Source: Betaproteobacteria bacterium
GTDB lineage: Bacteria; Pseudomonadota; Gammaproteobacteria; Burkholderiales; Rhodocyclaceae
Assembly (NCBI GenBank): GCA_009777245.1
Contig: WRMF01000010.1
Coordinates: forward strand, 1-64,000
Length of the DNA: 64,000 bases
Direction: 5' to 3'
Numbering within the stretch: position 1 is the first letter of the stretch; each line of letters begins with the position of its first letter. Positions 1-64,000 of the stretch are shown piece by piece. The translations under genes and the position numbers were made by a program. The notes below the pieces were generated by a model, which saw only the letters and a program-made list of their open reading frames with translations, was not told where the DNA came from and made no database searches.

Positions 1-99
1 CAGGATGATGTAAAGAGCCGAGGCGGCAAGGACAGAGATCAGGATGACCCCTATCAGGGTTTGTTGCGCCAGAGGAAAGCGTTGTATTTTGGTCAACAT
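1..99 (-). CDS. Partial CDS (runs off the left edge), N-terminal hydrophobic/TM segment, function unknown
   Basis: Reverse-strand ATG at 97-99 reads MLTKIQRFPLAQQTLIGVILISVLAASALYIIL..., a typical N-terminal TM helix; open to the window edge. Confidence 0.45.
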   Translation of the reverse strand, partial: MLTKIQRFPLAQQTLIGVILISVLAASALYIIL

Positions 100-729
100 T
101 TTGATACCCCATCAAGGCGACTGTCAGAGGTCTTGCTCCCATATCGTTTGTTTACCGGAGCAATCGTTACGGGAACTACTTTGAGAAAGCGGAAAACGCG
201 AAGGTAAACGCCAAAAGCCGCGCCAAACTCGGGTTTGGGCGGATTGACCGGACGATAGCTTGTGTGTGTGGTGTGTGTGCAAGAAACAGGCCAGCGCCAG
301 TCTTGGCAAAGACTTTCCTGACGATATTTCCTGCCAGTATCGCGTTCATTTGCATTTACCTGTTACGGGTTACAGCTCACACATCAATGCTTCGACAGTA
401 ACCCAAATACCAATCAAGCGCAAGCGTTATGGTAAAGATTGCGCCTTAAAAAACCCCAGTCTGATAATTATGGACGCGCTGATTTATTCAGAAAACCAAG
501 CCACCGACCAACCGAACTCATTGTTTTGTAAGGGGTAGTTTTTTGACAAGGTGAATAAATCAGCGTTTCCTTATAGTCGCGTAGAAAACGCCATAAATAC
601 AACAGCAGAAACGGCATGATTAATGCTTCTATTATTTTAAGCCTAAAGAATCGGCAGTTTTTTCCGATAGTACACTTGCAGGGCGGAGCTTCAATCCGAT
701 TCCCGCCTGTTTTGACGAAGGAGAGCATC

Positions 730-966
730 ATGAACGTCGTATATGACAGTCCGCAATACTCGGTCTTCACCTATCCGCAGCAGGAAGGGTTTGAACTGTT
801 GGACAAGGACGCCATGCGTATGCTGTTCCTGCAAGGGCCTTTTGCCAGCCACTTCCGCTCCGCGATCAACGGCATCCCGGAAAACGAGCGCACGATAGAA
901 ACCATTGACGCCTTTCTTGAGAACTACTGCATGGACGGCGCGGCGCAACCCATAGTGATACATTGA
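730..966 (+). CDS. DUF3567-like small conserved protein
   Basis: MNVVYDSPQYSVFTYPQQEGFELLDKDAMRMLFLQGPFASHFRSAI...QPIVIH resembles the betaproteobacterial DUF3567 pattern; RBS-like GGAGAG upstream of the ATG. Confidence 0.7.
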   Translation: MNVVYDSPQYSVFTYPQQEGFELLDKDAMRMLFLQGPFASHFRSAINGIPENERTIETIDAFLENYCMDGAAQPIVIH

Positions 967-974
967 GCGGATAG

Positions 975-3608
975 CTACGCCCGCCCCAGCATTCTGGCGA
1001 GGACTTCGTAGACATCCGCCGACAAGTCAGGCGATAGGGCGTTTTCCAACGCAATGCGCGCGTGTTCCCGCCGGATTGGGTCAAACTTTTTCCAATGGTC
1101 AAAAGCGCGGGCAATGCGAGCCGCCAACTGGGGATTTTGCCCATCCAGCGCGAGAATTTCCGCGATCATGAAGCGATAGCCCGCGCCGCAGGCAGAGTGA
1201 AAATGAGGCAGATTCGCGCCGAAAGTACGAAAGAGGGCGTAAATTTTGTTGGGGTTGTTTCGCTCAAAAGCCGGATGCAGGGTCAGATTCCTGACCACGG
1301 CAAGCGTATCAGGGCGGCGGCCTGACGCCTGCGCCGCCAGCCATTTGTCCAGAGCCAGCGGCTCATGCTGCCAGTATTCGTAAAATACCGCCAGCGCCTC
1401 TTCCCGTTCCGGGCAAACTTCAGTCTTGACATAAGCCAGGGCGGCAAGGGCGGCAAAACAATCAGTCATGTTGTCCGCCTCCCGATATTGCCGGAGGGCA
1501 AGTTGCCGGTAGTCGGGTTTCTCCAGTTCCAGGAGATAGGCAAGACAGATATTCCGCAAGGCTCGCCGCCCGGCTTCAGCCGCCGTGAATTGATAGCTCC
1601 CGCCGGGTTTAAGGTCATGATAAAGCGCCAGCAACTCCGCTTCCAGATGTTCTGCCAGCGCGTAACGCAGGCTATCTCGCGTAGTACGGAGCGCATCCGG
1701 GTCAATTTCTCCTTCCCGCGCCAACATTTCAGCGAGCACGATCTCAGCGGGCAAGGTCATGATTTCCGCCACGAAAGCATTGCTCCGCTCATGCCGCCGT
1801 TCCAGTAATGTCTTCAGTATCTTCGCAAAATCAGCGGATTCGTCCGCGCCGCAAATGCGTTTCTCCCGTATCGCCGCCAGAATCAGGTCGCAGGCAAGCC
1901 GCTGGCCAGCGTTCCAGGCGGCGAACGGATCGCTCTCGTATGCTGCCAGCAAGCCAAGCTCATTGGGCGTGTAGGCATAATCCAGTATCACCGGCGCGGA
2001 AAAATCACGCAACAGGGAAGGGACAGGCTTTTTGTCTATTGCGTCAAAGGTAAATTCCTGTTTTGCCTGATCAACGATCAGGGCGCGCGCCGAGCCGGGT
2101 CTTTCCACGCCCGTGTCGTCAAACAGCGCGACATTTAGCGGCAGCAGACAGGGGGGCGCATTCCCTTGTATTTCCACAGCTTTCGGGTTGGTCTGCTCGA
2201 CTGCAAGCGTATAGCGGCGCGTTTGCGGGTCAAACTTTTCCCGCACGGAAAGGCGCGGCGTGCCGGGCGTCGAATACCAATTCAGGAAAGCGCCCATGAG
2301 ATTAAAGCCGGAGACATCCGCCATTGCCGCCACAAAATCCTCGCAGGTTGCGGCTCCTCCGTCGTGCCTGGAAAGATATTCGGCAAGTCCGGCGCGAAAG
2401 TTATCCCTGCCAATCAGGGTTTCTATCATCCGCACGACTTCCGCGCCTTTTTCATACACTGTCGCCGTATAAAAATTGTTGATTTCCATATAGGAATCAG
2501 GGCGCACCGGATGCGCCATCGGCCCTGCGTCCTCCGGAAACTGCGCGGCGAACAAGCCTCTGACCTCACGGATACGGGCAATCCTGGAATCATGCGTATC
2601 CGCGCCGAATTTCTGGTCTCGAAATACGGTCAGTCCTTCCTTCAACGACAACTGAAACCAATCCCGGCAAGTCACCCTGTTGCCGGTCCAGTTGTGGAAG
2701 TATTCATGCGCCACAACCCGGTCAATCCCTTCAAAATCCTGGTCTGTCGCAACTTCAGGTTTTGCCAGCACGTATTTTGCGTTGAAGATGTTGAGTCCCT
2801 TGTTTTCCATGGCTCCCATGTTGAAATCGCTTACCGCGACAATCATGTAACGATCAAGATCGCATTCCAGACCAAATCGCTCCTCGTCCCAGCGCATCGC
2901 CTTCCTTAACGCAAGCATGGCATGTCCGCACTGGTCGAGACGCCCCGGCTCCACGTAGATGGCAAGGTCTACCTTGCAACCGCCTGCGGTCATGAAACTA
3001 TCCTCCAGGACATCCAGCCGGGCGGCGACCAGCGCGAACAGGTAACAGGGTTTTCTGAACGGATCGCGCCAGACGGCGTAATGGCGGCCTTCTCCCTCCT
3101 CGCCGCTCTCAATCAGATTGCCGTTGGACAGGAGCACAGGAAAAGCCTGTTTGTCGGCGCGGATCGTCACCATAAAGCGGGTCATCACATCAGGCCGGTC
3201 GGGAAACCAGGTAATCCGCCGGAAGCCTTCGGCTTCGCATTGGGTGAAATAGCCGTTTTGCGAACGATACAGGCCGGAGAGACTGGTATTTTTGTCGGGA
3301 TGAACCTTGACCAATGTGTTCAGGGTAAACCGGCCTGGCAATCCAGAGAGTTCGCGGCCTTTTGCCGTTTCCGCAAAGTTTGTTGCGCCACCCTCAACAG
3401 TAAAGCGAAGCGTCTCCAATGATTCGCCGTGAATCAGCATCCGCCCGCCTTCTCCTTCATGGGCGGGATTTGCCTGAAAGATGATTTTTGCCGCGACGAA
3501 TGCGACGATCTCCCCTTCTTCCTCCCGAAAATCCACATCCAGCGTGATGGATTCGGCAAGATAGGCAGGCGGCGCGTAGTCCTTGCGGTAAATGGTTGCA
3601 GCAGTCAT
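975..3608 (-). CDS. pepN: Aminopeptidase N (M1 metallopeptidase)
   Basis: Contains GAMENKGLNIFNAKYVLA and HEYFHNWTGNRVTCRDWFQLSLKEGLTVFRDQ (HExxH...E zinc site). Likely start at MTAATIYRKDY. Confidence 0.95.
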   Translation of the reverse strand: MTAATIYRKDYAPPAYLAESITLDVDFREEEGEIVAFVAAKIIFQANPAHEGEGGRMLIHGESLETLRFTVEGGATNFAETAKGRELSGLPGRFTLNTLVKVHPDKNTSLSGLYRSQNGYFTQCEAEGFRRITWFPDRPDVMTRFMVTIRADKQAFPVLLSNGNLIESGEEGEGRHYAVWRDPFRKPCYLFALVAARLDVLEDSFMTAGGCKVDLAIYVEPGRLDQCGHAMLALRKAMRWDEERFGLECDLDRYMIVAVSDFNMGAMENKGLNIFNAKYVLAKPEVATDQDFEGIDRVVAHEYFHNWTGNRVTCRDWFQLSLKEGLTVFRDQKFGADTHDSRIARIREVRGLFAAQFPEDAGPMAHPVRPDSYMEINNFYTATVYEKGAEVVRMIETLIGRDNFRAGLAEYLSRHDGGAATCEDFVAAMADVSGFNLMGAFLNWYSTPGTPRLSVREKFDPQTRRYTLAVEQTNPKAVEIQGNAPPCLLPLNVALFDDTGVERPGSARALIVDQAKQEFTFDAIDKKPVPSLLRDFSAPVILDYAYTPNELGLLAAYESDPFAAWNAGQRLACDLILAAIREKRICGADESADFAKILKTLLERRHERSNAFVAEIMTLPAEIVLAEMLAREGEIDPDALRTTRDSLRYALAEHLEAELLALYHDLKPGGSYQFTAAEAGRRALRNICLAYLLELEKPDYRQLALRQYREADNMTDCFAALAALAYVKTEVCPEREEALAVFYEYWQHEPLALDKWLAAQASGRRPDTLAVVRNLTLHPAFERNNPNKIYALFRTFGANLPHFHSACGAGYRFMIAEILALDGQNPQLAARIARAFDHWKKFDPIRREHARIALENALSPDLSADVYEVLARMLGRA

Positions 3609-3824
3609 ACAGAGGTTCTCGTAATTAAAAAACCATGCGCTATAGCGGTTTCGATTCAAGCGAGCACGCTTTTTCTCCAAGGATAAAGCCGTCACGGTTA
3701 GCGCTTCTCCCTGAGCCTTCTCTTATTCACAGCGCAACCAAAGGCAGGGAGAGGGTTCGTAAAATATACTCGCTTTAGTCGAAACCGCTATATTTTGTAC
3801 GCAATGAGCCATTGACTGGCGCGA

Positions 3825-5075
3825 TCACGCCTTGATTCGCGCCATGGCTGCCTTGACGGCGCTCACCAGTCGTTCGAAGCTTTGCATGCTGGCTCTCGCA
3901 TCTTCCGACGCCGCACTACTCTCGTTGATCTCATGAACGATGTTTTCCATATGTTGATATATGTCCTCGACCACCTCTTTCATATCTTTCACAGCATTCC
4001 GCATATGGTCGCTCATCGCGCCTACGATGCCAGTTGATTGGGAATCGCTCTCCGCAAGCCTACGTATTTCTTCCGCCACCATCGCAAACCTGTGGTCATG
4101 CTCGTTGGCGCGAGTTGCTTCAATAGCCGCTTTCAGCGCCATCAGGTTCGTTTGATCCGCAATCTGGTGCGTCGTGGCGACCAGCGCTTCGAAAGCCATG
4201 ATTGACTTTTCTATTTGCGCGTAGACATGATTGAACGAATTTTGCATATCTTCTGTCAACTGATTGAAGGAGGCCACGATTATCCCCATCTCGTTGTCAC
4301 TCTGGTAATCAACCCTCGCACTCAAGTCGCGTTCCTGTTTTATCTTGGACATCGCATCAACTAACTGATTAATCGGCACAAAGACTACCTCCAGCAACCT
4401 GAGGAACAGCAAGGTAATTATCACAATGGCTGCGAATGACGTGACGGCCTGGAACGCGAGCGCCTTGTTTTGGGAAGCGATGGATGCGCGTAACAATGAC
4501 GTAGTAAAATTCTGGTTAATTTCCACCAGCTTTGTGACGTTATCCCGGATAACGCCGGTGCTGCCGCGCCCTGCCTCGATGGAGGCGGACATATCCCTGT
4601 ACATAACTGCGAGATTCTCCGGCGTTGGGTTGGCAAGCGCACGCTCCACCATATCGCTCTTGCCAGACAGCAACGGGTACCATGTATTCCAGTGCTGCCT
4701 GGTTTCATCCCAGATTCTCTGCGCTTCGGGGTTGCGTGTCATAACGTCATACGTCGCAAAAGCTTTTTCCGCGTTTTGGTTCGCTGTACGTTTCAAAGGA
4801 AGAATACGACGCAGCTCTGAAATCTGCTCGTCTTGCGCTAGTGCCTCCTTGGAGATAATTTCGTAGTATCGCAACACCATTTGGTTGACATTGCTCTCAA
4901 GGTTGGTGAGCGCCAGCACTTTCGGAAGCCTTTCTTCTCCAACCTCCTCCATGTTATTAGTTGTGATTTCCATATTGACGAGACCAATTAGTGAAATTGC
5001 CAACAGGGAAACCCATGACGTAGCCAGCGCCATGAGAAACAGATATTTAATTTTCATGGCATTATCCACTTTCAC
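3825..5075 (-). CDS. Methyl-accepting chemotaxis-like protein (4HB-type sensor, TM, HAMP, shortened signalling domain)
   Basis: N-terminal TM, second TM near residue 210, HAMP-like segment, then a degenerate MCP tip HQIADQTNLMALKAAIEATRANEHDHRFAMVAEEIRRLAESD. GTG start at 5075 or ATG at 5057. Confidence 0.75.
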   Translation of the reverse strand: MKVDNAMKIKYLFLMALATSWVSLLAISLIGLVNMEITTNNMEEVGEERLPKVLALTNLESNVNQMVLRYYEIISKEALAQDEQISELRRILPLKRTANQNAEKAFATYDVMTRNPEAQRIWDETRQHWNTWYPLLSGKSDMVERALANPTPENLAVMYRDMSASIEAGRGSTGVIRDNVTKLVEINQNFTTSLLRASIASQNKALAFQAVTSFAAIVIITLLFLRLLEVVFVPINQLVDAMSKIKQERDLSARVDYQSDNEMGIIVASFNQLTEDMQNSFNHVYAQIEKSIMAFEALVATTHQIADQTNLMALKAAIEATRANEHDHRFAMVAEEIRRLAESDSQSTGIVGAMSDHMRNAVKDMKEVVEDIYQHMENIVHEINESSAASEDARASMQSFERLVSAVKAAMARIKA

Positions 5076-5592
5076 AAAATAGTTTTAAAAGGCGCAAAAA
5101 ACGATGTCGGGAAATTTTGACCGGGCGAGATAACGGAAAAGACGACGACGCAAAAGCGGGCGCGGCGGAAAAGGAAGGCAAAGGTTTACCGGCAGGAAAA
5201 CGATTATCGCAATGTAATATGCCGATTACATAGCGGGTGGTGCGGGTAACTCTTTGATTACAAAAGATTTTTTGCGCAACATTGTCTCTGCCTCCAATAA
5301 TAATCCGGTAGAAATCACCGGACGCCCGTCTCCCTGCCTTCGCGGAAGTGACGGGCTAGCGCCTGCGCGGAATGTTACCATCTAGTCGCCATTTTATCAA
5401 AGTGGATTGTTGTATACCTTCCGCACATAAAAATTTTGGGGACAACCAATAAAAAAACAACATTCTTCATAAAATGGACGCAATGCTGTCAACAGTCAAT
5501 TGTATTTACCCCAAATGATCGAACCGACGCTTAACGGGGAGCACGACAGGTTGATCAGAGGGGGCGCTTTGCTCCCACGCCCAATCAATCGT

Positions 5593-5722
5593 CATTCCCG
5601 CGAAGGCGGGAATCCAGACAAGCCTTTCCGTTCCTCCGGCGTTTCCTTATGGGAATGCCGCTCCTGCCTTGGCAACTTGTCTTTGCTGCCACGCCGTACT
5701 GGATTCCCGCCTTCGCGGGAAT
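5593..5722. repeat. Inverted pair of dRS3-like units (ATTCCCGCGAAGGCGGGAATCCAG / CTGGATTCCCGCCTTCGCGGGAAT)
   Basis: Direct reading; same pair at 33425-33560; single or diverged units near 22302, 35008, 35130 and 62398. Confidence 0.85.
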
Positions 5723-5870
5723 GACTGTTGGGTTGTAGCCTGTGCGAAAGAACGTTTGCATCTGACAGTCGCGCTATTTACAGAAAGCACTATAGATGGC
5801 GCTTCTTTTCGCTGCTGAACGAATGTCCTTTTATTTGCACGAGCTACTATATAGGCCTTGACCAAGGCGG

Positions 5871-5903
5871 CAAAAAAACCGGGGCAGGTATTTCCTGCCC
5901 CGG
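5871..5903 (-). terminator. Rho-independent terminator of pilY1 copy 1
   Basis: On the minus strand CCGGGGCAGGAAATACCTGCCCCGG followed by TTTTTTT, just after the pilY1 stop. Confidence 0.9.
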
Positions 5904-5933
5904 CGTTCGCGTCCAGTCGCGTCAAGCGACGGC

Positions 5934-8900
5934 TTACCGCATCTGCCGCCAGGACAGGCGTCCGGCGCGACCGCTTGGGACAGTTCGTCCCGCAATATTG
6001 CTCAGGCGTTCATGTCTGCCGGAACCGTAGCGCGCTCCGTCAACCCTGTTGTAGGCAATCATGCTGGCGCCTTGGCTTCCTGAAGCTCCTGCGCTTTCCC
6101 TGATAAGAGACACGACGTACTTGCTGTCCCGACCTTCCTCGCCGCCGGATAACGCATTGTCGCGCCAGATATTGGATTCATTCTCGATTCTCCTGAATTG
6201 CGAGACCTTGATCCAGGTTCCTTGTTCGTAATTGAACTCGACGACTCCGCCCGCCACGTTGGAGCTACAGGCTTCGCCGCTAGGCAGGGTAACCGGCATG
6301 AAGAACTCTCTGGTTTGTGGAACAACCACCGTTCCCTGCGCGCGCGCCAGCGCAACCCCCATAGGATGGTCGGTCGTGCCAGTCAGGTCAATCACGTATC
6401 CGGCTTGGCTGGTATAGTCCACATTGGGGTTTCTGCTATCGCTCTTGTCCAGTTTCCATGCCTCCATAGCGCTCCAGTCTCCTTCATGCTCCTGGAAGTT
6501 ATCCTCGTCCGGGGAGTTCTCATCATACACCCGCACCTGCATCTCGCTGCGGCGGACAGGAAAGCCGCCGCTATTAACGGCTCTCCCGTTTGTGTCCAGA
6601 CGCACGCCGTAGATGGATTGCGTCTGCGTGTTTGTGACATCGCCATCTTCAAAGTACTTGCCCGTGCCCACGACGAGCTGATACCCCTGATCGCAATCTC
6701 TCATACTGCCGACGCACATTATGATGGGCGGCGCGGAGATGGATTGCGGGTTGTCGTCCGAATCCCGAGCCTCCAGCAACTTTTCCACACTATTATCGCG
6801 CAGATCGAATCTCCACAGATTTCCTTGCGCGTCCCCGGCGTAGGCGAGATCCATCAGGCCATTGCCATCCAAATCCAGAAGATAGGGAGATCCCAGGCCA
6901 TTACGATCACCGCCGCCCTGCACCGGGATGAAATCGAAACCGCTATAACCGGGGTTATTGCCTTGACCCCGCTCCAGCGGGACGATGAAGAGTCCGGCGC
7001 GCCCGGTTTCGCTGTTGTAGCCGTTGCCGAAGACTGCGGCAAAGCGGTGCCCGGAGCTTCCCGGCACCGCCACGATAACCGGGTCTATGTCTACCGGAGC
7101 GCCAAGGTCAGGATGGGTGAATTCCCAGAGCACATCGTTCGGCCCAATGGTGCTTGTTCCCACGTCTTCCACAACCAGCGCAAAGACCGCGCCGCGCTGT
7201 CCTGCGTATTGGTCAGAGGTCTTGCCGCGCCCGGTGGAGCCTACCAATACCGATTTCCATCCTCCATCCAGCCAGATGTCGCTCACCCACGGCGTTCCAT
7301 CCACATAGTACTGGTGCGCGTACCCCGGTTCGGTGAGCCGAACCAGTTGGTCCAGCAGAGCGCCCGGCACGTAAGCGAATAGCTCGCTTCCGGGTAGCAG
7401 TCCGGTTTGCGTATTGACATTCCCGCCCGCAAATGCGTGGAGCATACCGGCGTTAGCGGCCATGAAAACCAATTCCTGCCGCCCGTTGAGAGCGAAGTCG
7501 CGCATGCGATCCCGATACGCTCTAACCCGCGCCGCAGCGAGAAAAGAAGTCTCTGCGGGCGTGCAGGCTTCCGTTCTGGTAGAGGCGACGCCTCCCGGCT
7601 GGGGAACGAAGAGTCCGGCATTATCGCACTCATACCCGCCGTAGCCGTAGTCATTGTGCCTGTAATTGCCCAAAACGTAGGGCATGGGATTCACACTGTC
7701 GCCCAGCAAGGATCCCCTGTCGCGAAATGATCCGCCATTGGCAGCTTCCTTGTCCTGAATGCCTTTCACGTAATCGGCAACGTCATTGGGAACGGGGTTG
7801 TTGCCGCCGCCCGAGACGCTTTCAAAGGTAGCGCCCCGCCCGCCAGACCAGGTAATCACCCGTCGGCTGTTTGCGCCGCCCGGCGACCCTAACTGAGCGG
7901 TCAATCTTTCCGAGGCGCTCCACACGTTGCCTGCCAGCGGCATGCCGTAGTACCTCCTGCTTATGCAAAATCCGCGATCATACAACGCCTGTCCTATGCT
8001 CGCCTCGGAACAAACACTGTGGGCTGTCAGATCCCCCGTCCAGTCATCGGGACTGTAGCCGGAGATGTAGGCCAGGTCATTCTCTGAAACAGCCGAACTT
8101 TTGTTGCCTGCGCCTGCAAAGCTGCTCCGGCCATCCGTGCCGCCCATGGCGGAGAGCATCTCCCGCAAGGCGTCGGCAAATTCTTGCGCGTTCGTCGTGT
8201 CGAAAAAGTCGCCGCGCCCGGTAAGCCCTGCGTGGAACAGCTCGTCAACCTTGGTATTGTCGTTTGCGGACGCAGTCCAATGCCACGCTATCGGGGAGCC
8301 TGTCCATTCCCCTGTGGACCGATTCCAAACATTGGGGTTGGCAAGGTAAGATTTCAGCTCCGTGGCGGAAAGAGTGCCCTGCACGCCAAAACCGAGGGTG
8401 AAAGTCTGCATGTGCTGCCACCACGCCTCATTTTTTTTGTAGGTCGGCACCGGTTGCGACTTCCTCGCAAGATCGTTAAGCATGTCGGGGCCGGGCTTCA
8501 GGTCGTTCTTCCAGTAATACATGGCCCAGTCCCCCAAGAGGCCGCGCCATGTGGTGGCAAAAGGAGTTTGTGGCGTGTAACTCTGAAAGCCATCTATACC
8601 GGGGCCGGGCGTGCAGTCATGCGCTCCAACCTGACCGGCGGAACAACCGCTATTGGGAACCAGCTGATCGTAACCGTCTGTCATCAGGATCGTAAAGGAA
8701 CGGCGGCAAGTGGACATGTTTGCATTACCGCTCCCCGGATCGGTGGTTCTCATGGGGGGATAATCCATCCACGGACGATCAGTCCTGTAATACTCGCCCG
8801 CCGCTACCAGGGCAGATTTAAGAGGCGTATTGCTGGGAGCAGGCAGACCCAGCACCCAATCATAAAACCGCTTGACAAACCGTGTGTCCTGGCCGCCTGG

Positions 8901-10745
8901 ATATCCTTCCGGATTGTCCAGGAAAGGCAGCACCCCGATTCCGCCTCTTGGCGTGGTGCTGCCTGTCGCCGGGCGACCGGGTCCTAAATCAACAGGGGTA
9001 GCGCCTGGCGCAAAATTCAAGAAGAATCCTTGGCCAGTATTCCCAACAACTTCATCATTGCCGATTGTGCTGACGAAACGTCCATGCCCCATACTGGGCG
9101 AGTTGATGGTGTCGTAGCCCAGGCGGATGACCAGACTGCTCATTTCGGCGCTGGGCTTGGTGGTGTCGTCCCTGTCTACCAGAAACGCGAAAGCCTCGGT
9201 CATTCCCACCTTTGCCGCCATGTTGCGGCTCCTGTGGTAGGAATACCAGTTCATGAAGTTGCGGATCTCCTCCCCGACCGTGCGCGGCCTTGGCCCTCCC
9301 TCTATTTCCACCAGTTCGCCGTCATCGCCGACATAGTGCGTTACCAGATGCAGCCGGGACTGCTCAGGGCCGTACAGATTCGTGCAAACAACCCCGCCCC
9401 ACTCGTTTGTCTCCGGCCTGCAATTTGCGGTAGCCATGTCTTGAGCGGTGCCGGTTGTTCTTGTCGCCTGCCTGTTATTCCCGCGATACTCGAAGTAAGC
9501 AACCAATCTGTCAGGAGTGTCTACACTGGCATCGTAGTACCCCTTGCCGGTCGAATCCCCGATCACGTGCCGTCCCGCATTGCAGGTGAGGTGTTGAGGC
9601 ATGGTAGCCGCACTGGTAGCCGCCGCGCTGCTGGGATAGGGCATCCAGGCCAGCGGCGTCCCGGCAGTAGTGCTTCCAAAAGTGCTTGAGCCATCCGTCC
9701 GGAAGTTGTAGCCTCCCGTGCGAATACACCAGGGGCGGCCATTGGGCGAATTGTGCAAGGAGACGTTGGCATAAGCTGTTGCGATATTGCTTAAGATACC
9801 AGCAGTGCTGGTTACGCCAGCGCTCCGATATGTAAGCCGACATTGTCCATTCGGATTGTCTACGCCCGTTCCGGGCGCCTCTGCTCTGCCGTGATAATCC
9901 CTTGACTCCTCCACATCGGGAAACACCGCCGGACAGGCGCGGGAATACACAATAGACCGATTAGCGGCGGCAGTGCGGTTAGCATACGAAGCGTCGCCGT
10001 GGTTTCTGAAGTGATCGCCGGCAGTTACTGCCCGGAAAGCCCAGTACTCGTAGTTTTCCGGGTTATCTTCTGGTCTTCCGTTGGGGGCGCTGTAATTCGG
10101 GTTGTCCCGCATGGAGTGAAACCCGGGCACATAATCATAGTAGATGGCGGCGCCAAGTAAATTGGGGGTCGCATTGTCGTCGGCGACAAAAGGCACAGTA
10201 GGCGCTGACGTGATGCCGACGCCAGCAGTCGCAAAGTTTTCCACCGCAGTGCTGGGCGCCGTATTAGGCATTATCATAGTGTTAATGGGAACATTACTGC
10301 TCCTTGACGGATACCCGCTTCGGCGAACGCTGGGGAATGCAGACAAGGTATCGCTGTTCGGCATGCGTCTCAGTTGCCCGTTCCTCCACTCTATGGGCGG
10401 CTGGTAGATCACCTTCGGGTTGTAGTAAACCGTGTTCCAAGCCACAGAGTACATGTTATACGAGGTCAGAGAGCTGGTAAACGTACCCGTCGACAATGTG
10501 ATGCCGCTGGGTATGCTGGTGTACGACGAGACGGCGGAATCCGGCATGTTTACCCGCAACATCGAACTGGAATCGTCATGGATGTAGACGAGGTTGGGCG
10601 CGACCAGAGTGCCCGCAGTAAGCGGGCGCTGGGCGATTTCGAAATCGGGCGTGGCCTGCGGCAGCGCAAGGCCGGGGAACAGGGCTACTGCCAGCCCAAG
10701 AATCGTCTTTTGCGGCAAAGACATACGGCGGAAAAAGCGGTTCAT
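5934..10745 (-). CDS. pilY1: PilY1/PilC-type type IV pilus tip adhesin, copy 1
   Basis: Signal peptide MNRFFRRMSLPQKTILGLAVALFPGLALPQA; MIDAS-like YIHDDSSSM; RRSFTILMTDGYD; C-terminal PilC beta-propeller signature YVDGTPWVSDIWLDGGWKSVLVGSTGRG; EF-hand-like DLDGNGLMD. Confidence 0.92.
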   Translation of the reverse strand: MNRFFRRMSLPQKTILGLAVALFPGLALPQATPDFEIAQRPLTAGTLVAPNLVYIHDDSSSMLRVNMPDSAVSSYTSIPSGITLSTGTFTSSLTSYNMYSVAWNTVYYNPKVIYQPPIEWRNGQLRRMPNSDTLSAFPSVRRSGYPSRSSNVPINTMIMPNTAPSTAVENFATAGVGITSAPTVPFVADDNATPNLLGAAIYYDYVPGFHSMRDNPNYSAPNGRPEDNPENYEYWAFRAVTAGDHFRNHGDASYANRTAAANRSIVYSRACPAVFPDVEESRDYHGRAEAPGTGVDNPNGQCRLTYRSAGVTSTAGILSNIATAYANVSLHNSPNGRPWCIRTGGYNFRTDGSSTFGSTTAGTPLAWMPYPSSAAATSAATMPQHLTCNAGRHVIGDSTGKGYYDASVDTPDRLVAYFEYRGNNRQATRTTGTAQDMATANCRPETNEWGGVVCTNLYGPEQSRLHLVTHYVGDDGELVEIEGGPRPRTVGEEIRNFMNWYSYHRSRNMAAKVGMTEAFAFLVDRDDTTKPSAEMSSLVIRLGYDTINSPSMGHGRFVSTIGNDEVVGNTGQGFFLNFAPGATPVDLGPGRPATGSTTPRGGIGVLPFLDNPEGYPGGQDTRFVKRFYDWVLGLPAPSNTPLKSALVAAGEYYRTDRPWMDYPPMRTTDPGSGNANMSTCRRSFTILMTDGYDQLVPNSGCSAGQVGAHDCTPGPGIDGFQSYTPQTPFATTWRGLLGDWAMYYWKNDLKPGPDMLNDLARKSQPVPTYKKNEAWWQHMQTFTLGFGVQGTLSATELKSYLANPNVWNRSTGEWTGSPIAWHWTASANDNTKVDELFHAGLTGRGDFFDTTNAQEFADALREMLSAMGGTDGRSSFAGAGNKSSAVSENDLAYISGYSPDDWTGDLTAHSVCSEASIGQALYDRGFCISRRYYGMPLAGNVWSASERLTAQLGSPGGANSRRVITWSGGRGATFESVSGGGNNPVPNDVADYVKGIQDKEAANGGSFRDRGSLLGDSVNPMPYVLGNYRHNDYGYGGYECDNAGLFVPQPGGVASTRTEACTPAETSFLAAARVRAYRDRMRDFALNGRQELVFMAANAGMLHAFAGGNVNTQTGLLPGSELFAYVPGALLDQLVRLTEPGYAHQYYVDGTPWVSDIWLDGGWKSVLVGSTGRGKTSDQYAGQRGAVFALVVEDVGTSTIGPNDVLWEFTHPDLGAPVDIDPVIVAVPGSSGHRFAAVFGNGYNSETGRAGLFIVPLERGQGNNPGYSGFDFIPVQGGGDRNGLGSPYLLDLDGNGLMDLAYAGDAQGNLWRFDLRDNSVEKLLEARDSDDNPQSISAPPIIMCVGSMRDCDQGYQLVVGTGKYFEDGDVTNTQTQSIYGVRLDTNGRAVNSGGFPVRRSEMQVRVYDENSPDEDNFQEHEGDWSAMEAWKLDKSDSRNPNVDYTSQAGYVIDLTGTTDHPMGVALARAQGTVVVPQTREFFMPVTLPSGEACSSNVAGGVVEFNYEQGTWIKVSQFRRIENESNIWRDNALSGGEEGRDSKYVVSLIRESAGASGSQGASMIAYNRVDGARYGSGRHERLSNIAGRTVPSGRAGRLSWRQMR

Positions 10746-10849
10746 GACAACTCCTTCATGCGCCATTTAACATGGCTTTCGTTACAAATCGCCCGCATAC
10801 GAACAGGCATATTGCATTGTAGGTATCATGAATCTGTTTTTGTTCGATT

Positions 10850-10927
10850 ATCAGACGAGCGGTAGTTTTTGGATGGTGAACGGTTACCTGATCAGACGAA
10901 CGGTTGTTTTTGGATGATGAGCGGTTA
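10850..10927 (-). repeat. Two tandem ~41 bp units upstream of pilY1 copy 1
   Basis: ATCAGACGAGCGGTAGTTTTTGGATGGTGAACGGTTA and ATCAGACGAACGGTTGTTTTTGGATGATGAGCGGTTA separated by CCTG; only one unit is present upstream of copy 2. Confidence 0.85.
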
Positions 10928-11590
10928 ATCAAATTGTAAAAATTTGGCAGATACAGCACGATAACTACATATGCCTTTGTAAACAAAGGGAAAACCATTT
11001 CAGGCCATTGAAATCTACATCCGGCAAACCCTAGCCATGCGCAAAGTCAGAAAAATCATATATTATCAAATACTTACACAGGTAACGCGAAAACCATGCA
11101 CACGTCTTTGCAACAAAATTTGAATACTTGGTCTGCATACGTATAGACAAAACACATTCCATGCCCTGCAAGTACGCTGTTTCTTGCGACAAAATTCTCA
11201 ACCATTCAATATATGACCGCGCGTTACCGGAATGTCAAACTCCTCCCGCCCGGGTACGCTACCTGAAAAGAGGGCTTGGCGACAAGGCAACATTGGGGTT
11301 AGCCCCCTTTTTAAAGGGCATTGTCAACTGTGCATTGGTGAAAATGGCACGCCGAGGCTTTACCGACAGTAGTTTTGCCGCCGTTATAATACGCGATGTC
11401 TTTCTTCGGAATGCTCATAATGTCCAAATCCTACATTTCCACTCCTTCCGCGCTGGCGTGCGGCGCTCCCGGCGGCGCAAACCGCTTGCAGTCTGCGCTC
11501 ACGTTCATGCGGTAGCCTTTTACCCACACTACTATACAAACCTGATTAATCATCTGCTAGGATGCTGTTTTTTCCACGATGGTTTCCCCC

Positions 11591-13250
<1,660 letters not shown>

Positions 13251-13349
13251 TTGTCGACTCTCAAAAGACAGTTGTAACAATCTATGATTTGACAGCGGGC
13301 GATTTGTCGCTACAATTCCCGCTCCTTACCACTTGCGATGGAATCAGCC

Positions 13350-13745
13350 ATGCAAAGAATCATGCTCAAATCCAAGCTCCACAGGGTTGCCACGACCCAT
13401 GCCGAGCTACATTATGAGGGTTCCTGCGCGATTGACGAGAACCTCCTGGAAGCCGCCGATATCCGGGAATACGAGCAAATTGACATCTGGAACATCAACA
13501 ATGGCGAACGCTTCACCACCTACGCCATTCGCGGCGAGCGCGGCTCCGGCACTATTTCGGTCAATGGCTCAGCAGCCCGCAAGGCATCCCCCGGCGATCT
13601 CCTGATTATCGCCAGCTTTGTCCACATGGACGATGCCGAGGCAGCGACTCATTCGCCCAAATTGGTCTACGTGGACGCGGAAAACCGCATTGCCCGCATC
13701 GGCCACAAGATTCCGATTCAGGCCGCAGAGCAAAAAGCGGCATAA
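13350..13745 (+). CDS. panD: Aspartate 1-decarboxylase
   Basis: [38 protein letters not shown] with Gly-Ser self-cleavage context YEGSCAID. Confidence 0.97.
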
Positions 13746-13782
13746 GCGCGTTTTCCGCCACATCGCGCCAAAGCCCGCCCAA

Positions 13783-13806
13783 AAAGCCCGATCGGGCTTT
13801 GGTCAT
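13783..13806 (+). terminator. Possible terminator after panD
   Basis: AAAGCCCGATCGGGCTTT hairpin followed by a weakly T-rich tail. Confidence 0.4.
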
Positions 13807-14409
13807 TTGTCTTGCTAACTTTTCCGCTTGTAGCTATTTCCGCAAACAACGAGACTACAAGGGTGCTAACCTCAATGCTGCAAACGCATCTCCTCTCCCA
13901 CAAGTGGGAGAGGGGAGAAAGGCGTTTGCGGTAGCTTCAATGTTGGGGTTCGCTACGCTTGCACCAACCTACCGCGCTGGAATACGAGAGGGCATATGGT
14001 CATTTCCGCAATTTTTGGAACAGGCCGTAGGGGCAGACCTGCGTGTCTGCCCAAATGCGGGCGAACACACAGGTTCGCCCCTACTCGCTCTCCCATTATC
14101 CCGACATTAGTTTTGTAGGTTGGTGTGAGCAACGCAAACCCCAACATAACAGCAGGATTTATAAGGCGTGGCGCAAACCTCAACATGCGGCAATTGTTTT
14201 TCCCCTCTCTCACTCGCGGCGTAGCCACGAGCGGGAGAAGGGGGCAAAGCGCGCCCACCAAAGTCTCTTTATTTACGGAAATTTATATAACTTTTCCGCT
14301 TGCGGAGATTGCCGGATGCTCGTGGATAAAAAAATTCCATTTTTTATTTCCGCATGTAGTAGTATGCGAAGTGCCCTTTTCATTTAACCCTCATTTTCAG
14401 GAGCGCAAA

Positions 14410-14853
14410 ATGAAGTTCGATACCCATCTTTTTGGCGAAGTAGAAGTCAACCCTGAGCAAATCATTGAGTTTCCTCAAGGGCTTATCAGCTTTGAAAGCA
14501 ACAAGCGTTTTATGCTGATCCACGAGGCCGAGCCTGGTGAAAACCCGGTGAGCTACACCTTGCAGTCTTTGGATGACAGGACTCTGGCTCTCCAGATCAT
14601 TGATCCGGCTGCGCTTGGTCTTGTCTATGAGCTGGAGCTTTCCGACGCGGAAGCGCAACTCATCAAGCTGGACAAGCCGGAAGACGCCGCCGTGCTGTTT
14701 GTTATCTTCAAGCAGGACGACGGCTCGACGCCCAACCTTGGCGCAAATCTTCGCGCGCCCCTGGTGCTGAATGCCGAAAAGCGCCTGGGTCTGCAAAAAC
14801 TGATGATCACCAAGCCTAACGCCCCGCTTTCCAATTTGAGCAACGCCGCTTGA
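14410..14853 (+). CDS. fliW: Flagellar assembly factor FliW
   Basis: MKFDTHLFGEVEVNPEQIIEFPQGLISFESNKRFMLI...NLGANLRAPLVLNAEKRLGLQ matches FliW. Confidence 0.93.
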   Translation: MKFDTHLFGEVEVNPEQIIEFPQGLISFESNKRFMLIHEAEPGENPVSYTLQSLDDRTLALQIIDPAALGLVYELELSDAEAQLIKLDKPEDAAVLFVIFKQDDGSTPNLGANLRAPLVLNAEKRLGLQKLMITKPNAPLSNLSNAA

Positions 14854-15088
14854 CGCTTCTTCGATACTTCCGCGCCTTCTGTACAACAGAAGGCGCGGAT
14901 TTCTGCATCATTCTGCATCATTCATCGGCGCGTTTGCCACACATGTCCCCGCATTCGCGGGGATTGTTTTATGGGGATGAAGGGGACGGAAATCCCCCCG
15001 ACCACACGATCAAGCGAAAAACGCCGCAAGCCGGTAAACTTGCGACTTTTGCCGGTAGACTTCCTGTCTTTTCGCTACGTTCCATTTC

Positions 15089-17044
15089 ATGAGCTACACC
15101 GCCGAATCCATAGCCGTTCTAAAAGGGCTGGAGCCTGTGCGGCATCGTCCGGGGATGTATACCCGTACTGACTGCCCGCTGCATATCATCCAGGAAATCA
15201 TTGATAACGCCGCTGACGAGGCTCTGGCGGGCTTTTGCCGACATATCCTCGTCACCCTGCACCTTGACCATTCGGTCACGGTTCTTGACGATGGGCGCGG
15301 AATTCCGGTGGAAATCCATCCGGTAGAAGGTCTGCCCACGGTGGAAGTGGTGTTTACGCACCTGCACGCCGGCGGTAAATTCAACAAGAATGAAAGCGAT
15401 TCAGCCTACCGTTTTTCCGGCGGTCTGCACGGGGTTGGAGTTTCCGCGACCAATGCCTTGTCTACCCGGATGGAAGTGGAAGTAGCCCGCAATGGCCTAC
15501 GCTATCGAATCGCCTTTGCAGACGGACAGGTAATCGAGCCTTTGCAGCAGGTTGGCGAGGCCGCCGCAAAAAAGCGCGGAACCCGCGTTCGCGCCTGGCC
15601 TGACCCTCGTTTTTTCGATAGTCCGGTTATTCCCTTATCCGATCTTGAGCGAATCTTGAGGAGCAAGGCCGTGCTCCTGCCCGGCCTTAAGGTTTCTCTG
15701 GTCGTCGAGGCGGACGAGAGCCGGAATCGCGCCTGGCTCTATGAAGCCGGGATGCGGCAATATCTTGCCGCGCAACTGGAGAATGACCCGATAGCCCCGA
15801 TTTTTACCGCTGAAAATTACGTGCCGCCCGACGATGATAGCTTTCCGGCGGCTTCCGGCGCGGCATGGGCGATTTGCTGGACTGCCGAAGGCTTTTGCAC
15901 ACGCGAATCTTACGTAAACCTGATTCCCACTTCGGCGGGGGGCACGCATGAAGCGGGGCTGCGGCAAGCGGCGCTGGATGCCGTCAAGAGCTTTTCCGAA
16001 CACCACGCCCTTCTGCCCAAGGGCGTCAAACTGGCGGCGGAAGACGTGTTTAGCCACCTTAATTTCATCCTTTCCGTCCGTATGCTTGATCCTTCCTTTC
16101 AGGGACAAACCAAGGAGCGGCTGAATTCCCGCGACGCCCTTCCCCTCGTTGTTCGCATGTTGCGCGATCCGCTTGAGCTTTGGTTGAACGAGCACCCGGA
16201 AGAAGCCAGAAAAATCGCCGAGCTTGCGGTTCGCGCCGCCCAGGCCAGAAATCGCGCCGCCCAGAAAGTAGAGAAGAAAAAGCAGTCCGGGATCGCCATC
16301 CTGCCGGGAAAACTCTCCGACTGCCAATCCGAGGACACCTTGAGGAACGAACTTTTTTTGGTGGAAGGCGATTCTGCCGGAGGTTCCGCCAAATCCGGGC
16401 GCGACAAGGAAATCCAGGCCATTCTGCCCCTGCGCGGCAAGGTGTTGAACACTTGGGAGATTGACGCAGGCAGTCTTTTTGCCAACCGCGAAGTGCACGA
16501 CATTGCCGTTGCCTTGAGCATTGATCCGCACAAACCGGATGCCGCTGACGGCGTACTGGACAATTTGCGTTACGGCAAGGTGATTATCATGACCGATGCC
16601 GATGTGGACGGCTCGCACATAAGGGTTTTACTCGCTACGCTTTTCTATCGGCATTTTCCCAAGCTGGTCGAAAAAGGGCATCTCTATTTTGCCCAGCCGC
16701 CGCTTTATCGTCTGGATGTGCCGGGTCAAGGCAAGCAGCGTCCGCCGCGCAAAATCTACGCGCTTGATGAACGGGAGCGGGATGCCGCGCTGGACAAATT
16801 GAAACTTGAAAAAATAAAGCCGGAGAGCGTTGCTATTTCCCGCTTCAAGGGTCTGGGCGAGATGAACCCGGAACAACTTTGGGAAACCACGATGTGTCCT
16901 GATACCCGCCGCCTGCTGCGAGTTCGCCTGCCGGAGCCAAAAGACGCAACCCCGGTCATGAACATGCTGATGGGCAAGAACGAAGCGGCGGGACGCCGCG
17001 CCTGGATGGAAACAAACGGCGCGTTGGTAGGGGCGGAAGGTTAG
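15089..17044 (+). CDS. parE: DNA topoisomerase IV subunit B
   Basis: GHKL ATPase motifs IIDNAADEALAG, DDGRGIPV, GGLHGVGVSATNALS; TOPRIM ELFLVEGDSAGGSAKSGRD and MTDADVDGSHIRVLL. Confidence 0.95.
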   Translation: MSYTAESIAVLKGLEPVRHRPGMYTRTDCPLHIIQEIIDNAADEALAGFCRHILVTLHLDHSVTVLDDGRGIPVEIHPVEGLPTVEVVFTHLHAGGKFNKNESDSAYRFSGGLHGVGVSATNALSTRMEVEVARNGLRYRIAFADGQVIEPLQQVGEAAAKKRGTRVRAWPDPRFFDSPVIPLSDLERILRSKAVLLPGLKVSLVVEADESRNRAWLYEAGMRQYLAAQLENDPIAPIFTAENYVPPDDDSFPAASGAAWAICWTAEGFCTRESYVNLIPTSAGGTHEAGLRQAALDAVKSFSEHHALLPKGVKLAAEDVFSHLNFILSVRMLDPSFQGQTKERLNSRDALPLVVRMLRDPLELWLNEHPEEARKIAELAVRAAQARNRAAQKVEKKKQSGIAILPGKLSDCQSEDTLRNELFLVEGDSAGGSAKSGRDKEIQAILPLRGKVLNTWEIDAGSLFANREVHDIAVALSIDPHKPDAADGVLDNLRYGKVIIMTDADVDGSHIRVLLATLFYRHFPKLVEKGHLYFAQPPLYRLDVPGQGKQRPPRKIYALDERERDAALDKLKLEKIKPESVAISRFKGLGEMNPEQLWETTMCPDTRRLLRVRLPEPKDATPVMNMLMGKNEAAGRRAWMETNGALVGAEG

Positions 17045-17118
17045 GGCGGCATAATGAGGGCGGGTCGTATACAATTTTGCCCTGACCAGCTAACCTGAAA
17101 AATAGCTCAATAATTTCC

Positions 17119-19287
17119 ATGCCGTCCAGATTTTTTATCCTCCTGCCCGCAGTTTTCCTGCTTTCCGCTTGCGGGGATACGCCCTTGAACGATCCTTATC
17201 CGCTTGCCGAAGCTGGGGATAACATTCTCTACACCGCGTTTACCGAGCGCCCCCGTCGACTTGATCCGGCTCAATCCTATACCGAAGATGAATACACTTT
17301 CATAACCCAGATTTATGAGCCGCCCCTGCAATACCATTATCTGAAGCGGCCTTACATCCTGATTCCGGCAACAGTGGAAAAAGTGCCGGAGCCGGAATAC
17401 TTCGACGCTCGCGGACGCCGCTTGTCGGCAAGCGCCAGGGATGTAGCCGGAAGCGTCTATGAATTGCGCGTAAAGCCCGGTCGTTACTTTCAGCCGCATC
17501 CGGCTTTCGCGCTTGATGAAGCGGGAGAGTCTCTCTATCTGGGTCTGACCAGAAAAGATTTGGCGGACAAGTACGGCATTCCCGATTTTCCCATTAGCGA
17601 CTTGCAGGAAAATTCAAAAGAGCTGACCGCCGCCGACTACATCTACCAGATCAAGCGTCTGGCGCATCCGCGCCTGCATTCGCCCATTTTCGGCATGATG
17701 GCGGAGAAAATCGTCGGACTGAAAGAGCTGGGCGAACAGCTTTCCGCCGCCAATCTGGAAAGGCCGGGGGAATGGCTTGATCTCGATGAATTTACGCTAT
17801 CCGGCGTTGAAGAGGTGGATCGCTACACGTTTCGCATTCATCTGATTGGGCGTTATCCTCAATTCGTTTATTGGTTATCCATGCCATTTTTTTCTCCCTT
17901 GCCGCGTGAGGTAGACCGCTTTTTCGGGCAGTCCGGCATGGCGGAAAAAAACCTGACTCTCGATTGGTGGCCGGTGGGAAGCGGACCATACATGCTGACG
18001 GAAAACGATCCCAACCGACGCATGGTCCTGGAGCGGAATCCGAACTTTCGGGGAGAAACCTATCCTTGCGAAGGCGAAGCGGAGGATCAGGAAAACGGTT
18101 TGCTTGCCGATTGCGGGCAACCGCTGCCCTTGATCGAGCGCGCGGTTTTCACCAGGGAAAAGGAATCCATCCCTTACTGGAGCAAGTTTCTGCAAGGCTA
18201 TTACGATGCTTCTGGCATCGCTTCCGATAATTTCGATCAGGCGGTCAAAATCCAGATCAGCGGCGAATCCAACTTGAGCGAGGATATGCAGGAGAAGGGA
18301 ATCCGGCTTTTGACTTCCGTTCGTCCCTCGGTTTTTTATCTCGGCTTCAACATGCTGGATTCCGTTGTGGGCGGGAGAAGCGAGGAGGCTGCCAAGCTGC
18401 GCCGCGCTATTTCCATTGCGATTGATCAGGAAGAATTCATTTCCATCTTCATGAATGGACGGGGCTTGCCCGCCATGCACCCGGTGCCGCCGGGCATTTT
18501 CGGATTTGAGGAAGGCAAGGCGGGCATCAATCCTTATGTCTATGATTGGGACGAAGAACTTGGCAAGGCGCGGCGAAAGAACGAGGCGGAAGCGAGGCGT
18601 CTGCTGGCTGAAGCGGGCTGGCCGAACGGGCGTCATCACAAGACCGGAGAGCCTTTGGTGCTTTATCTCGACACGACGGCAGGCGGCATGGGCGAAAAAA
18701 CCCGGCTTGACTGGTTTGTGCGCCAATTCGGGAAAATCGGGGCGCAGCTTGTGGTGCGCGCCACCGACTTCAACCGCCTGCAAGACCGGCTTGCAAAGGG
18801 CACGACGCAGCTTTATTTTCTCGGCTGGAATGCCGATTACCCCGACCCGGAAAACTTTTTTTTCCTGCTCTCCAGTCAGGAAGGCAAGGCGCAGCATGGC
18901 GGGGTGAACTCTTCCAATTATGCCAATCCGGAGTTTGACCGTTTGTTCGAGCGGATGAAACTAATGGACAACACGCCGGAGAGGCTGGCTCTGATCCGGC
19001 AAATGAACCTTATCCTGCAACATGACGCGCCCTGGGTGTTCTCGTTTTACCCGAAGACCTACATGCTGACCCATGCCTGGCTTTACAACAGGAAGCCTAG
19101 CAGCATTGCCAACAACGGCCTCAAATACCAACGTCTGGACATTGATCTTCGCGCAGATTCGCGCCATGCCTGGAATACGCCGGATTATCGGCCCCTGATT
19201 CTGATTGTTTTGCTCCTGGCCTGCCTTGTCTGGCCTGCTATCCGTCTTTACCGGAAGCGGGAGAGAAAAACAGCATGGCGAGGATAA
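17119..19287 (+). CDS. ABC transporter substrate-binding lipoprotein, peptide/oligopeptide type (SBP_bac_5)
   Basis: Lipobox FLLSACGD; RRLDPAQSYTEDEYTFITQIYEPPLQY; C-terminal FLGWNADYPDPENFFFLLSS. Confidence 0.88.
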   Translation: MPSRFFILLPAVFLLSACGDTPLNDPYPLAEAGDNILYTAFTERPRRLDPAQSYTEDEYTFITQIYEPPLQYHYLKRPYILIPATVEKVPEPEYFDARGRRLSASARDVAGSVYELRVKPGRYFQPHPAFALDEAGESLYLGLTRKDLADKYGIPDFPISDLQENSKELTAADYIYQIKRLAHPRLHSPIFGMMAEKIVGLKELGEQLSAANLERPGEWLDLDEFTLSGVEEVDRYTFRIHLIGRYPQFVYWLSMPFFSPLPREVDRFFGQSGMAEKNLTLDWWPVGSGPYMLTENDPNRRMVLERNPNFRGETYPCEGEAEDQENGLLADCGQPLPLIERAVFTREKESIPYWSKFLQGYYDASGIASDNFDQAVKIQISGESNLSEDMQEKGIRLLTSVRPSVFYLGFNMLDSVVGGRSEEAAKLRRAISIAIDQEEFISIFMNGRGLPAMHPVPPGIFGFEEGKAGINPYVYDWDEELGKARRKNEAEARRLLAEAGWPNGRHHKTGEPLVLYLDTTAGGMGEKTRLDWFVRQFGKIGAQLVVRATDFNRLQDRLAKGTTQLYFLGWNADYPDPENFFFLLSSQEGKAQHGGVNSSNYANPEFDRLFERMKLMDNTPERLALIRQMNLILQHDAPWVFSFYPKTYMLTHAWLYNRKPSSIANNGLKYQRLDIDLRADSRHAWNTPDYRPLILIVLLLACLVWPAIRLYRKRERKTAWRG

Positions 19288-19309
19288 TTCCGCGCATGGG
19301 CGACCTTGC

Positions 19310-19897
19310 TCACGCCATGCCTGCCAGGAGACCTATGCCGAACAGGGAAATTGCGCCGCCAACGGCTCGAGCGTAAAAGACGCGCTGCCGGTTCAGGAAG
19401 AATCCCAGCCAGATTCCGGCAAAATGGATCATGGCAGTGCCTGCCGCCATGCCTGACAGCGCGGCGGCAGGATGCGCCGAAGCGAGTTCAGCGCCATGCG
19501 CCGCGCCGTGAAAGAGCGCAAACAGACCTATGACAATGGAGCCTATCGCTATCGGCAAGCGCGCGCGCATGGCAAGCAAAAGACCGATAACCAGAAGCGA
19601 GGCCGCAATCATCGGCTCCATTGCCGGGATGGCAAAGCCCGCAAAGCCCGTCAGCAACGCGCCTGCCAGCAACAGACTGACGAAGGCAAGCGGAGCTATC
19701 CATACGCGGCGTGTCGTCATCGCGCTCCAGATGCCTACTGCCAGCATTGCCGCCAGATGATCCGCGCCCAGAAACGGGTGCAGGAAGCCCGCCAGAAATC
19801 CTGGCTCGCCAGAATGCCCGGCATGGGCGAAGGCTGCGGAAGAGGCCAGCGCAAAGACTGTCACAAGAAATGGTTTTAACATGCGTCGAGCAAACAT
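19310..19897 (-). CDS. HupE/UreJ family protein
   Basis: Signal peptide plus HAGHSGEPGFLAGFLHPFLGADHLAAMLAVGIWSA and multiple TM helices with LFHGAAHGAE. Confidence 0.88.
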   Translation of the reverse strand: MFARRMLKPFLVTVFALASSAAFAHAGHSGEPGFLAGFLHPFLGADHLAAMLAVGIWSAMTTRRVWIAPLAFVSLLLAGALLTGFAGFAIPAMEPMIAASLLVIGLLLAMRARLPIAIGSIVIGLFALFHGAAHGAELASAHPAAALSGMAAGTAMIHFAGIWLGFFLNRQRVFYARAVGGAISLFGIGLLAGMA

Positions 19898-19971
19898 GAA
19901 ATTCTCCGGTTTGGGGTAAAAGCTCATTCTACGCGCCTTTTGCCTCAATATGCCCATTTCCTGACAATGGG

Positions 19972-20205
19972 TTATAGCGCTTTCCGCAAATAATGCGGCT
20001 ATACACATTCGATGCCCCTTTATCTACGAGAGCTACTATATCCGGCAAACCCCCGGCGCTAACGCGCCACCCCCTTTGGGAAAGGGGGCTAACCCCAATG
20101 CTGCCGCCAAGCCCCCTTTTTAAAGGGGGTGCCCGCAAGGGCGGGGGTTTGCAGGGGGCAAAGCGCGCTCCCTGACCGTCTCGTTATTTACAGAAATCAC
20201 TATAT
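19972..20205. repeat. MITE-like intergenic element with imperfect terminal inverted repeats
   Basis: Left TATAGCGCTTTCCGCAAATAATGCGGC; right GACCGTCTCGTTATTTACAGAAATCACTATA. Confidence 0.55.
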
Positions 20206-20388
20206 TCAAGGAAAGTGATATATCCACACGCCGGACAAGCGCGGAAGCATCGTATTCAGTCGGCGCAGGATTGGAGTTGTAGTCATGGATGGCGGACGGC
20301 GACAGGCTTTCGGAAAAAAATGGGCTATCCGGAAAATTACCGGTATAATTCGCACCTCTTCGTATGGCGCAAGCCAGCGACGGGTTGC

Positions 20389-20465
20389 TGGGGAGTAGCC
20401 AAGTTGGTCAAGGCATCGGATTTTGATTCCGACATTCGAAGGTTCGAATCCTTCTTCCCCAGCCA
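20389..20465 (+). tRNA. tRNA-Gln (anticodon TTG)
   Basis: TGGGGAGTAGCCAAGTTGGTCAAGGCATCGGATTTTGATTCCGACATTCGAAGGTTCGAATCCTTCTTCCCCAGCCA folds as a cloverleaf, anticodon stem TCGGA/TCCGA, loop TTTTGAT, encoded CCA. Confidence 0.95.
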
Positions 20466-20469
20466 TAAA

Positions 20470-20575
20470 TTGAGTCGCCTTTGCCTGAAGGCAAGGGATT
20501 CCTCGGTACAATTCAGGGGAGCCTTCGGCTCCCGGTGCGTCTCGCTCGACTCCGCCATTTATGGCATAGCCAGGC
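20470..20575 (-). repeat. Multi-hairpin intergenic repeat family, copy D (IS605-right-end-like)
   Basis: Reverse complement contains GGAGCCGAAGGCTCC...GAGGAATCCCTTGCCTTCAGGCAAAGGCGACTCAA, matching copies at 42939, 54357 and 56779. Confidence 0.7.
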
Positions 20576-20627
20576 GAGACCCGTATTCATTCGGGGGGCT
20601 ACAGCCTGCCCGATTTCGGGATTCGCC

Positions 20628-21578
20628 ATGTCTTACAACAATCTGACGATTTTTAGCGGCAATGCCAACAAGGAGTTGGCAGCCAATGTCGCGGCAGGAT
20701 TGAATATCCAGGTGGGGCACGCGCTCGTGGGGCGTTTCTCGGACGGCGAAGTCAACGTGGAGATTCATGAGCATGTGCGCGGACACGACGTGTATGTGCT
20801 TCAATCAACATGCGCGCCTTCCAATGATAACCTGATGGAGATTCTCCTCCTGGCTGACGCCTTGAAACGTTCGTCCGCAGGCCGGATCACCGCCGCTATT
20901 CCCTACTTCGGCTATGCTCGCCAGGATCGTCGTCCGCGTTCCTCGCGCGTTTCCATCGCCGCGAAACTGGTGGCCAACGTGCTGATGTGTTCCGGCATTG
21001 ACCGGGTGTTGACCATGGATCTCCATGCCGAACAGATTCAGGGCTTTTTCAATGTTCCGGTGGATAACATTTACGCCCTGCCCATCTTCCTTGAGGACGT
21101 TCAGAAGCAACGGCATGACAACCCGATTGCCGTTTCGCCCGACCACGGCGGCGTAGTGCGCGCGCGTTCGCTTGCCAAGCGGCTGGAATGCGATATGGCG
21201 ATCATTGACAAGCGCCGCCCCAGGGCGAATGTCGCCGAAATCATGAACATCATCGGCGATGTCAGGGATCGCACCTGCGTAATCATGGACGACATAGTTG
21301 ATACGGCGGGCACGCTCTGCAACGCGGCAACCGTCCTGAAAGCGGAGGGCGCGAAAAAAGTCGTCGCTTACTGCACTCATCCGGTGCTTTCCGGCGGCGC
21401 GGTGGAGCGGATCATCTCTTCCGATCTGGATGAGCTTGTGGTGACGGACACCATCCAGCTTTACCCTGAAGCCGCCAATTGTCCGCGCATTCGTCAGCTT
21501 TCCGTCGCGCCGATTCTTGCGGAGACTATCCGCCGGATAAGTTGCGACGATTCTGTTTCTTCCCTGTTCATCGAATAG
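20628..21578 (+). CDS. prs: Ribose-phosphate pyrophosphokinase
   Basis: [25 protein letters not shown]..., [31 protein letters not shown] loop [14 protein letters not shown]. Confidence 0.97.
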
Positions 21579-21626
21579 GGTTTTCAACCACGGCCTGGTC
21601 GCGGGTCGTTTTTTTCTGGAGCTATC

Positions 21627-22199
21627 ATGCAATTTGTTCTCAATGCCCAAAAACGCGAAACGCAGGGATCGAGTGCGAGCCGCCGCCTGCGTCGCAGCGG
21701 CAAAACCCCTGCCATTATCTACGGAGCCGGACAAGCGCCGGAAGTGATCGAACTCGATCACAACCAGCTTTATCTTGCGATGCGCAAGAAAGCCTTTCAT
21801 TCTTCCCTGCTGACCATCGAAATGGAAGGCAAAAAGGAGCAGGTATTGCTGCGCGATTATCAGATGCACCCCCACCGTTCCCAAGTGCTGCACGTTGATT
21901 TTCAGCGTATTGACGCTGACAAGAAGCTGCACCAGAAAGTGCCGCTCCACTTCATCAACCAGAGTATTGCCCCCGGCGTCAAACTGGAAGGCGGTCAGAT
22001 TTCGCACATCATTACCGAGCTTGAAATCTCCTGCCTGCCGCATGACTTGCCTGAGTTTATCGAAGTTGATTTGCAAGGGCTTTCTGTCGGCGCTTCCCTG
22101 CATGTCTCGGAGCTTTCCCTGCCCAAGGGCGTGGCCGCGCTGACTCATGGCATTGACCAGACGGTCGTTACCTGTACTGCCAAACGCGGCGGGGAATAA
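21627..22199 (+). CDS. rplY: 50S ribosomal protein L25/Ctc
   Basis: SSASRRLRRSGKTPAIIYGAGQAPEVIELDHNQL; follows prs as is typical in betaproteobacteria. Confidence 0.94.
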   Translation: MQFVLNAQKRETQGSSASRRLRRSGKTPAIIYGAGQAPEVIELDHNQLYLAMRKKAFHSSLLTIEMEGKKEQVLLRDYQMHPHRSQVLHVDFQRIDADKKLHQKVPLHFINQSIAPGVKLEGGQISHIITELEISCLPHDLPEFIEVDLQGLSVGASLHVSELSLPKGVAALTHGIDQTVVTCTAKRGGE

Positions 22200-22363
22200 G
22201 GCGCGGCATCGGCTCAAAAGTTCCTGCGGATTTAGGCTGGGGCGAGCTTGCCGCTAACCCCGACATCATGCCCCGGTAAAAAACCGCAGACAACCCGATT
22301 GTCATTCACGCGCAGGCGGGAATCCAGACTCGCCTTGATACCCAAAAATCATGGATTTATATC

Positions 22364-22942
22364 ATGAGCCATGCTCCCAGACTGATTGTCGGTTTGGGTA
22401 ATCCGGGCGCGGAATACGAAGCCACCCGCCACAATGCGGGGTTTCGTTTTCTCGACCGCCTTGCCCAGAAGCTCGGCATTGTCTTTGCGCCGCAGGGGCG
22501 TTTTTATGGCGCGCTTGCCCGTCAGGGCGAGCTTTGGCTTTTGCAACCCATGACCTTTATGAATCGTTCCGGCCAAGCGGTCGGCGCTTTTGTCAACTTT
22601 TATAAAATCGCGCCGCAGGCCATTCTGGTTGTGCATGACGACCTTGATCTTCAGCCGGGCGGAATCCGCGTTAAAAAAGGCGGCGGCAATGGCGGGCATA
22701 ATGGGTTGAAAGACATTCAGGCGGCGCTTGCCACCCCGGATTTCTGGCGATTGCGTTTGGGTATCGGACATCCGCGCCAACGGAATCTTAGGCAACCTGT
22801 TTCCGATTTTGTCCTTGCCCGTCCCCGCGCCGAGGAAGGAAGCGCGATGGAACAGGCTTGTGATCGTTGCCTTGACGCCTGGCCTTTGCTTGCCGTCGGC
22901 GAGTACGAAAAAGCGCAACGCCTGCTGCATCCTGATGTTTGA
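22364..22942 (+). CDS. pth: Peptidyl-tRNA hydrolase
   Basis: [70 protein letters not shown]. Confidence 0.97.
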
Positions 22943-22957
22943 ATATATACCGCAGCC

Positions 22958-23746
22958 ATGACTGACATTTTGCAGAAAATTCTGACAACCAAGGCAGAAG
23001 AAGTAGCTGCCGCGAAAAGCCGACTGCCGCTCGCGGAAATTGCGGCTCGCGCCAAAGACATGCCTCCTTCCCGTGACTTTACCGGCGCGATCGGAAGCAG
23101 GGTAGTCAGGCGAGAAGCCGCTGTGATTGCGGAAATCAAGAAGGCAAGCCCCTCTAAAGGCGTTATTCGTCCTGACTTTCATCCTGCCGACATTGCCGCT
23201 TCCTATGCCGCTCATGGGGCGGCTTGTCTTTCCGTGTTGACCGATGTCGCTTTTTTTCAGGGCGCGCTTCAATACCTGCAATCGGCTCGTGCCGCCTGCG
23301 ATTTACCTTTGCTGCGTAAGGATTTTATTGTTGATCCTTACCAGATTTTTGAGGCGCGTGTTTATGGCGCGGATGCCATTTTGCTGATTGTCGCTGCTCT
23401 TTCGGACAGCGCGATGCAGGATTTTGCCGCGCTTGCCGAGGAGCTTGACATGGCGGTTTTGGTCGAGTCGCATGATGCGGCGGAGTTGGAGCGCGCGTTG
23501 ACGCTGGATACGCCCTTGATCGGCATCAACAATCGCAACCTGCGGGATTTTACGGTGTCGCTTGATAACACCTTGAATTTGCTGGATAAGATCCAGGATG
23601 ATCGAATCGTTATCACGGAGTCCGGCATTTTTACGCCGTCGGATGTAAGAAAGATGCAGGATGCGGGGGTATATGCCTTTCTGGTAGGCGAGGCGCTTAT
23701 GCGGGCGCAAAACCCCGGCTGCGCGTTGGCGGAGTTGTTTGGCTAG
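22958..23746 (+). CDS. trpC: Indole-3-glycerol phosphate synthase
   Basis: [68 protein letters not shown]. Confidence 0.97.
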
Positions 23747-24131
23747 AACGGTTCAAGCGAACGTATTTTACGCGCACTCCCCCGCATGTCACTTGACCGT
23801 CGCTAACGGAAAGCATTATATATTTGACTACTCAGCAGCATTCAAGCGGCTGTGGTGAAAGGGGGCTTTGGAAAACATCCGCCGTGCCTTGTCGAGAGCG
23901 CCGTTACCGGGGCGCCGGACGCCAGTCCGGCATCCGATATTTCAGCCGCGCTGGGAAGGAAAGCTCCCGGCGGCAATACACCAAAAATTACGTAGGCAGT
24001 CAAAGATATAATTCTCTTTTTTGCCATACGACACCTTGCCAGGCGCGAGAATGATTGCTATAATAGTCGGTTCTTTCAACCCTTGCCCTACCGCAATGCA
24101 TGACGGGGGGCTTTATCCATAAGGAGAGTTC

Positions 24132-24647
24132 ATGCGTCATTACGAAATCGTTTTTATCGTGCACCCTGACCAAAGCGAACAGGTGCCCGCCATGGTGGAA
24201 CGCTATCGCAACATCGTCACCAGCCAAAACGGCAAGGTTCACCGGCTTGAAGACTGGGGGCGGCGGCAACTGGCCTACCCAATCCAGAAAATCCACAAGG
24301 CGCACTACGTGCTGATGAACATTGAGTGCGACAACGAAACTCTGGCTGAATTGGAACACGGCTTCAAATTCAACGATGCCGTTTTGCGTAGCCTTACCGT
24401 GAAGATGAAACACGCCGTTACCGGCTCTTCGCCGATGATGAAGGAGGAAAAATCTCGTTCGCTCATCGTCGGCGCAAGTAACGGCGAGACGGCGGAAGCC
24501 CAAACAGCGGCGATTCAGGAAGCTCCGGCAGAAATTCAGGCAGCAACCCGGTCAAATCCGGCAGAAACCCCGGCGGCTTCGGAAGCCTCGGCAACGGCGG
24601 CGACTGCTGCTGCTGAAGCCACGGAAGAAGCTCCCGTTGCCTCGTAA
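24132..24647 (+). CDS. rpsF: 30S ribosomal protein S6 with long Ala/Glu-rich C-terminal extension
   Basis: [26 protein letters not shown]...[21 protein letters not shown]; residues after about 110 are low complexity. Confidence 0.95.
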
Positions 24648-24671
24648 GCGGTTTTTCGGCTTATTCGCAAG

Positions 24672-24983
24672 GTGAATAACCAGCTTAGGATTACCGGATG
24701 TCTGATTGCCAGAGAAGCCCTGCGCTATACACCTGCTGGCATTCCGGTCTTTACCGGCATTCTGGAACACCAATCCGAACAGGAAGAAGATGGCGGCACA
24801 AGACATGTTGAATGCGAAGTTCCTCTTCTTGCCCTGGGCGAACCGGCAAAATGGCTCGCTGCCGCAACGGTCGGCATTGAAATGTCGCTGACCGGATTCA
24901 TCGCCGCGAAAAGCAAACACCGCAAAACCCTCGTATTTCACGTGCAAACCATTGAATTTTTGGAAGGAAAGAAAAATGCCTAG
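24672..24983 (+). CDS. priB: Primosomal replication protein N
   Basis: [57 protein letters not shown] between rpsF and rpsR; GTG start. Confidence 0.92.
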
Positions 24984-25251
24984 ATTCTTCAAGAAAAAAG
25001 ACGACGACAAGAAAAAACGTCACAGTAACGGTCTTTTCAAGCGTCGCAGGTTCTGTCGCTTCACGGCGGAAAAAGTCGAGCAAATTGACTACAAGGATGT
25101 CGAAGTGCTGAAGGAGTATATTCAGGAAAACTCCAAGATCATGCCCGCCCGCCTTACCGGCACCAAGGCAGGCTATCAGCGCCAGCTCTCCGTCGCGATC
25201 AAGCGCGCCCGTTTTCTGGCTTTGCTGCCCTATACCGACAACCACAAATAA
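24976..25251 (+). CDS. rpsR: 30S ribosomal protein S18
   Basis: [66 protein letters not shown]. Confidence 0.97.
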
Positions 25252-25260
25252 GGAATTGCC

Positions 25261-25707
25261 ATGCAAATCATTCTGCTCGAAAAAGTCACCAATCTTGGCA
25301 ACCTGGGCGATGTGGTCAAAGTCAAGGACGGCTATGCCCGTAACTATCTGATCCCGCAGAAAAAAGCCCGTCGCGCGACAGCCGCCGCGCTGGAAGAGTT
25401 CGCCCAACGTCGCGCCGAGCTGGAAAGAGCACAGGCCGAAAAGTTGACTGCCGCTCAGGCGCTTGCGGAAAAACTAAACGGCTTCGCGCTCGTTATCATC
25501 CGCAAGTCGGCAATGGACGGACGCCTGTTCGGTTCCGTAACCAATCACGACATTGCCCGCGCGTTGCAGGAAAACAGCTTTACCGTGGATAAAGGGAATA
25601 TTCGTATGCCCGAAGGCCCCCTGAAAACCACCGGCGAATTTTCTCTGGAAGTCGCGCTCCACACTGATGTGCTGGCAACCATCAGCGTGACGGTAGGCGG
25701 CGAATAA
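25261..25707 (+). CDS. rplI: 50S ribosomal protein L9
   Basis: [40 protein letters not shown]. Confidence 0.97.
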
Positions 25708-25732
25708 AAACGTCATCCGGCTTATTGAACCA

Positions 25733-25761
25733 AACCCCCGCTCATGAAGCGGGGTTTTTTT
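25733..25761 (+). terminator. Rho-independent terminator after rplI
   Basis: ACCCCCGCTCATGAAGCGGGGTTTTTTT. Confidence 0.9.
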
Positions 25762-25976
25762 ATGGGTGGGTTATGTTATTTTCCGCAAATATAGTTCTTT
25801 CCACAAATAACGAGACGGTCGAGGAGTGCGCTTTACTCCCTTCTCCCGCTTGTGGCATCAAAACGAGTGGGAGAGGGGATACGTTTGCGGCATTTCAGGC
25901 ATCATCTCCTGGATTTTCATGCCCCTACCTGTCTCTTTATCAAAAGGAATGGCTATATAACCCTGGTTTCGCCGCT

Positions 25977-26004
25977 GTAGGGGTTAAAAATTTTTAACTC
26001 CTAC
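25977..26004. repeat. 28-nt palindrome GTAGGGGTTAAAAATTTTTAACTCCTAC
   Basis: Near-perfect 14-bp stem; perfect copy at 44142-44169. Confidence 0.85.
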
Positions 26005-26053
26005 GCCGCGCAAGTCAATCTCTATGCCGCTATAGCGCTTTTCGCAAATAACG

Positions 26054-26674
26054 TCAGGGTATTTTCCTCAACCTGAAACGCACCGGCAGATTGACGGATT
26101 CCAGACCGTAGGCTTCCAGGCTTTGCAGGGAACGAACCGCCCTCAACGCGGCAGCGTCAAGCAACGGGTGGCCGCTGCTTTCTTCCAGACGGGCGGCGAT
26201 GACTTCGCCATCTTCGTCAAAAAATATCCGCACCAGAACATCGCCTTCCAGTCTTTGCTCGATTGCTTCGACGGGATAGAAGTCTCCCGCCTGATCCATA
26301 GCGGCAAGTTGTTGACTGGCGGCGGCGGCAAGGCGGGCAAGCGGCCTATCCGGTTCAGGCGGCGGAAGCGGTGGCGGCGGGGCGGGGCGGGGCGGCGGTT
26401 GTTTGAGACGCAGGTTTTGCGCGAAGTCGGCTTCAGCGGGCAGGTCTGGCTCAACGGATTCAACAGGCAAAGGCATTATATCCAGACGGGCGCGTATTGG
26501 CGGGGACACATGCGCCGATCTTTCAGGAGGCAGGAAAATCAGGACGGATGCCGGAGCGATCACATGGAGCGCCAGGGAAAGCAGAAGCGAGACGGCAAAG
26601 GCAAAAGTGATACGCCCGGTCTGGCAAGAAGCGCGGCAAAGAGATAAAGAGGCTGCGAAACCGGACGAGTTCAT
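26054..26674 (-). CDS. TonB family energy transducer
   Basis: N-terminal TM, Pro-rich linker RPAPPPPLPPPEPDRP, C-terminal GDVLVRIFFDEDGEVIAARLEESSGHPLLDAAALRAVRSL. Confidence 0.85.
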   Translation of the reverse strand: MNSSGFAASLSLCRASCQTGRITFAFAVSLLLSLALHVIAPASVLIFLPPERSAHVSPPIRARLDIMPLPVESVEPDLPAEADFAQNLRLKQPPPRPAPPPPLPPPEPDRPLARLAAAASQQLAAMDQAGDFYPVEAIEQRLEGDVLVRIFFDEDGEVIAARLEESSGHPLLDAAALRAVRSLQSLEAYGLESVNLPVRFRLRKIP

Positions 26675-26725
26675 GCGAAAATTCGCCTTAAGTAAAAATT
26701 TCGTCGCAATGCGCGGAGAAAGTTT

Positions 26726-27778
26726 ATGCGGTTCAATTGGATTTTATTGGCAATCTGGTTCGTTTTTCAGGCAAGTTACGCCGCCGACGATGCGTCGGCA
26801 GTCGGCGAGGGCGGCTTCTGGCAAAAACTCGGCTTGACATCAAAGGTAGATTCTACCTTACCGGAGCCTGCCCGTTTCGGCGTGGAGATGGAACTTGGCA
26901 ATCTGGCGCAGGCCAAAGCCTGGCTGGAAAACGGTCTGCCGCCGGATTTCATGGCGGATCGCATAGGCAGCGGTTTGATGATCGGCGCATGGGAAGGCAA
27001 TCTGCCGATGATGGCGCTATTTCATAGCTTCGGCGCGAATGTCAATCTGGAAAACGAGGCGGGCGAACAGGCGTTGCTGCTGGCGGTCTGGAAGGGGCAT
27101 AGCGCGGCGGTCGAATGGCTGCTGCGACATGGCGCGTCCCTGAATCGCCCGGCGGGCAAATGGTCGGCCTTGCATTACGCGGCCTTTTCCGGGCAAAATG
27201 AATTAGCCGCCGATTTGCTGGAGAAAGGCGCGAATATTGATGCGCGCAGTCCGAATGGCTCAACGCCCCTGATGATGGCGATTTATGACGGAAATGCGAC
27301 TATCGCGCGAGCCTTGTTGGAGGCGGGCGCAAACACACGCTTGACAAATGAATGGGGAGACGGCGCGATGGAATGGGCAATGCGCTATAACCAGACGGCA
27401 ATAGCGCGGCGGATTAATCCTGAAGGCTTTGCCCTGCTTGCCAGACAGCCCAGGGAAAACTGGGGGAAGGATATGCGTTCGGAAGCCGCGCCGACCGAGC
27501 TGGACAAGCTGCTGCAAGCGCGCAGGCATTTGATTGTCAAAGGCATTTCGCCTGATGCGATAGACCGCAACATTGCCGCCCTGCGCGCCCGCTATGCGCG
27601 GCAGGCGCCGGAGGCGCGAGAGAATGCGCCGCCCAGGGTTTCCGCGCTGGAAATCAGCGCCGACCCTGACGACCCCAAACGGCAGGATGCCCGTGTCACG
27701 AACGAGCCTCGCCCCGCCTCGCCTTCGTACCGCCTGCCCCGGCAGAATCCGAACAAGGTTCCCGCGCGCAGACCGTGA
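26726..27778 (+). CDS. Exported ankyrin-repeat protein
   Basis: Signal peptide MRFNWILLAIWFVFQASYA and ankyrin repeats (KWSALHYAAFSGQNELAADLLEKGANIDARSPNGSTPLMMAIYDGNATIARALLEAGAN). Confidence 0.88.
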   Translation: MRFNWILLAIWFVFQASYAADDASAVGEGGFWQKLGLTSKVDSTLPEPARFGVEMELGNLAQAKAWLENGLPPDFMADRIGSGLMIGAWEGNLPMMALFHSFGANVNLENEAGEQALLLAVWKGHSAAVEWLLRHGASLNRPAGKWSALHYAAFSGQNELAADLLEKGANIDARSPNGSTPLMMAIYDGNATIARALLEAGANTRLTNEWGDGAMEWAMRYNQTAIARRINPEGFALLARQPRENWGKDMRSEAAPTELDKLLQARRHLIVKGISPDAIDRNIAALRARYARQAPEARENAPPRVSALEISADPDDPKRQDARVTNEPRPASPSYRLPRQNPNKVPARRP

Positions 27779-28312
27779 CAGACCTGTTGCAACCGAGAGA
27801 TGGCTACTGATACGCCTTGGGCGCTCCAATTCTGTCATGGTTATGCCGCGCCGTTTCTTGACATTCCGGTAACGGGCGGTCATATAGCGCATGGTTGGGA
27901 ATTTTGTCGCAAGAAATGGCGTATTTGCAGGGCATAGGGTGTGTTTTGCCTGCGCGTATGCTGTCCAAGTATACGGATCTGTTGCAAGGACAGGCGCGCG
28001 GGTTTTCGTTTTCTACCTATAAGTATTTGATAATACAGGGGTTTTTCTGATTTTGCGTGCGGCGCGGTTTTGTTGGACTGGGGTTTTCCATGTGTCTGAA
28101 ATGGTTTTTCCTTTGTTTACAAGGACATATGTGGTTATCGTGCTGTATCTGCCAAATTTTTACGATTCAGGTAACCGCTTATCATCCAAAAACTACCGTT
28201 CGTCTGATAATCGAACAAAAACAGATTCATGATACCTACAATGTAGTGTGCCTGTTCGTATGCGGGCGATTTGTAACGAAAGCCATGTTAAATGGCGCAT
28301 GAAGGAGTTGTC

Positions 28313-31300
28313 ATGAACCGCTTTTTCCGCCGTATGTCTTTGCCGCAAAAGACGATTCTTGGGCTGGCAGTAGCCCTGTTCCCCGGCCTTGCGCTGCCGC
28401 AGGCCACGCCCGATTTCGAAATCGCCCAACGCCCGATAACAGCGGGGGTAGTTGTCGCGCCCAACCTCGTCTACATTCATGACGACTCCAGTTCGATGTC
28501 TTGGACGTTCATGCCGGATGCTTCCACGGGTTCGCATGGCTCCATCATCACGGTGAACACGAGCCTTACGTTTGGAAACTCCCAAGCCTCGCATAACATG
28601 TATTCCTCGACCTGGAACACGGTTTTCTACGATCCGCAGATGATCTACCAGCCGCCCTTGATGTGGCGGGATCATAAGATTGTTCGCATGCCGAACAGCG
28701 ATACCCTGTCTACCTTCCCGCAAGTTCGCAGAAACGGGTATCCCACGCGGTCTTATTCTTCGACAACACTTGCTCAGAATCAGACGACTGCCGCGCTTGC
28801 CGCTCTTAATATAGGGAACACCACAAACGATACCTTGAACGTAGGCATACAGTCAGTGCAAGACACCTTTACGTCCGGCAACATCGGTTCTGGCACTTTG
28901 GAGCCTGATAATCAATTGCGCTCTGCCATCTACTATGCCTATGTGCCCGGGTTCCATTCCATGCGAGATAACCCGGATTTCGATCCCGCAACGCTGGAAT
29001 CAGATCAGCGAAACTACGAGCACTGGGCTTTCCGGCAAGCGACTGCCGGCGCGTTCTTCAGAACCAATAACAGCAATGCGACTCTTTTGAACCGCACTGC
29101 CGACCCTAACCGGAGAATCGTGGTATCCCGCGCCTGTCCGCAGGTGTTTTCCGATGTGCCGGAGTCAAGGGAATATTATGGCCATGCGCATGGAACCTGC
29201 CGGGTCACGTACCGGAGCGAGGGCGTTACCAGCACTACCGGCGCGGTCAGCAATTTTACCGCAAGTCTGCCCTCGACCAATTCGTACCATGGTCGCCCCT
29301 GGTGCATCCGCTCGAACGGTTTCAACTACCGGACGGATGGCAACAACAACTTTGGCTGCGCTAGCACGTCCGTAGGCCAGGCAACATCCATGACAGGAGC
29401 GGTATCGTGTAGTAGTCATGGCAGTATGACCCCGCTGGCCTGGCAGCCTTATGGCAATGATGCCGCCGCCACCACGACGGGGACATCCTCGAACGTTCCT
29501 TTGCACCTCACCTGCCATGCAGGAAGGCATGTGATCGGGGACTCGACCGGCAAGGGGTATTACAACTCTGCTGTAGACCTTGATGACAACTATGTCTCTT
29601 ACTTCGAGTATTCAGGGCAAATCACGGGAGCGACTTCAGCCACGGGTAGTCCTGTCACCGATGCTGCGGCAAATTGCAATGCGGCTACGGGCAACCCCGG
29701 CGTTTGCAGAAACCTGTACGGCCCCGAGCAGTCCCCGCTGTATCTGGTTACGCACTATATCGGCGATGACGGCGAATTGATTGAATTGGATCAGCCTACT
29801 CGGCGCACGGTCAGGCAGGAAATCCGCAACTTCATGAACTGGTACTCCTACTACCGGAACCGCAACATGGCGGCAAAGGTGGGCATGGCCGAGGCTTTCG
29901 CTTTTCTGGTAGACCGGGAAGACACCACCAAGCCCAGCGCCGCCATGAACAATCTGGTAATCCGCCTGGGTTACGACACCATCAACTCATCCAGTATGGG
30001 ACAAGTGGCTCTCGCGAATGCGGATACCGGAAACGAGCAGACTATGACCAACACGTTTGTCAATTTCAGACCGGGGACGAATCCCAGCACCAGAATGGGG
30101 CCGCATCTCTCCAACAGGGGCGGAATCGGGGTGGTGCCTTTCCTCGATTTTCCGGCTGGCGCGCAAAATCCTGACGGAACGCCCAGCCCTTACAGCGAGC
30201 AACAGTTTGTCAAGCGCTTTTACGATTGGGTGCTTGGCATGCCCGCCCCCGCCAATACGCAGCTGACCACTTCCATGATAGCGGCGGGCGAGTACTACAG
30301 GACTGATCGTCCGTGGATGGATTATCCCCCTGTGAGAACTACCGACGCGGGTAGCGGCAATGCAAACACGTCCACCTGCCGCCGCTCGTTCACGATTCTT
30401 ATGACGGACGGCTACAATTCGCAGCAGAACCGTTCAGGCTGCACGTCCGGCGCGGTCGGCGCGCATAGCTGCACGCCCGGCGCGGAAGTCCAGTGGCGTG
30501 ACGGCACAGTGCGCCCGACCTACACGCCAAGGGCGCCTTTTAACACCAACATGAGCGGCACCTTGGGGGATTGGGCCTTGTACTACTGGAAGACCGACTT
30601 GAGACCCGGCATGACTGACGAAATTGTGCCGACGTCGCGCCATCCGATCTACAGAAAAAACGAGGCGTTCTGGCAGCACATGCAGACTTTCACCCTTGGT
30701 TTTGGCGTGCAGGGCACTCTTTCCGCCACAGAATTGAAATCTCACCTTGCCAATCCCAATGTTTGGGATCCGGATACAGGCGCATGGAGCGGCTCCCCGA
30801 TAGCGTGGAATTTTACGACGACCGGCCAACCCAACAAGGTTGACGAGTTGTTCCACGCCGGCATCGCCGGGCGCGGCGACTTTTTCGACACGACGAACGC
30901 CAGGGAGTTCGCAGACGCCTTGCGGGAGATGCTGATGTCCATGACCGGCGAAGGAGGCGGCTCCAAGAACTTCGCAGGCTCGGGCGGGCAGGGGGCGGAA
31001 GAATGGTATGTGAACGTCACTACCAATTACGAACCCGAAAACTGGACCGGCGAGGTTTATGCTCATGGTGTGTGCTCTCCGCCGTTCATCGGTTGGGAAC
31101 TGGTCGAAGGCCCCGGCAGCACCTCAAGGTGCTCCAGCAAGCTCTACGGCGCGCCGCTGAAGCAGCCGGTATGGTCAGCCTCGGAGAGGTTGAACGATCA
31201 GTATTTTTACCTGAACAACAGCAGCTGGAACGCTCGCAAGGTGTATACCTGGGGCAACGACTCCGGCGAGTCGTTTCACCAAAGCCACATCCCTGCTTCC

Positions 31301-33217
31301 TCCTTGGGTACGAATCCCTTCAACAATGTTAATCAGCACCAGAAAGCCGTGTACGACTATTTGCTGGGCGACCGGCAAAATGAAGTCAGGAGGGGCGGGA
31401 TGTTCCGCGACCGGGATTCATTGCTGGCCGACATCATCAATCCCATGCCCTACCTTCTGGGCTACTACCAGCACAATGACTACGGCTACGGCTCGCTGGA
31501 GTGCGATTCGGGCGGCAACCTGATTCAGTTGCCGGCGGGCATCGTAAGCGACAGAACCGCCGCCTGCGAACCCGAGGAGGCGACTTTCCTCACGGCTGCG
31601 GAAATCAACAGTTATCGGCAGCGCGTCATCGGCTTCAGGGATAACGGCAGACAGGCGGTTGTTTTTGCGGCCGCGAACGGCGGCATGCTGCATGCCTTTG
31701 TCGGCGGGTTGGAACCTACGGGAAATGGTCTGCAGCCCGGAGAAGAGTTGTTCGCCTATGTGCCGGCGTCGCTGCGTAGCCAACTGGTACGGCTCACCGA
31801 GCCGGGATACGCGCACCAGTATTACGTGGATGGAGCGCCGTGGGTGGGCGATATCCTCCTGAACGGCAACTGGACCTCGGTATTGGTAGGCTCCACCGGG
31901 CGCGGCAAGACCTCGGATGACCGCATCCAGCGCGGCAGCTTCTTCGCGCTGAATGTGGAGAATCCGGAAAACTTCAATCAAGGCCACGTGCTCTGGGAAT
32001 TCACCCATGACGATCTCGGCGCTCCGGTGGATATAGACCCTGTTATCGTCGCAGTACCCCAGGGCGGAAACAACCGCAACTTTGCGGCGGTCTTCGGCAA
32101 CGGTTACAACAGCGCGAACGGGCGCGCCGGACTCTTCGTCGTCCCGCTGGATCAGGGCGGTCATAACCGCGCCCTGTTCTACCCTGTTCCCGAGAACGGT
32201 CTTCCCAATGGTTTAGGCTCTCCCTACCTTCTGGATCTCACCAGCAATGGCATGATGGATCTTGCCTATGCCGGGGATGCGCAAGGAAACATGTGGAAGT
32301 TCGACCTGAGAACCGGCGGCGTGGAGCTGTTGCTTGCGGCCAGGGACGATAGAGGCGTTCCGCAACCCATCGTCGCGCCGCCCAGCGTTGTTTGCGTTGA
32401 GCATGCGCGCGCCGGCAACAGGACAGACTGCCTGGATGGGTACCAGCTTGTCGCGGGTACCGGCAAGTACTTTGAGGATACGGATTTCACCAGTCCGCAG
32501 ACGCAGTCCATCTACGGCGTGCGCCTGAACCGGGCCGGCGGGGCGATAAACCCGACAGGAGGCGTGGCGACCGGCTACGTTGCCCACCGCGACAACATGC
32601 AGGTACGGGTGTATGACGGCAATCATCCTAGAGATGACGATTTCTATCGGGAGACCACAACAGACCTGACATTCACCGCGCAGGCATGGAAGCTGGATCA
32701 GGGTACGGACATTGACAAAAACCCCGATGTGGATTACCCCAATCAAACCGGGTACGTGATTGACCTGACCGGCACGCAGAGCAATCCCATGGGAATTGCG
32801 CTGATGCGCGCGCAAGGCACGGTGCTTGTCCCCAGGACAAGGGATTTCCTGATGCCCATCACCTTGCCGTCCAGCGAGACCTGCACCGGCGACCAGGGCG
32901 GCGGATTCGCCGAGTTCAACTACGAGCAAGGCACCTGGATCAGAAGCTCGATGTTCAGGAGAATCGAGCATGGATCCAATATCTGGATTCATCAGGGCGC
33001 CGCCGGATCCGAGGTCAATCGGGACAGCAAGTACGTTCTTGGCACTGTCATGGAAGTCAGGCCAGACGGCTCAAGGGGGCTTGTGTTCAACACGGTGGGC
33101 GGCGCGCGTTATGGCTCCGGCAGACATGAGCGTCAGCAGGTGGTCAATATACCTGACCCTCACCAGATTTTTACTCCCACCCGCGCCGGACGCCAGTCCT
33201 GGCGGCAGATTCGGTAA
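28313..33217 (+). CDS. pilY1: PilY1/PilC-type type IV pilus tip adhesin, copy 2
   Basis: Same signal peptide as copy 1; MIDAS-like YIHDDSSSM; FTILMTDGYN; PilC beta-propeller signature YVDGAPWVGDILLNGNWTSVLVGSTGRG. Confidence 0.92.
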   Translation: MNRFFRRMSLPQKTILGLAVALFPGLALPQATPDFEIAQRPITAGVVVAPNLVYIHDDSSSMSWTFMPDASTGSHGSIITVNTSLTFGNSQASHNMYSSTWNTVFYDPQMIYQPPLMWRDHKIVRMPNSDTLSTFPQVRRNGYPTRSYSSTTLAQNQTTAALAALNIGNTTNDTLNVGIQSVQDTFTSGNIGSGTLEPDNQLRSAIYYAYVPGFHSMRDNPDFDPATLESDQRNYEHWAFRQATAGAFFRTNNSNATLLNRTADPNRRIVVSRACPQVFSDVPESREYYGHAHGTCRVTYRSEGVTSTTGAVSNFTASLPSTNSYHGRPWCIRSNGFNYRTDGNNNFGCASTSVGQATSMTGAVSCSSHGSMTPLAWQPYGNDAAATTTGTSSNVPLHLTCHAGRHVIGDSTGKGYYNSAVDLDDNYVSYFEYSGQITGATSATGSPVTDAAANCNAATGNPGVCRNLYGPEQSPLYLVTHYIGDDGELIELDQPTRRTVRQEIRNFMNWYSYYRNRNMAAKVGMAEAFAFLVDREDTTKPSAAMNNLVIRLGYDTINSSSMGQVALANADTGNEQTMTNTFVNFRPGTNPSTRMGPHLSNRGGIGVVPFLDFPAGAQNPDGTPSPYSEQQFVKRFYDWVLGMPAPANTQLTTSMIAAGEYYRTDRPWMDYPPVRTTDAGSGNANTSTCRRSFTILMTDGYNSQQNRSGCTSGAVGAHSCTPGAEVQWRDGTVRPTYTPRAPFNTNMSGTLGDWALYYWKTDLRPGMTDEIVPTSRHPIYRKNEAFWQHMQTFTLGFGVQGTLSATELKSHLANPNVWDPDTGAWSGSPIAWNFTTTGQPNKVDELFHAGIAGRGDFFDTTNAREFADALREMLMSMTGEGGGSKNFAGSGGQGAEEWYVNVTTNYEPENWTGEVYAHGVCSPPFIGWELVEGPGSTSRCSSKLYGAPLKQPVWSASERLNDQYFYLNNSSWNARKVYTWGNDSGESFHQSHIPASSLGTNPFNNVNQHQKAVYDYLLGDRQNEVRRGGMFRDRDSLLADIINPMPYLLGYYQHNDYGYGSLECDSGGNLIQLPAGIVSDRTAACEPEEATFLTAAEINSYRQRVIGFRDNGRQAVVFAAANGGMLHAFVGGLEPTGNGLQPGEELFAYVPASLRSQLVRLTEPGYAHQYYVDGAPWVGDILLNGNWTSVLVGSTGRGKTSDDRIQRGSFFALNVENPENFNQGHVLWEFTHDDLGAPVDIDPVIVAVPQGGNNRNFAAVFGNGYNSANGRAGLFVVPLDQGGHNRALFYPVPENGLPNGLGSPYLLDLTSNGMMDLAYAGDAQGNMWKFDLRTGGVELLLAARDDRGVPQPIVAPPSVVCVEHARAGNRTDCLDGYQLVAGTGKYFEDTDFTSPQTQSIYGVRLNRAGGAINPTGGVATGYVAHRDNMQVRVYDGNHPRDDDFYRETTTDLTFTAQAWKLDQGTDIDKNPDVDYPNQTGYVIDLTGTQSNPMGIALMRAQGTVLVPRTRDFLMPITLPSSETCTGDQGGGFAEFNYEQGTWIRSSMFRRIEHGSNIWIHQGAAGSEVNRDSKYVLGTVMEVRPDGSRGLVFNTVGGARYGSGRHERQQVVNIPDPHQIFTPTRAGRQSWRQIR

Positions 33218-33247
33218 GCCGTCGCTTGACGCGACTGGACGCGAACG

Positions 33248-33279
33248 CCGGGGCAGGAAATACCTGCCCCGGTTTTTTT
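33248..33279 (+). terminator. Rho-independent terminator of pilY1 copy 2
   Basis: CCGGGGCAGGAAATACCTGCCCCGGTTTTTTT. Confidence 0.9.
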
Positions 33280-33356
33280 GCCGCCTTGGTCAAGACCTAT
33301 ATAGTAGCTCGTGCAAATAAAAGGACATTCGTTCAGCAGCGAAAAGAAGCGCCATC

Positions 33357-33625
33357 TATAGTGCTTTTTGCAAATAACGCGACTGTCAAATGCAGCCGAT
33401 CTTGCGCACAGGCTATAACCCAACAGTCATTCCCGCGAAGGCGGGAATCCAGTACGGCGTGGCAGCAAAGACAAGTTGCCAAGGCAGGAGCGGCATTCCC
33501 ATAAGGAAACGCCGGTGGAACGGAAAGGCTTGTCTGGATTCCCGCCTTCGCGGGAATGACGATTGATTGAGCGCGGGAGCAAAGCGCTCTCCTTAGCAGT
33601 CGCGCTATTTACAAAAAGCGTTATA
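33357..33625. repeat. MITE-like element with ~30 bp terminal inverted repeats
   Basis: Left TATAGTGCTTTTTGCAAATAACGCGACTGTC; right GCAGTCGCGCTATTTACAAAAAGCGTTATA (reverse complement TATAACGCTTTTTGTAAATAGCGCGACTGC). Confidence 0.75.
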
Positions 33626-33700
33626 TTTATCAGGGAGATCGACACAAGATTGCCAAATTGCTGCATTATTTAACTTCTTTTGTTTTCATCCAAGGCGATT

Positions 33701-34954
33701 ATGTCGGGGCTTTCTTTTGTGATTTTGCGGCAGTTGGCGCTAGCCGGCATTCTGGGCTGCCTTCTGGTCGGCGTCGGGTTCAATTTGATTGAGGAGCGCG
33801 GGATAAATGATTTCCTCCTGGCGCTCACTACGCCGCAGTCGGAAGACCTGGTCGACGCGAACGCCGGAGAACAGGATATTTACAAGATTATGCTGGAGGC
33901 GGTGCACAGGCGCAGCGTCATCGCGCAGGTTTTCGACAATGAATGGAATCCGCGAGGAGAAACAGCAGACCCGCGCCATGACTCCCTGCGCCCCATGCTG
34001 GAAGGCAGGACGCAAACTTTCCCGCGCGACGCGGGGCGGCATAAACACATTATTCGCATCGGCGAGGCTATAGTCGTCCAGATTCAGATTCCGGTTTTCG
34101 ACGCAGATGAGGCGCAGGCGGGCTTCCTGAGCGGAGCTTTTGTCGTACCCGGGCGAATCAGCGAACAACTGCAGCAACATTTCCGTTATGCCATGCTGGC
34201 GGTTGTGGCAGCAGTATTGCTGACGGCGGTTTTGCTCTATCCGATGATTCTTGCGTTAAACCGCCAGGTGTTGCAGACTTCGCACCAAATCATGCGCGGC
34301 AATCTGGAAATGGCGGTGACGTTAGGCACGGCGATTGCCAAGCGCGATTCCGACACGGGCAGCCACAATTACCGCGTCTGTTTTTACGCCCTGCGATTGG
34401 GCGAAGCGGTAAAACTCAATGCTGCGGATATACGCCGCCTTATCATCGGCTCGTTTTTTCACGATATCGGCAAAATCGGCATCAGCGATACGATATTGCT
34501 GAAACCGGGAAAACTTGACGACGAGGAGTTCGCGGCGATCAAACAACATGTTTCGCTCGGCCTGGAAATTACCCGTTCCTCGGAATGGCTGCGCTCCGGC
34601 AGCGATGTCATCGAATTCCATCATGAAAAGTTTAACGGCAGCGGCTATTTGAAGCAGTTGCGCGGCGAGGAAATTCCGCTTCTGGCGCGGATTTTTGCCA
34701 TCGTCGACGTATTTGACGCGCTGGCCTCAAGGCGTCCATACAAGGAAGCGATGTCGAGCGAGGAAGCTATCGCTCTGGTGCGGGAAGGCGCGGGCAGCCA
34801 TTTCGACCCGCGTCTGGTTGATATTTTCGCAGGCATGGCGACGCGTCTGCATACTGAGGTCGCCAATCTTGGCGAAAAGCAGTTGGGCAATATGCTGTTG
34901 CAGAAAATTTCATACTACTTCCTGATGCCGGACAAAGTGCCGCTGATGCCTTAG
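33701..34954 (+). CDS. Membrane-anchored HD-GYP-like phosphodiesterase with variant GYL motif
   Basis: Two TM segments; FFHDIGKIGISDTILLKPGKL; FHHEKFNGSGYLKQLRGEEIPLLARIFAIVDVFDALASRRPYKEAM. Confidence 0.88.
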   Translation: MSGLSFVILRQLALAGILGCLLVGVGFNLIEERGINDFLLALTTPQSEDLVDANAGEQDIYKIMLEAVHRRSVIAQVFDNEWNPRGETADPRHDSLRPMLEGRTQTFPRDAGRHKHIIRIGEAIVVQIQIPVFDADEAQAGFLSGAFVVPGRISEQLQQHFRYAMLAVVAAVLLTAVLLYPMILALNRQVLQTSHQIMRGNLEMAVTLGTAIAKRDSDTGSHNYRVCFYALRLGEAVKLNAADIRRLIIGSFFHDIGKIGISDTILLKPGKLDDEEFAAIKQHVSLGLEITRSSEWLRSGSDVIEFHHEKFNGSGYLKQLRGEEIPLLARIFAIVDVFDALASRRPYKEAMSSEEAIALVREGAGSHFDPRLVDIFAGMATRLHTEVANLGEKQLGNMLLQKISYYFLMPDKVPLMP

Positions 34955-35218
34955 AGCGGTTTTGATTTTAAGCGCAACACATTTTCGCTTCTTCTCTGCC
35001 CGCTCGTCATTCCGGCGAAGGTGGGAATACAGCACATAGCCAAAAGCCAGGTTCGGCATCCAAAACTACTCGGGACGGTGACGACATTTCCATGCAGAAA
35101 CGACGCAGGAACGGAAGTGCATTTCTGGATTCCCGCCTTCGCGGGAATGACAGATAAGTTACTGCCTGTGCATGAATGACCAGGTCGCATACGCTGGAAC
35201 CCGGAATGTGTCCATTTA

Positions 35219-35375
35219 CAGCACTTTCCTTTAATAAAGCGTCAGTCAAATGATGTGCGGGAGAGGCAGAATACCCGCATCCTCTCTCCCGCTTGCGGGA
35301 GAGGGTGGCCGTAGGCCGGGAGAGGGGAGTAAAGCGCACTCCCCGACCGTCTCGTTATTTGCGGAAAATACTATA
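35219..35375. repeat. MITE-like intergenic element
   Basis: Left AGCACTTTCCTTTAATAAAGCGTCAGTC, right GACCGTCTCGTTATTTGCGGAAAATACTATA; internal sequence resembles 49202-49366. Confidence 0.6.
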
Positions 35376-35461
35376 AACCAAAGCCGTTCCGGCGATGCGC
35401 TGCCAATTTTTTCAGAATGCGTCTATGATAAGAATCGGGTCATTGCCTTTATAATGGACAC

Positions 35462-36664
35462 ATGCTGAAAAGAATCAATGTTTCCCACGTCAAGATCGGG
35501 ATGTATATCCATGAATTCTGCGGTTCATGGATCACGCATCCGTTCTGGCGCACCCAGTTTCTCCTGTCCAATCCTGAAGACCTGCGCCGCATCCGGGAAA
35601 GCTCGTTGCGGGAACTCTGGATTGACACGGAGCGCGGGCTGGATGTCGACTCGGGCAAGGCCAACGAGGAAGCCGCAAAAAGCATTCCGCCCCCGCCCAC
35701 CTCTGTACGACCGGAGCACAAACCGGCCACGATGCGCGCCGAGATCGAGCGCGCCGCGAAAATCTGCTCCAAGGCGCGGGAGTCCATTACCTCCATGTTT
35801 CAGGAAGCCCGCATGGGACACGCCATTGAACCGGAACAGGCAATACCGCTGGTCAACGAAATTTCAGATTCCGTCATGCGCAATACGGACGCGCTCCTTA
35901 GCCTCGCCCGGCTGAAAACCGCCGACAACTACACTTACATGCACTCCGTCGCCGTTTGCGCCCTGATGATCGCGCTGGCGCGGCAAATGCAATTTTCCGA
36001 AGAAGATGTGCGTAATGCCGGATTGGGCGGGATGATTCATGATATAGGCAAAATGAAGATTCCGCTGGATATACTGAACAAAAACGGCAAGCTAACCGAC
36101 GAAGAATTCACACTCATGAAGCGCCATCCCGGCATGGGCTATGACATCCTGAAAGAAAGCGCCTCGATTCCCGATAGTGTTCTGGAAGTTTGTCACGCCC
36201 ACCATGAAAAATTGGACGGAAGCGGCTACCCGCGCAGTTTGCAAGGCGACACGATCAGCCTTTTCGCCCGCATGGGCGCAATCTGCGACGTTTATGACGC
36301 CATTACCTCGCACCGCCCCTACAAGGAAGGCTGGGATCCGGCAGAATCCCTGCACAAAATGTCGAGTTGGAAAGGCCACCTCGACATGTACCTGTTTCGC
36401 GCCTTCGTGAAAAGCCTGGGCATCTACCCTGTCGGCTCACTGGTTCGGCTAAATTCAGGGCGAATCGGCGTTGTAATCGAGCAGAACGAATCGCTGCTCG
36501 CTCCCAAAATCAAGGTCTTTTTCTCGACGCGCAGTAACTGCCGCATCGCGCCGGAAATCGTAAACCTCGCCCGCGCGGGCTGCCCGGAAAATATCATTGC
36601 CCGCGAAGAACCGGAAAACTGGAATTTCACCGACCTGGAAGACCTCTGGGCCATTCCTGCGTAA
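35462..36664 (+). CDS. DUF3391 + HD-GYP domain cyclic-di-GMP phosphodiesterase
   Basis: N-terminal KRINVSHVKIGMYIHEFCGSW (DUF3391-like); MIHDIGKMKIPLDILNKNGKL; HHEKLDGSGYPRSLQGDTISLFARMGAICDVYDAITSHRPYK. Confidence 0.93.
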   Translation: MLKRINVSHVKIGMYIHEFCGSWITHPFWRTQFLLSNPEDLRRIRESSLRELWIDTERGLDVDSGKANEEAAKSIPPPPTSVRPEHKPATMRAEIERAAKICSKARESITSMFQEARMGHAIEPEQAIPLVNEISDSVMRNTDALLSLARLKTADNYTYMHSVAVCALMIALARQMQFSEEDVRNAGLGGMIHDIGKMKIPLDILNKNGKLTDEEFTLMKRHPGMGYDILKESASIPDSVLEVCHAHHEKLDGSGYPRSLQGDTISLFARMGAICDVYDAITSHRPYKEGWDPAESLHKMSSWKGHLDMYLFRAFVKSLGIYPVGSLVRLNSGRIGVVIEQNESLLAPKIKVFFSTRSNCRIAPEIVNLARAGCPENIIAREEPENWNFTDLEDLWAIPA

Positions 36665-36696
36665 AGCTTGGCGCTCGCCATGCTCCAGCAAGGCGC

Positions 36697-38325
36697 TCAT
36701 TCCCATTCGATAGTCGCCGGGGGTTTGCCGGAAATATCAAAGACCACCCGGTTGATGCCATGCGTCTCGTTGATTATGCGGTTGGATACCCGCGCCAGCA
36801 GCTCGTAAGGCAGACGCGCCCAGTGCGCGGTCATGAAATCAGAGGTGACAACGGCGCGTAACGCTACAACATGTTCATAGGTGCGCCCATCCCCCATAAC
36901 GCCTACGCTCTTGACCGGCAGGAAAACCGCGAATGCCTGACTGGTCAGTTCATACCAGCTTTTGCCGATGCCCGCTTCTTCGCATAGCCCGACTGCGACA
37001 TCCGAGGCCTCTGCCCTGGTTTGACGCAATTCATCAATGAAAATAGCGTCCGCCTGTCGCAAAAGCTCTGCGTATTCAGCCTTTACTTCGCCCAGAATCC
37101 GCACTCCAAGGCCGGGGCCGGGGAAAGGGTGGCGATAGACTATTTCCCTGGGCAAGCCAAGCGCCACGCCCAATTCGCGCACCTCGTCCTTGAAAAGCTC
37201 TTTCAAGGGTTCCAGGAGTTTCAAACGCATCTCTTCCGGCAGACCTCCCACGTTATGATGGCTTTTGATGGTGTGCGCCCCCTTTTTGTATTTACCCGCC
37301 GACTCGATTATGTCGGGATAAATCGTGCCTTGGGCAAGCCATTTCGCGGCTGGGAGTTTTTTCGCCTCGCGCTGGAAAACCTCAATGAATTCCTTGCCGA
37401 TGATTTTCCGCTTCTGCTCCGGGTCGTCAATTCCGGCGAGCTTCTCCATGAAGTCAGCCATTGCGTTTACGCGAATGACACTGACCCCAAGATGACGGGC
37501 AAACATGTCCATCACCATGTCTCCCTCGTTCAGGCGCAAAAGGCCGTGATCAACAAACACGCAGGTCAACTGAGCGCCAATCGCGCGATGAATCAGGGCT
37601 GCCGTGACCGAGGAATCCACCCCGCCGGAAAGCCCAAGAACGACCTCTTCCTCGCCGACCTGCTCCCTAATGGAAGCGACGGCTTCGCTGATATAGTTCG
37701 CCATCACCCAATCAGCATTGCAACCGCAAATCTGACGCGCGAAACGCGCCAGAATCGCGCTTCCCTGCAAGGTATGGGTAACTTCCGGATGAAACTGAAG
37801 GCCATAGAAACGGCGGGATTCGTCCGCCATCCCCGCGATTGGACACGCGGATGTGGCGGCAATCGCGGCAAACCCCGGCGGCAGGACAGTCACCGCGTCC
37901 CCATGACTCATCCAGACCTGCAAAACCTGTTCGTCATCGGCAGAGCCGGAGAGCCTGTCCAGAAGCGCATTCCCCGTTGTCACTCGCGCTTCCGCGTAGC
38001 CGAATTCCCGCGTCTTGCCGGATGCCTCTGCCGTTATCACTTGTCCGCCCAGTTGTGTCGCCATGATCTGCATTCCATAGCAAATGCCAAGCACAGGCAC
38101 ACCCAATTCAAATACGGCGGACGGCGCGGATGGCGCGTCAGCCTCGGTTACTGTGCCGGGGCCGCCAGAGAGGATGACGCCCTTCGCGCCATAATCGCGG
38201 ATAAACGCTTCGGAAACATCATAAGGGTGAATCTCGCAAAACACCTTTGCTTCCCGCACCCGGCGGGCGATTAGCTGGGTGACTTGCGAACCGAAGTCAA
38301 GAATGAGAATTTTTTGATGGTTCAT
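36697..38325 (-). CDS. guaA: GMP synthase (glutamine-hydrolysing)
   Basis: [58 protein letters not shown]. Confidence 0.97.
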
Positions 38326-38333
38326 GGCGGATT

Positions 38334-39047
38334 TCATAGTGTGCGCGCCAAAATTTTCTTGACAAAGTCAGGCAAACTTTCCTTTTGCTCGTCTGCTTTT
38401 TTGCTTAGAGAATCGTAGCGCTCGGTTTCAACGCCTTGCCAAATCAGGTCAAACCGTCTGATCTGGCGCATGGCAACATGCTGATAACATTCAGGAAATG
38501 ACCAATAACAGGTTCTGCATATATCCGATGACTTGGTATGCCGCCAGTTTTCACAATGCTCACACGACCATGATTTGGCACGATTCGCCGACGCGCATAA
38601 CAACATAAAATCCTCAGTATGGAATTTGCCGGTATCGCCGGAAATTTCGTAGGGGATACGGTGATCAATTTGCAATTCAGCTTTATCCATTGTTTCCAAG
38701 TATATAAAACAACGAGATCCATGCGCCGCTACCAGTTCGTCACGAATTTTCTTCGATAATCCGGTGCGCCCATCCATGCGGCGTAACATAGTCTTTCCCG
38801 GGTCGCCAAATCGGTATGCGGCAATTTTTCGCCCGTCTGAACCTGTCACACGAAAAGTTTCCAACGGTATGCCTGTTTCCCGCACATCACGGACAGCCCT
38901 TGGCGGATGGTTATAGCCATAAAGGTTTTTCAGATCATCCGTAGTTACCTGCCCGTGCTTAAGAATATGATCAATTACGGCCCTGGGACGTTTTGCCCGC
39001 ACAGACGCGCACAGCGCAAGCAGCTCCCTGGAATATTTCGGAATCAT
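38334..39047 (-). CDS. HNH-type restriction endonuclease (predicted, type II)
   Basis: [12 protein letters not shown]...[24 protein letters not shown]-like core with CxxC...CxxC zinc knuckles; immediately downstream of a DNA methyltransferase. Start at MIPKYSREL inferred. Confidence 0.8.
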
Positions 39048-39054
39048 GTCCAAC

Positions 39055-39966
39055 TCACGCAAACAAGGCATCTTGCCTGCTGGCAGCGCGGACAGCGCGA
39101 CGCGGCGCGACAGCAATCTGCAATTCGTCCGCAAGCCGACGGGAAAGGTAAAGCGATTCTACCGTGACATCCTGCCGTCCCAGCAAGGTCGCTTGCGACG
39201 AGCGTCCGGCCTCAAGCTCAACGCACGTCAAGTCCAAAGCATCAGGCAAAGGCTTGCCATATGATCGGATTCCCGAACGACCATCATAACTGACCAGAAA
39301 ACGGACGTTAAGGTCATTCAGGCGCTCAAGCGCAAAGACAAATTCATCAAAATCAATCCCGCTACAGTAACGCGAATCACGCTCGCCGCAAACGCCTTGA
39401 TAAGGCGGATCCATGTATACAACATCATCATATCCGCAGCGCGCCAAAACATCCCGGTAGTGACCTGCCGATACCTGCGCGCGTCCGTATAACAGCGCGG
39501 AAACAGACAACAGGTTACGGCGCAATGTGTCAGGATGCGTGCCCAGGCGTCGTTTGTCAGGGCTTTGGTTGAAAAGACCATCAGCATTGTAACGCACCGA
39601 TCCTTTGACACAACGCGCCAGCAAATACAAAAGCAGCAACGGGTCATTGGAACGGTTAAATTCTTCACGCGCGCAGTAATACCGAGTGATGGACTTTTCC
39701 AGATTATCAATCCACAGCGATTTGTAGAAATCAGCGACCGTTTCTGGCGCATGAATGATTCTGTCCATGAGTTGGGATAGCGGAGCGTTACAGTCATTCA
39801 GCCAGAATTGCTTTCCATGCCCAAGCGCGGCGCAAGCAATGGAGAGAGCGGCAGAACCGGAAAACGGCTCAACCATCCGCGCCATTCCAGCAGGCAAATA
39901 TTCAATAATAGTAGCCGCCAAGGCGCGTTTGCTGCCTTGATATTGGAATGGTTGCGGAATTTTCAT
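39055..39966 (-). CDS. D12-class N6-adenine DNA methyltransferase (predicted type II modification enzyme)
   Basis: FQYQGSKRALAATI, motif I-like MVEPFSGSAALSIA, catalytic DVVYMDPPYQG. Confidence 0.9.
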   Translation of the reverse strand: MKIPQPFQYQGSKRALAATIIEYLPAGMARMVEPFSGSAALSIACAALGHGKQFWLNDCNAPLSQLMDRIIHAPETVADFYKSLWIDNLEKSITRYYCAREEFNRSNDPLLLLYLLARCVKGSVRYNADGLFNQSPDKRRLGTHPDTLRRNLLSVSALLYGRAQVSAGHYRDVLARCGYDDVVYMDPPYQGVCGERDSRYCSGIDFDEFVFALERLNDLNVRFLVSYDGRSGIRSYGKPLPDALDLTCVELEAGRSSQATLLGRQDVTVESLYLSRRLADELQIAVAPRRAVRAASRQDALFA

Positions 39967-39969
39967 CTG

Positions 39970-41463
<1,494 letters not shown>

Positions 41464-41523
41464 TTATATCCTTATCGGCGTACCTTCGCCCTTTGGCGAG
41501 TTTTTTTGATGAGGTGAAACATC

Positions 41524-42006
41524 ATGCAAAAATTATTTACCATCGCTCTTTTGGTCGGCATTGCCGTCGCTATGCCTGTCAGCGCCCAGGTTTACAAGTG
41601 GAAGGATGCGCAGGGACGCACCATCATTTCCGACACGCCCCGCCCCGGCGGCGGCAAGGATGACCTGGTCGTTCGCGGCGCGCAGAGGGATCACTTGCAG
41701 GAGGAATCCGACCAGCCCGGTCAGGCCGCGACACCCGGACAATCTGTAGCCGACCAGGAGCTTGAGTTACGCAAACGGCAGCAGGAAAGGCAGGATGCCG
41801 CCGCTACGACTGAAGCTGACAAACAAGCCGCAGCGAAGCTGGCGAATGATTGCAGGCGAGCGCAAAATTACCTGAGATCGCTAGAATCCGGCAGGCGTAT
41901 CGGCGTATCGGACGAGAGCGGGGCGGTTATTCCCATGGAAGACGACGCGCGGCAAAAAGCCATCGAAGATACGCAGGCATATCTCCGGCAATCGTGTAGC
42001 GGTTAA
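41524..42006 (+). CDS. DUF4124-domain periplasmic protein
   Basis: Signal peptide then QVYKWKDAQGRTIISDTPRPGG typical of DUF4124. Confidence 0.85.
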   Translation: MQKLFTIALLVGIAVAMPVSAQVYKWKDAQGRTIISDTPRPGGGKDDLVVRGAQRDHLQEESDQPGQAATPGQSVADQELELRKRQQERQDAAATTEADKQAAAKLANDCRRAQNYLRSLESGRRIGVSDESGAVIPMEDDARQKAIEDTQAYLRQSCSG

Positions 42007-42105
42007 GCGACAGCGAGGCTTTGCCGCTTGCGGCAAAGCCGATTCTTCTTACCTCTTGCTGGCAAGCCGCCAAGGTGACAACCAATCTCACGGTTGGGAC
42101 GGATA

Positions 42106-42795
42106 ATGGCGCAGAAACCGGATTCTCACCGTATGCGGCGAACTCCCCGCCAGCAACGTTCCCGCCATGCGGTCGAAACGATCATTGAAGCGACGGCGCG
42201 ATTGTTGGAAAGTGGCGGTATAGAGACGCTTACGACCGCGCGCATTGCCGAGCAGGCCGGTTATGGGATCGGCACTCTTTACGAGTATTTTCCGAACAAA
42301 AACGCCATTATCATAACAACGGCGCAGAGGGAGTTGGACAAGGTAATCAGGGCGATTCAAAAATCGCTGGCACAGGCGAACGCAGAGGATACGACTACCG
42401 TTATTCAAAAGGTTATACGCGCTTTGATTCGAGGTTTTGGCGGGCGGCAGCGACTGCGTGGCGCGCTATTGACGACCATGATCGTGCAGGGGCGTTTTTC
42501 GGAACTCACCGCCCCGATTGAAATGATCATCGAGTTTCTTCGCCAGTCAGACAGAGGGATTGATGAAGATAATTTGTCCAGATTAAACCCCGAACAACTC
42601 TATGTGCTCACGCGGGCAGTTACCGGCGCCATACGCGCCTGGTCAATGGAGGGCGGTTCCGGCATAAGCCCGGAGGCGCTGGAAGTTGAGCTTGTCCGTT
42701 TGGCGCAAAGCTACATCAACAGTGCCATTTCCGGCGAAGACAAAGCGCCCGCGCTCGACAGCTTCGAGGCGTTGCCCACCCGAAAATCCGAGTAA
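42106..42795 (+). CDS. TetR/AcrR family transcriptional regulator
   Basis: RRTPRQQRSRHAVETIIEATARLLESGGIETLTTARIAEQAGYGIGTLYEYFPNKNAII. Confidence 0.92.
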   Translation: MAQKPDSHRMRRTPRQQRSRHAVETIIEATARLLESGGIETLTTARIAEQAGYGIGTLYEYFPNKNAIIITTAQRELDKVIRAIQKSLAQANAEDTTTVIQKVIRALIRGFGGRQRLRGALLTTMIVQGRFSELTAPIEMIIEFLRQSDRGIDEDNLSRLNPEQLYVLTRAVTGAIRAWSMEGGSGISPEALEVELVRLAQSYINSAISGEDKAPALDSFEALPTRKSE

Positions 42796-42938
42796 TTTTC
42801 GGAAAAATTTTGTTATTTTATGCGTCATATCAGGGGAATATAAGAAAAATCAATGGGATAGAAAAAGGTTTTGTCGACGACGGCTCGGCTTTGAATCCGA
42901 CTTGTGCGACGCAAGGTTTCGCCATATCTTGATTATGT

Positions 42939-43062
42939 GAACACGCGTCGAGCGCAATCCTCGCCATTTATGGCGAGGTGAGCGAGACAGTTGTTTTGTG
43001 GAGCCGAGGGCTTCTCTAACCTGTGTCGAGGAATCCCCGGCCTTCAGGCCGGGGTGACTCAA
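42939..43062 (+). repeat. Multi-hairpin intergenic repeat family, copy A (IS605-right-end-like)
   Basis: GAACACGCGTCGAGCGCAATCCTCGCCATTTATGGCGAGGTGAGCGAGACAGTTGTTTTGTGGAGCC...GAGGAATCCCCGGCCTTCAGGCCGGGGTGACTCAA. Confidence 0.85.
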
Positions 43063-43105
43063 AGCACAACTACGAAACATTTTGATTTTTATGGAGGAAC
43101 AAGTC

Positions 43106-43981
43106 ATGAAGAAGCATGTAATCGCGTTTATCGGGCTTGGCAAAATGGGAGCCGCAATGGCGGCGAACATTCAGAGGGCTGGCTATCCGCTTGTGGTTTG
43201 GAATCGCTCTGCAAATAAAGCGGCTTCGCTGATTGCGCTTGGGGCGCAACTGGCCGAATCTCCGGAAGCCGCCGCTGCCGAGGCAGATTTTGTTATTTCG
43301 AGTTTGGCTGACGACAACTCGGTACGCGCCGTTGTGTCGGGAGAAGGCGGCCTTTTGTCGGGAATGCGTCCGGGGAGCGTCCATATCGGGACAAGCACCA
43401 TCTCCCCAAATCTCGCCGATGAATTGGGAGCGATGCACACAGCGGCAGGCTGCCACTACATCGCGGGGCCGGTTATCGGGCGTGTGCCAGCCGCTGAAGC
43501 CGCTGAGTTGATGACGCTTCTGGCAGGCAATCCTGATCGGATCAACGCTGCCCGGTCTCTCGTCGCAACCTATGCGCCGCAGATTGTTGTTGTGGGCGAA
43601 CAGCCTGGTCAAGCCTCGACAGCCAAGCTCATTGCCAACTTTCTCGGCGCATCGGGCATGGATCTGATAGGTCAGACCATAGCCTGGGCTGAAAGATCGC
43701 AAATACCATTCAAGCTCGTGTCTATGATGCTGGACAGTTTTTTTGCCCATCCTGCCACACGGGACTATGTGGCAAAGATTGGCGATCGCGATTTCGACAA
43801 TGTGGGTTTTACGGTTTCTGGCGGCCTCAAAGACGTGAATCTGATGATCAAGTCTGCCGATGAAGTGAAACTTAAGCTCTCAAGCGCCGAGGCTCTGCGC
43901 GCCAAACTTGAATCAGCCACCGCAAACGGCTGGCAAGATAAAGACTGGAGTTGCTTCACCGATGTTGATCGATCCCGGTAG
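43106..43981 (+). CDS. NAD(P)-dependent oxidoreductase, 3-hydroxyisobutyrate dehydrogenase-like
   Basis: MKKHVIAFIGLGKMGAAMAANIQRAGYPLVVWNRSANKA; GGAGGAACA RBS. Confidence 0.9.
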   Translation: MKKHVIAFIGLGKMGAAMAANIQRAGYPLVVWNRSANKAASLIALGAQLAESPEAAAAEADFVISSLADDNSVRAVVSGEGGLLSGMRPGSVHIGTSTISPNLADELGAMHTAAGCHYIAGPVIGRVPAAEAAELMTLLAGNPDRINAARSLVATYAPQIVVVGEQPGQASTAKLIANFLGASGMDLIGQTIAWAERSQIPFKLVSMMLDSFFAHPATRDYVAKIGDRDFDNVGFTVSGGLKDVNLMIKSADEVKLKLSSAEALRAKLESATANGWQDKDWSCFTDVDRSR

Positions 43982-44141
43982 ACCGGGGTAAGCCAAGCGA
44001 ATCCCAACATATAGCGGTTGTAGAGAGGAGCTATATAGAGACTATCAGGTGCTCGGCGTAGAAGCAGCTTTGAGGCTAGCTCCCTTTGGCTTCGCCGCGA
44101 GTGGCATCAAAGCGAGTGACCGTCCTCTCCCGCTTGCGGAC

Positions 44142-44169
44142 GTAGGGGTTAAAAATTTTTAACCCCTAC
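44142..44169. repeat. 28-nt perfect palindrome GTAGGGGTTAAAAATTTTTAACCCCTAC
   Basis: Direct reading; copy at 25977-26004. Confidence 0.9.
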
Positions 44170-44258
44170 AGCGGCGTGGTTAGCCCCTTTACAATCGTGT
44201 TATTTGCGGAAATCGCTATAAATAGAAAATGCTATAGCTGTGGATCAGGGAGACGGTT

Positions 44259-46031
44259 TCACGCTGCGCCTTGCGCTTGCAGCCAGTATTCCAGGGCGGC
44301 GAGATGCCAGAGGGTGTTGCCTGCCAGGGGAGTGAAGTGACCAAGCGGCTCGGCAAGCAAGCGGTCGACGTAAACACGATCATACAAGCCGCGCTGACGG
44401 CAGGCGGCGCTATTCAATACCTCGCGGACAAAATCGAGAAAACCGCCGCGCAGATATTTAAGGGCAGGCGTGGGAAAATAGCCTTTGGGACGGTCTACGA
44501 TTTCAGCAGGCAACAGGGCGCGGGCAAGCTGTTTCAGCGGGTATTTCCCGCCGTCTTCAAGGCGCAGGGCGGGCGAGGCGCGCATTGCGGCTTCCACCAG
44601 AGTCTTGTCAAGAAAAGGGACACGCGCTTCCAGGCCGTGCGCCATCGTCATGTTATCCATCCTTTTTACCGGGTCGTCCACAATCAGCGTGGCGGCATCC
44701 AGGCGTAACACCCTATCCAGAAAAGTATCCGCGCCGGGTTCGGCAAGGCGTCTGGCGATGAATTCCGTAACCTGATCCTCGCTTGTCAGGGCGCGTCGTT
44801 CCGGGGCGAGAATCGCCAGAAATCCGGCATGATCGCGATCAAAATAATGGCGTTTGAAACGCTCGACAAACGGCAGCGCTTCATCTTCCGCCGCCATTTT
44901 AGGATACCAGTAATAGCCGCCGAATATCTCGTCCGCGCCTTGCCCGGAAAGCACGACCCCTTTTCCGACCTCGCGGGACAAGAGCCAGAACGCCACGTTA
45001 TCCTGGCTGAACATTGGTTCAGACATGGCGGAAATAGCCTCAGGCAGGGCTTTTAGCATCTCCTCGTCATTTATCCGATAGCGGTGGTGTCGGGTGGCGA
45101 AGTGTCCGGCAATGAGATCGGAATAATAAAATTCGTTGCCTGCTTCTTCCGGCTGGTCGGCAAAGCCAATGGAAAAAGTCGCAATGTCGCTACCACCCTG
45201 CTCGGCCAGCAGGGCAATTATCAGGCTGGAATCCAGACCACCGGAGAGAAGTATGCCTGTCGGAGCGGCGAGGCGATGGCTTGCTACTGCGGCGCGAAGC
45301 GCGGTATGAAGTTCAGCCAGAATTGCCGCCTCATCAGGTTCAGGAACGGGACGGCTTGCGGAAAGCTGCCAGTAACATGTTACAAGCGGATTTCCTTCAT
45401 TCCCGATTTCCAGAAAACAGGCTGACGGCAACTTGCGAATATGCCGGAAGATTGTCCAGGGCGCGGGAACCGAGCCATGCAGAGTGAATTGGAATTGCAG
45501 GGCGGTATGGTCTATTTCATCGGAAATGCCGCCGCCCGCCCTGATCGCCGGTAAAGTAGAAGCAAAGCGAATTCGTTTGGCATCCAGAGTGTAATACAGG
45601 GGTTTGAGGCCGAAGCGGTCACGGGCGAGAAAGAGGTTGTTCCGGTTCTCATCCCGAATGGCGAAGGCGAACGCGCCGTCCAATCGTTCAAGGCAGGCAT
45701 GTCCCCATGCGTGATAAGCCTTGAGGATGACTTCGGCGTCAGTCTCGGAAGAGAAGCTATAGCCCATCCCGACGAGTTCCCTGTGTAATGCCTGATAGTT
45801 GTAGATCGCGCCGTCGAATACGAGGGTCAATGCCCCGTCTTGCATCGGCTGCGCGGCATGTTGGGAACGGCAAGCGACCGCCAGATGGCGGTACCCGAAC
45901 AAGAACGCGCCTTCTCCGGCGTAGCCTGCCTCGTCCGGTCCGCGCGGCTTCATGGCGTCCGTCATTCGTTCAATGTCGGAGTGATCCGGCTTCAAGCCGT
46001 CAAAACGAAATTCGCCGCAAATGCCGCTCAT
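44259..46031 (-). CDS. Asparagine-synthase-like amidotransferase, N-acetylglutaminylglutamine synthase type
   Basis: MSGICGEFRFDGLKPDHSDIERMTDAMKPRGPDEAG..., PTGILLSGGLDSSLIIALLAEQGG, VDDPVKRMDNMTMAHGLEARVPFLD, VDRPKGYFPTPALKYLRG. Confidence 0.85.
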   Translation of the reverse strand: MSGICGEFRFDGLKPDHSDIERMTDAMKPRGPDEAGYAGEGAFLFGYRHLAVACRSQHAAQPMQDGALTLVFDGAIYNYQALHRELVGMGYSFSSETDAEVILKAYHAWGHACLERLDGAFAFAIRDENRNNLFLARDRFGLKPLYYTLDAKRIRFASTLPAIRAGGGISDEIDHTALQFQFTLHGSVPAPWTIFRHIRKLPSACFLEIGNEGNPLVTCYWQLSASRPVPEPDEAAILAELHTALRAAVASHRLAAPTGILLSGGLDSSLIIALLAEQGGSDIATFSIGFADQPEEAGNEFYYSDLIAGHFATRHHRYRINDEEMLKALPEAISAMSEPMFSQDNVAFWLLSREVGKGVVLSGQGADEIFGGYYWYPKMAAEDEALPFVERFKRHYFDRDHAGFLAILAPERRALTSEDQVTEFIARRLAEPGADTFLDRVLRLDAATLIVDDPVKRMDNMTMAHGLEARVPFLDKTLVEAAMRASPALRLEDGGKYPLKQLARALLPAEIVDRPKGYFPTPALKYLRGGFLDFVREVLNSAACRQRGLYDRVYVDRLLAEPLGHFTPLAGNTLWHLAALEYWLQAQGAA

Positions 46032-47512
46032 GCAAAATCCGTGGGGAGCATGTGGATTGAAGTCATGGCGGGCTGATTGTCGACAGCGGCGATAAAAGCC
46101 TTGATCGCTTCGGTATCCGCAGCCATCAAGGTTACTTTCTGCGGAAGAGCTTCCAGGCCGACAAGCTCGGCAGGGCGGGAAGGCGCACGTCCCAGGGCTT
46201 CTTCCAGCGTGGCGGAGAATTTTGCGGCCTGGGCGGTTTCCAGAACTATTACCGGCTCATCAATGCCTTCTCCCGCTACTTCCAGCGCCACTTTCAGGCC
46301 GTCGGCGGTGTGCGGGTCGATGATTATACCATAACACTCATGCGCCATTTTGATGGCGGCAATCCGGTCGCTGTGAAGGCTTTTGCCGGAAACAAAAGCA
46401 AAATCGGATACGCCGGAAAAGCAGGGAGAATCGGAGAGATCAAAGGCTTCTCCGGCCTCGATTTGTTTCCAGAGGCCGCGCACCGCCTCTGCGTCGCGTC
46501 CGGTCAAGTCGAAGATGAAACGCTCAAAATTGGACGCTTTAGAGATGTCCATCGAGGGGCTGGAAGTGACGAAGGTTTCCGCCGCGCTGCGCGGACGGTA
46601 ACAGCCGGTCTTGAAAAATTCATCCAGAACATCGTTTTCGTTGGTGGCGAGGATGAGCCGACTTATAGGCAGACCCATCCGGCGGGCGATATGACCGGCG
46701 CAGATATTGCCGAAATTGCCGGAAGGCACGGAGAAGGAAACCTTTTGTCCATCATGTCTGGTGGCGGCGAAATACCCCTTGAAGTAATAGACGATTTGCG
46801 CCAATACCCGCGCCCAGTTGATGGAATTGACCGCGCCGATCTTGTGCTTTGCCTTGAACGCAGCATCGTTCGAGACTGCTTTTACCATGTCCTGCGCGTC
46901 GTCGAACATGCCGTTGATGGCAATGTTAAATATGTTGGCATCCTGCAATGAATACATCTGCGCCCGCTGGAAGCCGCTCATCTTGCCTTCAGGGGAGAGC
47001 ATGAATACGGTAATCCGCTGTTTGCCGCGCATGGCGTATTCGGCGGCGGAGCCGGTATCGCCGGATGTTGCGCCCAGAATGTTGAGCGAGTCGTCGCGTT
47101 TTTCCAGCGCGTATTCAAAGAGATTGCCGAGCAATTGCATCGCCATGTCCTTGAACGCAAGCGTAGGCCCGTTGGAGAGTTCAAGCAGCCCCAGTTTTTC
47201 CGGAACCAGCCAGATTAGCGGGGTAATCTCCTTTCTTTGCTCCGACCGACGGGCAAAGCGATAAACATCGGCGGTGTAGGTCTTGTCCGCCAACGCTTTC
47301 AGGTCGGCGGGCGGAATGTCGTCAATATATTTCGAGAGAATGGCAAAGGCAAGCTCGGCGTAGGAGAGTCCGCGCCAGCGGGCGAGTTCTTCCGGGCTGA
47401 CTTTTGGGTAGGATTCCGGCAGGTAAAGACCGCCGTCCGGGGCAAGCCCTGCCAGCAGAATGTCGCAAAATGAAAGCGCGGGAGCGCGTCCGCGAGTCGA
47501 GATATAGCGCAT
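46028..47512 (-). CDS. thrC: Threonine synthase
   Basis: MRYISTRGRAPALSFCDILLAGLAPDGGLYLPESYP; NGPTLAFKDMAMQLLGNLF; ILGATSGDTGSAAEYAMRGK. Confidence 0.96.
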   Translation of the reverse strand: MRYISTRGRAPALSFCDILLAGLAPDGGLYLPESYPKVSPEELARWRGLSYAELAFAILSKYIDDIPPADLKALADKTYTADVYRFARRSEQRKEITPLIWLVPEKLGLLELSNGPTLAFKDMAMQLLGNLFEYALEKRDDSLNILGATSGDTGSAAEYAMRGKQRITVFMLSPEGKMSGFQRAQMYSLQDANIFNIAINGMFDDAQDMVKAVSNDAAFKAKHKIGAVNSINWARVLAQIVYYFKGYFAATRHDGQKVSFSVPSGNFGNICAGHIARRMGLPISRLILATNENDVLDEFFKTGCYRPRSAAETFVTSSPSMDISKASNFERFIFDLTGRDAEAVRGLWKQIEAGEAFDLSDSPCFSGVSDFAFVSGKSLHSDRIAAIKMAHECYGIIIDPHTADGLKVALEVAGEGIDEPVIVLETAQAAKFSATLEEALGRAPSRPAELVGLEALPQKVTLMAADTEAIKAFIAAVDNQPAMTSIHMLPTDFA

Positions 47513-47739
47513 GGCGGCAAACGGAAAAATATAAATTATACCTTCGATCTCCGGCGCGTATCGAGAGCCGACGAACGCTCTTGCAAAGCCTTGGGGCAAG
47601 TAGCGAGTGATCGTGTATCATCGCGCCTTGGCTCGGAATGTCGTTATTTCCGGCATACAGGTTGTGCCGACGGTAAGTAAAACTGCCATGGGAGGGCGTG
47701 ATCCTGGCTTCACGCATCGCCCACACATAATCAGACTTG

Positions 47740-47947
47740 CGCCGCCTACATGACCTAATCCATGCCCAAACCCCCAGCAGTACAAGAGGTTGTGTTCAAT
47801 ATGCCGCGTCAGTTGCCGCTCGGAGCGAATCGTAAAGAGCGCCTGCAAAAGGCTTGCCAGCAACAGCCGTTCAGGAGGAATCCAAGGACTACCGATGCGC
47901 GAATACAGCGCATTGCTCCTTGCTATCATGACGGAAACTCTTTGCAA
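47740..47947 (-). pseudogene. Remnant of an IS5-like transposase (N-terminal part)
   Basis: NALYSRIGSPWIPPERLLLASLLQALFTIRSERQLTRHIEHNLLYCW closely resembles the N-terminal region of IS5-group transposases; not continued by a full ORF. Confidence 0.75.
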
Positions 47948-48045
47948 CTCTTCCAGTCTGGCGCGCTACGATGCCGAGAGGAACAGGAGGAGTCCATTCC
48001 ATTAGCCCGCAACCATCTGATTCCTGATGTTGGGTTCGATGCGCT

Positions 48046-49095
48046 TCAAGCCGACAGGGTCGCGCTGTCAATCACGAAGCGGTACTTGACATCGCTTTTT
48101 AGCATCCGCTCGTATGCGGTGTTGATTTGGTCGGCGCGGATAAGTTCAATATCGGCGACGATGCCGCGCTCGGCGCAGAAATCAAGCATTTCCTGTGTTT
48201 CGGGAATGCCGCCGATCAGTGAACCGGCAATAGCCCGACGCTTGAAAATGAGGTTGAAAACTCCGGGCGAAGGGTGCGGCGTGGGCGGCGCGCCCACCAA
48301 TGTCAGCGTGCCGTCACGTTTCAACAAAACCAGGAAAGCGTCAAGATCGTGCGGCGCGGCAACGGTATCAAGGATGAGGTCGAAGCTCTTGGCATGCGCC
48401 GCCATCTCTGCTGCGTTGCGTGATACGACCACTTCAGCCGCGCCCAGCGCCCTTGCCGCTTCGCGCTTGGAATCGGACGTGGTGAACGCGACGACATGCG
48501 CCCCCATCGCATGAGCCAGTTTGATGCCCATATGACCCAGACCGCCGATGCCGACCACGCCGACCTTCTTCCCCGGCCCGGTTTTCCAGTGCCGCAACGG
48601 CGAGTAGGTGGTAATGCCCGCGCACAGTAACGGAGCCACGGCGGCAAGCTGTTCCGCCGGGTGGCGGATACGCAGCACATACCGCTCATCCACTACGATT
48701 TTTTGCGAGTAGCCGCCAAGTGTCCAACCCGGTTCGTCCGGCGTCGGGCCGTTGTAGGTTCCAACCAGGCCGTCGCAGTAGTTTTCCAGCCCGTCCTCGC
48801 ATTCCGAACAGCGTTTGCAGCTATCTACGATGCAGCCGATTCCGACCAGATCGCCCGCCTTGAAATCCGACACCTCCGCGCCAACGGCTGAAACGCGCCC
48901 GACAATCTCATGGCCGGGAACGCACGGAAAACGAGTACCCGCCCATTCAGCGCGAACTTGATGCAGATCGGAGTGGCAGATGCCGCAGTACGCAATATCA
49001 ATCTGTACATCGCGCGCGCCCGGCGCGCGGCGGGTGATGCGTAACGGCTCCAGGGGCTTGTCGCCCGCATGGGCGCCATAAGCATTTACGAGCAT
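48046..49095 (-). CDS. Zinc-dependent NAD(P) alcohol/aldehyde dehydrogenase, YahK/cinnamyl-alcohol dehydrogenase-like
   Basis: YCGICHSDLHQVRAEW, VPGHEIVGRVSAVG, CKRCSECEDGLENYC structural zinc, VVGIGGLGHMGIKLAHAMG. Confidence 0.93.
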   Translation of the reverse strand: MLVNAYGAHAGDKPLEPLRITRRAPGARDVQIDIAYCGICHSDLHQVRAEWAGTRFPCVPGHEIVGRVSAVGAEVSDFKAGDLVGIGCIVDSCKRCSECEDGLENYCDGLVGTYNGPTPDEPGWTLGGYSQKIVVDERYVLRIRHPAEQLAAVAPLLCAGITTYSPLRHWKTGPGKKVGVVGIGGLGHMGIKLAHAMGAHVVAFTTSDSKREAARALGAAEVVVSRNAAEMAAHAKSFDLILDTVAAPHDLDAFLVLLKRDGTLTLVGAPPTPHPSPGVFNLIFKRRAIAGSLIGGIPETQEMLDFCAERGIVADIELIRADQINTAYERMLKSDVKYRFVIDSATLSA

Positions 49096-49201
49096 CGGAG
49101 TCTCTCCTTTCAACGGCAAGGCAAACCATATGGAAATCAGCAAATATCCTATGCGTTTAAGTCTACCACGTTTTTCGCGGAAGCATAGCCTATGATGAAG
49201 C

Positions 49202-49366
49202 TATATAGCGCTCTCCGTTAATCAGGCGACGGCCAAGCGATGTGCGAGAGAGGCAAAGTGCCCGTATCCCCTATCCCCCGACCCTTCTCCCATAAATGGG
49301 AGAGGGGAGGCATCCCCGCCCTTGACGGGCGGGGGTTTGGCGGCTTTATTTGCAGGAGATGCTATA
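49202..49366. repeat. MITE-like intergenic element
   Basis: TATATAGCGCTCTCCGTTAATCAGGCGACGG...GGCTTTATTTGCAGGAGATGCTATA; interior aligns with 35219-35375. Confidence 0.55.
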
Positions 49367-49373
49367 AACGACG

Positions 49374-50186
49374 CTATAAACCACTCGGGTTCAGTGTCCG
49401 CCGAGAGATTGGCTTCATATTTGCGTCCAGGGTGTAGACAACAGGAATGGTGTTGGGAATGTCCATCTTTTTCAGCGTAGCCTCTTCCAGCGAGTCATCA
49501 ATGCTCTTGGAAAGAGAGCGAAGCGCGTTGCTATGCCCGACGACCATGATGGTCTTGCCGGATTTGAGTTCCGGAATCAACACATTCTGCCAGTATGCCC
49601 TGATGCGCTCAAGCGTGTCTTTCATGCTTTCGGCTTGGGGAACATTGGGAATGCCGCTGTATCGGGGATCGCTTGCCGGGTTCTTCGGATCATCGTTTGC
49701 CATCAGGGGCGGGCGCATATCAAAGCTGGCTTCCCAGTTTTTCATATGTTCTTCGCCCCATTGGGCTACTTGCTCATCGCGGGTTTTGCCCTCGAACGCG
49801 CCCTGGTTGGTTTCATTCAGTCGCCAGTTGGTATGTACAGGAACCCACATCATGTCCATGCCCTCAAGAGCCAGCCAGGATGTTTTGATAGCTCTGGCAA
49901 GGTACGAGGTGTGGATTGCGTCAATTGAAATTCCTTCCTTTTTCAGCAATTCGCCTACTGCAAGGCCAGCGGCGACTCCTTTGTCAGTCAAATGCGTATC
50001 TCCCCAGCCGGAAGTGCGCCTTTGCGTGTTCATTACGCTCTCGCCATGACGCAGCAGTATCACCTGGTAGGTTCTGTCGCCATGAGCCGCCTTTGTCGCA
50101 GGCTGTTGTCTGTCAGACGCAGACTCGGCAAATGCCTGCGTATATGGCAACAACATCAAAGCCAACATCAATATCAAATTTTTCAT
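49374..50186 (-). CDS. Exported cofactor-dependent phosphoglycerate-mutase-like protein (histidine phosphatase superfamily)
   Basis: Signal peptide MKNLILMLALMLLPYTQAFAES; VILLRHGESVMNTQRRTSGWGDTHLTDKG; IMVVGHSNALRSLSKSID. Confidence 0.88.
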   Translation of the reverse strand: MKNLILMLALMLLPYTQAFAESASDRQQPATKAAHGDRTYQVILLRHGESVMNTQRRTSGWGDTHLTDKGVAAGLAVGELLKKEGISIDAIHTSYLARAIKTSWLALEGMDMMWVPVHTNWRLNETNQGAFEGKTRDEQVAQWGEEHMKNWEASFDMRPPLMANDDPKNPASDPRYSGIPNVPQAESMKDTLERIRAYWQNVLIPELKSGKTIMVVGHSNALRSLSKSIDDSLEEATLKKMDIPNTIPVVYTLDANMKPISRRTLNPSGL

Positions 50187-50476
50187 GCTCTTTTCTCCTT
50201 GTTCCAAAAGTTGGTTAAGTGAGGCGAGAAGGGATTTGAGGCCGCAAGCTCTGGATTTACCCAAATCTCAGCGGCTATTTAAGCAAGTTTTGTTTGACAA
50301 TTTGGTGACATTCGACGCGAGAAACGGGACGTAATCGCAAAATTGGACGTTTTGCGGTTTTTTACAATAGTGGCGGAATAATGCTCATGCAGGCAGTAGC
50401 GGACTTACGAGCCTCGATGTCTCATTTTTGTCCTGTCTTCCCTTATACTTCCGCCTTTCGTTTTTCTGGCGGTCTT

Positions 50477-52948
50477 ATGGGTGAAGTAGCCGAGCTTACC
50501 GTTTCCGATTGCTATCACTGCGGACTTTCGATTCCCGACGGGGTGGATTTTCCCGTCGTGATCGGAGGGAAGGAGCAGGCGATGTGCTGCGCCGGATGTC
50601 AGGCGGTGGCGGAGGCGATTGTCGCCAACGGGCTTACCGACTACTACACAAGCCGCAGCGCCATGCCGGAATCGCCGCGCGAGGCCATTCCGGCGGCTCT
50701 TGCCGATCTTGCCTTGTTTGACCATGCGGATTTTCAGAAAAACTTTGTTCGCGCGGCGGGGGAACATGAAAATGAAGCCTCGCTGATGCTGGAAGGCATT
50801 ACCTGCGCGGCGTGCGTCTGGCTGAACGAGCGCCATATCGGACAACTTCCAGGCATTACGGCAGTCGCGGTCAATTACGCGACCCGCCGCACCCGCGTGC
50901 GTTGGGATACGCGGAAAATCAAGCTCTCCGACATTCTCGCCGCGATTGCCGCAATCGGCTATCGCGCCCATCCTTACGACGCATCCCGCTACGAGGAACT
51001 GGCCGAAAAAGAACGGCGCGATGCGTTGTGGCGAGTATGGGTGGCCGGTTTCGGGATGATGCAGGTAATGATGTACGCAATTCCCGCCTACCTGGCAGGC
51101 GGCGACGGCGTTGAGCAATGGATCGAAAACGTGAACCGCTGGGCGAGCTTCGCGTTGACCCTACCGGTCGTGTTTTATTCCGCCGCGCCTTTCTTTCGGA
51201 ACGCATGGCGGGATATGAAGTTTCGGCGAATCAGCATGGATGTGCCAGTCGCGCTGGGGGTGGGTTTATCTTTTGCCGCTTCTGTCTGGGCGATGTATAC
51301 GAAAAGCGGGGATGTATATTTCGATTCGGTTACGATGTTCGTGTTTTTCCTGCTGTGCGGACGCTATCTGGAAATGACGGCGCGCCAGAAGGCGGTTAGC
51401 GTGACCGAGGCGCTGGCAAAGCTCTTGCCCGCGTTTTGCCAGAAATTGATGGATTTTCCCGCCAGCCGCGAGACCGAGCATACCATTGTGAGCGATTTGC
51501 GCCTGAATGACGCTGTGCTTGTGCGTCCGGGCGAATCCATCCCTTGCGACGGCTGGGTTCTGGAAGGAGAGAGCAACGCCAATGAATCGCTGCTTACCGG
51601 AGAGAGCCGCCCGGTTCGGAAAAAAGCCGGGGATCGCGTGACGGGCGGGGCGGTGAATATTGATAATCCGTTGGTTGTAAAAGTGGGCGCGGTAGGCGAG
51701 CAAACCCGGATTTCCGCCATAATTCACCTGATGGAGCGCGCCGCTGCGGAAAAGCCGCGCATTGTGGCGCTGGCCGATCAGACGGCGCAGTGGTTTACGG
51801 GCATTCTGCTCCTGATTGCGATAGGGGTCGCTACAGGCTGGTATTTCGTTGATCCGGATCGCGCTTTGTGGGTTGTTGTTTCCGTGCTGGTGGTCACTTG
51901 TCCCTGCGCGTTGGCGCTGGCGACGCCGGTTGCTCTGACCGTCGCTTCCGGCGCGTCGGCCAGGGACGGACTTTTGGTCACGCGCGGACACGCGCTGGAA
52001 ACCCTGGCTCGCGCCACCCATTTTGTATTCGACAAGACCGGAACCTTGACCGCCGGACAAATGCGTCTTCTGGAGACCGTGCCGATAAGAAGCGGTTGGA
52101 GCATTGAGAAAGCCATCCGGTTTGCCGTCGCGCTTGAACATGCGTCCTCGCATCCGTTGGCGGAGGCGTTCCGGCTGGCTGCCGGAAAGGAAGCGGGAGA
52201 TTCGTTCGCGGACAAGGCAAGGGCTTTACGAGGCGGTCTGGAAGGTGAAATCCAGGGGCGAACCTATCGCATCGGGCGCGCTGATTCCGCGTTGGAGCTT
52301 TCCGGCAAGGAGGCGGATTGGCCGGAAGGTTGGCTGGAATCCGGCGACACCCTGCTGATGCTGGCGGATGATGAAGGAATCATTGCCTGCTTTAGAGTGG
52401 GCGACGAGCTTCGTTCCGGCGCGGCGGAGCTTGTCGGCATGTTGCACACCGCCGGTTGCCGGATGATTCTCATGTCGGGCGACGCGGAGTCGGTCGTTGA
52501 GCGCATAGCCGCCACTCTGGGTCTTGATGAGGCAGAGAGCGGCATGACGCCGGAGGAGAAGCAAAAGGCGGTGCGCCGTCTTCAGGAGGGAGGCGCGGTG
52601 GTTGCGATGGTAGGCGACGGGGTAAATGACGCGCCGGTGCTTGCGCAGGCGGAGGTCTCGGTTGCAATGGGTTCCGGCGCGGAACTGGCGCGAACCCAGG
52701 CCGATTTGATTCTGCTGTCGGACAATCTCGCCAATCTTGCGCGAGGCATACATCGCAGTCGGCTTACCCGTTCCATAATCCGGCAAAACCTGATGTGGGC
52801 ATTGCTCTATAATGTTTGCGCCTTGCCGATGGCAATCTCCGGACTGGTTGAGCCTTGGGAGGCGGCTATCGGCATGTCCGCCAGTTCGCTCATAGTGGTG
52901 CTCAATGCCTTGCGTATCCAGAAAACCGGCAGGCATGGCGGAGCCTGA
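50477..52948 (+). CDS. ccoI: Cu+-translocating P1B ATPase, CcoI/FixI type
   Basis: CYHCGLSIP...MCCAGCQAVAEAIVANGLTDYY, GITCAACVW, TCPCALALATPVAL, FVFDKTGTLTAG, MVGDGVNDAPVL. Confidence 0.93.
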   Translation: MGEVAELTVSDCYHCGLSIPDGVDFPVVIGGKEQAMCCAGCQAVAEAIVANGLTDYYTSRSAMPESPREAIPAALADLALFDHADFQKNFVRAAGEHENEASLMLEGITCAACVWLNERHIGQLPGITAVAVNYATRRTRVRWDTRKIKLSDILAAIAAIGYRAHPYDASRYEELAEKERRDALWRVWVAGFGMMQVMMYAIPAYLAGGDGVEQWIENVNRWASFALTLPVVFYSAAPFFRNAWRDMKFRRISMDVPVALGVGLSFAASVWAMYTKSGDVYFDSVTMFVFFLLCGRYLEMTARQKAVSVTEALAKLLPAFCQKLMDFPASRETEHTIVSDLRLNDAVLVRPGESIPCDGWVLEGESNANESLLTGESRPVRKKAGDRVTGGAVNIDNPLVVKVGAVGEQTRISAIIHLMERAAAEKPRIVALADQTAQWFTGILLLIAIGVATGWYFVDPDRALWVVVSVLVVTCPCALALATPVALTVASGASARDGLLVTRGHALETLARATHFVFDKTGTLTAGQMRLLETVPIRSGWSIEKAIRFAVALEHASSHPLAEAFRLAAGKEAGDSFADKARALRGGLEGEIQGRTYRIGRADSALELSGKEADWPEGWLESGDTLLMLADDEGIIACFRVGDELRSGAAELVGMLHTAGCRMILMSGDAESVVERIAATLGLDEAESGMTPEEKQKAVRRLQEGGAVVAMVGDGVNDAPVLAQAEVSVAMGSGAELARTQADLILLSDNLANLARGIHRSRLTRSIIRQNLMWALLYNVCALPMAISGLVEPWEAAIGMSASSLIVVLNALRIQKTGRHGGA

Positions 52949-52998
52949 CCCTGCGTTCCGGCGGGAAGCGGTTATTTACAAACATTTGAAAGCGCGTC

Positions 52999-53178
52999 AT
53001 GGAAACTCTCTACCTGCTCATCCCCTTTTCGGTTCTGCTTGTTTTTGTCATTGCGTATATTTTCTGGCGCTCTCTTGTCGGCGGGCAGTTCGACGATCTC
53101 GAAGGGCCGGGATTTCGCATTCTGATGGATGATGATAATCCCGGGAAACAACAGGAAGAAAACGGGAAGGCGGAGTGA
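52999..53178 (+). CDS. ccoS: Cytochrome oxidase maturation protein CcoS (59 aa)
   Basis: Own translation: METLYLLIPFSVLLVFVIAYIFWRSLVGGQFDDLEGPGFRILMDDDNPGKQQEENGKAE; CcoS pattern; absent from the supplied ORF track, probably because of its length. Confidence 0.9.
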   Translation: METLYLLIPFSVLLVFVIAYIFWRSLVGGQFDDLEGPGFRILMDDDNPGKQQEENGKAE

Positions 53179-53179
53179 A

Positions 53180-54319
53180 ATGACGAAAATTCTGTATCGG
53201 GCTACCTCTTCCAAGGGCGTGTCGGAAGCGGATTATGTAGAGGCCGAAACAGAAAAGGAGGCGGTGGCAAAGCTGAAGGCGGAAGGGTATGCCGATATTA
53301 TGCTGTATGAATCTGCGTTGACAGCGAGGCTACTTGCCCAGGAGCGTGAAATTCACGATTCTGTCGATGCAGCCGCCAGGAAATTTGCGGCTGCCAGCGA
53401 AATCGCAATACTCGAAAATCCATGCTGGAAAACTCTTATCAAGATGTCCTGTGGCGCTATAAGAGCGTGTTTGCTGATTATCGCCGTATGTGTCGCGGGC
53501 GCCGTGTGGCTTAAAGACTGGTGGCCGCTTGTTGTCGCAATTATGCCGTTGGCGCAATGCGGGTGGCTCTTCTTTAGGCTCCGCGAAGTGATGTGGTTTA
53601 CGCGCTTTAACAAGGCATTCGCGGTAGGTGATTGGGATGCCGTGCAGCGTATCGGCAAATGTTTGCCTAAAACCAGAACGCTGCAAAGAGTGCCGGGCTT
53701 CTCGCTTTATGTCGCATTAAGCCTTGCCCAGGCCGAAATTGCGGAAGCCGGATCAGCCGCCTTGGAACGGTTGCCGGATGTTTTGCAGCGGTTGGAAGAG
53801 TGGCGCGACAAGAGTCCGGCTCCCGGCTCTTACGAAGTGCTGCTGGCGGCGGTTTACTGTGCAGTCGGTGACTATCCTACTTACATTAAACTCATCCGTC
53901 AGGTGGGCGAGGCGCAACGAAGCAACCCTGTATTTCTTGTCGAATGGGCGTTTGCCGAGGCGCGCTTGGGCGATACCGCGATTGCCGCGTGTTTGCTTGC
54001 GGAGATTGATCAGGAAACGCTGTGTTGGGATGCACAGATGCTTTACCCATATATTGCGGGCATGATTGCGCTGCGCGAGAACCGCAACGAGGAGGCGCTT
54101 GTCCACCTGCAAGCCGCTGTCAGTGGTTATCTTTTGCGCGGTAAAAACCCGTACAACTGGCCGATGTTTGCCTGTTGCGCCGGTGCTTGCGCCGTAGCGT
54201 TGGCTCGCGCCGGACAGAACGAGGCGGCGAAAGATCTCGTCCGGCAAGTCTGGCCGATGTTGAGCGTACACGGCGCTCAGCCTTTGCTGACGATGATTGA
54301 ACGCGAAGTGATGAATTGA
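53180..54319 (+). CDS. Uncharacterised two-TM protein with a TPR-like C-terminal region
   Basis: MTKILYRATSSKGVSEADYVEAETEKEAVAKLKAEGYADIMLYES N-terminal module; hydrophobic pair CLLIIAVCVAGAVWL / PLVVAIMPLAQCGWLFF; helical repeats after. Confidence 0.6.
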   Translation: MTKILYRATSSKGVSEADYVEAETEKEAVAKLKAEGYADIMLYESALTARLLAQEREIHDSVDAAARKFAAASEIAILENPCWKTLIKMSCGAIRACLLIIAVCVAGAVWLKDWWPLVVAIMPLAQCGWLFFRLREVMWFTRFNKAFAVGDWDAVQRIGKCLPKTRTLQRVPGFSLYVALSLAQAEIAEAGSAALERLPDVLQRLEEWRDKSPAPGSYEVLLAAVYCAVGDYPTYIKLIRQVGEAQRSNPVFLVEWAFAEARLGDTAIAACLLAEIDQETLCWDAQMLYPYIAGMIALRENRNEEALVHLQAAVSGYLLRGKNPYNWPMFACCAGACAVALARAGQNEAAKDLVRQVWPMLSVHGAQPLLTMIEREVMN

Positions 54320-54356
54320 ACTCGCGTAACTTAAGGTTAGGCTCTTCGATATGTTT

Positions 54357-54484
54357 GTGAGTTGCCACAACCTGAAGGTTGGGGCTTCCTCGCCACAGAT
54401 GAGGGGAGCCTCAATGCTCCACAAAACAACTGTCTCGCTCACCCCGCCATAAATGGAGAGGCTTCTTCGAGACACGTGGTCAAA
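54357..54484 (-). repeat. Multi-hairpin intergenic repeat family, copy C
   Basis: Reverse complement: ...CCTCTCCATTTATGGCGGGGTGAGCGAGACAGTTGTTTTGTGGAGC...GAGGAAGCCCCAACCTTCAGGTTGTGGCAACTCAC. Confidence 0.8.
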
Positions 54485-54649
54485 CGAGTAATTATGACTT
54501 TGGCGCTCATGCCCATTTTATATGCGTGTTTGAGCTAATGGTACTTGCCGCAAATAACGCTACTATCAGAGGGGGCGTTTTGCTCCTCCTCCCGCTTGTG
54601 GCTGCGCCGCTTGCGGGAGAGAGGTCGGGGGATAGGGTTCTGAATCTCC

Positions 54650-55708
54650 CTAGCGCATTAGCTGGTCGGCGATCAATCCGCCTGCTACTGCGCCACCGAT
54701 CGTTGCGGCAGTCTTGCCGCTACCGCTTCCGAACTGGTGTCCGATCAAGCCTCCCAGAGCCGTTCCGATGACCAGCGCGGCAATGCGGTCGGCCTCCGTG
54801 CGTTCATCGTACTCTTCCGGCTCCACTTCTTCCGGTGTCGGGTGGGGAGCAGCGGGAGCGTAGTAGGGCGCGTAAGGCACATAAACCGGATAGCTTACCG
54901 GGTAGTAAGCCGCCGAATAATAGGCAAACGGGTAGAAGAGCGGAATTCCAAAGTAGAAATAGAAGGAAGACCTGTAGCGATGATGATGGTGCGGCGGGTA
55001 GTACGGCGCATAGCGATACGGCGCGTAGCGGTATGTCGTATGGTAGTACGACTGGCGGTACGGCGCGTGGTAAACAGGCGTATGGCGCACAACCGGAGCA
55101 GGACGAGCGGTGGGCGCAGGACGGGCAGTAGGCGCAGGACGGGCAGTAGGTGCAGGACGGGCAGTGGGTGCAGGACGGGGCGCAGGACGGGCAGTGGGCG
55201 CGGGACGGGCAGTGGACGTGGAACGAGCGTTAGACCCGGCACGAGTATTGGACGCGCGAGCTATAGGCGCAAGATTAGCGGCAGGGAGAGCAGCGGGCGT
55301 AGAGCGAGCGGCAGGCGTAGCAGCAGCGGGACGGGTGACAGAAGCCGACGCGGCAGGTGTAGAGCGAACGGTAGGAGTAGCAGCAGCGGCAGGACGGGTA
55401 GCAGGAGCTGACGCGGCAGGGCGGGCGCTAGGCGCAGCAGAACGAGTAGCGGAAGCCGAAGCGGCAGGTGTAGAGCGAACGGCAGGAGCAGCAGCAGCGG
55501 CAGAACGAGCAGACGACGCAGCAGGACGGGCAGCAGGCCGACTGGCGGGAGCCGATGCGGCTGATGTAGAGCGAGCGGCAGCCGACGAATTTTGCTGCTG
55601 GAAATAGCGAGGCGCGGACGACTGGGACTGATTACGGGGCGACGCGGCCATTACGCTTGTGCTGGCGAAGGCGGCAGCAAAGAGGGCGAGCAGAAATGGG
55701 TAGCGCAT
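54650..55708 (-). CDS. Low-complexity (Ala/Pro/Arg/Ser) exported protein with C-terminal glycine-zipper 2TM-like domain
   Basis: Signal peptide MRYPFLLALFAAAFASTSVMAA; (TARPAP)n repeats; C-terminal ALVIGTALGGLIGHQFGSGSGKTAATIGGAVAGGLIADQLM. Confidence 0.8.
   Translation of the reverse strand: MRYPFLLALFAAAFASTSVMAASPRNQSQSSAPRYFQQQNSSAAARSTSAASAPASRPAARPAASSARSAAAAAPAVRSTPAASASATRSAAPSARPAASAPATRPAAAATPTVRSTPAASASVTRPAAATPAARSTPAALPAANLAPIARASNTRAGSNARSTSTARPAPTARPAPRPAPTARPAPTARPAPTARPAPTARPAPVVRHTPVYHAPYRQSYYHTTYRYAPYRYAPYYPPHHHHRYRSSFYFYFGIPLFYPFAYYSAAYYPVSYPVYVPYAPYYAPAAPHPTPEEVEPEEYDERTEADRIAALVIGTALGGLIGHQFGSGSGKTAATIGGAVAGGLIADQLMR
55100..55215 (-). repeat. 18-bp period tandem repeat encoding TARPAP
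   Basis: Repeated GGACGGGCAGTAGGCGCA-type units on the + strand. Confidence 0.8.
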
Positions 55709-55868
55709 GACAGTCTCCATGAAAAAAGCGTGTTCAAAAAACTCTTATATCTACTTTATACGCCTTTTTGAGCAAAATACTTGTGAGAGTTGGTAAAAGA
55801 TTTGTAAAAATTTGCTTCAGGGGCGTTTTCGGTTTAAGTTGATGTTCGTCCCCACTGCAGGATTCGCC

Positions 55869-56282
55869 ATGACAGACCAGTACGCCCTTGAGACCTTTCC
55901 CAATCCGAAGCCGGAGCGGGATTTTCACATTCACATGCAGATTCCGGAGTTTACCTGCCTCTGCCCCAAAACCGGACAGCCGGACTTTGCCGCCCTGATG
56001 CTGGATTACATTCCGGATCGCCTTTGCGTGGAGCTGAAGAGCCTGAAGCTCTACATCTGGTCATATCGCAATCAGGGCGCGTTCCATGAGGCTGTGACCA
56101 ACCGGATTCTGGACGATTTGGTTTCGGCGGTCTCGCCCCGCTTCATGCGCCTGACCGCAAAGTTCTATGTGCGCGGCGGCATATTCACCAATGTGGAAGC
56201 CGAATATCGGCAGGAAAACTGGCAACCTCCGCCACGAGTAGATTTGGCAACCTTTGCGAGTGACAGCAACACGCGGGATTGA
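55869..56282 (+). CDS. queF: NADPH-dependent 7-cyano-7-deazaguanine reductase
   Basis: [57 protein letters not shown]. Confidence 0.95.
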
Positions 56283-56285
56283 AGC

Positions 56286-56780
56286 ATGGCGGAAATAACG
56301 GATACTGACCGGCGCCTCTTGCGGCGAGCGATTGAGCTGGCGGCAGAAAACAGCAGGGAAGACCTGGAAAATCCTGAAGGCGGGCCGTTTGGCGCAGTCA
56401 TTGCGCGGGATGGGGAGATACTTGCCGAAGGCAGGAATCGGGCGCTGGCAACTCATGATCCTGTCGCGCACGCTGAAATTGAGGCGATTCGCGCGGCTTG
56501 CCAAAAGATACGCAATTTTCATCTGACTAATGCCACCCTTTACGCTTCTTCCGAGCCTTGCCCGATGTGCCTTGCCGCTGCCTATTGGGCGCGGATTACC
56601 CGTATTGTCTACGCCAACTCCCGCGCCGAGGCCGATTTCATCGGCTTTTGCGACGCGGATATTTATCGGGAATTGTCGCTTCCCGAAAAAGAACGCCGCA
56701 TTGTCATGATCCATCTTCCCCTGCCGGATGCTTCCCTTCCGCTCGATCTATGGAAGCGGCTGGGGCGGGCAATGTACTGA
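56286..56780 (+). CDS. Nucleoside/guanine deaminase-type zinc deaminase
   Basis: GGPFGAVIARDGEILAEGRN, HAEIEAIRAAC, SSEPCPMCLAAAYWARI; GuaD-like. Confidence 0.88.
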   Translation: MAEITDTDRRLLRRAIELAAENSREDLENPEGGPFGAVIARDGEILAEGRNRALATHDPVAHAEIEAIRAACQKIRNFHLTNATLYASSEPCPMCLAAAYWARITRIVYANSRAEADFIGFCDADIYRELSLPEKERRIVMIHLPLPDASLPLDLWKRLGRAMY

Positions 56781-56899
56781 ACACGCATCAAGCGCAATCC
56801 TCGAAATGAATGGCGTGGTGAGCGAGTTTGTTTTATGGAGTCGAAGGCTCCCCTCTTATGTGTCGAGGAATCCCCGGCCTTCAGGCCGGGGTGACTCAA
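56779..56899 (+). repeat. Multi-hairpin intergenic repeat family, copy B (overlaps the deaminase stop codon)
   Basis: GAACACGCATCAAGCGCAATCCTCGAAATGAATGGCGTGGTGAGCGAG...GTCGAGGAATCCCCGGCCTTCAGGCCGGGGTGACTCAA. Confidence 0.85.
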
Positions 56900-56945
56900 C
56901 CGAAATCGCTTTAACTGCGTTTGCGCCTGCCGTTTTGCGCCGTTG

Positions 56946-59900
56946 TCATCGCGCCGATGTTCCCACGCCGTCCGTCACCGTCAACATGCCTTCACCGCTG
57001 GTCAAGCCATAAACATCAGGGCGGTACATGTCCTCGGCGTAGAGAGGCGGGATGACGAACCTGCCCGGCGTGACGACGCGGGCGCGATAAAACAGGCTTA
57101 TCCTGCCTTGCAGGCGGGCGGCGACGACAAAGCGATCATCCCGAAACTCAACATGCTGAATACGCTGGTCGCGCATCGCATAAGCCGGATTGACGTTATC
57201 AATCATGACGCTTGCCAGACCCTCGCCTTGGGCAATGTTGAGGTTCTCAATCTCAAGACCCGCCGGAATGCGGTCAATGACCATGCCGTTGTTGATCCAG
57301 CTACGCGGCTCGACATTTATACGCGCGATTACCGATTCGCCCACGCGCAGGGAAAGGGAGCGGTTGCCAAGCGGTCTTCCGTCGGCATCGAACCAATGGC
57401 GGCTCAAGACGATAACATCGTCGCGGGCGGGCGGCATCCGCGCCGGATTGCCGCTAAGGCTAAGATGCAAGTGGAGCGGTTCATTGTGCGTGTTCCTGAT
57501 GTGGATGCCGCCTTGCAGCTCCGCTGTCGTAAGCGACCGGATCAGGCTGCCGACGCCCTTTAGCGTCTCCGCCCTGCCCCTGCCATCTGTGATTTCCGCC
57601 GTCCATTCGGCTCCGCCCTCACGTGAGCCAAGGAAATTACGACCGAGCAGGAACAGCGCGAGCTTCTCCTGAGTGCTGGTGTAGAGGGAGAGGGTCGTGT
57701 TCAATTCAGCGTTGGCGATTGCGACCAGATTGTCCTGCCCCTCAACCTTCACCTTATGGCGATCGAGCAGGACATAAGACAACGCCGCGTCGCGCAGCGG
57801 GCTACCATAGTCGCCCCACCAGTAGCCAGAATCACGCCCCTTTCTGACGCCTTCCTGGAAAGCCGTCCGGGCGCGGGTTTCATCGCCCATAAGTTTCAGA
57901 GCCAGACCGAGATGAATCAAGGCCAAGCCGGAATGCGCCTGGTCGCGTACCTCGAACATCTGACGCAGGGTAGATAACGGAGCCTTGGCCTCGCGCGCCA
58001 GCACATAAGCGCCGTAAGCAAGCACTCCAAAACGGCCTGCGCCAGCGTAGCGATAATCCTGCCAGCCACTCTCGTTGTAAGCGACCTTGCCCTTTGGCAG
58101 ACCGGCTACGCCTTCCTGCAAGTATTTGAGCAGAAATTCCTGGGTCTTCTGCTGCATTGTTTCCGGCACAGCAAAGCCCTGTTCGCGCGCGTCAAGCAGG
58201 AAATTACCAACGTAGGCCGAGAGCCAGTACTGGTATTCGGAGACATTTCCCCACATGCTGAAGCCGCCGTTCGGAGCCTGCATCGCGCCCAGTCTGGCAA
58301 TGGATTTTTCCAGCATGTTAGCCCGCTCATCACGACTGTAGGGCTTGAGGCCAAACAACCTGGCTCCGTCCTCGTCAATCAGGACATGGGGATAAGAGGT
58401 GCTGGTCGTCTGCTCGGCGCAGCCGTAGGGATATTGAAGCAAACCCTGAATGGCGCTACGCACGTCAATCGGAGCCTTGTCGGAAATCATCACATGGGAT
58501 TGCGCGCTGCTGTAGATAAAGCCGCTCAAAGCGGGCTCCCGGATATTGAGCGTTTCGCCCGGCGCGACCGTCAGCATTCTGACTAACTGCTTTTGCGGCG
58601 TCGCGGCCTGGACTTGCAGGCCAAAGCTGCGCTCCAGCTTGAGGCCGGAGCTACTGGCAACGTTTACCCGAACCTCGGTCAGACCGAAGGCTTGACCGGC
58701 TTCAATCTGAAAGCGCAGGGTTCGTTTTTCGTCCGCCTTCAATACCAGTTCCCGCCCGGCGTTGTTGATCTTCAGACCGTCGTCGTTCTCGACGCGGACT
58801 TTAAGCGTTTGCGCGACGCCGGTCATGTCATGCAGGTCAAGCGCGATAGTGGCCTGATCGCCTACGGTAAGGAAGCGCGGCGTCAACAATTCCGCCACCA
58901 GCGGCGCGGCGACCACGGTTTCAGTCTCGGCATTGCCGAAGCGATCAGCGGCGGCGGCAACCGCCATCAGACGCAGAGCGCCGTTGAAATCAGGAACATC
59001 AAGGGCGATTTCGGCCTCGCCTTTGGCGTCAAGCTGAACCGGGCCTGAAAACAGATCGACCAGAAGAACCTTCCTGGGCAGGCTCTTGGTCGCTTGCGGC
59101 GCGGAGTCGCCGCCAAACCTCAGCCTGCCCTTGCGACCGGACATCTTCTCGATCAGGCGGCCATAAACATCGTACTGGTCAACCCCGTAGCGCAACCGTC
59201 CGAAGAAATGGGTGAAAGGATCGGGCGTCGCAAAGCGGGTGATGTTGAGGATGCCGACATCAACGGCGGAGAGCGTGACGATTGCCGTTTGATTGCCCAG
59301 ATCGGGAACCTTGACCTTCACCTTGAGGGGAGTCTCAGGCAGCATCTTCTGCGGAGCTTCAAGGCTGACCGCCAGCTTGCGATCAGCGCGCTCAAGCGGC
59401 AGATGCGTGAGACCAAGCGCCCGCGCGGGAGTCACCTTCTCGCCGGAACTTCCCGGTCGCAGCACAATCACCGAAACATATAGATCATGACGCTGCCAGT
59501 CTTTATCCACCGGAATTTCGACGGTCGCGCCGTCGAGCGGAACCGGGATTCGCTTCACCCACAGGGTACGGTCGGCCTCGACGGTGATCAGCGCCTCGCC
59601 GGCGTGCGGCGGGCTGATAGTCAGTTTGGCAGTATCGCCGTCGCGGTAGGCCGGTTTGTCGAATTTCAGAGCTACCCGGTCGGGACGAACGCCCTGGCTT
59701 TCGTCGCCTCTGGCGCTCCAGCCCGCGTAGAAGCGGAATTTGGCTGTCTGCTGGGTTTCGGGGTCAAGAATTTCCAGGCGATAGCGCCCGTAATTGACCG
59801 GCATCCCCACCTTGCCGCGTCCGTCTTCGGGAATGCTGACGCTGGCAGTGCCTACCAGTTCGTCGGTTTCGGTAAAGCCAGAGTGCCAGCCGCGCTGGTC

Positions 59901-62126
59901 ATCGAAACGCCAGTAATAGTCGCGGTTTTCGCGGAACAGGCGCACCGGCAGGTCATCGCCCGCGCTCAATTTGCCGTCGGCATCGGCGCGCACGACCTCG
60001 AACTGGGCAATGCTGCCTTCACGCGCATAATCGCCGGTAAACAGGGGGCGAATGCCGACCAGAGCGGGCGCAGGCCAGATTACCCGTTCAAAATTACGCA
60101 CCACCGGCCTGCCGCCGCTTTCGAGCAGGCTCAACGTGGCGCGCGCGGTGGTGGGCGATCGCTTGCCGCTGGCAGGCTCCAGATTGATGTTCAGGGTCAA
60201 TTCCCCGTTTTCGTCAAGATTGGCCGACCCAAGCTCGACTCTATGGCGCTGGCTGTCTTCGTTGGAGTCTCCGAATTCAAAGCCGGGCAGTTGCCTTGCC
60301 AGCGGGTTCTTCTGCCGCTCGAAGACGGCAACGCCAAGCAATTCGTTTCCGGCTGCCGGAGCGCCGTAGAGATAGCTACCCTTGACGTTGATCCGCAAGG
60401 TTTCATCGGGCGAAACGACAGCCTGCGGACTATCCAGATCGAGCTTCATTCGTTCCGGCAGAAATTCCTCAACGCCGAAACGGAAACTGGCGGTAGCCAG
60501 CTTGTCAGCCGGATCGGAGCGCAGTTCCAGTCGCCATGAGCCAGTCGGAGCGTCGACCGGCAATTCGATACGCTGCCGGTAATAACCGGGCATCCTGGTA
60601 TCGGGTTGCCAGCTTGCGGTGAACTGGTTCTTGCCGTCCGAGCGTTTGAGAACGGCCTGGATTGGTTGAGCCGGAACCGGACGCCCGTCGGCGTCACGCG
60701 CCAGCACCGAAAGCTCGAAACTCTCGCCGGGCCGGTAAAGATCGCGCCCTGCATAGGGGAACAGGCGCACCGTCTGTCCGGGCAGGCCGGTTATCTCGTA
60801 TTCGGAAAGATCGAGCGCCGGTTCCTTCAATGTAATCATGGACAGTTGCCGACCGTGACGGGCGACGACGACCTTGGCCGCCGCCGGTCGTTCGGCGAAG
60901 TTGGCGCGTCCGTCGCCGTCGGTTTTACCGCTGGCGACGACTCTGGCGTTCTCGTCAAGCCAGGTCACCTCGACGCCTGATACCGCCTTGCCGCCGGTAA
61001 GCGAGCTTACCCAGACATCAGCGCCCTTGGCGAACAGGCGGGCGGATAGCCCCAGGTCGCTTACGTAGAAGTAGGTAACCTGATATTCATAGCGGAAGCG
61101 GTTGGGCTGGCTCATCACCGCGATGTAAATGCCTGGATCAGACAGTTCCTTGATGTCTTCCACCGGCAGGAAAGTGACATTGCGCTTGTTGGCCTGCTGC
61201 TCGGTCAGGAAGCGACCGGCGAAAACGCTTTCGGTCAGTTTGTGCAGATTATCCAGCGTCCAGTTGTTGATCGCGCCCTTGAGATCGGTGGCGCGCCAGT
61301 CGTAATGATAACCTTCGTCATCATCGGCCTCACGCTGGACGCGCGGGCCGCTGATTACCCGGTCGAGAAAGCGCGGTAATTGATCGGGCTTTACACGCAG
61401 GAATTGAACATCAACTTCAGGCACATTGACGGTGACAACCGGCAGGCCGCCGTTCTGCCGGGTCGGCAATACCATGCCGCGGCTGGCGAAGTAATAGGTC
61501 GGCGCGACGACGGGAGTGACAACCGCATAGCGGCTTTCCTCGCTGCTTTCCTCGCTCAGCGTTTTACCGGCGGCTGATGGCAGACCGGCGGCGACGCGGA
61601 CGACGTAGCGGGTGTGCGGCTTGATGTGCGGGAAGTACAGCAGTCGCGGATTATCGCCTACGACCCATGCGCCCTTGACCAGTACGCCGCCGTCAATGGC
61701 GGTGTCTTCGGGGGCGCTGCTGGCCTGCGGCACGGTGTTGTCGGAGCGACCGCTGTAGTAGTCCTCGTCCTCATCGTCCGCTTGGCTGCGCGGCCTGGGA
61801 TCATTGGGGCGAGCGGGCATCTCGAAGACCTGGATCAGATCGTCGTAAGTCCTGCCTCTATCCAGAGGATGCGTAAAACTCAAGGCCAGAGCAGGCGAGC
61901 CGTCAAATTCACGGTTGCCGAAATCGGCAATCTGGAAAGGCCCGACTGCGCTTCCGATGTCATCCGGCTGGATAACCCGAAAAGACGGGGCGGCGCTTAC
62001 GGTCGCGTCGTCCTGCTGTAATGATCTGGCGATATAAAGACCCGATGCCGCAACAATGGCGACGGCGGCGACGATGAACAGCAACATGACTGTTCCAAAA
62101 CCCTGACGTGAAAACGAGCGCGACAT
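56946..62126 (-). CDS. Bacterial alpha-2-macroglobulin family protein (thioester-containing)
   Basis: Very long ORF; YPYGCAEQTTSTSYPHVLIDEDG thioester motif CAEQ, MG-type domains (YRPGESFELSVLARDADGRPV), N-terminal TM anchor. Confidence 0.92.
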   Translation of the reverse strand: MSRSFSRQGFGTVMLLFIVAAVAIVAASGLYIARSLQQDDATVSAAPSFRVIQPDDIGSAVGPFQIADFGNREFDGSPALALSFTHPLDRGRTYDDLIQVFEMPARPNDPRPRSQADDEDEDYYSGRSDNTVPQASSAPEDTAIDGGVLVKGAWVVGDNPRLLYFPHIKPHTRYVVRVAAGLPSAAGKTLSEESSEESRYAVVTPVVAPTYYFASRGMVLPTRQNGGLPVVTVNVPEVDVQFLRVKPDQLPRFLDRVISGPRVQREADDDEGYHYDWRATDLKGAINNWTLDNLHKLTESVFAGRFLTEQQANKRNVTFLPVEDIKELSDPGIYIAVMSQPNRFRYEYQVTYFYVSDLGLSARLFAKGADVWVSSLTGGKAVSGVEVTWLDENARVVASGKTDGDGRANFAERPAAAKVVVARHGRQLSMITLKEPALDLSEYEITGLPGQTVRLFPYAGRDLYRPGESFELSVLARDADGRPVPAQPIQAVLKRSDGKNQFTASWQPDTRMPGYYRQRIELPVDAPTGSWRLELRSDPADKLATASFRFGVEEFLPERMKLDLDSPQAVVSPDETLRINVKGSYLYGAPAAGNELLGVAVFERQKNPLARQLPGFEFGDSNEDSQRHRVELGSANLDENGELTLNINLEPASGKRSPTTARATLSLLESGGRPVVRNFERVIWPAPALVGIRPLFTGDYAREGSIAQFEVVRADADGKLSAGDDLPVRLFRENRDYYWRFDDQRGWHSGFTETDELVGTASVSIPEDGRGKVGMPVNYGRYRLEILDPETQQTAKFRFYAGWSARGDESQGVRPDRVALKFDKPAYRDGDTAKLTISPPHAGEALITVEADRTLWVKRIPVPLDGATVEIPVDKDWQRHDLYVSVIVLRPGSSGEKVTPARALGLTHLPLERADRKLAVSLEAPQKMLPETPLKVKVKVPDLGNQTAIVTLSAVDVGILNITRFATPDPFTHFFGRLRYGVDQYDVYGRLIEKMSGRKGRLRFGGDSAPQATKSLPRKVLLVDLFSGPVQLDAKGEAEIALDVPDFNGALRLMAVAAAADRFGNAETETVVAAPLVAELLTPRFLTVGDQATIALDLHDMTGVAQTLKVRVENDDGLKINNAGRELVLKADEKRTLRFQIEAGQAFGLTEVRVNVASSSGLKLERSFGLQVQAATPQKQLVRMLTVAPGETLNIREPALSGFIYSSAQSHVMISDKAPIDVRSAIQGLLQYPYGCAEQTTSTSYPHVLIDEDGARLFGLKPYSRDERANMLEKSIARLGAMQAPNGGFSMWGNVSEYQYWLSAYVGNFLLDAREQGFAVPETMQQKTQEFLLKYLQEGVAGLPKGKVAYNESGWQDYRYAGAGRFGVLAYGAYVLAREAKAPLSTLRQMFEVRDQAHSGLALIHLGLALKLMGDETRARTAFQEGVRKGRDSGYWWGDYGSPLRDAALSYVLLDRHKVKVEGQDNLVAIANAELNTTLSLYTSTQEKLALFLLGRNFLGSREGGAEWTAEITDGRGRAETLKGVGSLIRSLTTAELQGGIHIRNTHNEPLHLHLSLSGNPARMPPARDDVIVLSRHWFDADGRPLGNRSLSLRVGESVIARINVEPRSWINNGMVIDRIPAGLEIENLNIAQGEGLASVMIDNVNPAYAMRDQRIQHVEFRDDRFVVAARLQGRISLFYRARVVTPGRFVIPPLYAEDMYRPDVYGLTSGEGMLTVTDGVGTSAR

Positions 62127-62709
62127 TGACTTCTCCTCAAGGCGGACGCCGACGGGCGGCGGGCAAAAAAGTGAAACGCGGATTATCACACAGATGTGGC
62201 TGTCCTGTGATGTTTCATCAAGTCAGAGGAGTGAGCCTGCGAACCAGGCAGGACGGGGTTTTCCGCCCACAGAAGCAGACGAAAACGCGAAACTTTCTTG
62301 TGCCTTTTGCCGATGGATTTCCCTGATCGTGAACACGTATCGAGCGCAATCCTGGAGCGTTTTTGATTTAATCCTGTACAGCAGATATAGATTTTTGCTG
62401 GATTCCCGCCTACGCGCCACACCCTTTTATAAAGGGGGCTAACCCCAATGCCGCATTACCGCCCAACGCCGCGTCGTCGCCGTAGGGGCAGACCCATGTG
62501 TCTGCCCATAGCGCGAACACGCCCCAACATCGGGCGAACACGCAGGTTAGCCCCTACAACACCCCTTGTCCGCTTGCGGGCTTGCAAGCCCCCGTCCCTA
62601 CGGGGGAACTCCTTTGGCTTCGCCGCGAGAGTAAATGACCGTTTGTCGTGTCAAACCAACCGTTTGTCAGTTTTTTCAAGGGAAAACAGTTTTGTGGACT
62701 AGCATTATC

Positions 62710-62755
62710 TATAACTTAAGTTATATTACTTAAGTTATAGTACTTTAGTTATAGT
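62710..62755. promoter_or_regulatory. Three 14-bp direct repeats (ACTTAAGTTATAtt/gt) including a 16-bp palindrome, upstream of pilY1 copy 3
   Basis: TATAACTTAAGTTATATTACTTAAGTTATAGTACTTTAGTTATAGT. Confidence 0.7.
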
Positions 62756-62819
62756 CGGCCTGCTGTGGTCGTCTATGGCTTTGTTGAACACAGGCGCTTC
62801 GGCGCATGGAGGAATTGTC

Positions 62820-64000
62820 ATGAACTATCTTTTTTCCCATAGAGGAGCTTCCCGCAGAAAGCTGATCCTCTCACTGGCAGTCGCTCTTTTCCCCGGTCTG
62901 GCGTTATCCGAGTTTGATATTGCCCAGCGTCCGCTGGTGGCGGACAAGCCGATGGATCCAAATCTTGTGTATATCCACGACGATTCCGGGTCCATGGCGG
63001 ATTCGTTTCTGCCGGATGGCGCGATCAGCGGCGGCGTCATGCGCGCTACGCCTTTTCTGAACGGGGCTTACTACAACCCCGATATCACCTACCAGCCGCC
63101 CGTCCGCCATGACGGAACCCGTCTTGTGCGTTTGAGGAACAGCGACCGGATCACCGATTTTCCCCGCGTCTGCGGAAATGGTTATGCGGAGGCAGTCGCA
63201 AAAGGCGGCGCATGTTCAAGCACAGCCAACTTGACCAGCACGGCGACCAGCACAGCGGTCATTCAGGGAACCGGAGCGGCTCCCACCGGCATGGCTGCTT
63301 ACTGGGACTACGTGCCGGGCTACAATTCCATGCGGGATAACGTAAATTACGACCCGGACGCAAAGCCGGAAGACAGTATGCACAACTATGAATACTGGTC
63401 TTTTCGCGCTCTGCCGACCGGCAATAACGCCCTCTTTCGGCAAAACCGGGCTAACTCTGGCTATTACGCCCGCAGCCAGGCGGCAAACCAGACACTGGTC
63501 AGGAACCGCGCCTGTCCCACGATTTTCCGGGAAATCGCGGACGGCAGGGAATACTATGCCGGTCTGCCAAGCTCCAGCGGCGCATACTCCGGAACGTTGC
63601 AAAACCCGGTCTTTCAGTTGGCCGGACAAGGCCCCATCCGCAAGGGATTCGCAGGCTTTGAAGCGGCGAATGGCATCGCGCACGCGCACTGCCGCGACAG
63701 TTATCGGGTCTTTGATGTGGACGAAGCGATGGTCGGGCAGGGTTATGGCGGCACAACCGCATATCATACCGGAACTCCCTTGCCTGCCGGAGCCGCCTTC
63801 AACCTGGCGCATCCGCGAAGCAGGTTCTGCACGAATACCAGTCGCTATGCCTCCATCAGCAATTATGTTTTGCGACCCTGGGAGGAGTTTTCCACTGCCA
63901 CAACCGGCACAGGGAGCGCCGTTACCTGTTACGCGGGCAGGCATGCGATTGGCGACACCACCGGACACGGTTTCTGGAGCGCGACCAAAGACCTGCCGGA
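62820..64000 (+). CDS. pilY1: PilY1/PilC-type adhesin, copy 3 (partial, runs off right edge)
   Basis: Own translation: MNYLFSHRGASRRKLILSLAVALFPGLALSEFDIAQRPLVADKPMDPNLVYIHDDSGSMADSFLPDG...DVPGYNSMRDN-like segment VPGYNSMRDNVNYDPDAKPEDSMHNYEYWSFRA as in copies 1 and 2. Confidence 0.9.
   Translation, partial: MNYLFSHRGASRRKLILSLAVALFPGLALSEFDIAQRPLVADKPMDPNLVYIHDDSGSMADSFLPDGAISGGVMRATPFLNGAYYNPDITYQPPVRHDGTRLVRLRNSDRITDFPRVCGNGYAEAVAKGGACSSTANLTSTATSTAVIQGTGAAPTGMAAYWDYVPGYNSMRDNVNYDPDAKPEDSMHNYEYWSFRALPTGNNALFRQNRANSGYYARSQAANQTLVRNRACPTIFREIADGREYYAGLPSSSGAYSGTLQNPVFQLAGQGPIRKGFAGFEAANGIAHAHCRDSYRVFDVDEAMVGQGYGGTTAYHTGTPLPAGAAFNLAHPRSRFCTNTSRYASISNYVLRPWEEFSTATTGTGSAVTCYAGRHAIGDTTGHGFWSATKDLP

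Follow-up and report, generated by a model that had tools for sequence, protein, structure and literature searches.

Results

A dispersed repeat in the window

The window, by which we mean the whole 64,000-nucleotide stretch analysed here, carries four full copies and one 5′ fragment of a short repeat, at all five places named in a preliminary description (Table 1). A covariance model built from 31 family copies, those of the window among them, matches each full copy. The target TGAA of copy 2 (56778-56781) overlaps the TGA stop codon of a cytidine-deaminase-type gene (56286-56780), and copy 4 adjoins tRNA-Gln. The places stood, but not the limits: the TGAA or TGAC that had been counted within the copies is the site and not part of the element, and the copy given as 54357-54484, itself upheld, now falls in a separate sub-family whose target code differs.

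Table 1. Positions of the repeat copies in the window and of the parts of copy 1; matches and E values are those of the covariance model
Feature	Position	Strand	Sequence or code	Basis or remark
Copy 1, target and left cleavage site (CL)	42938-42941	+	TGAA	Host DNA kept at left flank
Copy 1, element body (type a)	42942-43062	+	CACGCG...GACTCAA	Sequence and searches; match 42937-43062, E 4e-40
Copy 1, left guide (GL)	42955-42958	+	CAAT	Would pair with CL by the IS608 rule
Copy 1, left-end palindrome (IPL)	42959-42978	+	CCTCGCCATTTATGGCGAGG	Fold
Copy 1, second left-end hairpin	42999-43014	+	GGAGCC-GAG-GGCTTC	Fold; likeness to autonomous IS605
Copy 1, right guide (GR)	43031-43034	+	GAAT	Sequence
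Copy 1, right-end palindrome (IPR)	43035-43054	+	CCCCGGCCTTCAGGCCGGGG	Fold, covariation
Copy 1, right cleavage site (CR), element 3′ end	43059-43062	+	TCAA	Sequence
Copy 2, element body (type a)	56782-56899	+		Match 56777-56899, E 6e-32
Copy 3, element body (type b)	54357-54478	-	CL TGAC (54479-54482), guides GAAG/GAAG, CR TCAC	Match 54357-54483, E 2e-29
Copy 4, element body (divergent TGAA/TCAA copy)	20470-20585	-	CL TGAA (20586-20589)	Match 20470-20590, E 4e-23
5′ fragment	about 62329-62355	+	GTGAACACGTATCGAGCGCAATCCTGG, read TGAA/CACGTATCGAGCGCAATCCTGG	Sequence

The repeat is far more numerous than chance would allow. A genome-wide DNA search scored at least 40 copies at 81–100% identity, and covariance-model searches over a 409-kb sample (C1, C2 and the window) gave 17 strong copies, from which we extrapolate about 90 copies (95% interval 52–143) in 2.15 Mb. 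Most copies are 116–124 bp long, and the median pair of copies is only ~80% identical.

Other repeats share the window. One dispersed repeat, CTGGATTCCCGCCTTCGCGGGAATGAC, often in inverted pairs, occurs at 5588, 5699, 22298, 33423, 33534, 35003, 35125 and 62395; a further dispersed family, around TATTTACAGAAATCACTATA, occurs at 5744, 14239, 20154, 33575, 35325 and 44170; and a dense imperfect array based on 9-bp units fills 55076-55590 within the reading frame 54650-55720 (-).

Two unlike ends joined without genes

In an alignment of 32 copies the boundaries are sharp and the sequence outside is random; TGAA at the left is nearly invariant and preceded by T in 23 copies, and the right end reads GACTCAA. 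Following the target TGAA or TGAC come ~13 nt, a left guide (CAAT or CAAG) and the hairpin CCTCGCC-ATTTAT-GGCGAGG, which in type b is enclosed by an outer stem, GTGTCTCGC/GCGAGACAC. The middle consists of ~20 nt, a second hairpin with a 3-base loop (GGAGCC-GAA-GGCTCC and variants) and ~15 nt, after which a right guide (GAAT or GAAG), the hairpin CCCCGGCC-TTCA-GGCCGGGG, TGAC and finally TCAA or TCAC complete the element. Folded as a single strand, copy 1 reaches z = -4.7. Not all copies are intact, since the left hairpin is damaged (CGAAATGAATGGCG) in about 12–13 of 31 copies here; the same variant (L028, L018 and others here) breaks two stem pairs and is nevertheless widespread.

Autonomous elements share parts of this plan. 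Beside an IS200/IS605 tnpA on a Mycobacterium plasmid lies a left end whose hairpin and foot are identical to those of type b at 32 of 32 positions, a match that covers the palindrome corresponding to the IPL of copy 1, and TGAC...CAAG left ends adjoin tnpA in other Mycobacterium genomes as well. A pattern scan that took one genome per species recovered the TGAC-preceded left end from three betaproteobacterial MAGs, where the matches are full ~120-bp relatives of the window repeat, and from several Mycobacterium genomes; phage, plasmid and viral collections yielded nothing beyond the mycobacterial left end. Within the genus, autonomous IS605-type elements with divergent tnpA and tnpB have a left end in which TGAC, CAAG and a hairpin are followed by another hairpin, its loop GTA; their right end is GGAATCCCC...GGATGTCAA. 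In these elements, as in the repeat, IPL is followed by another hairpin whose loop is 3 nt long. Two of the three hairpins therefore make up the left end, leaving no more than the last ~35–40 nt as the right end, which bears out the IS605-type 3′ end of the preliminary description. The element thus has no genes: a left end with two hairpins is fused directly to a right end with one. Among the autonomous IS605 elements inspected, from the genus, from other families and from Mycobacterium, we found no parent with both matching ends (CR TCAC/GR GAAG, or CL TGAA/GL CAAT).

Two observations on neighbouring sequence types arose from these searches. The palindrome GCAAGCCCCGCCATTTATGGCGGGG also occurs in Omnitrophota (L127, L134, L136, L141, L145, L146), there as part of another repeat and mostly with GAGTCAACCCTGA and GTCGAATGGGTTGAC on its flanks. 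In two same-genus TnpB elements, the stretch upstream of the right end (L103 2984-3027, L105 3645-3688) matches RAGATH-18 of Rfam below threshold.

Candidate mobilisers

The search for tnpA and tnpB that the preliminary description proposed came back empty: neither Y1 TnpA (PF01797) nor TnpB (PF07282) has a match in this genome, whose draft assembly is 93% complete (43 contigs). Drafts readily miss insertion sequences, so the absence of either gene is not proven. Relative G018, which also has many copies, likewise has no PF07282 match, and its only Y1 protein is a RAYT-like PF01797 protein of 283 aa; other carriers encode larger PF01797 proteins of 230–250 aa. Among 120 relatives searched, several of the same genus encode TnpB, and TnpA of IS605 type too. 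The model matches 15 of 121 relatives, mainly of the same genus and some weakly, and 5 of 400 genomes of the order, a patchy distribution as expected of a mobile element.

The RAYT-like protein of G018 and the larger PF01797 proteins of other carriers, taken with copies that are dispersed, palindromic and mostly intergenic, could suggest REP/REPIN-type elements moved by a domesticated RAYT (TnpA_REP). We consider this highly improbable, however, as PF01797 is unmatched in this genome, a GTAG-type motif is lacking, the guides at the hairpin feet (CAAT/CAAG and GAAT/GAAG) correspond to the cleavage sites, and each copy has two different ends rather than being a REP or a REP pair.

The preliminary description also raised the idea that the copies give omega-RNA-like transcripts for a TnpB encoded at another place, the 3′ flank of each copy serving as the guide. 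The 3′ end, GAAT-hairpin-TCAA, is indeed that of IS605 right ends, several same-genus relatives do encode TnpB, and curated RNA families in Rfam give matches to the element, all sub-threshold (sot0042 at 17.6 bits vs 88 needed, HgcC at 16.3 vs 50). Against it, PF07282 is unmatched both here and in G018, and same-genus TnpB right ends finish GGATGTCAA, not GTGACTCAA. The ~150-nt reRNA consists of the tnpB 3′ end plus the right end (PMC8612924), whereas upstream of the right end here lies the left end, with no tnpB 3′ sequence; that two hairpins are the left end removes the basis for the omega-RNA label. Moreover, at the sole locus where we found a copy at a shared site in two species (L026 here and L153 in G018), the element is 78% identical and its coding flank 87%, which, so far as one locus can tell, gives no sign of post-insertion selection on the element. 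With no TnpB match, no tnpB 3′ sequence and no extra conservation at the shared site, the transcript reading is not supported, and we now think it very unlikely.

Stem covariation

The stem changes are as first described. Their covariation is modest among the copies of this genome, where 15 cells are double-changed and shuffles give 8.1, but real and strong when several genomes are compared. Over 53 distinct sequences from several genomes, in an alignment that was fitted to the model, 131 cells are double-changed vs 43.5 in shuffles, double changes occur in 23 of 33 pairs, and the covariation score is 0.235 vs 0.121 (0 of 500 shuffles; slid controls at most 0.071). Such covariation is to be expected because the hairpins must fold as single-stranded DNA for TnpA, and no RNA function is needed to account for it.

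Insertion sites and movement

In G018, a type-b copy sits inside an exonuclease V gamma (recC-type) gene, reading GCATGAC/CACGGG...GACTCAC/TTATCC, and the orthologous gene here reads GCATGACTTATCC. This empty site defines the G018 element as CACGGG...TCAC (120 bp), lying 3′ of TGAC without duplication; comparison with relatives, as had been suggested, thus yielded one clean empty site, of the TGAC type. For type a, one pair regains homology with the relative immediately 3′ of TCAA, and another site has TGAA on its left edge; these sequences lend partial support to an insertion 3′ of TGAA that would likewise leave no duplication. Three further copies of this genome (window 56779, L005, L023) compared with G018 gave no clean empty site. 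For two of the three the flanks lie on different G018 contigs, and for L005 only the right flank was matched; a rearrangement at or near these copies is possible. Six G018 copies (L162-L167) share the immediate flanks CTGGAGTAT...AAACCG, so a larger repeat probably contains them.

Movement has been recent, since L183 and L184, two type-b copies of this genome at different sites with unrelated flanks, match at 100% identity from end to end. This identity bears on the alternative that the copies are immobile relics, decayed autonomous IS605 elements that lost their genes and were kept as terminators or regulatory hairpins, as their mostly intergenic positions and the low identity of the median pair might suggest. 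That alternative is almost certainly wrong: length is uniform in most copies, the L183/L184 pair argues for movement as a unit, and the precise insertion into a coding gene of G018, with its empty site, contradicts it for at least one copy. Copy orientation shows no bias relative to GC skew (mean 0.0016, SE 0.0072), a null result for lagging-strand preference, although skew is weak in this genome.

Copies lie mostly between genes, but a few sit within long open reading frames and keep the frame, namely in exonuclease V gamma (L160, G018), dnaX (L131, Emb289P4bin18), a UPF0227 hydrolase (L129, a Casimicrobiaceae MAG) and an unnamed protein of this genome (L236). Read from the sequence, they add about 40 codons without a stop.

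Two target codes in one family

Guide tetranucleotides at the foot of the IS608 hairpins determine, by base pairing, the target and where either end is cleaved; CL TTAC goes with GL AAAG and CR TCAA with GR GAAT, guide position 1 pairing with cleavage position 2 and guide position 2 with cleavage position 1 (PMC5934647). The guide and cleavage tetranucleotides here fit this rule. In type a, CL TGAA accompanies GL CAAT and GR GAAT accompanies CR TCAA; in type b, CL TGAC accompanies GL CAAG (or GAAG) and GR GAAG accompanies CR TCAC. The two sub-families differ in concert at four positions, and the letters of the published IS608 ends include a pair between guide position 4 and cleavage position 4. 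Among copies that are related to one another, CL4 agrees with GL4 in 77 of 81 and CR4 with GR4 in 80 of 82; the left and right ends agree with each other in 80 of 83, a cross-end agreement that the IS608 rule does not predict. The autonomous elements we saw mix a TGAC left end with a TCAA right end. In many type-b copies GL is GAAG, at the cost of one expected guide pair out of three, and in copy L242b the left end is of type b but the right end of type a.

A tree built without the code letters needs only two to three switches, so the four-letter coupling has no phylogeny-corrected significance beyond common descent, and contingency p-values for it, which ignore relatedness, are not used here as proof. 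The coupling is a pattern that fits the known mechanism. TGAA and TGAC codes coexist in one genome, and it is quite possible, if on balance somewhat doubtful, that this mini-transposon family naturally re-programmed its own target, with the fourth bases of target, left guide, right guide and right cleavage site changing together and the two ends thereby staying concordant.

Discussion

We conclude that the repeat is in all likelihood a non-autonomous IS200/IS605-family element, as one proposal of the preliminary description had it, of the PATE or MITE type, ~116–124 bp long and moved in trans by a Y1 TnpA; sharp ends, an empty site, the guide code and homology to autonomous ends all point this way. 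In the mechanism we propose, a Y1 (HUH) transposase TnpA supplied in trans would bind the two ends, each folded as single-stranded DNA. Guide tetranucleotides, one at the foot of either end hairpin, would pair with the cleavage tetranucleotides CL and CR; the element would leave as a single-stranded circle and enter its new site 3′ of TGAA or TGAC, with no target duplication. The TnpA that presumably moved it is now absent from the assembly, either lost or unassembled, and the transposition route was probably single-stranded. No cellular function is needed to explain the repeat.

An element of this kind is known, and its two-code version is a variant worth testing; a limited literature search turned up no earlier report of two target codes side by side in a bacterial element of this kind. 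Should selection rather than common descent lie behind the coupling, the family would be a natural counterpart of engineered IS608 retargeting and would imply that the two ends are linked, something the IS608 model does without. The two codes also offer a natural data set for target choice by DNA–DNA pairing, previously probed by engineering IS608. The in-frame insertions in recC-type, dnaX and hydrolase genes suggest how such elements might add peptide segments to proteins. More generally, the case cautions against taking every multi-hairpin repeat whose 3′ end resembles IS605 for an omega RNA.

Comparison with known systems

The PATEs of Haloquadratum walsbyi resemble the repeat in being too short for a transposase, in lacking terminal inverted repeats and target duplication, and in their high copy number and subterminal palindromes related to IS605 ends; some are fused IS605-type ends, as here (PMC3119063). 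The host here, by contrast, is bacterial and not haloarchaeal, and the nearest carriers that have names are betaproteobacterial MAGs; the repeat has three hairpins and two target codes in one family, and no intact or broken tnpA was detected in the assembly. IS608 of Helicobacter pylori shares guide/cleavage pairing at both ends, insertion 3′ of a tetranucleotide, a second hairpin after IPL and a right code, GAAT/TCAA, identical to that of type a. It differs in its left code (TTAC/AAAG vs TGAA/CAAT or TGAC/CAAG here) and from the type-b right code GAAG/TCAC, and the repeat has no genes and is only ~120 bp long. The mycobacterial IS200/IS605 elements use a TGAC target and CAAG guide, likewise as in type b, and the left end in NZ_CP012886 is the one identical to a type-b copy at 32 of 32 positions; unlike the repeat, the element of Mycobacterium sp. 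SM1 is autonomous, about 2.25 kb long with tnpA and tnpB, and unlike type b the mycobacterial right end is GAAT/TCAA.

In ISDra2, too, a right-end hairpin is followed by TCAA. By analogy with its TnpB reRNA, the 3′ flank of the repeat could in principle be a guide, and the target begins TTGA in many copies, but the repeat has neither tnpB nor tnpB 3′ sequence, and its upstream hairpins are the left end. REP/REPIN elements with TnpA_REP are likewise dispersed, palindromic, non-autonomous repeats linked to Y1 transposases, whereas the repeat has no GTAG motif, has asymmetric ends and comes with no RAYT match in the genome. Finally, some copies of the Rickettsia palindromic elements lie in frame within protein-coding genes, as do some copies here; the repeat differs from them in its sequence, in its IS605 mechanism and in the small share of its copies that lie inside genes.
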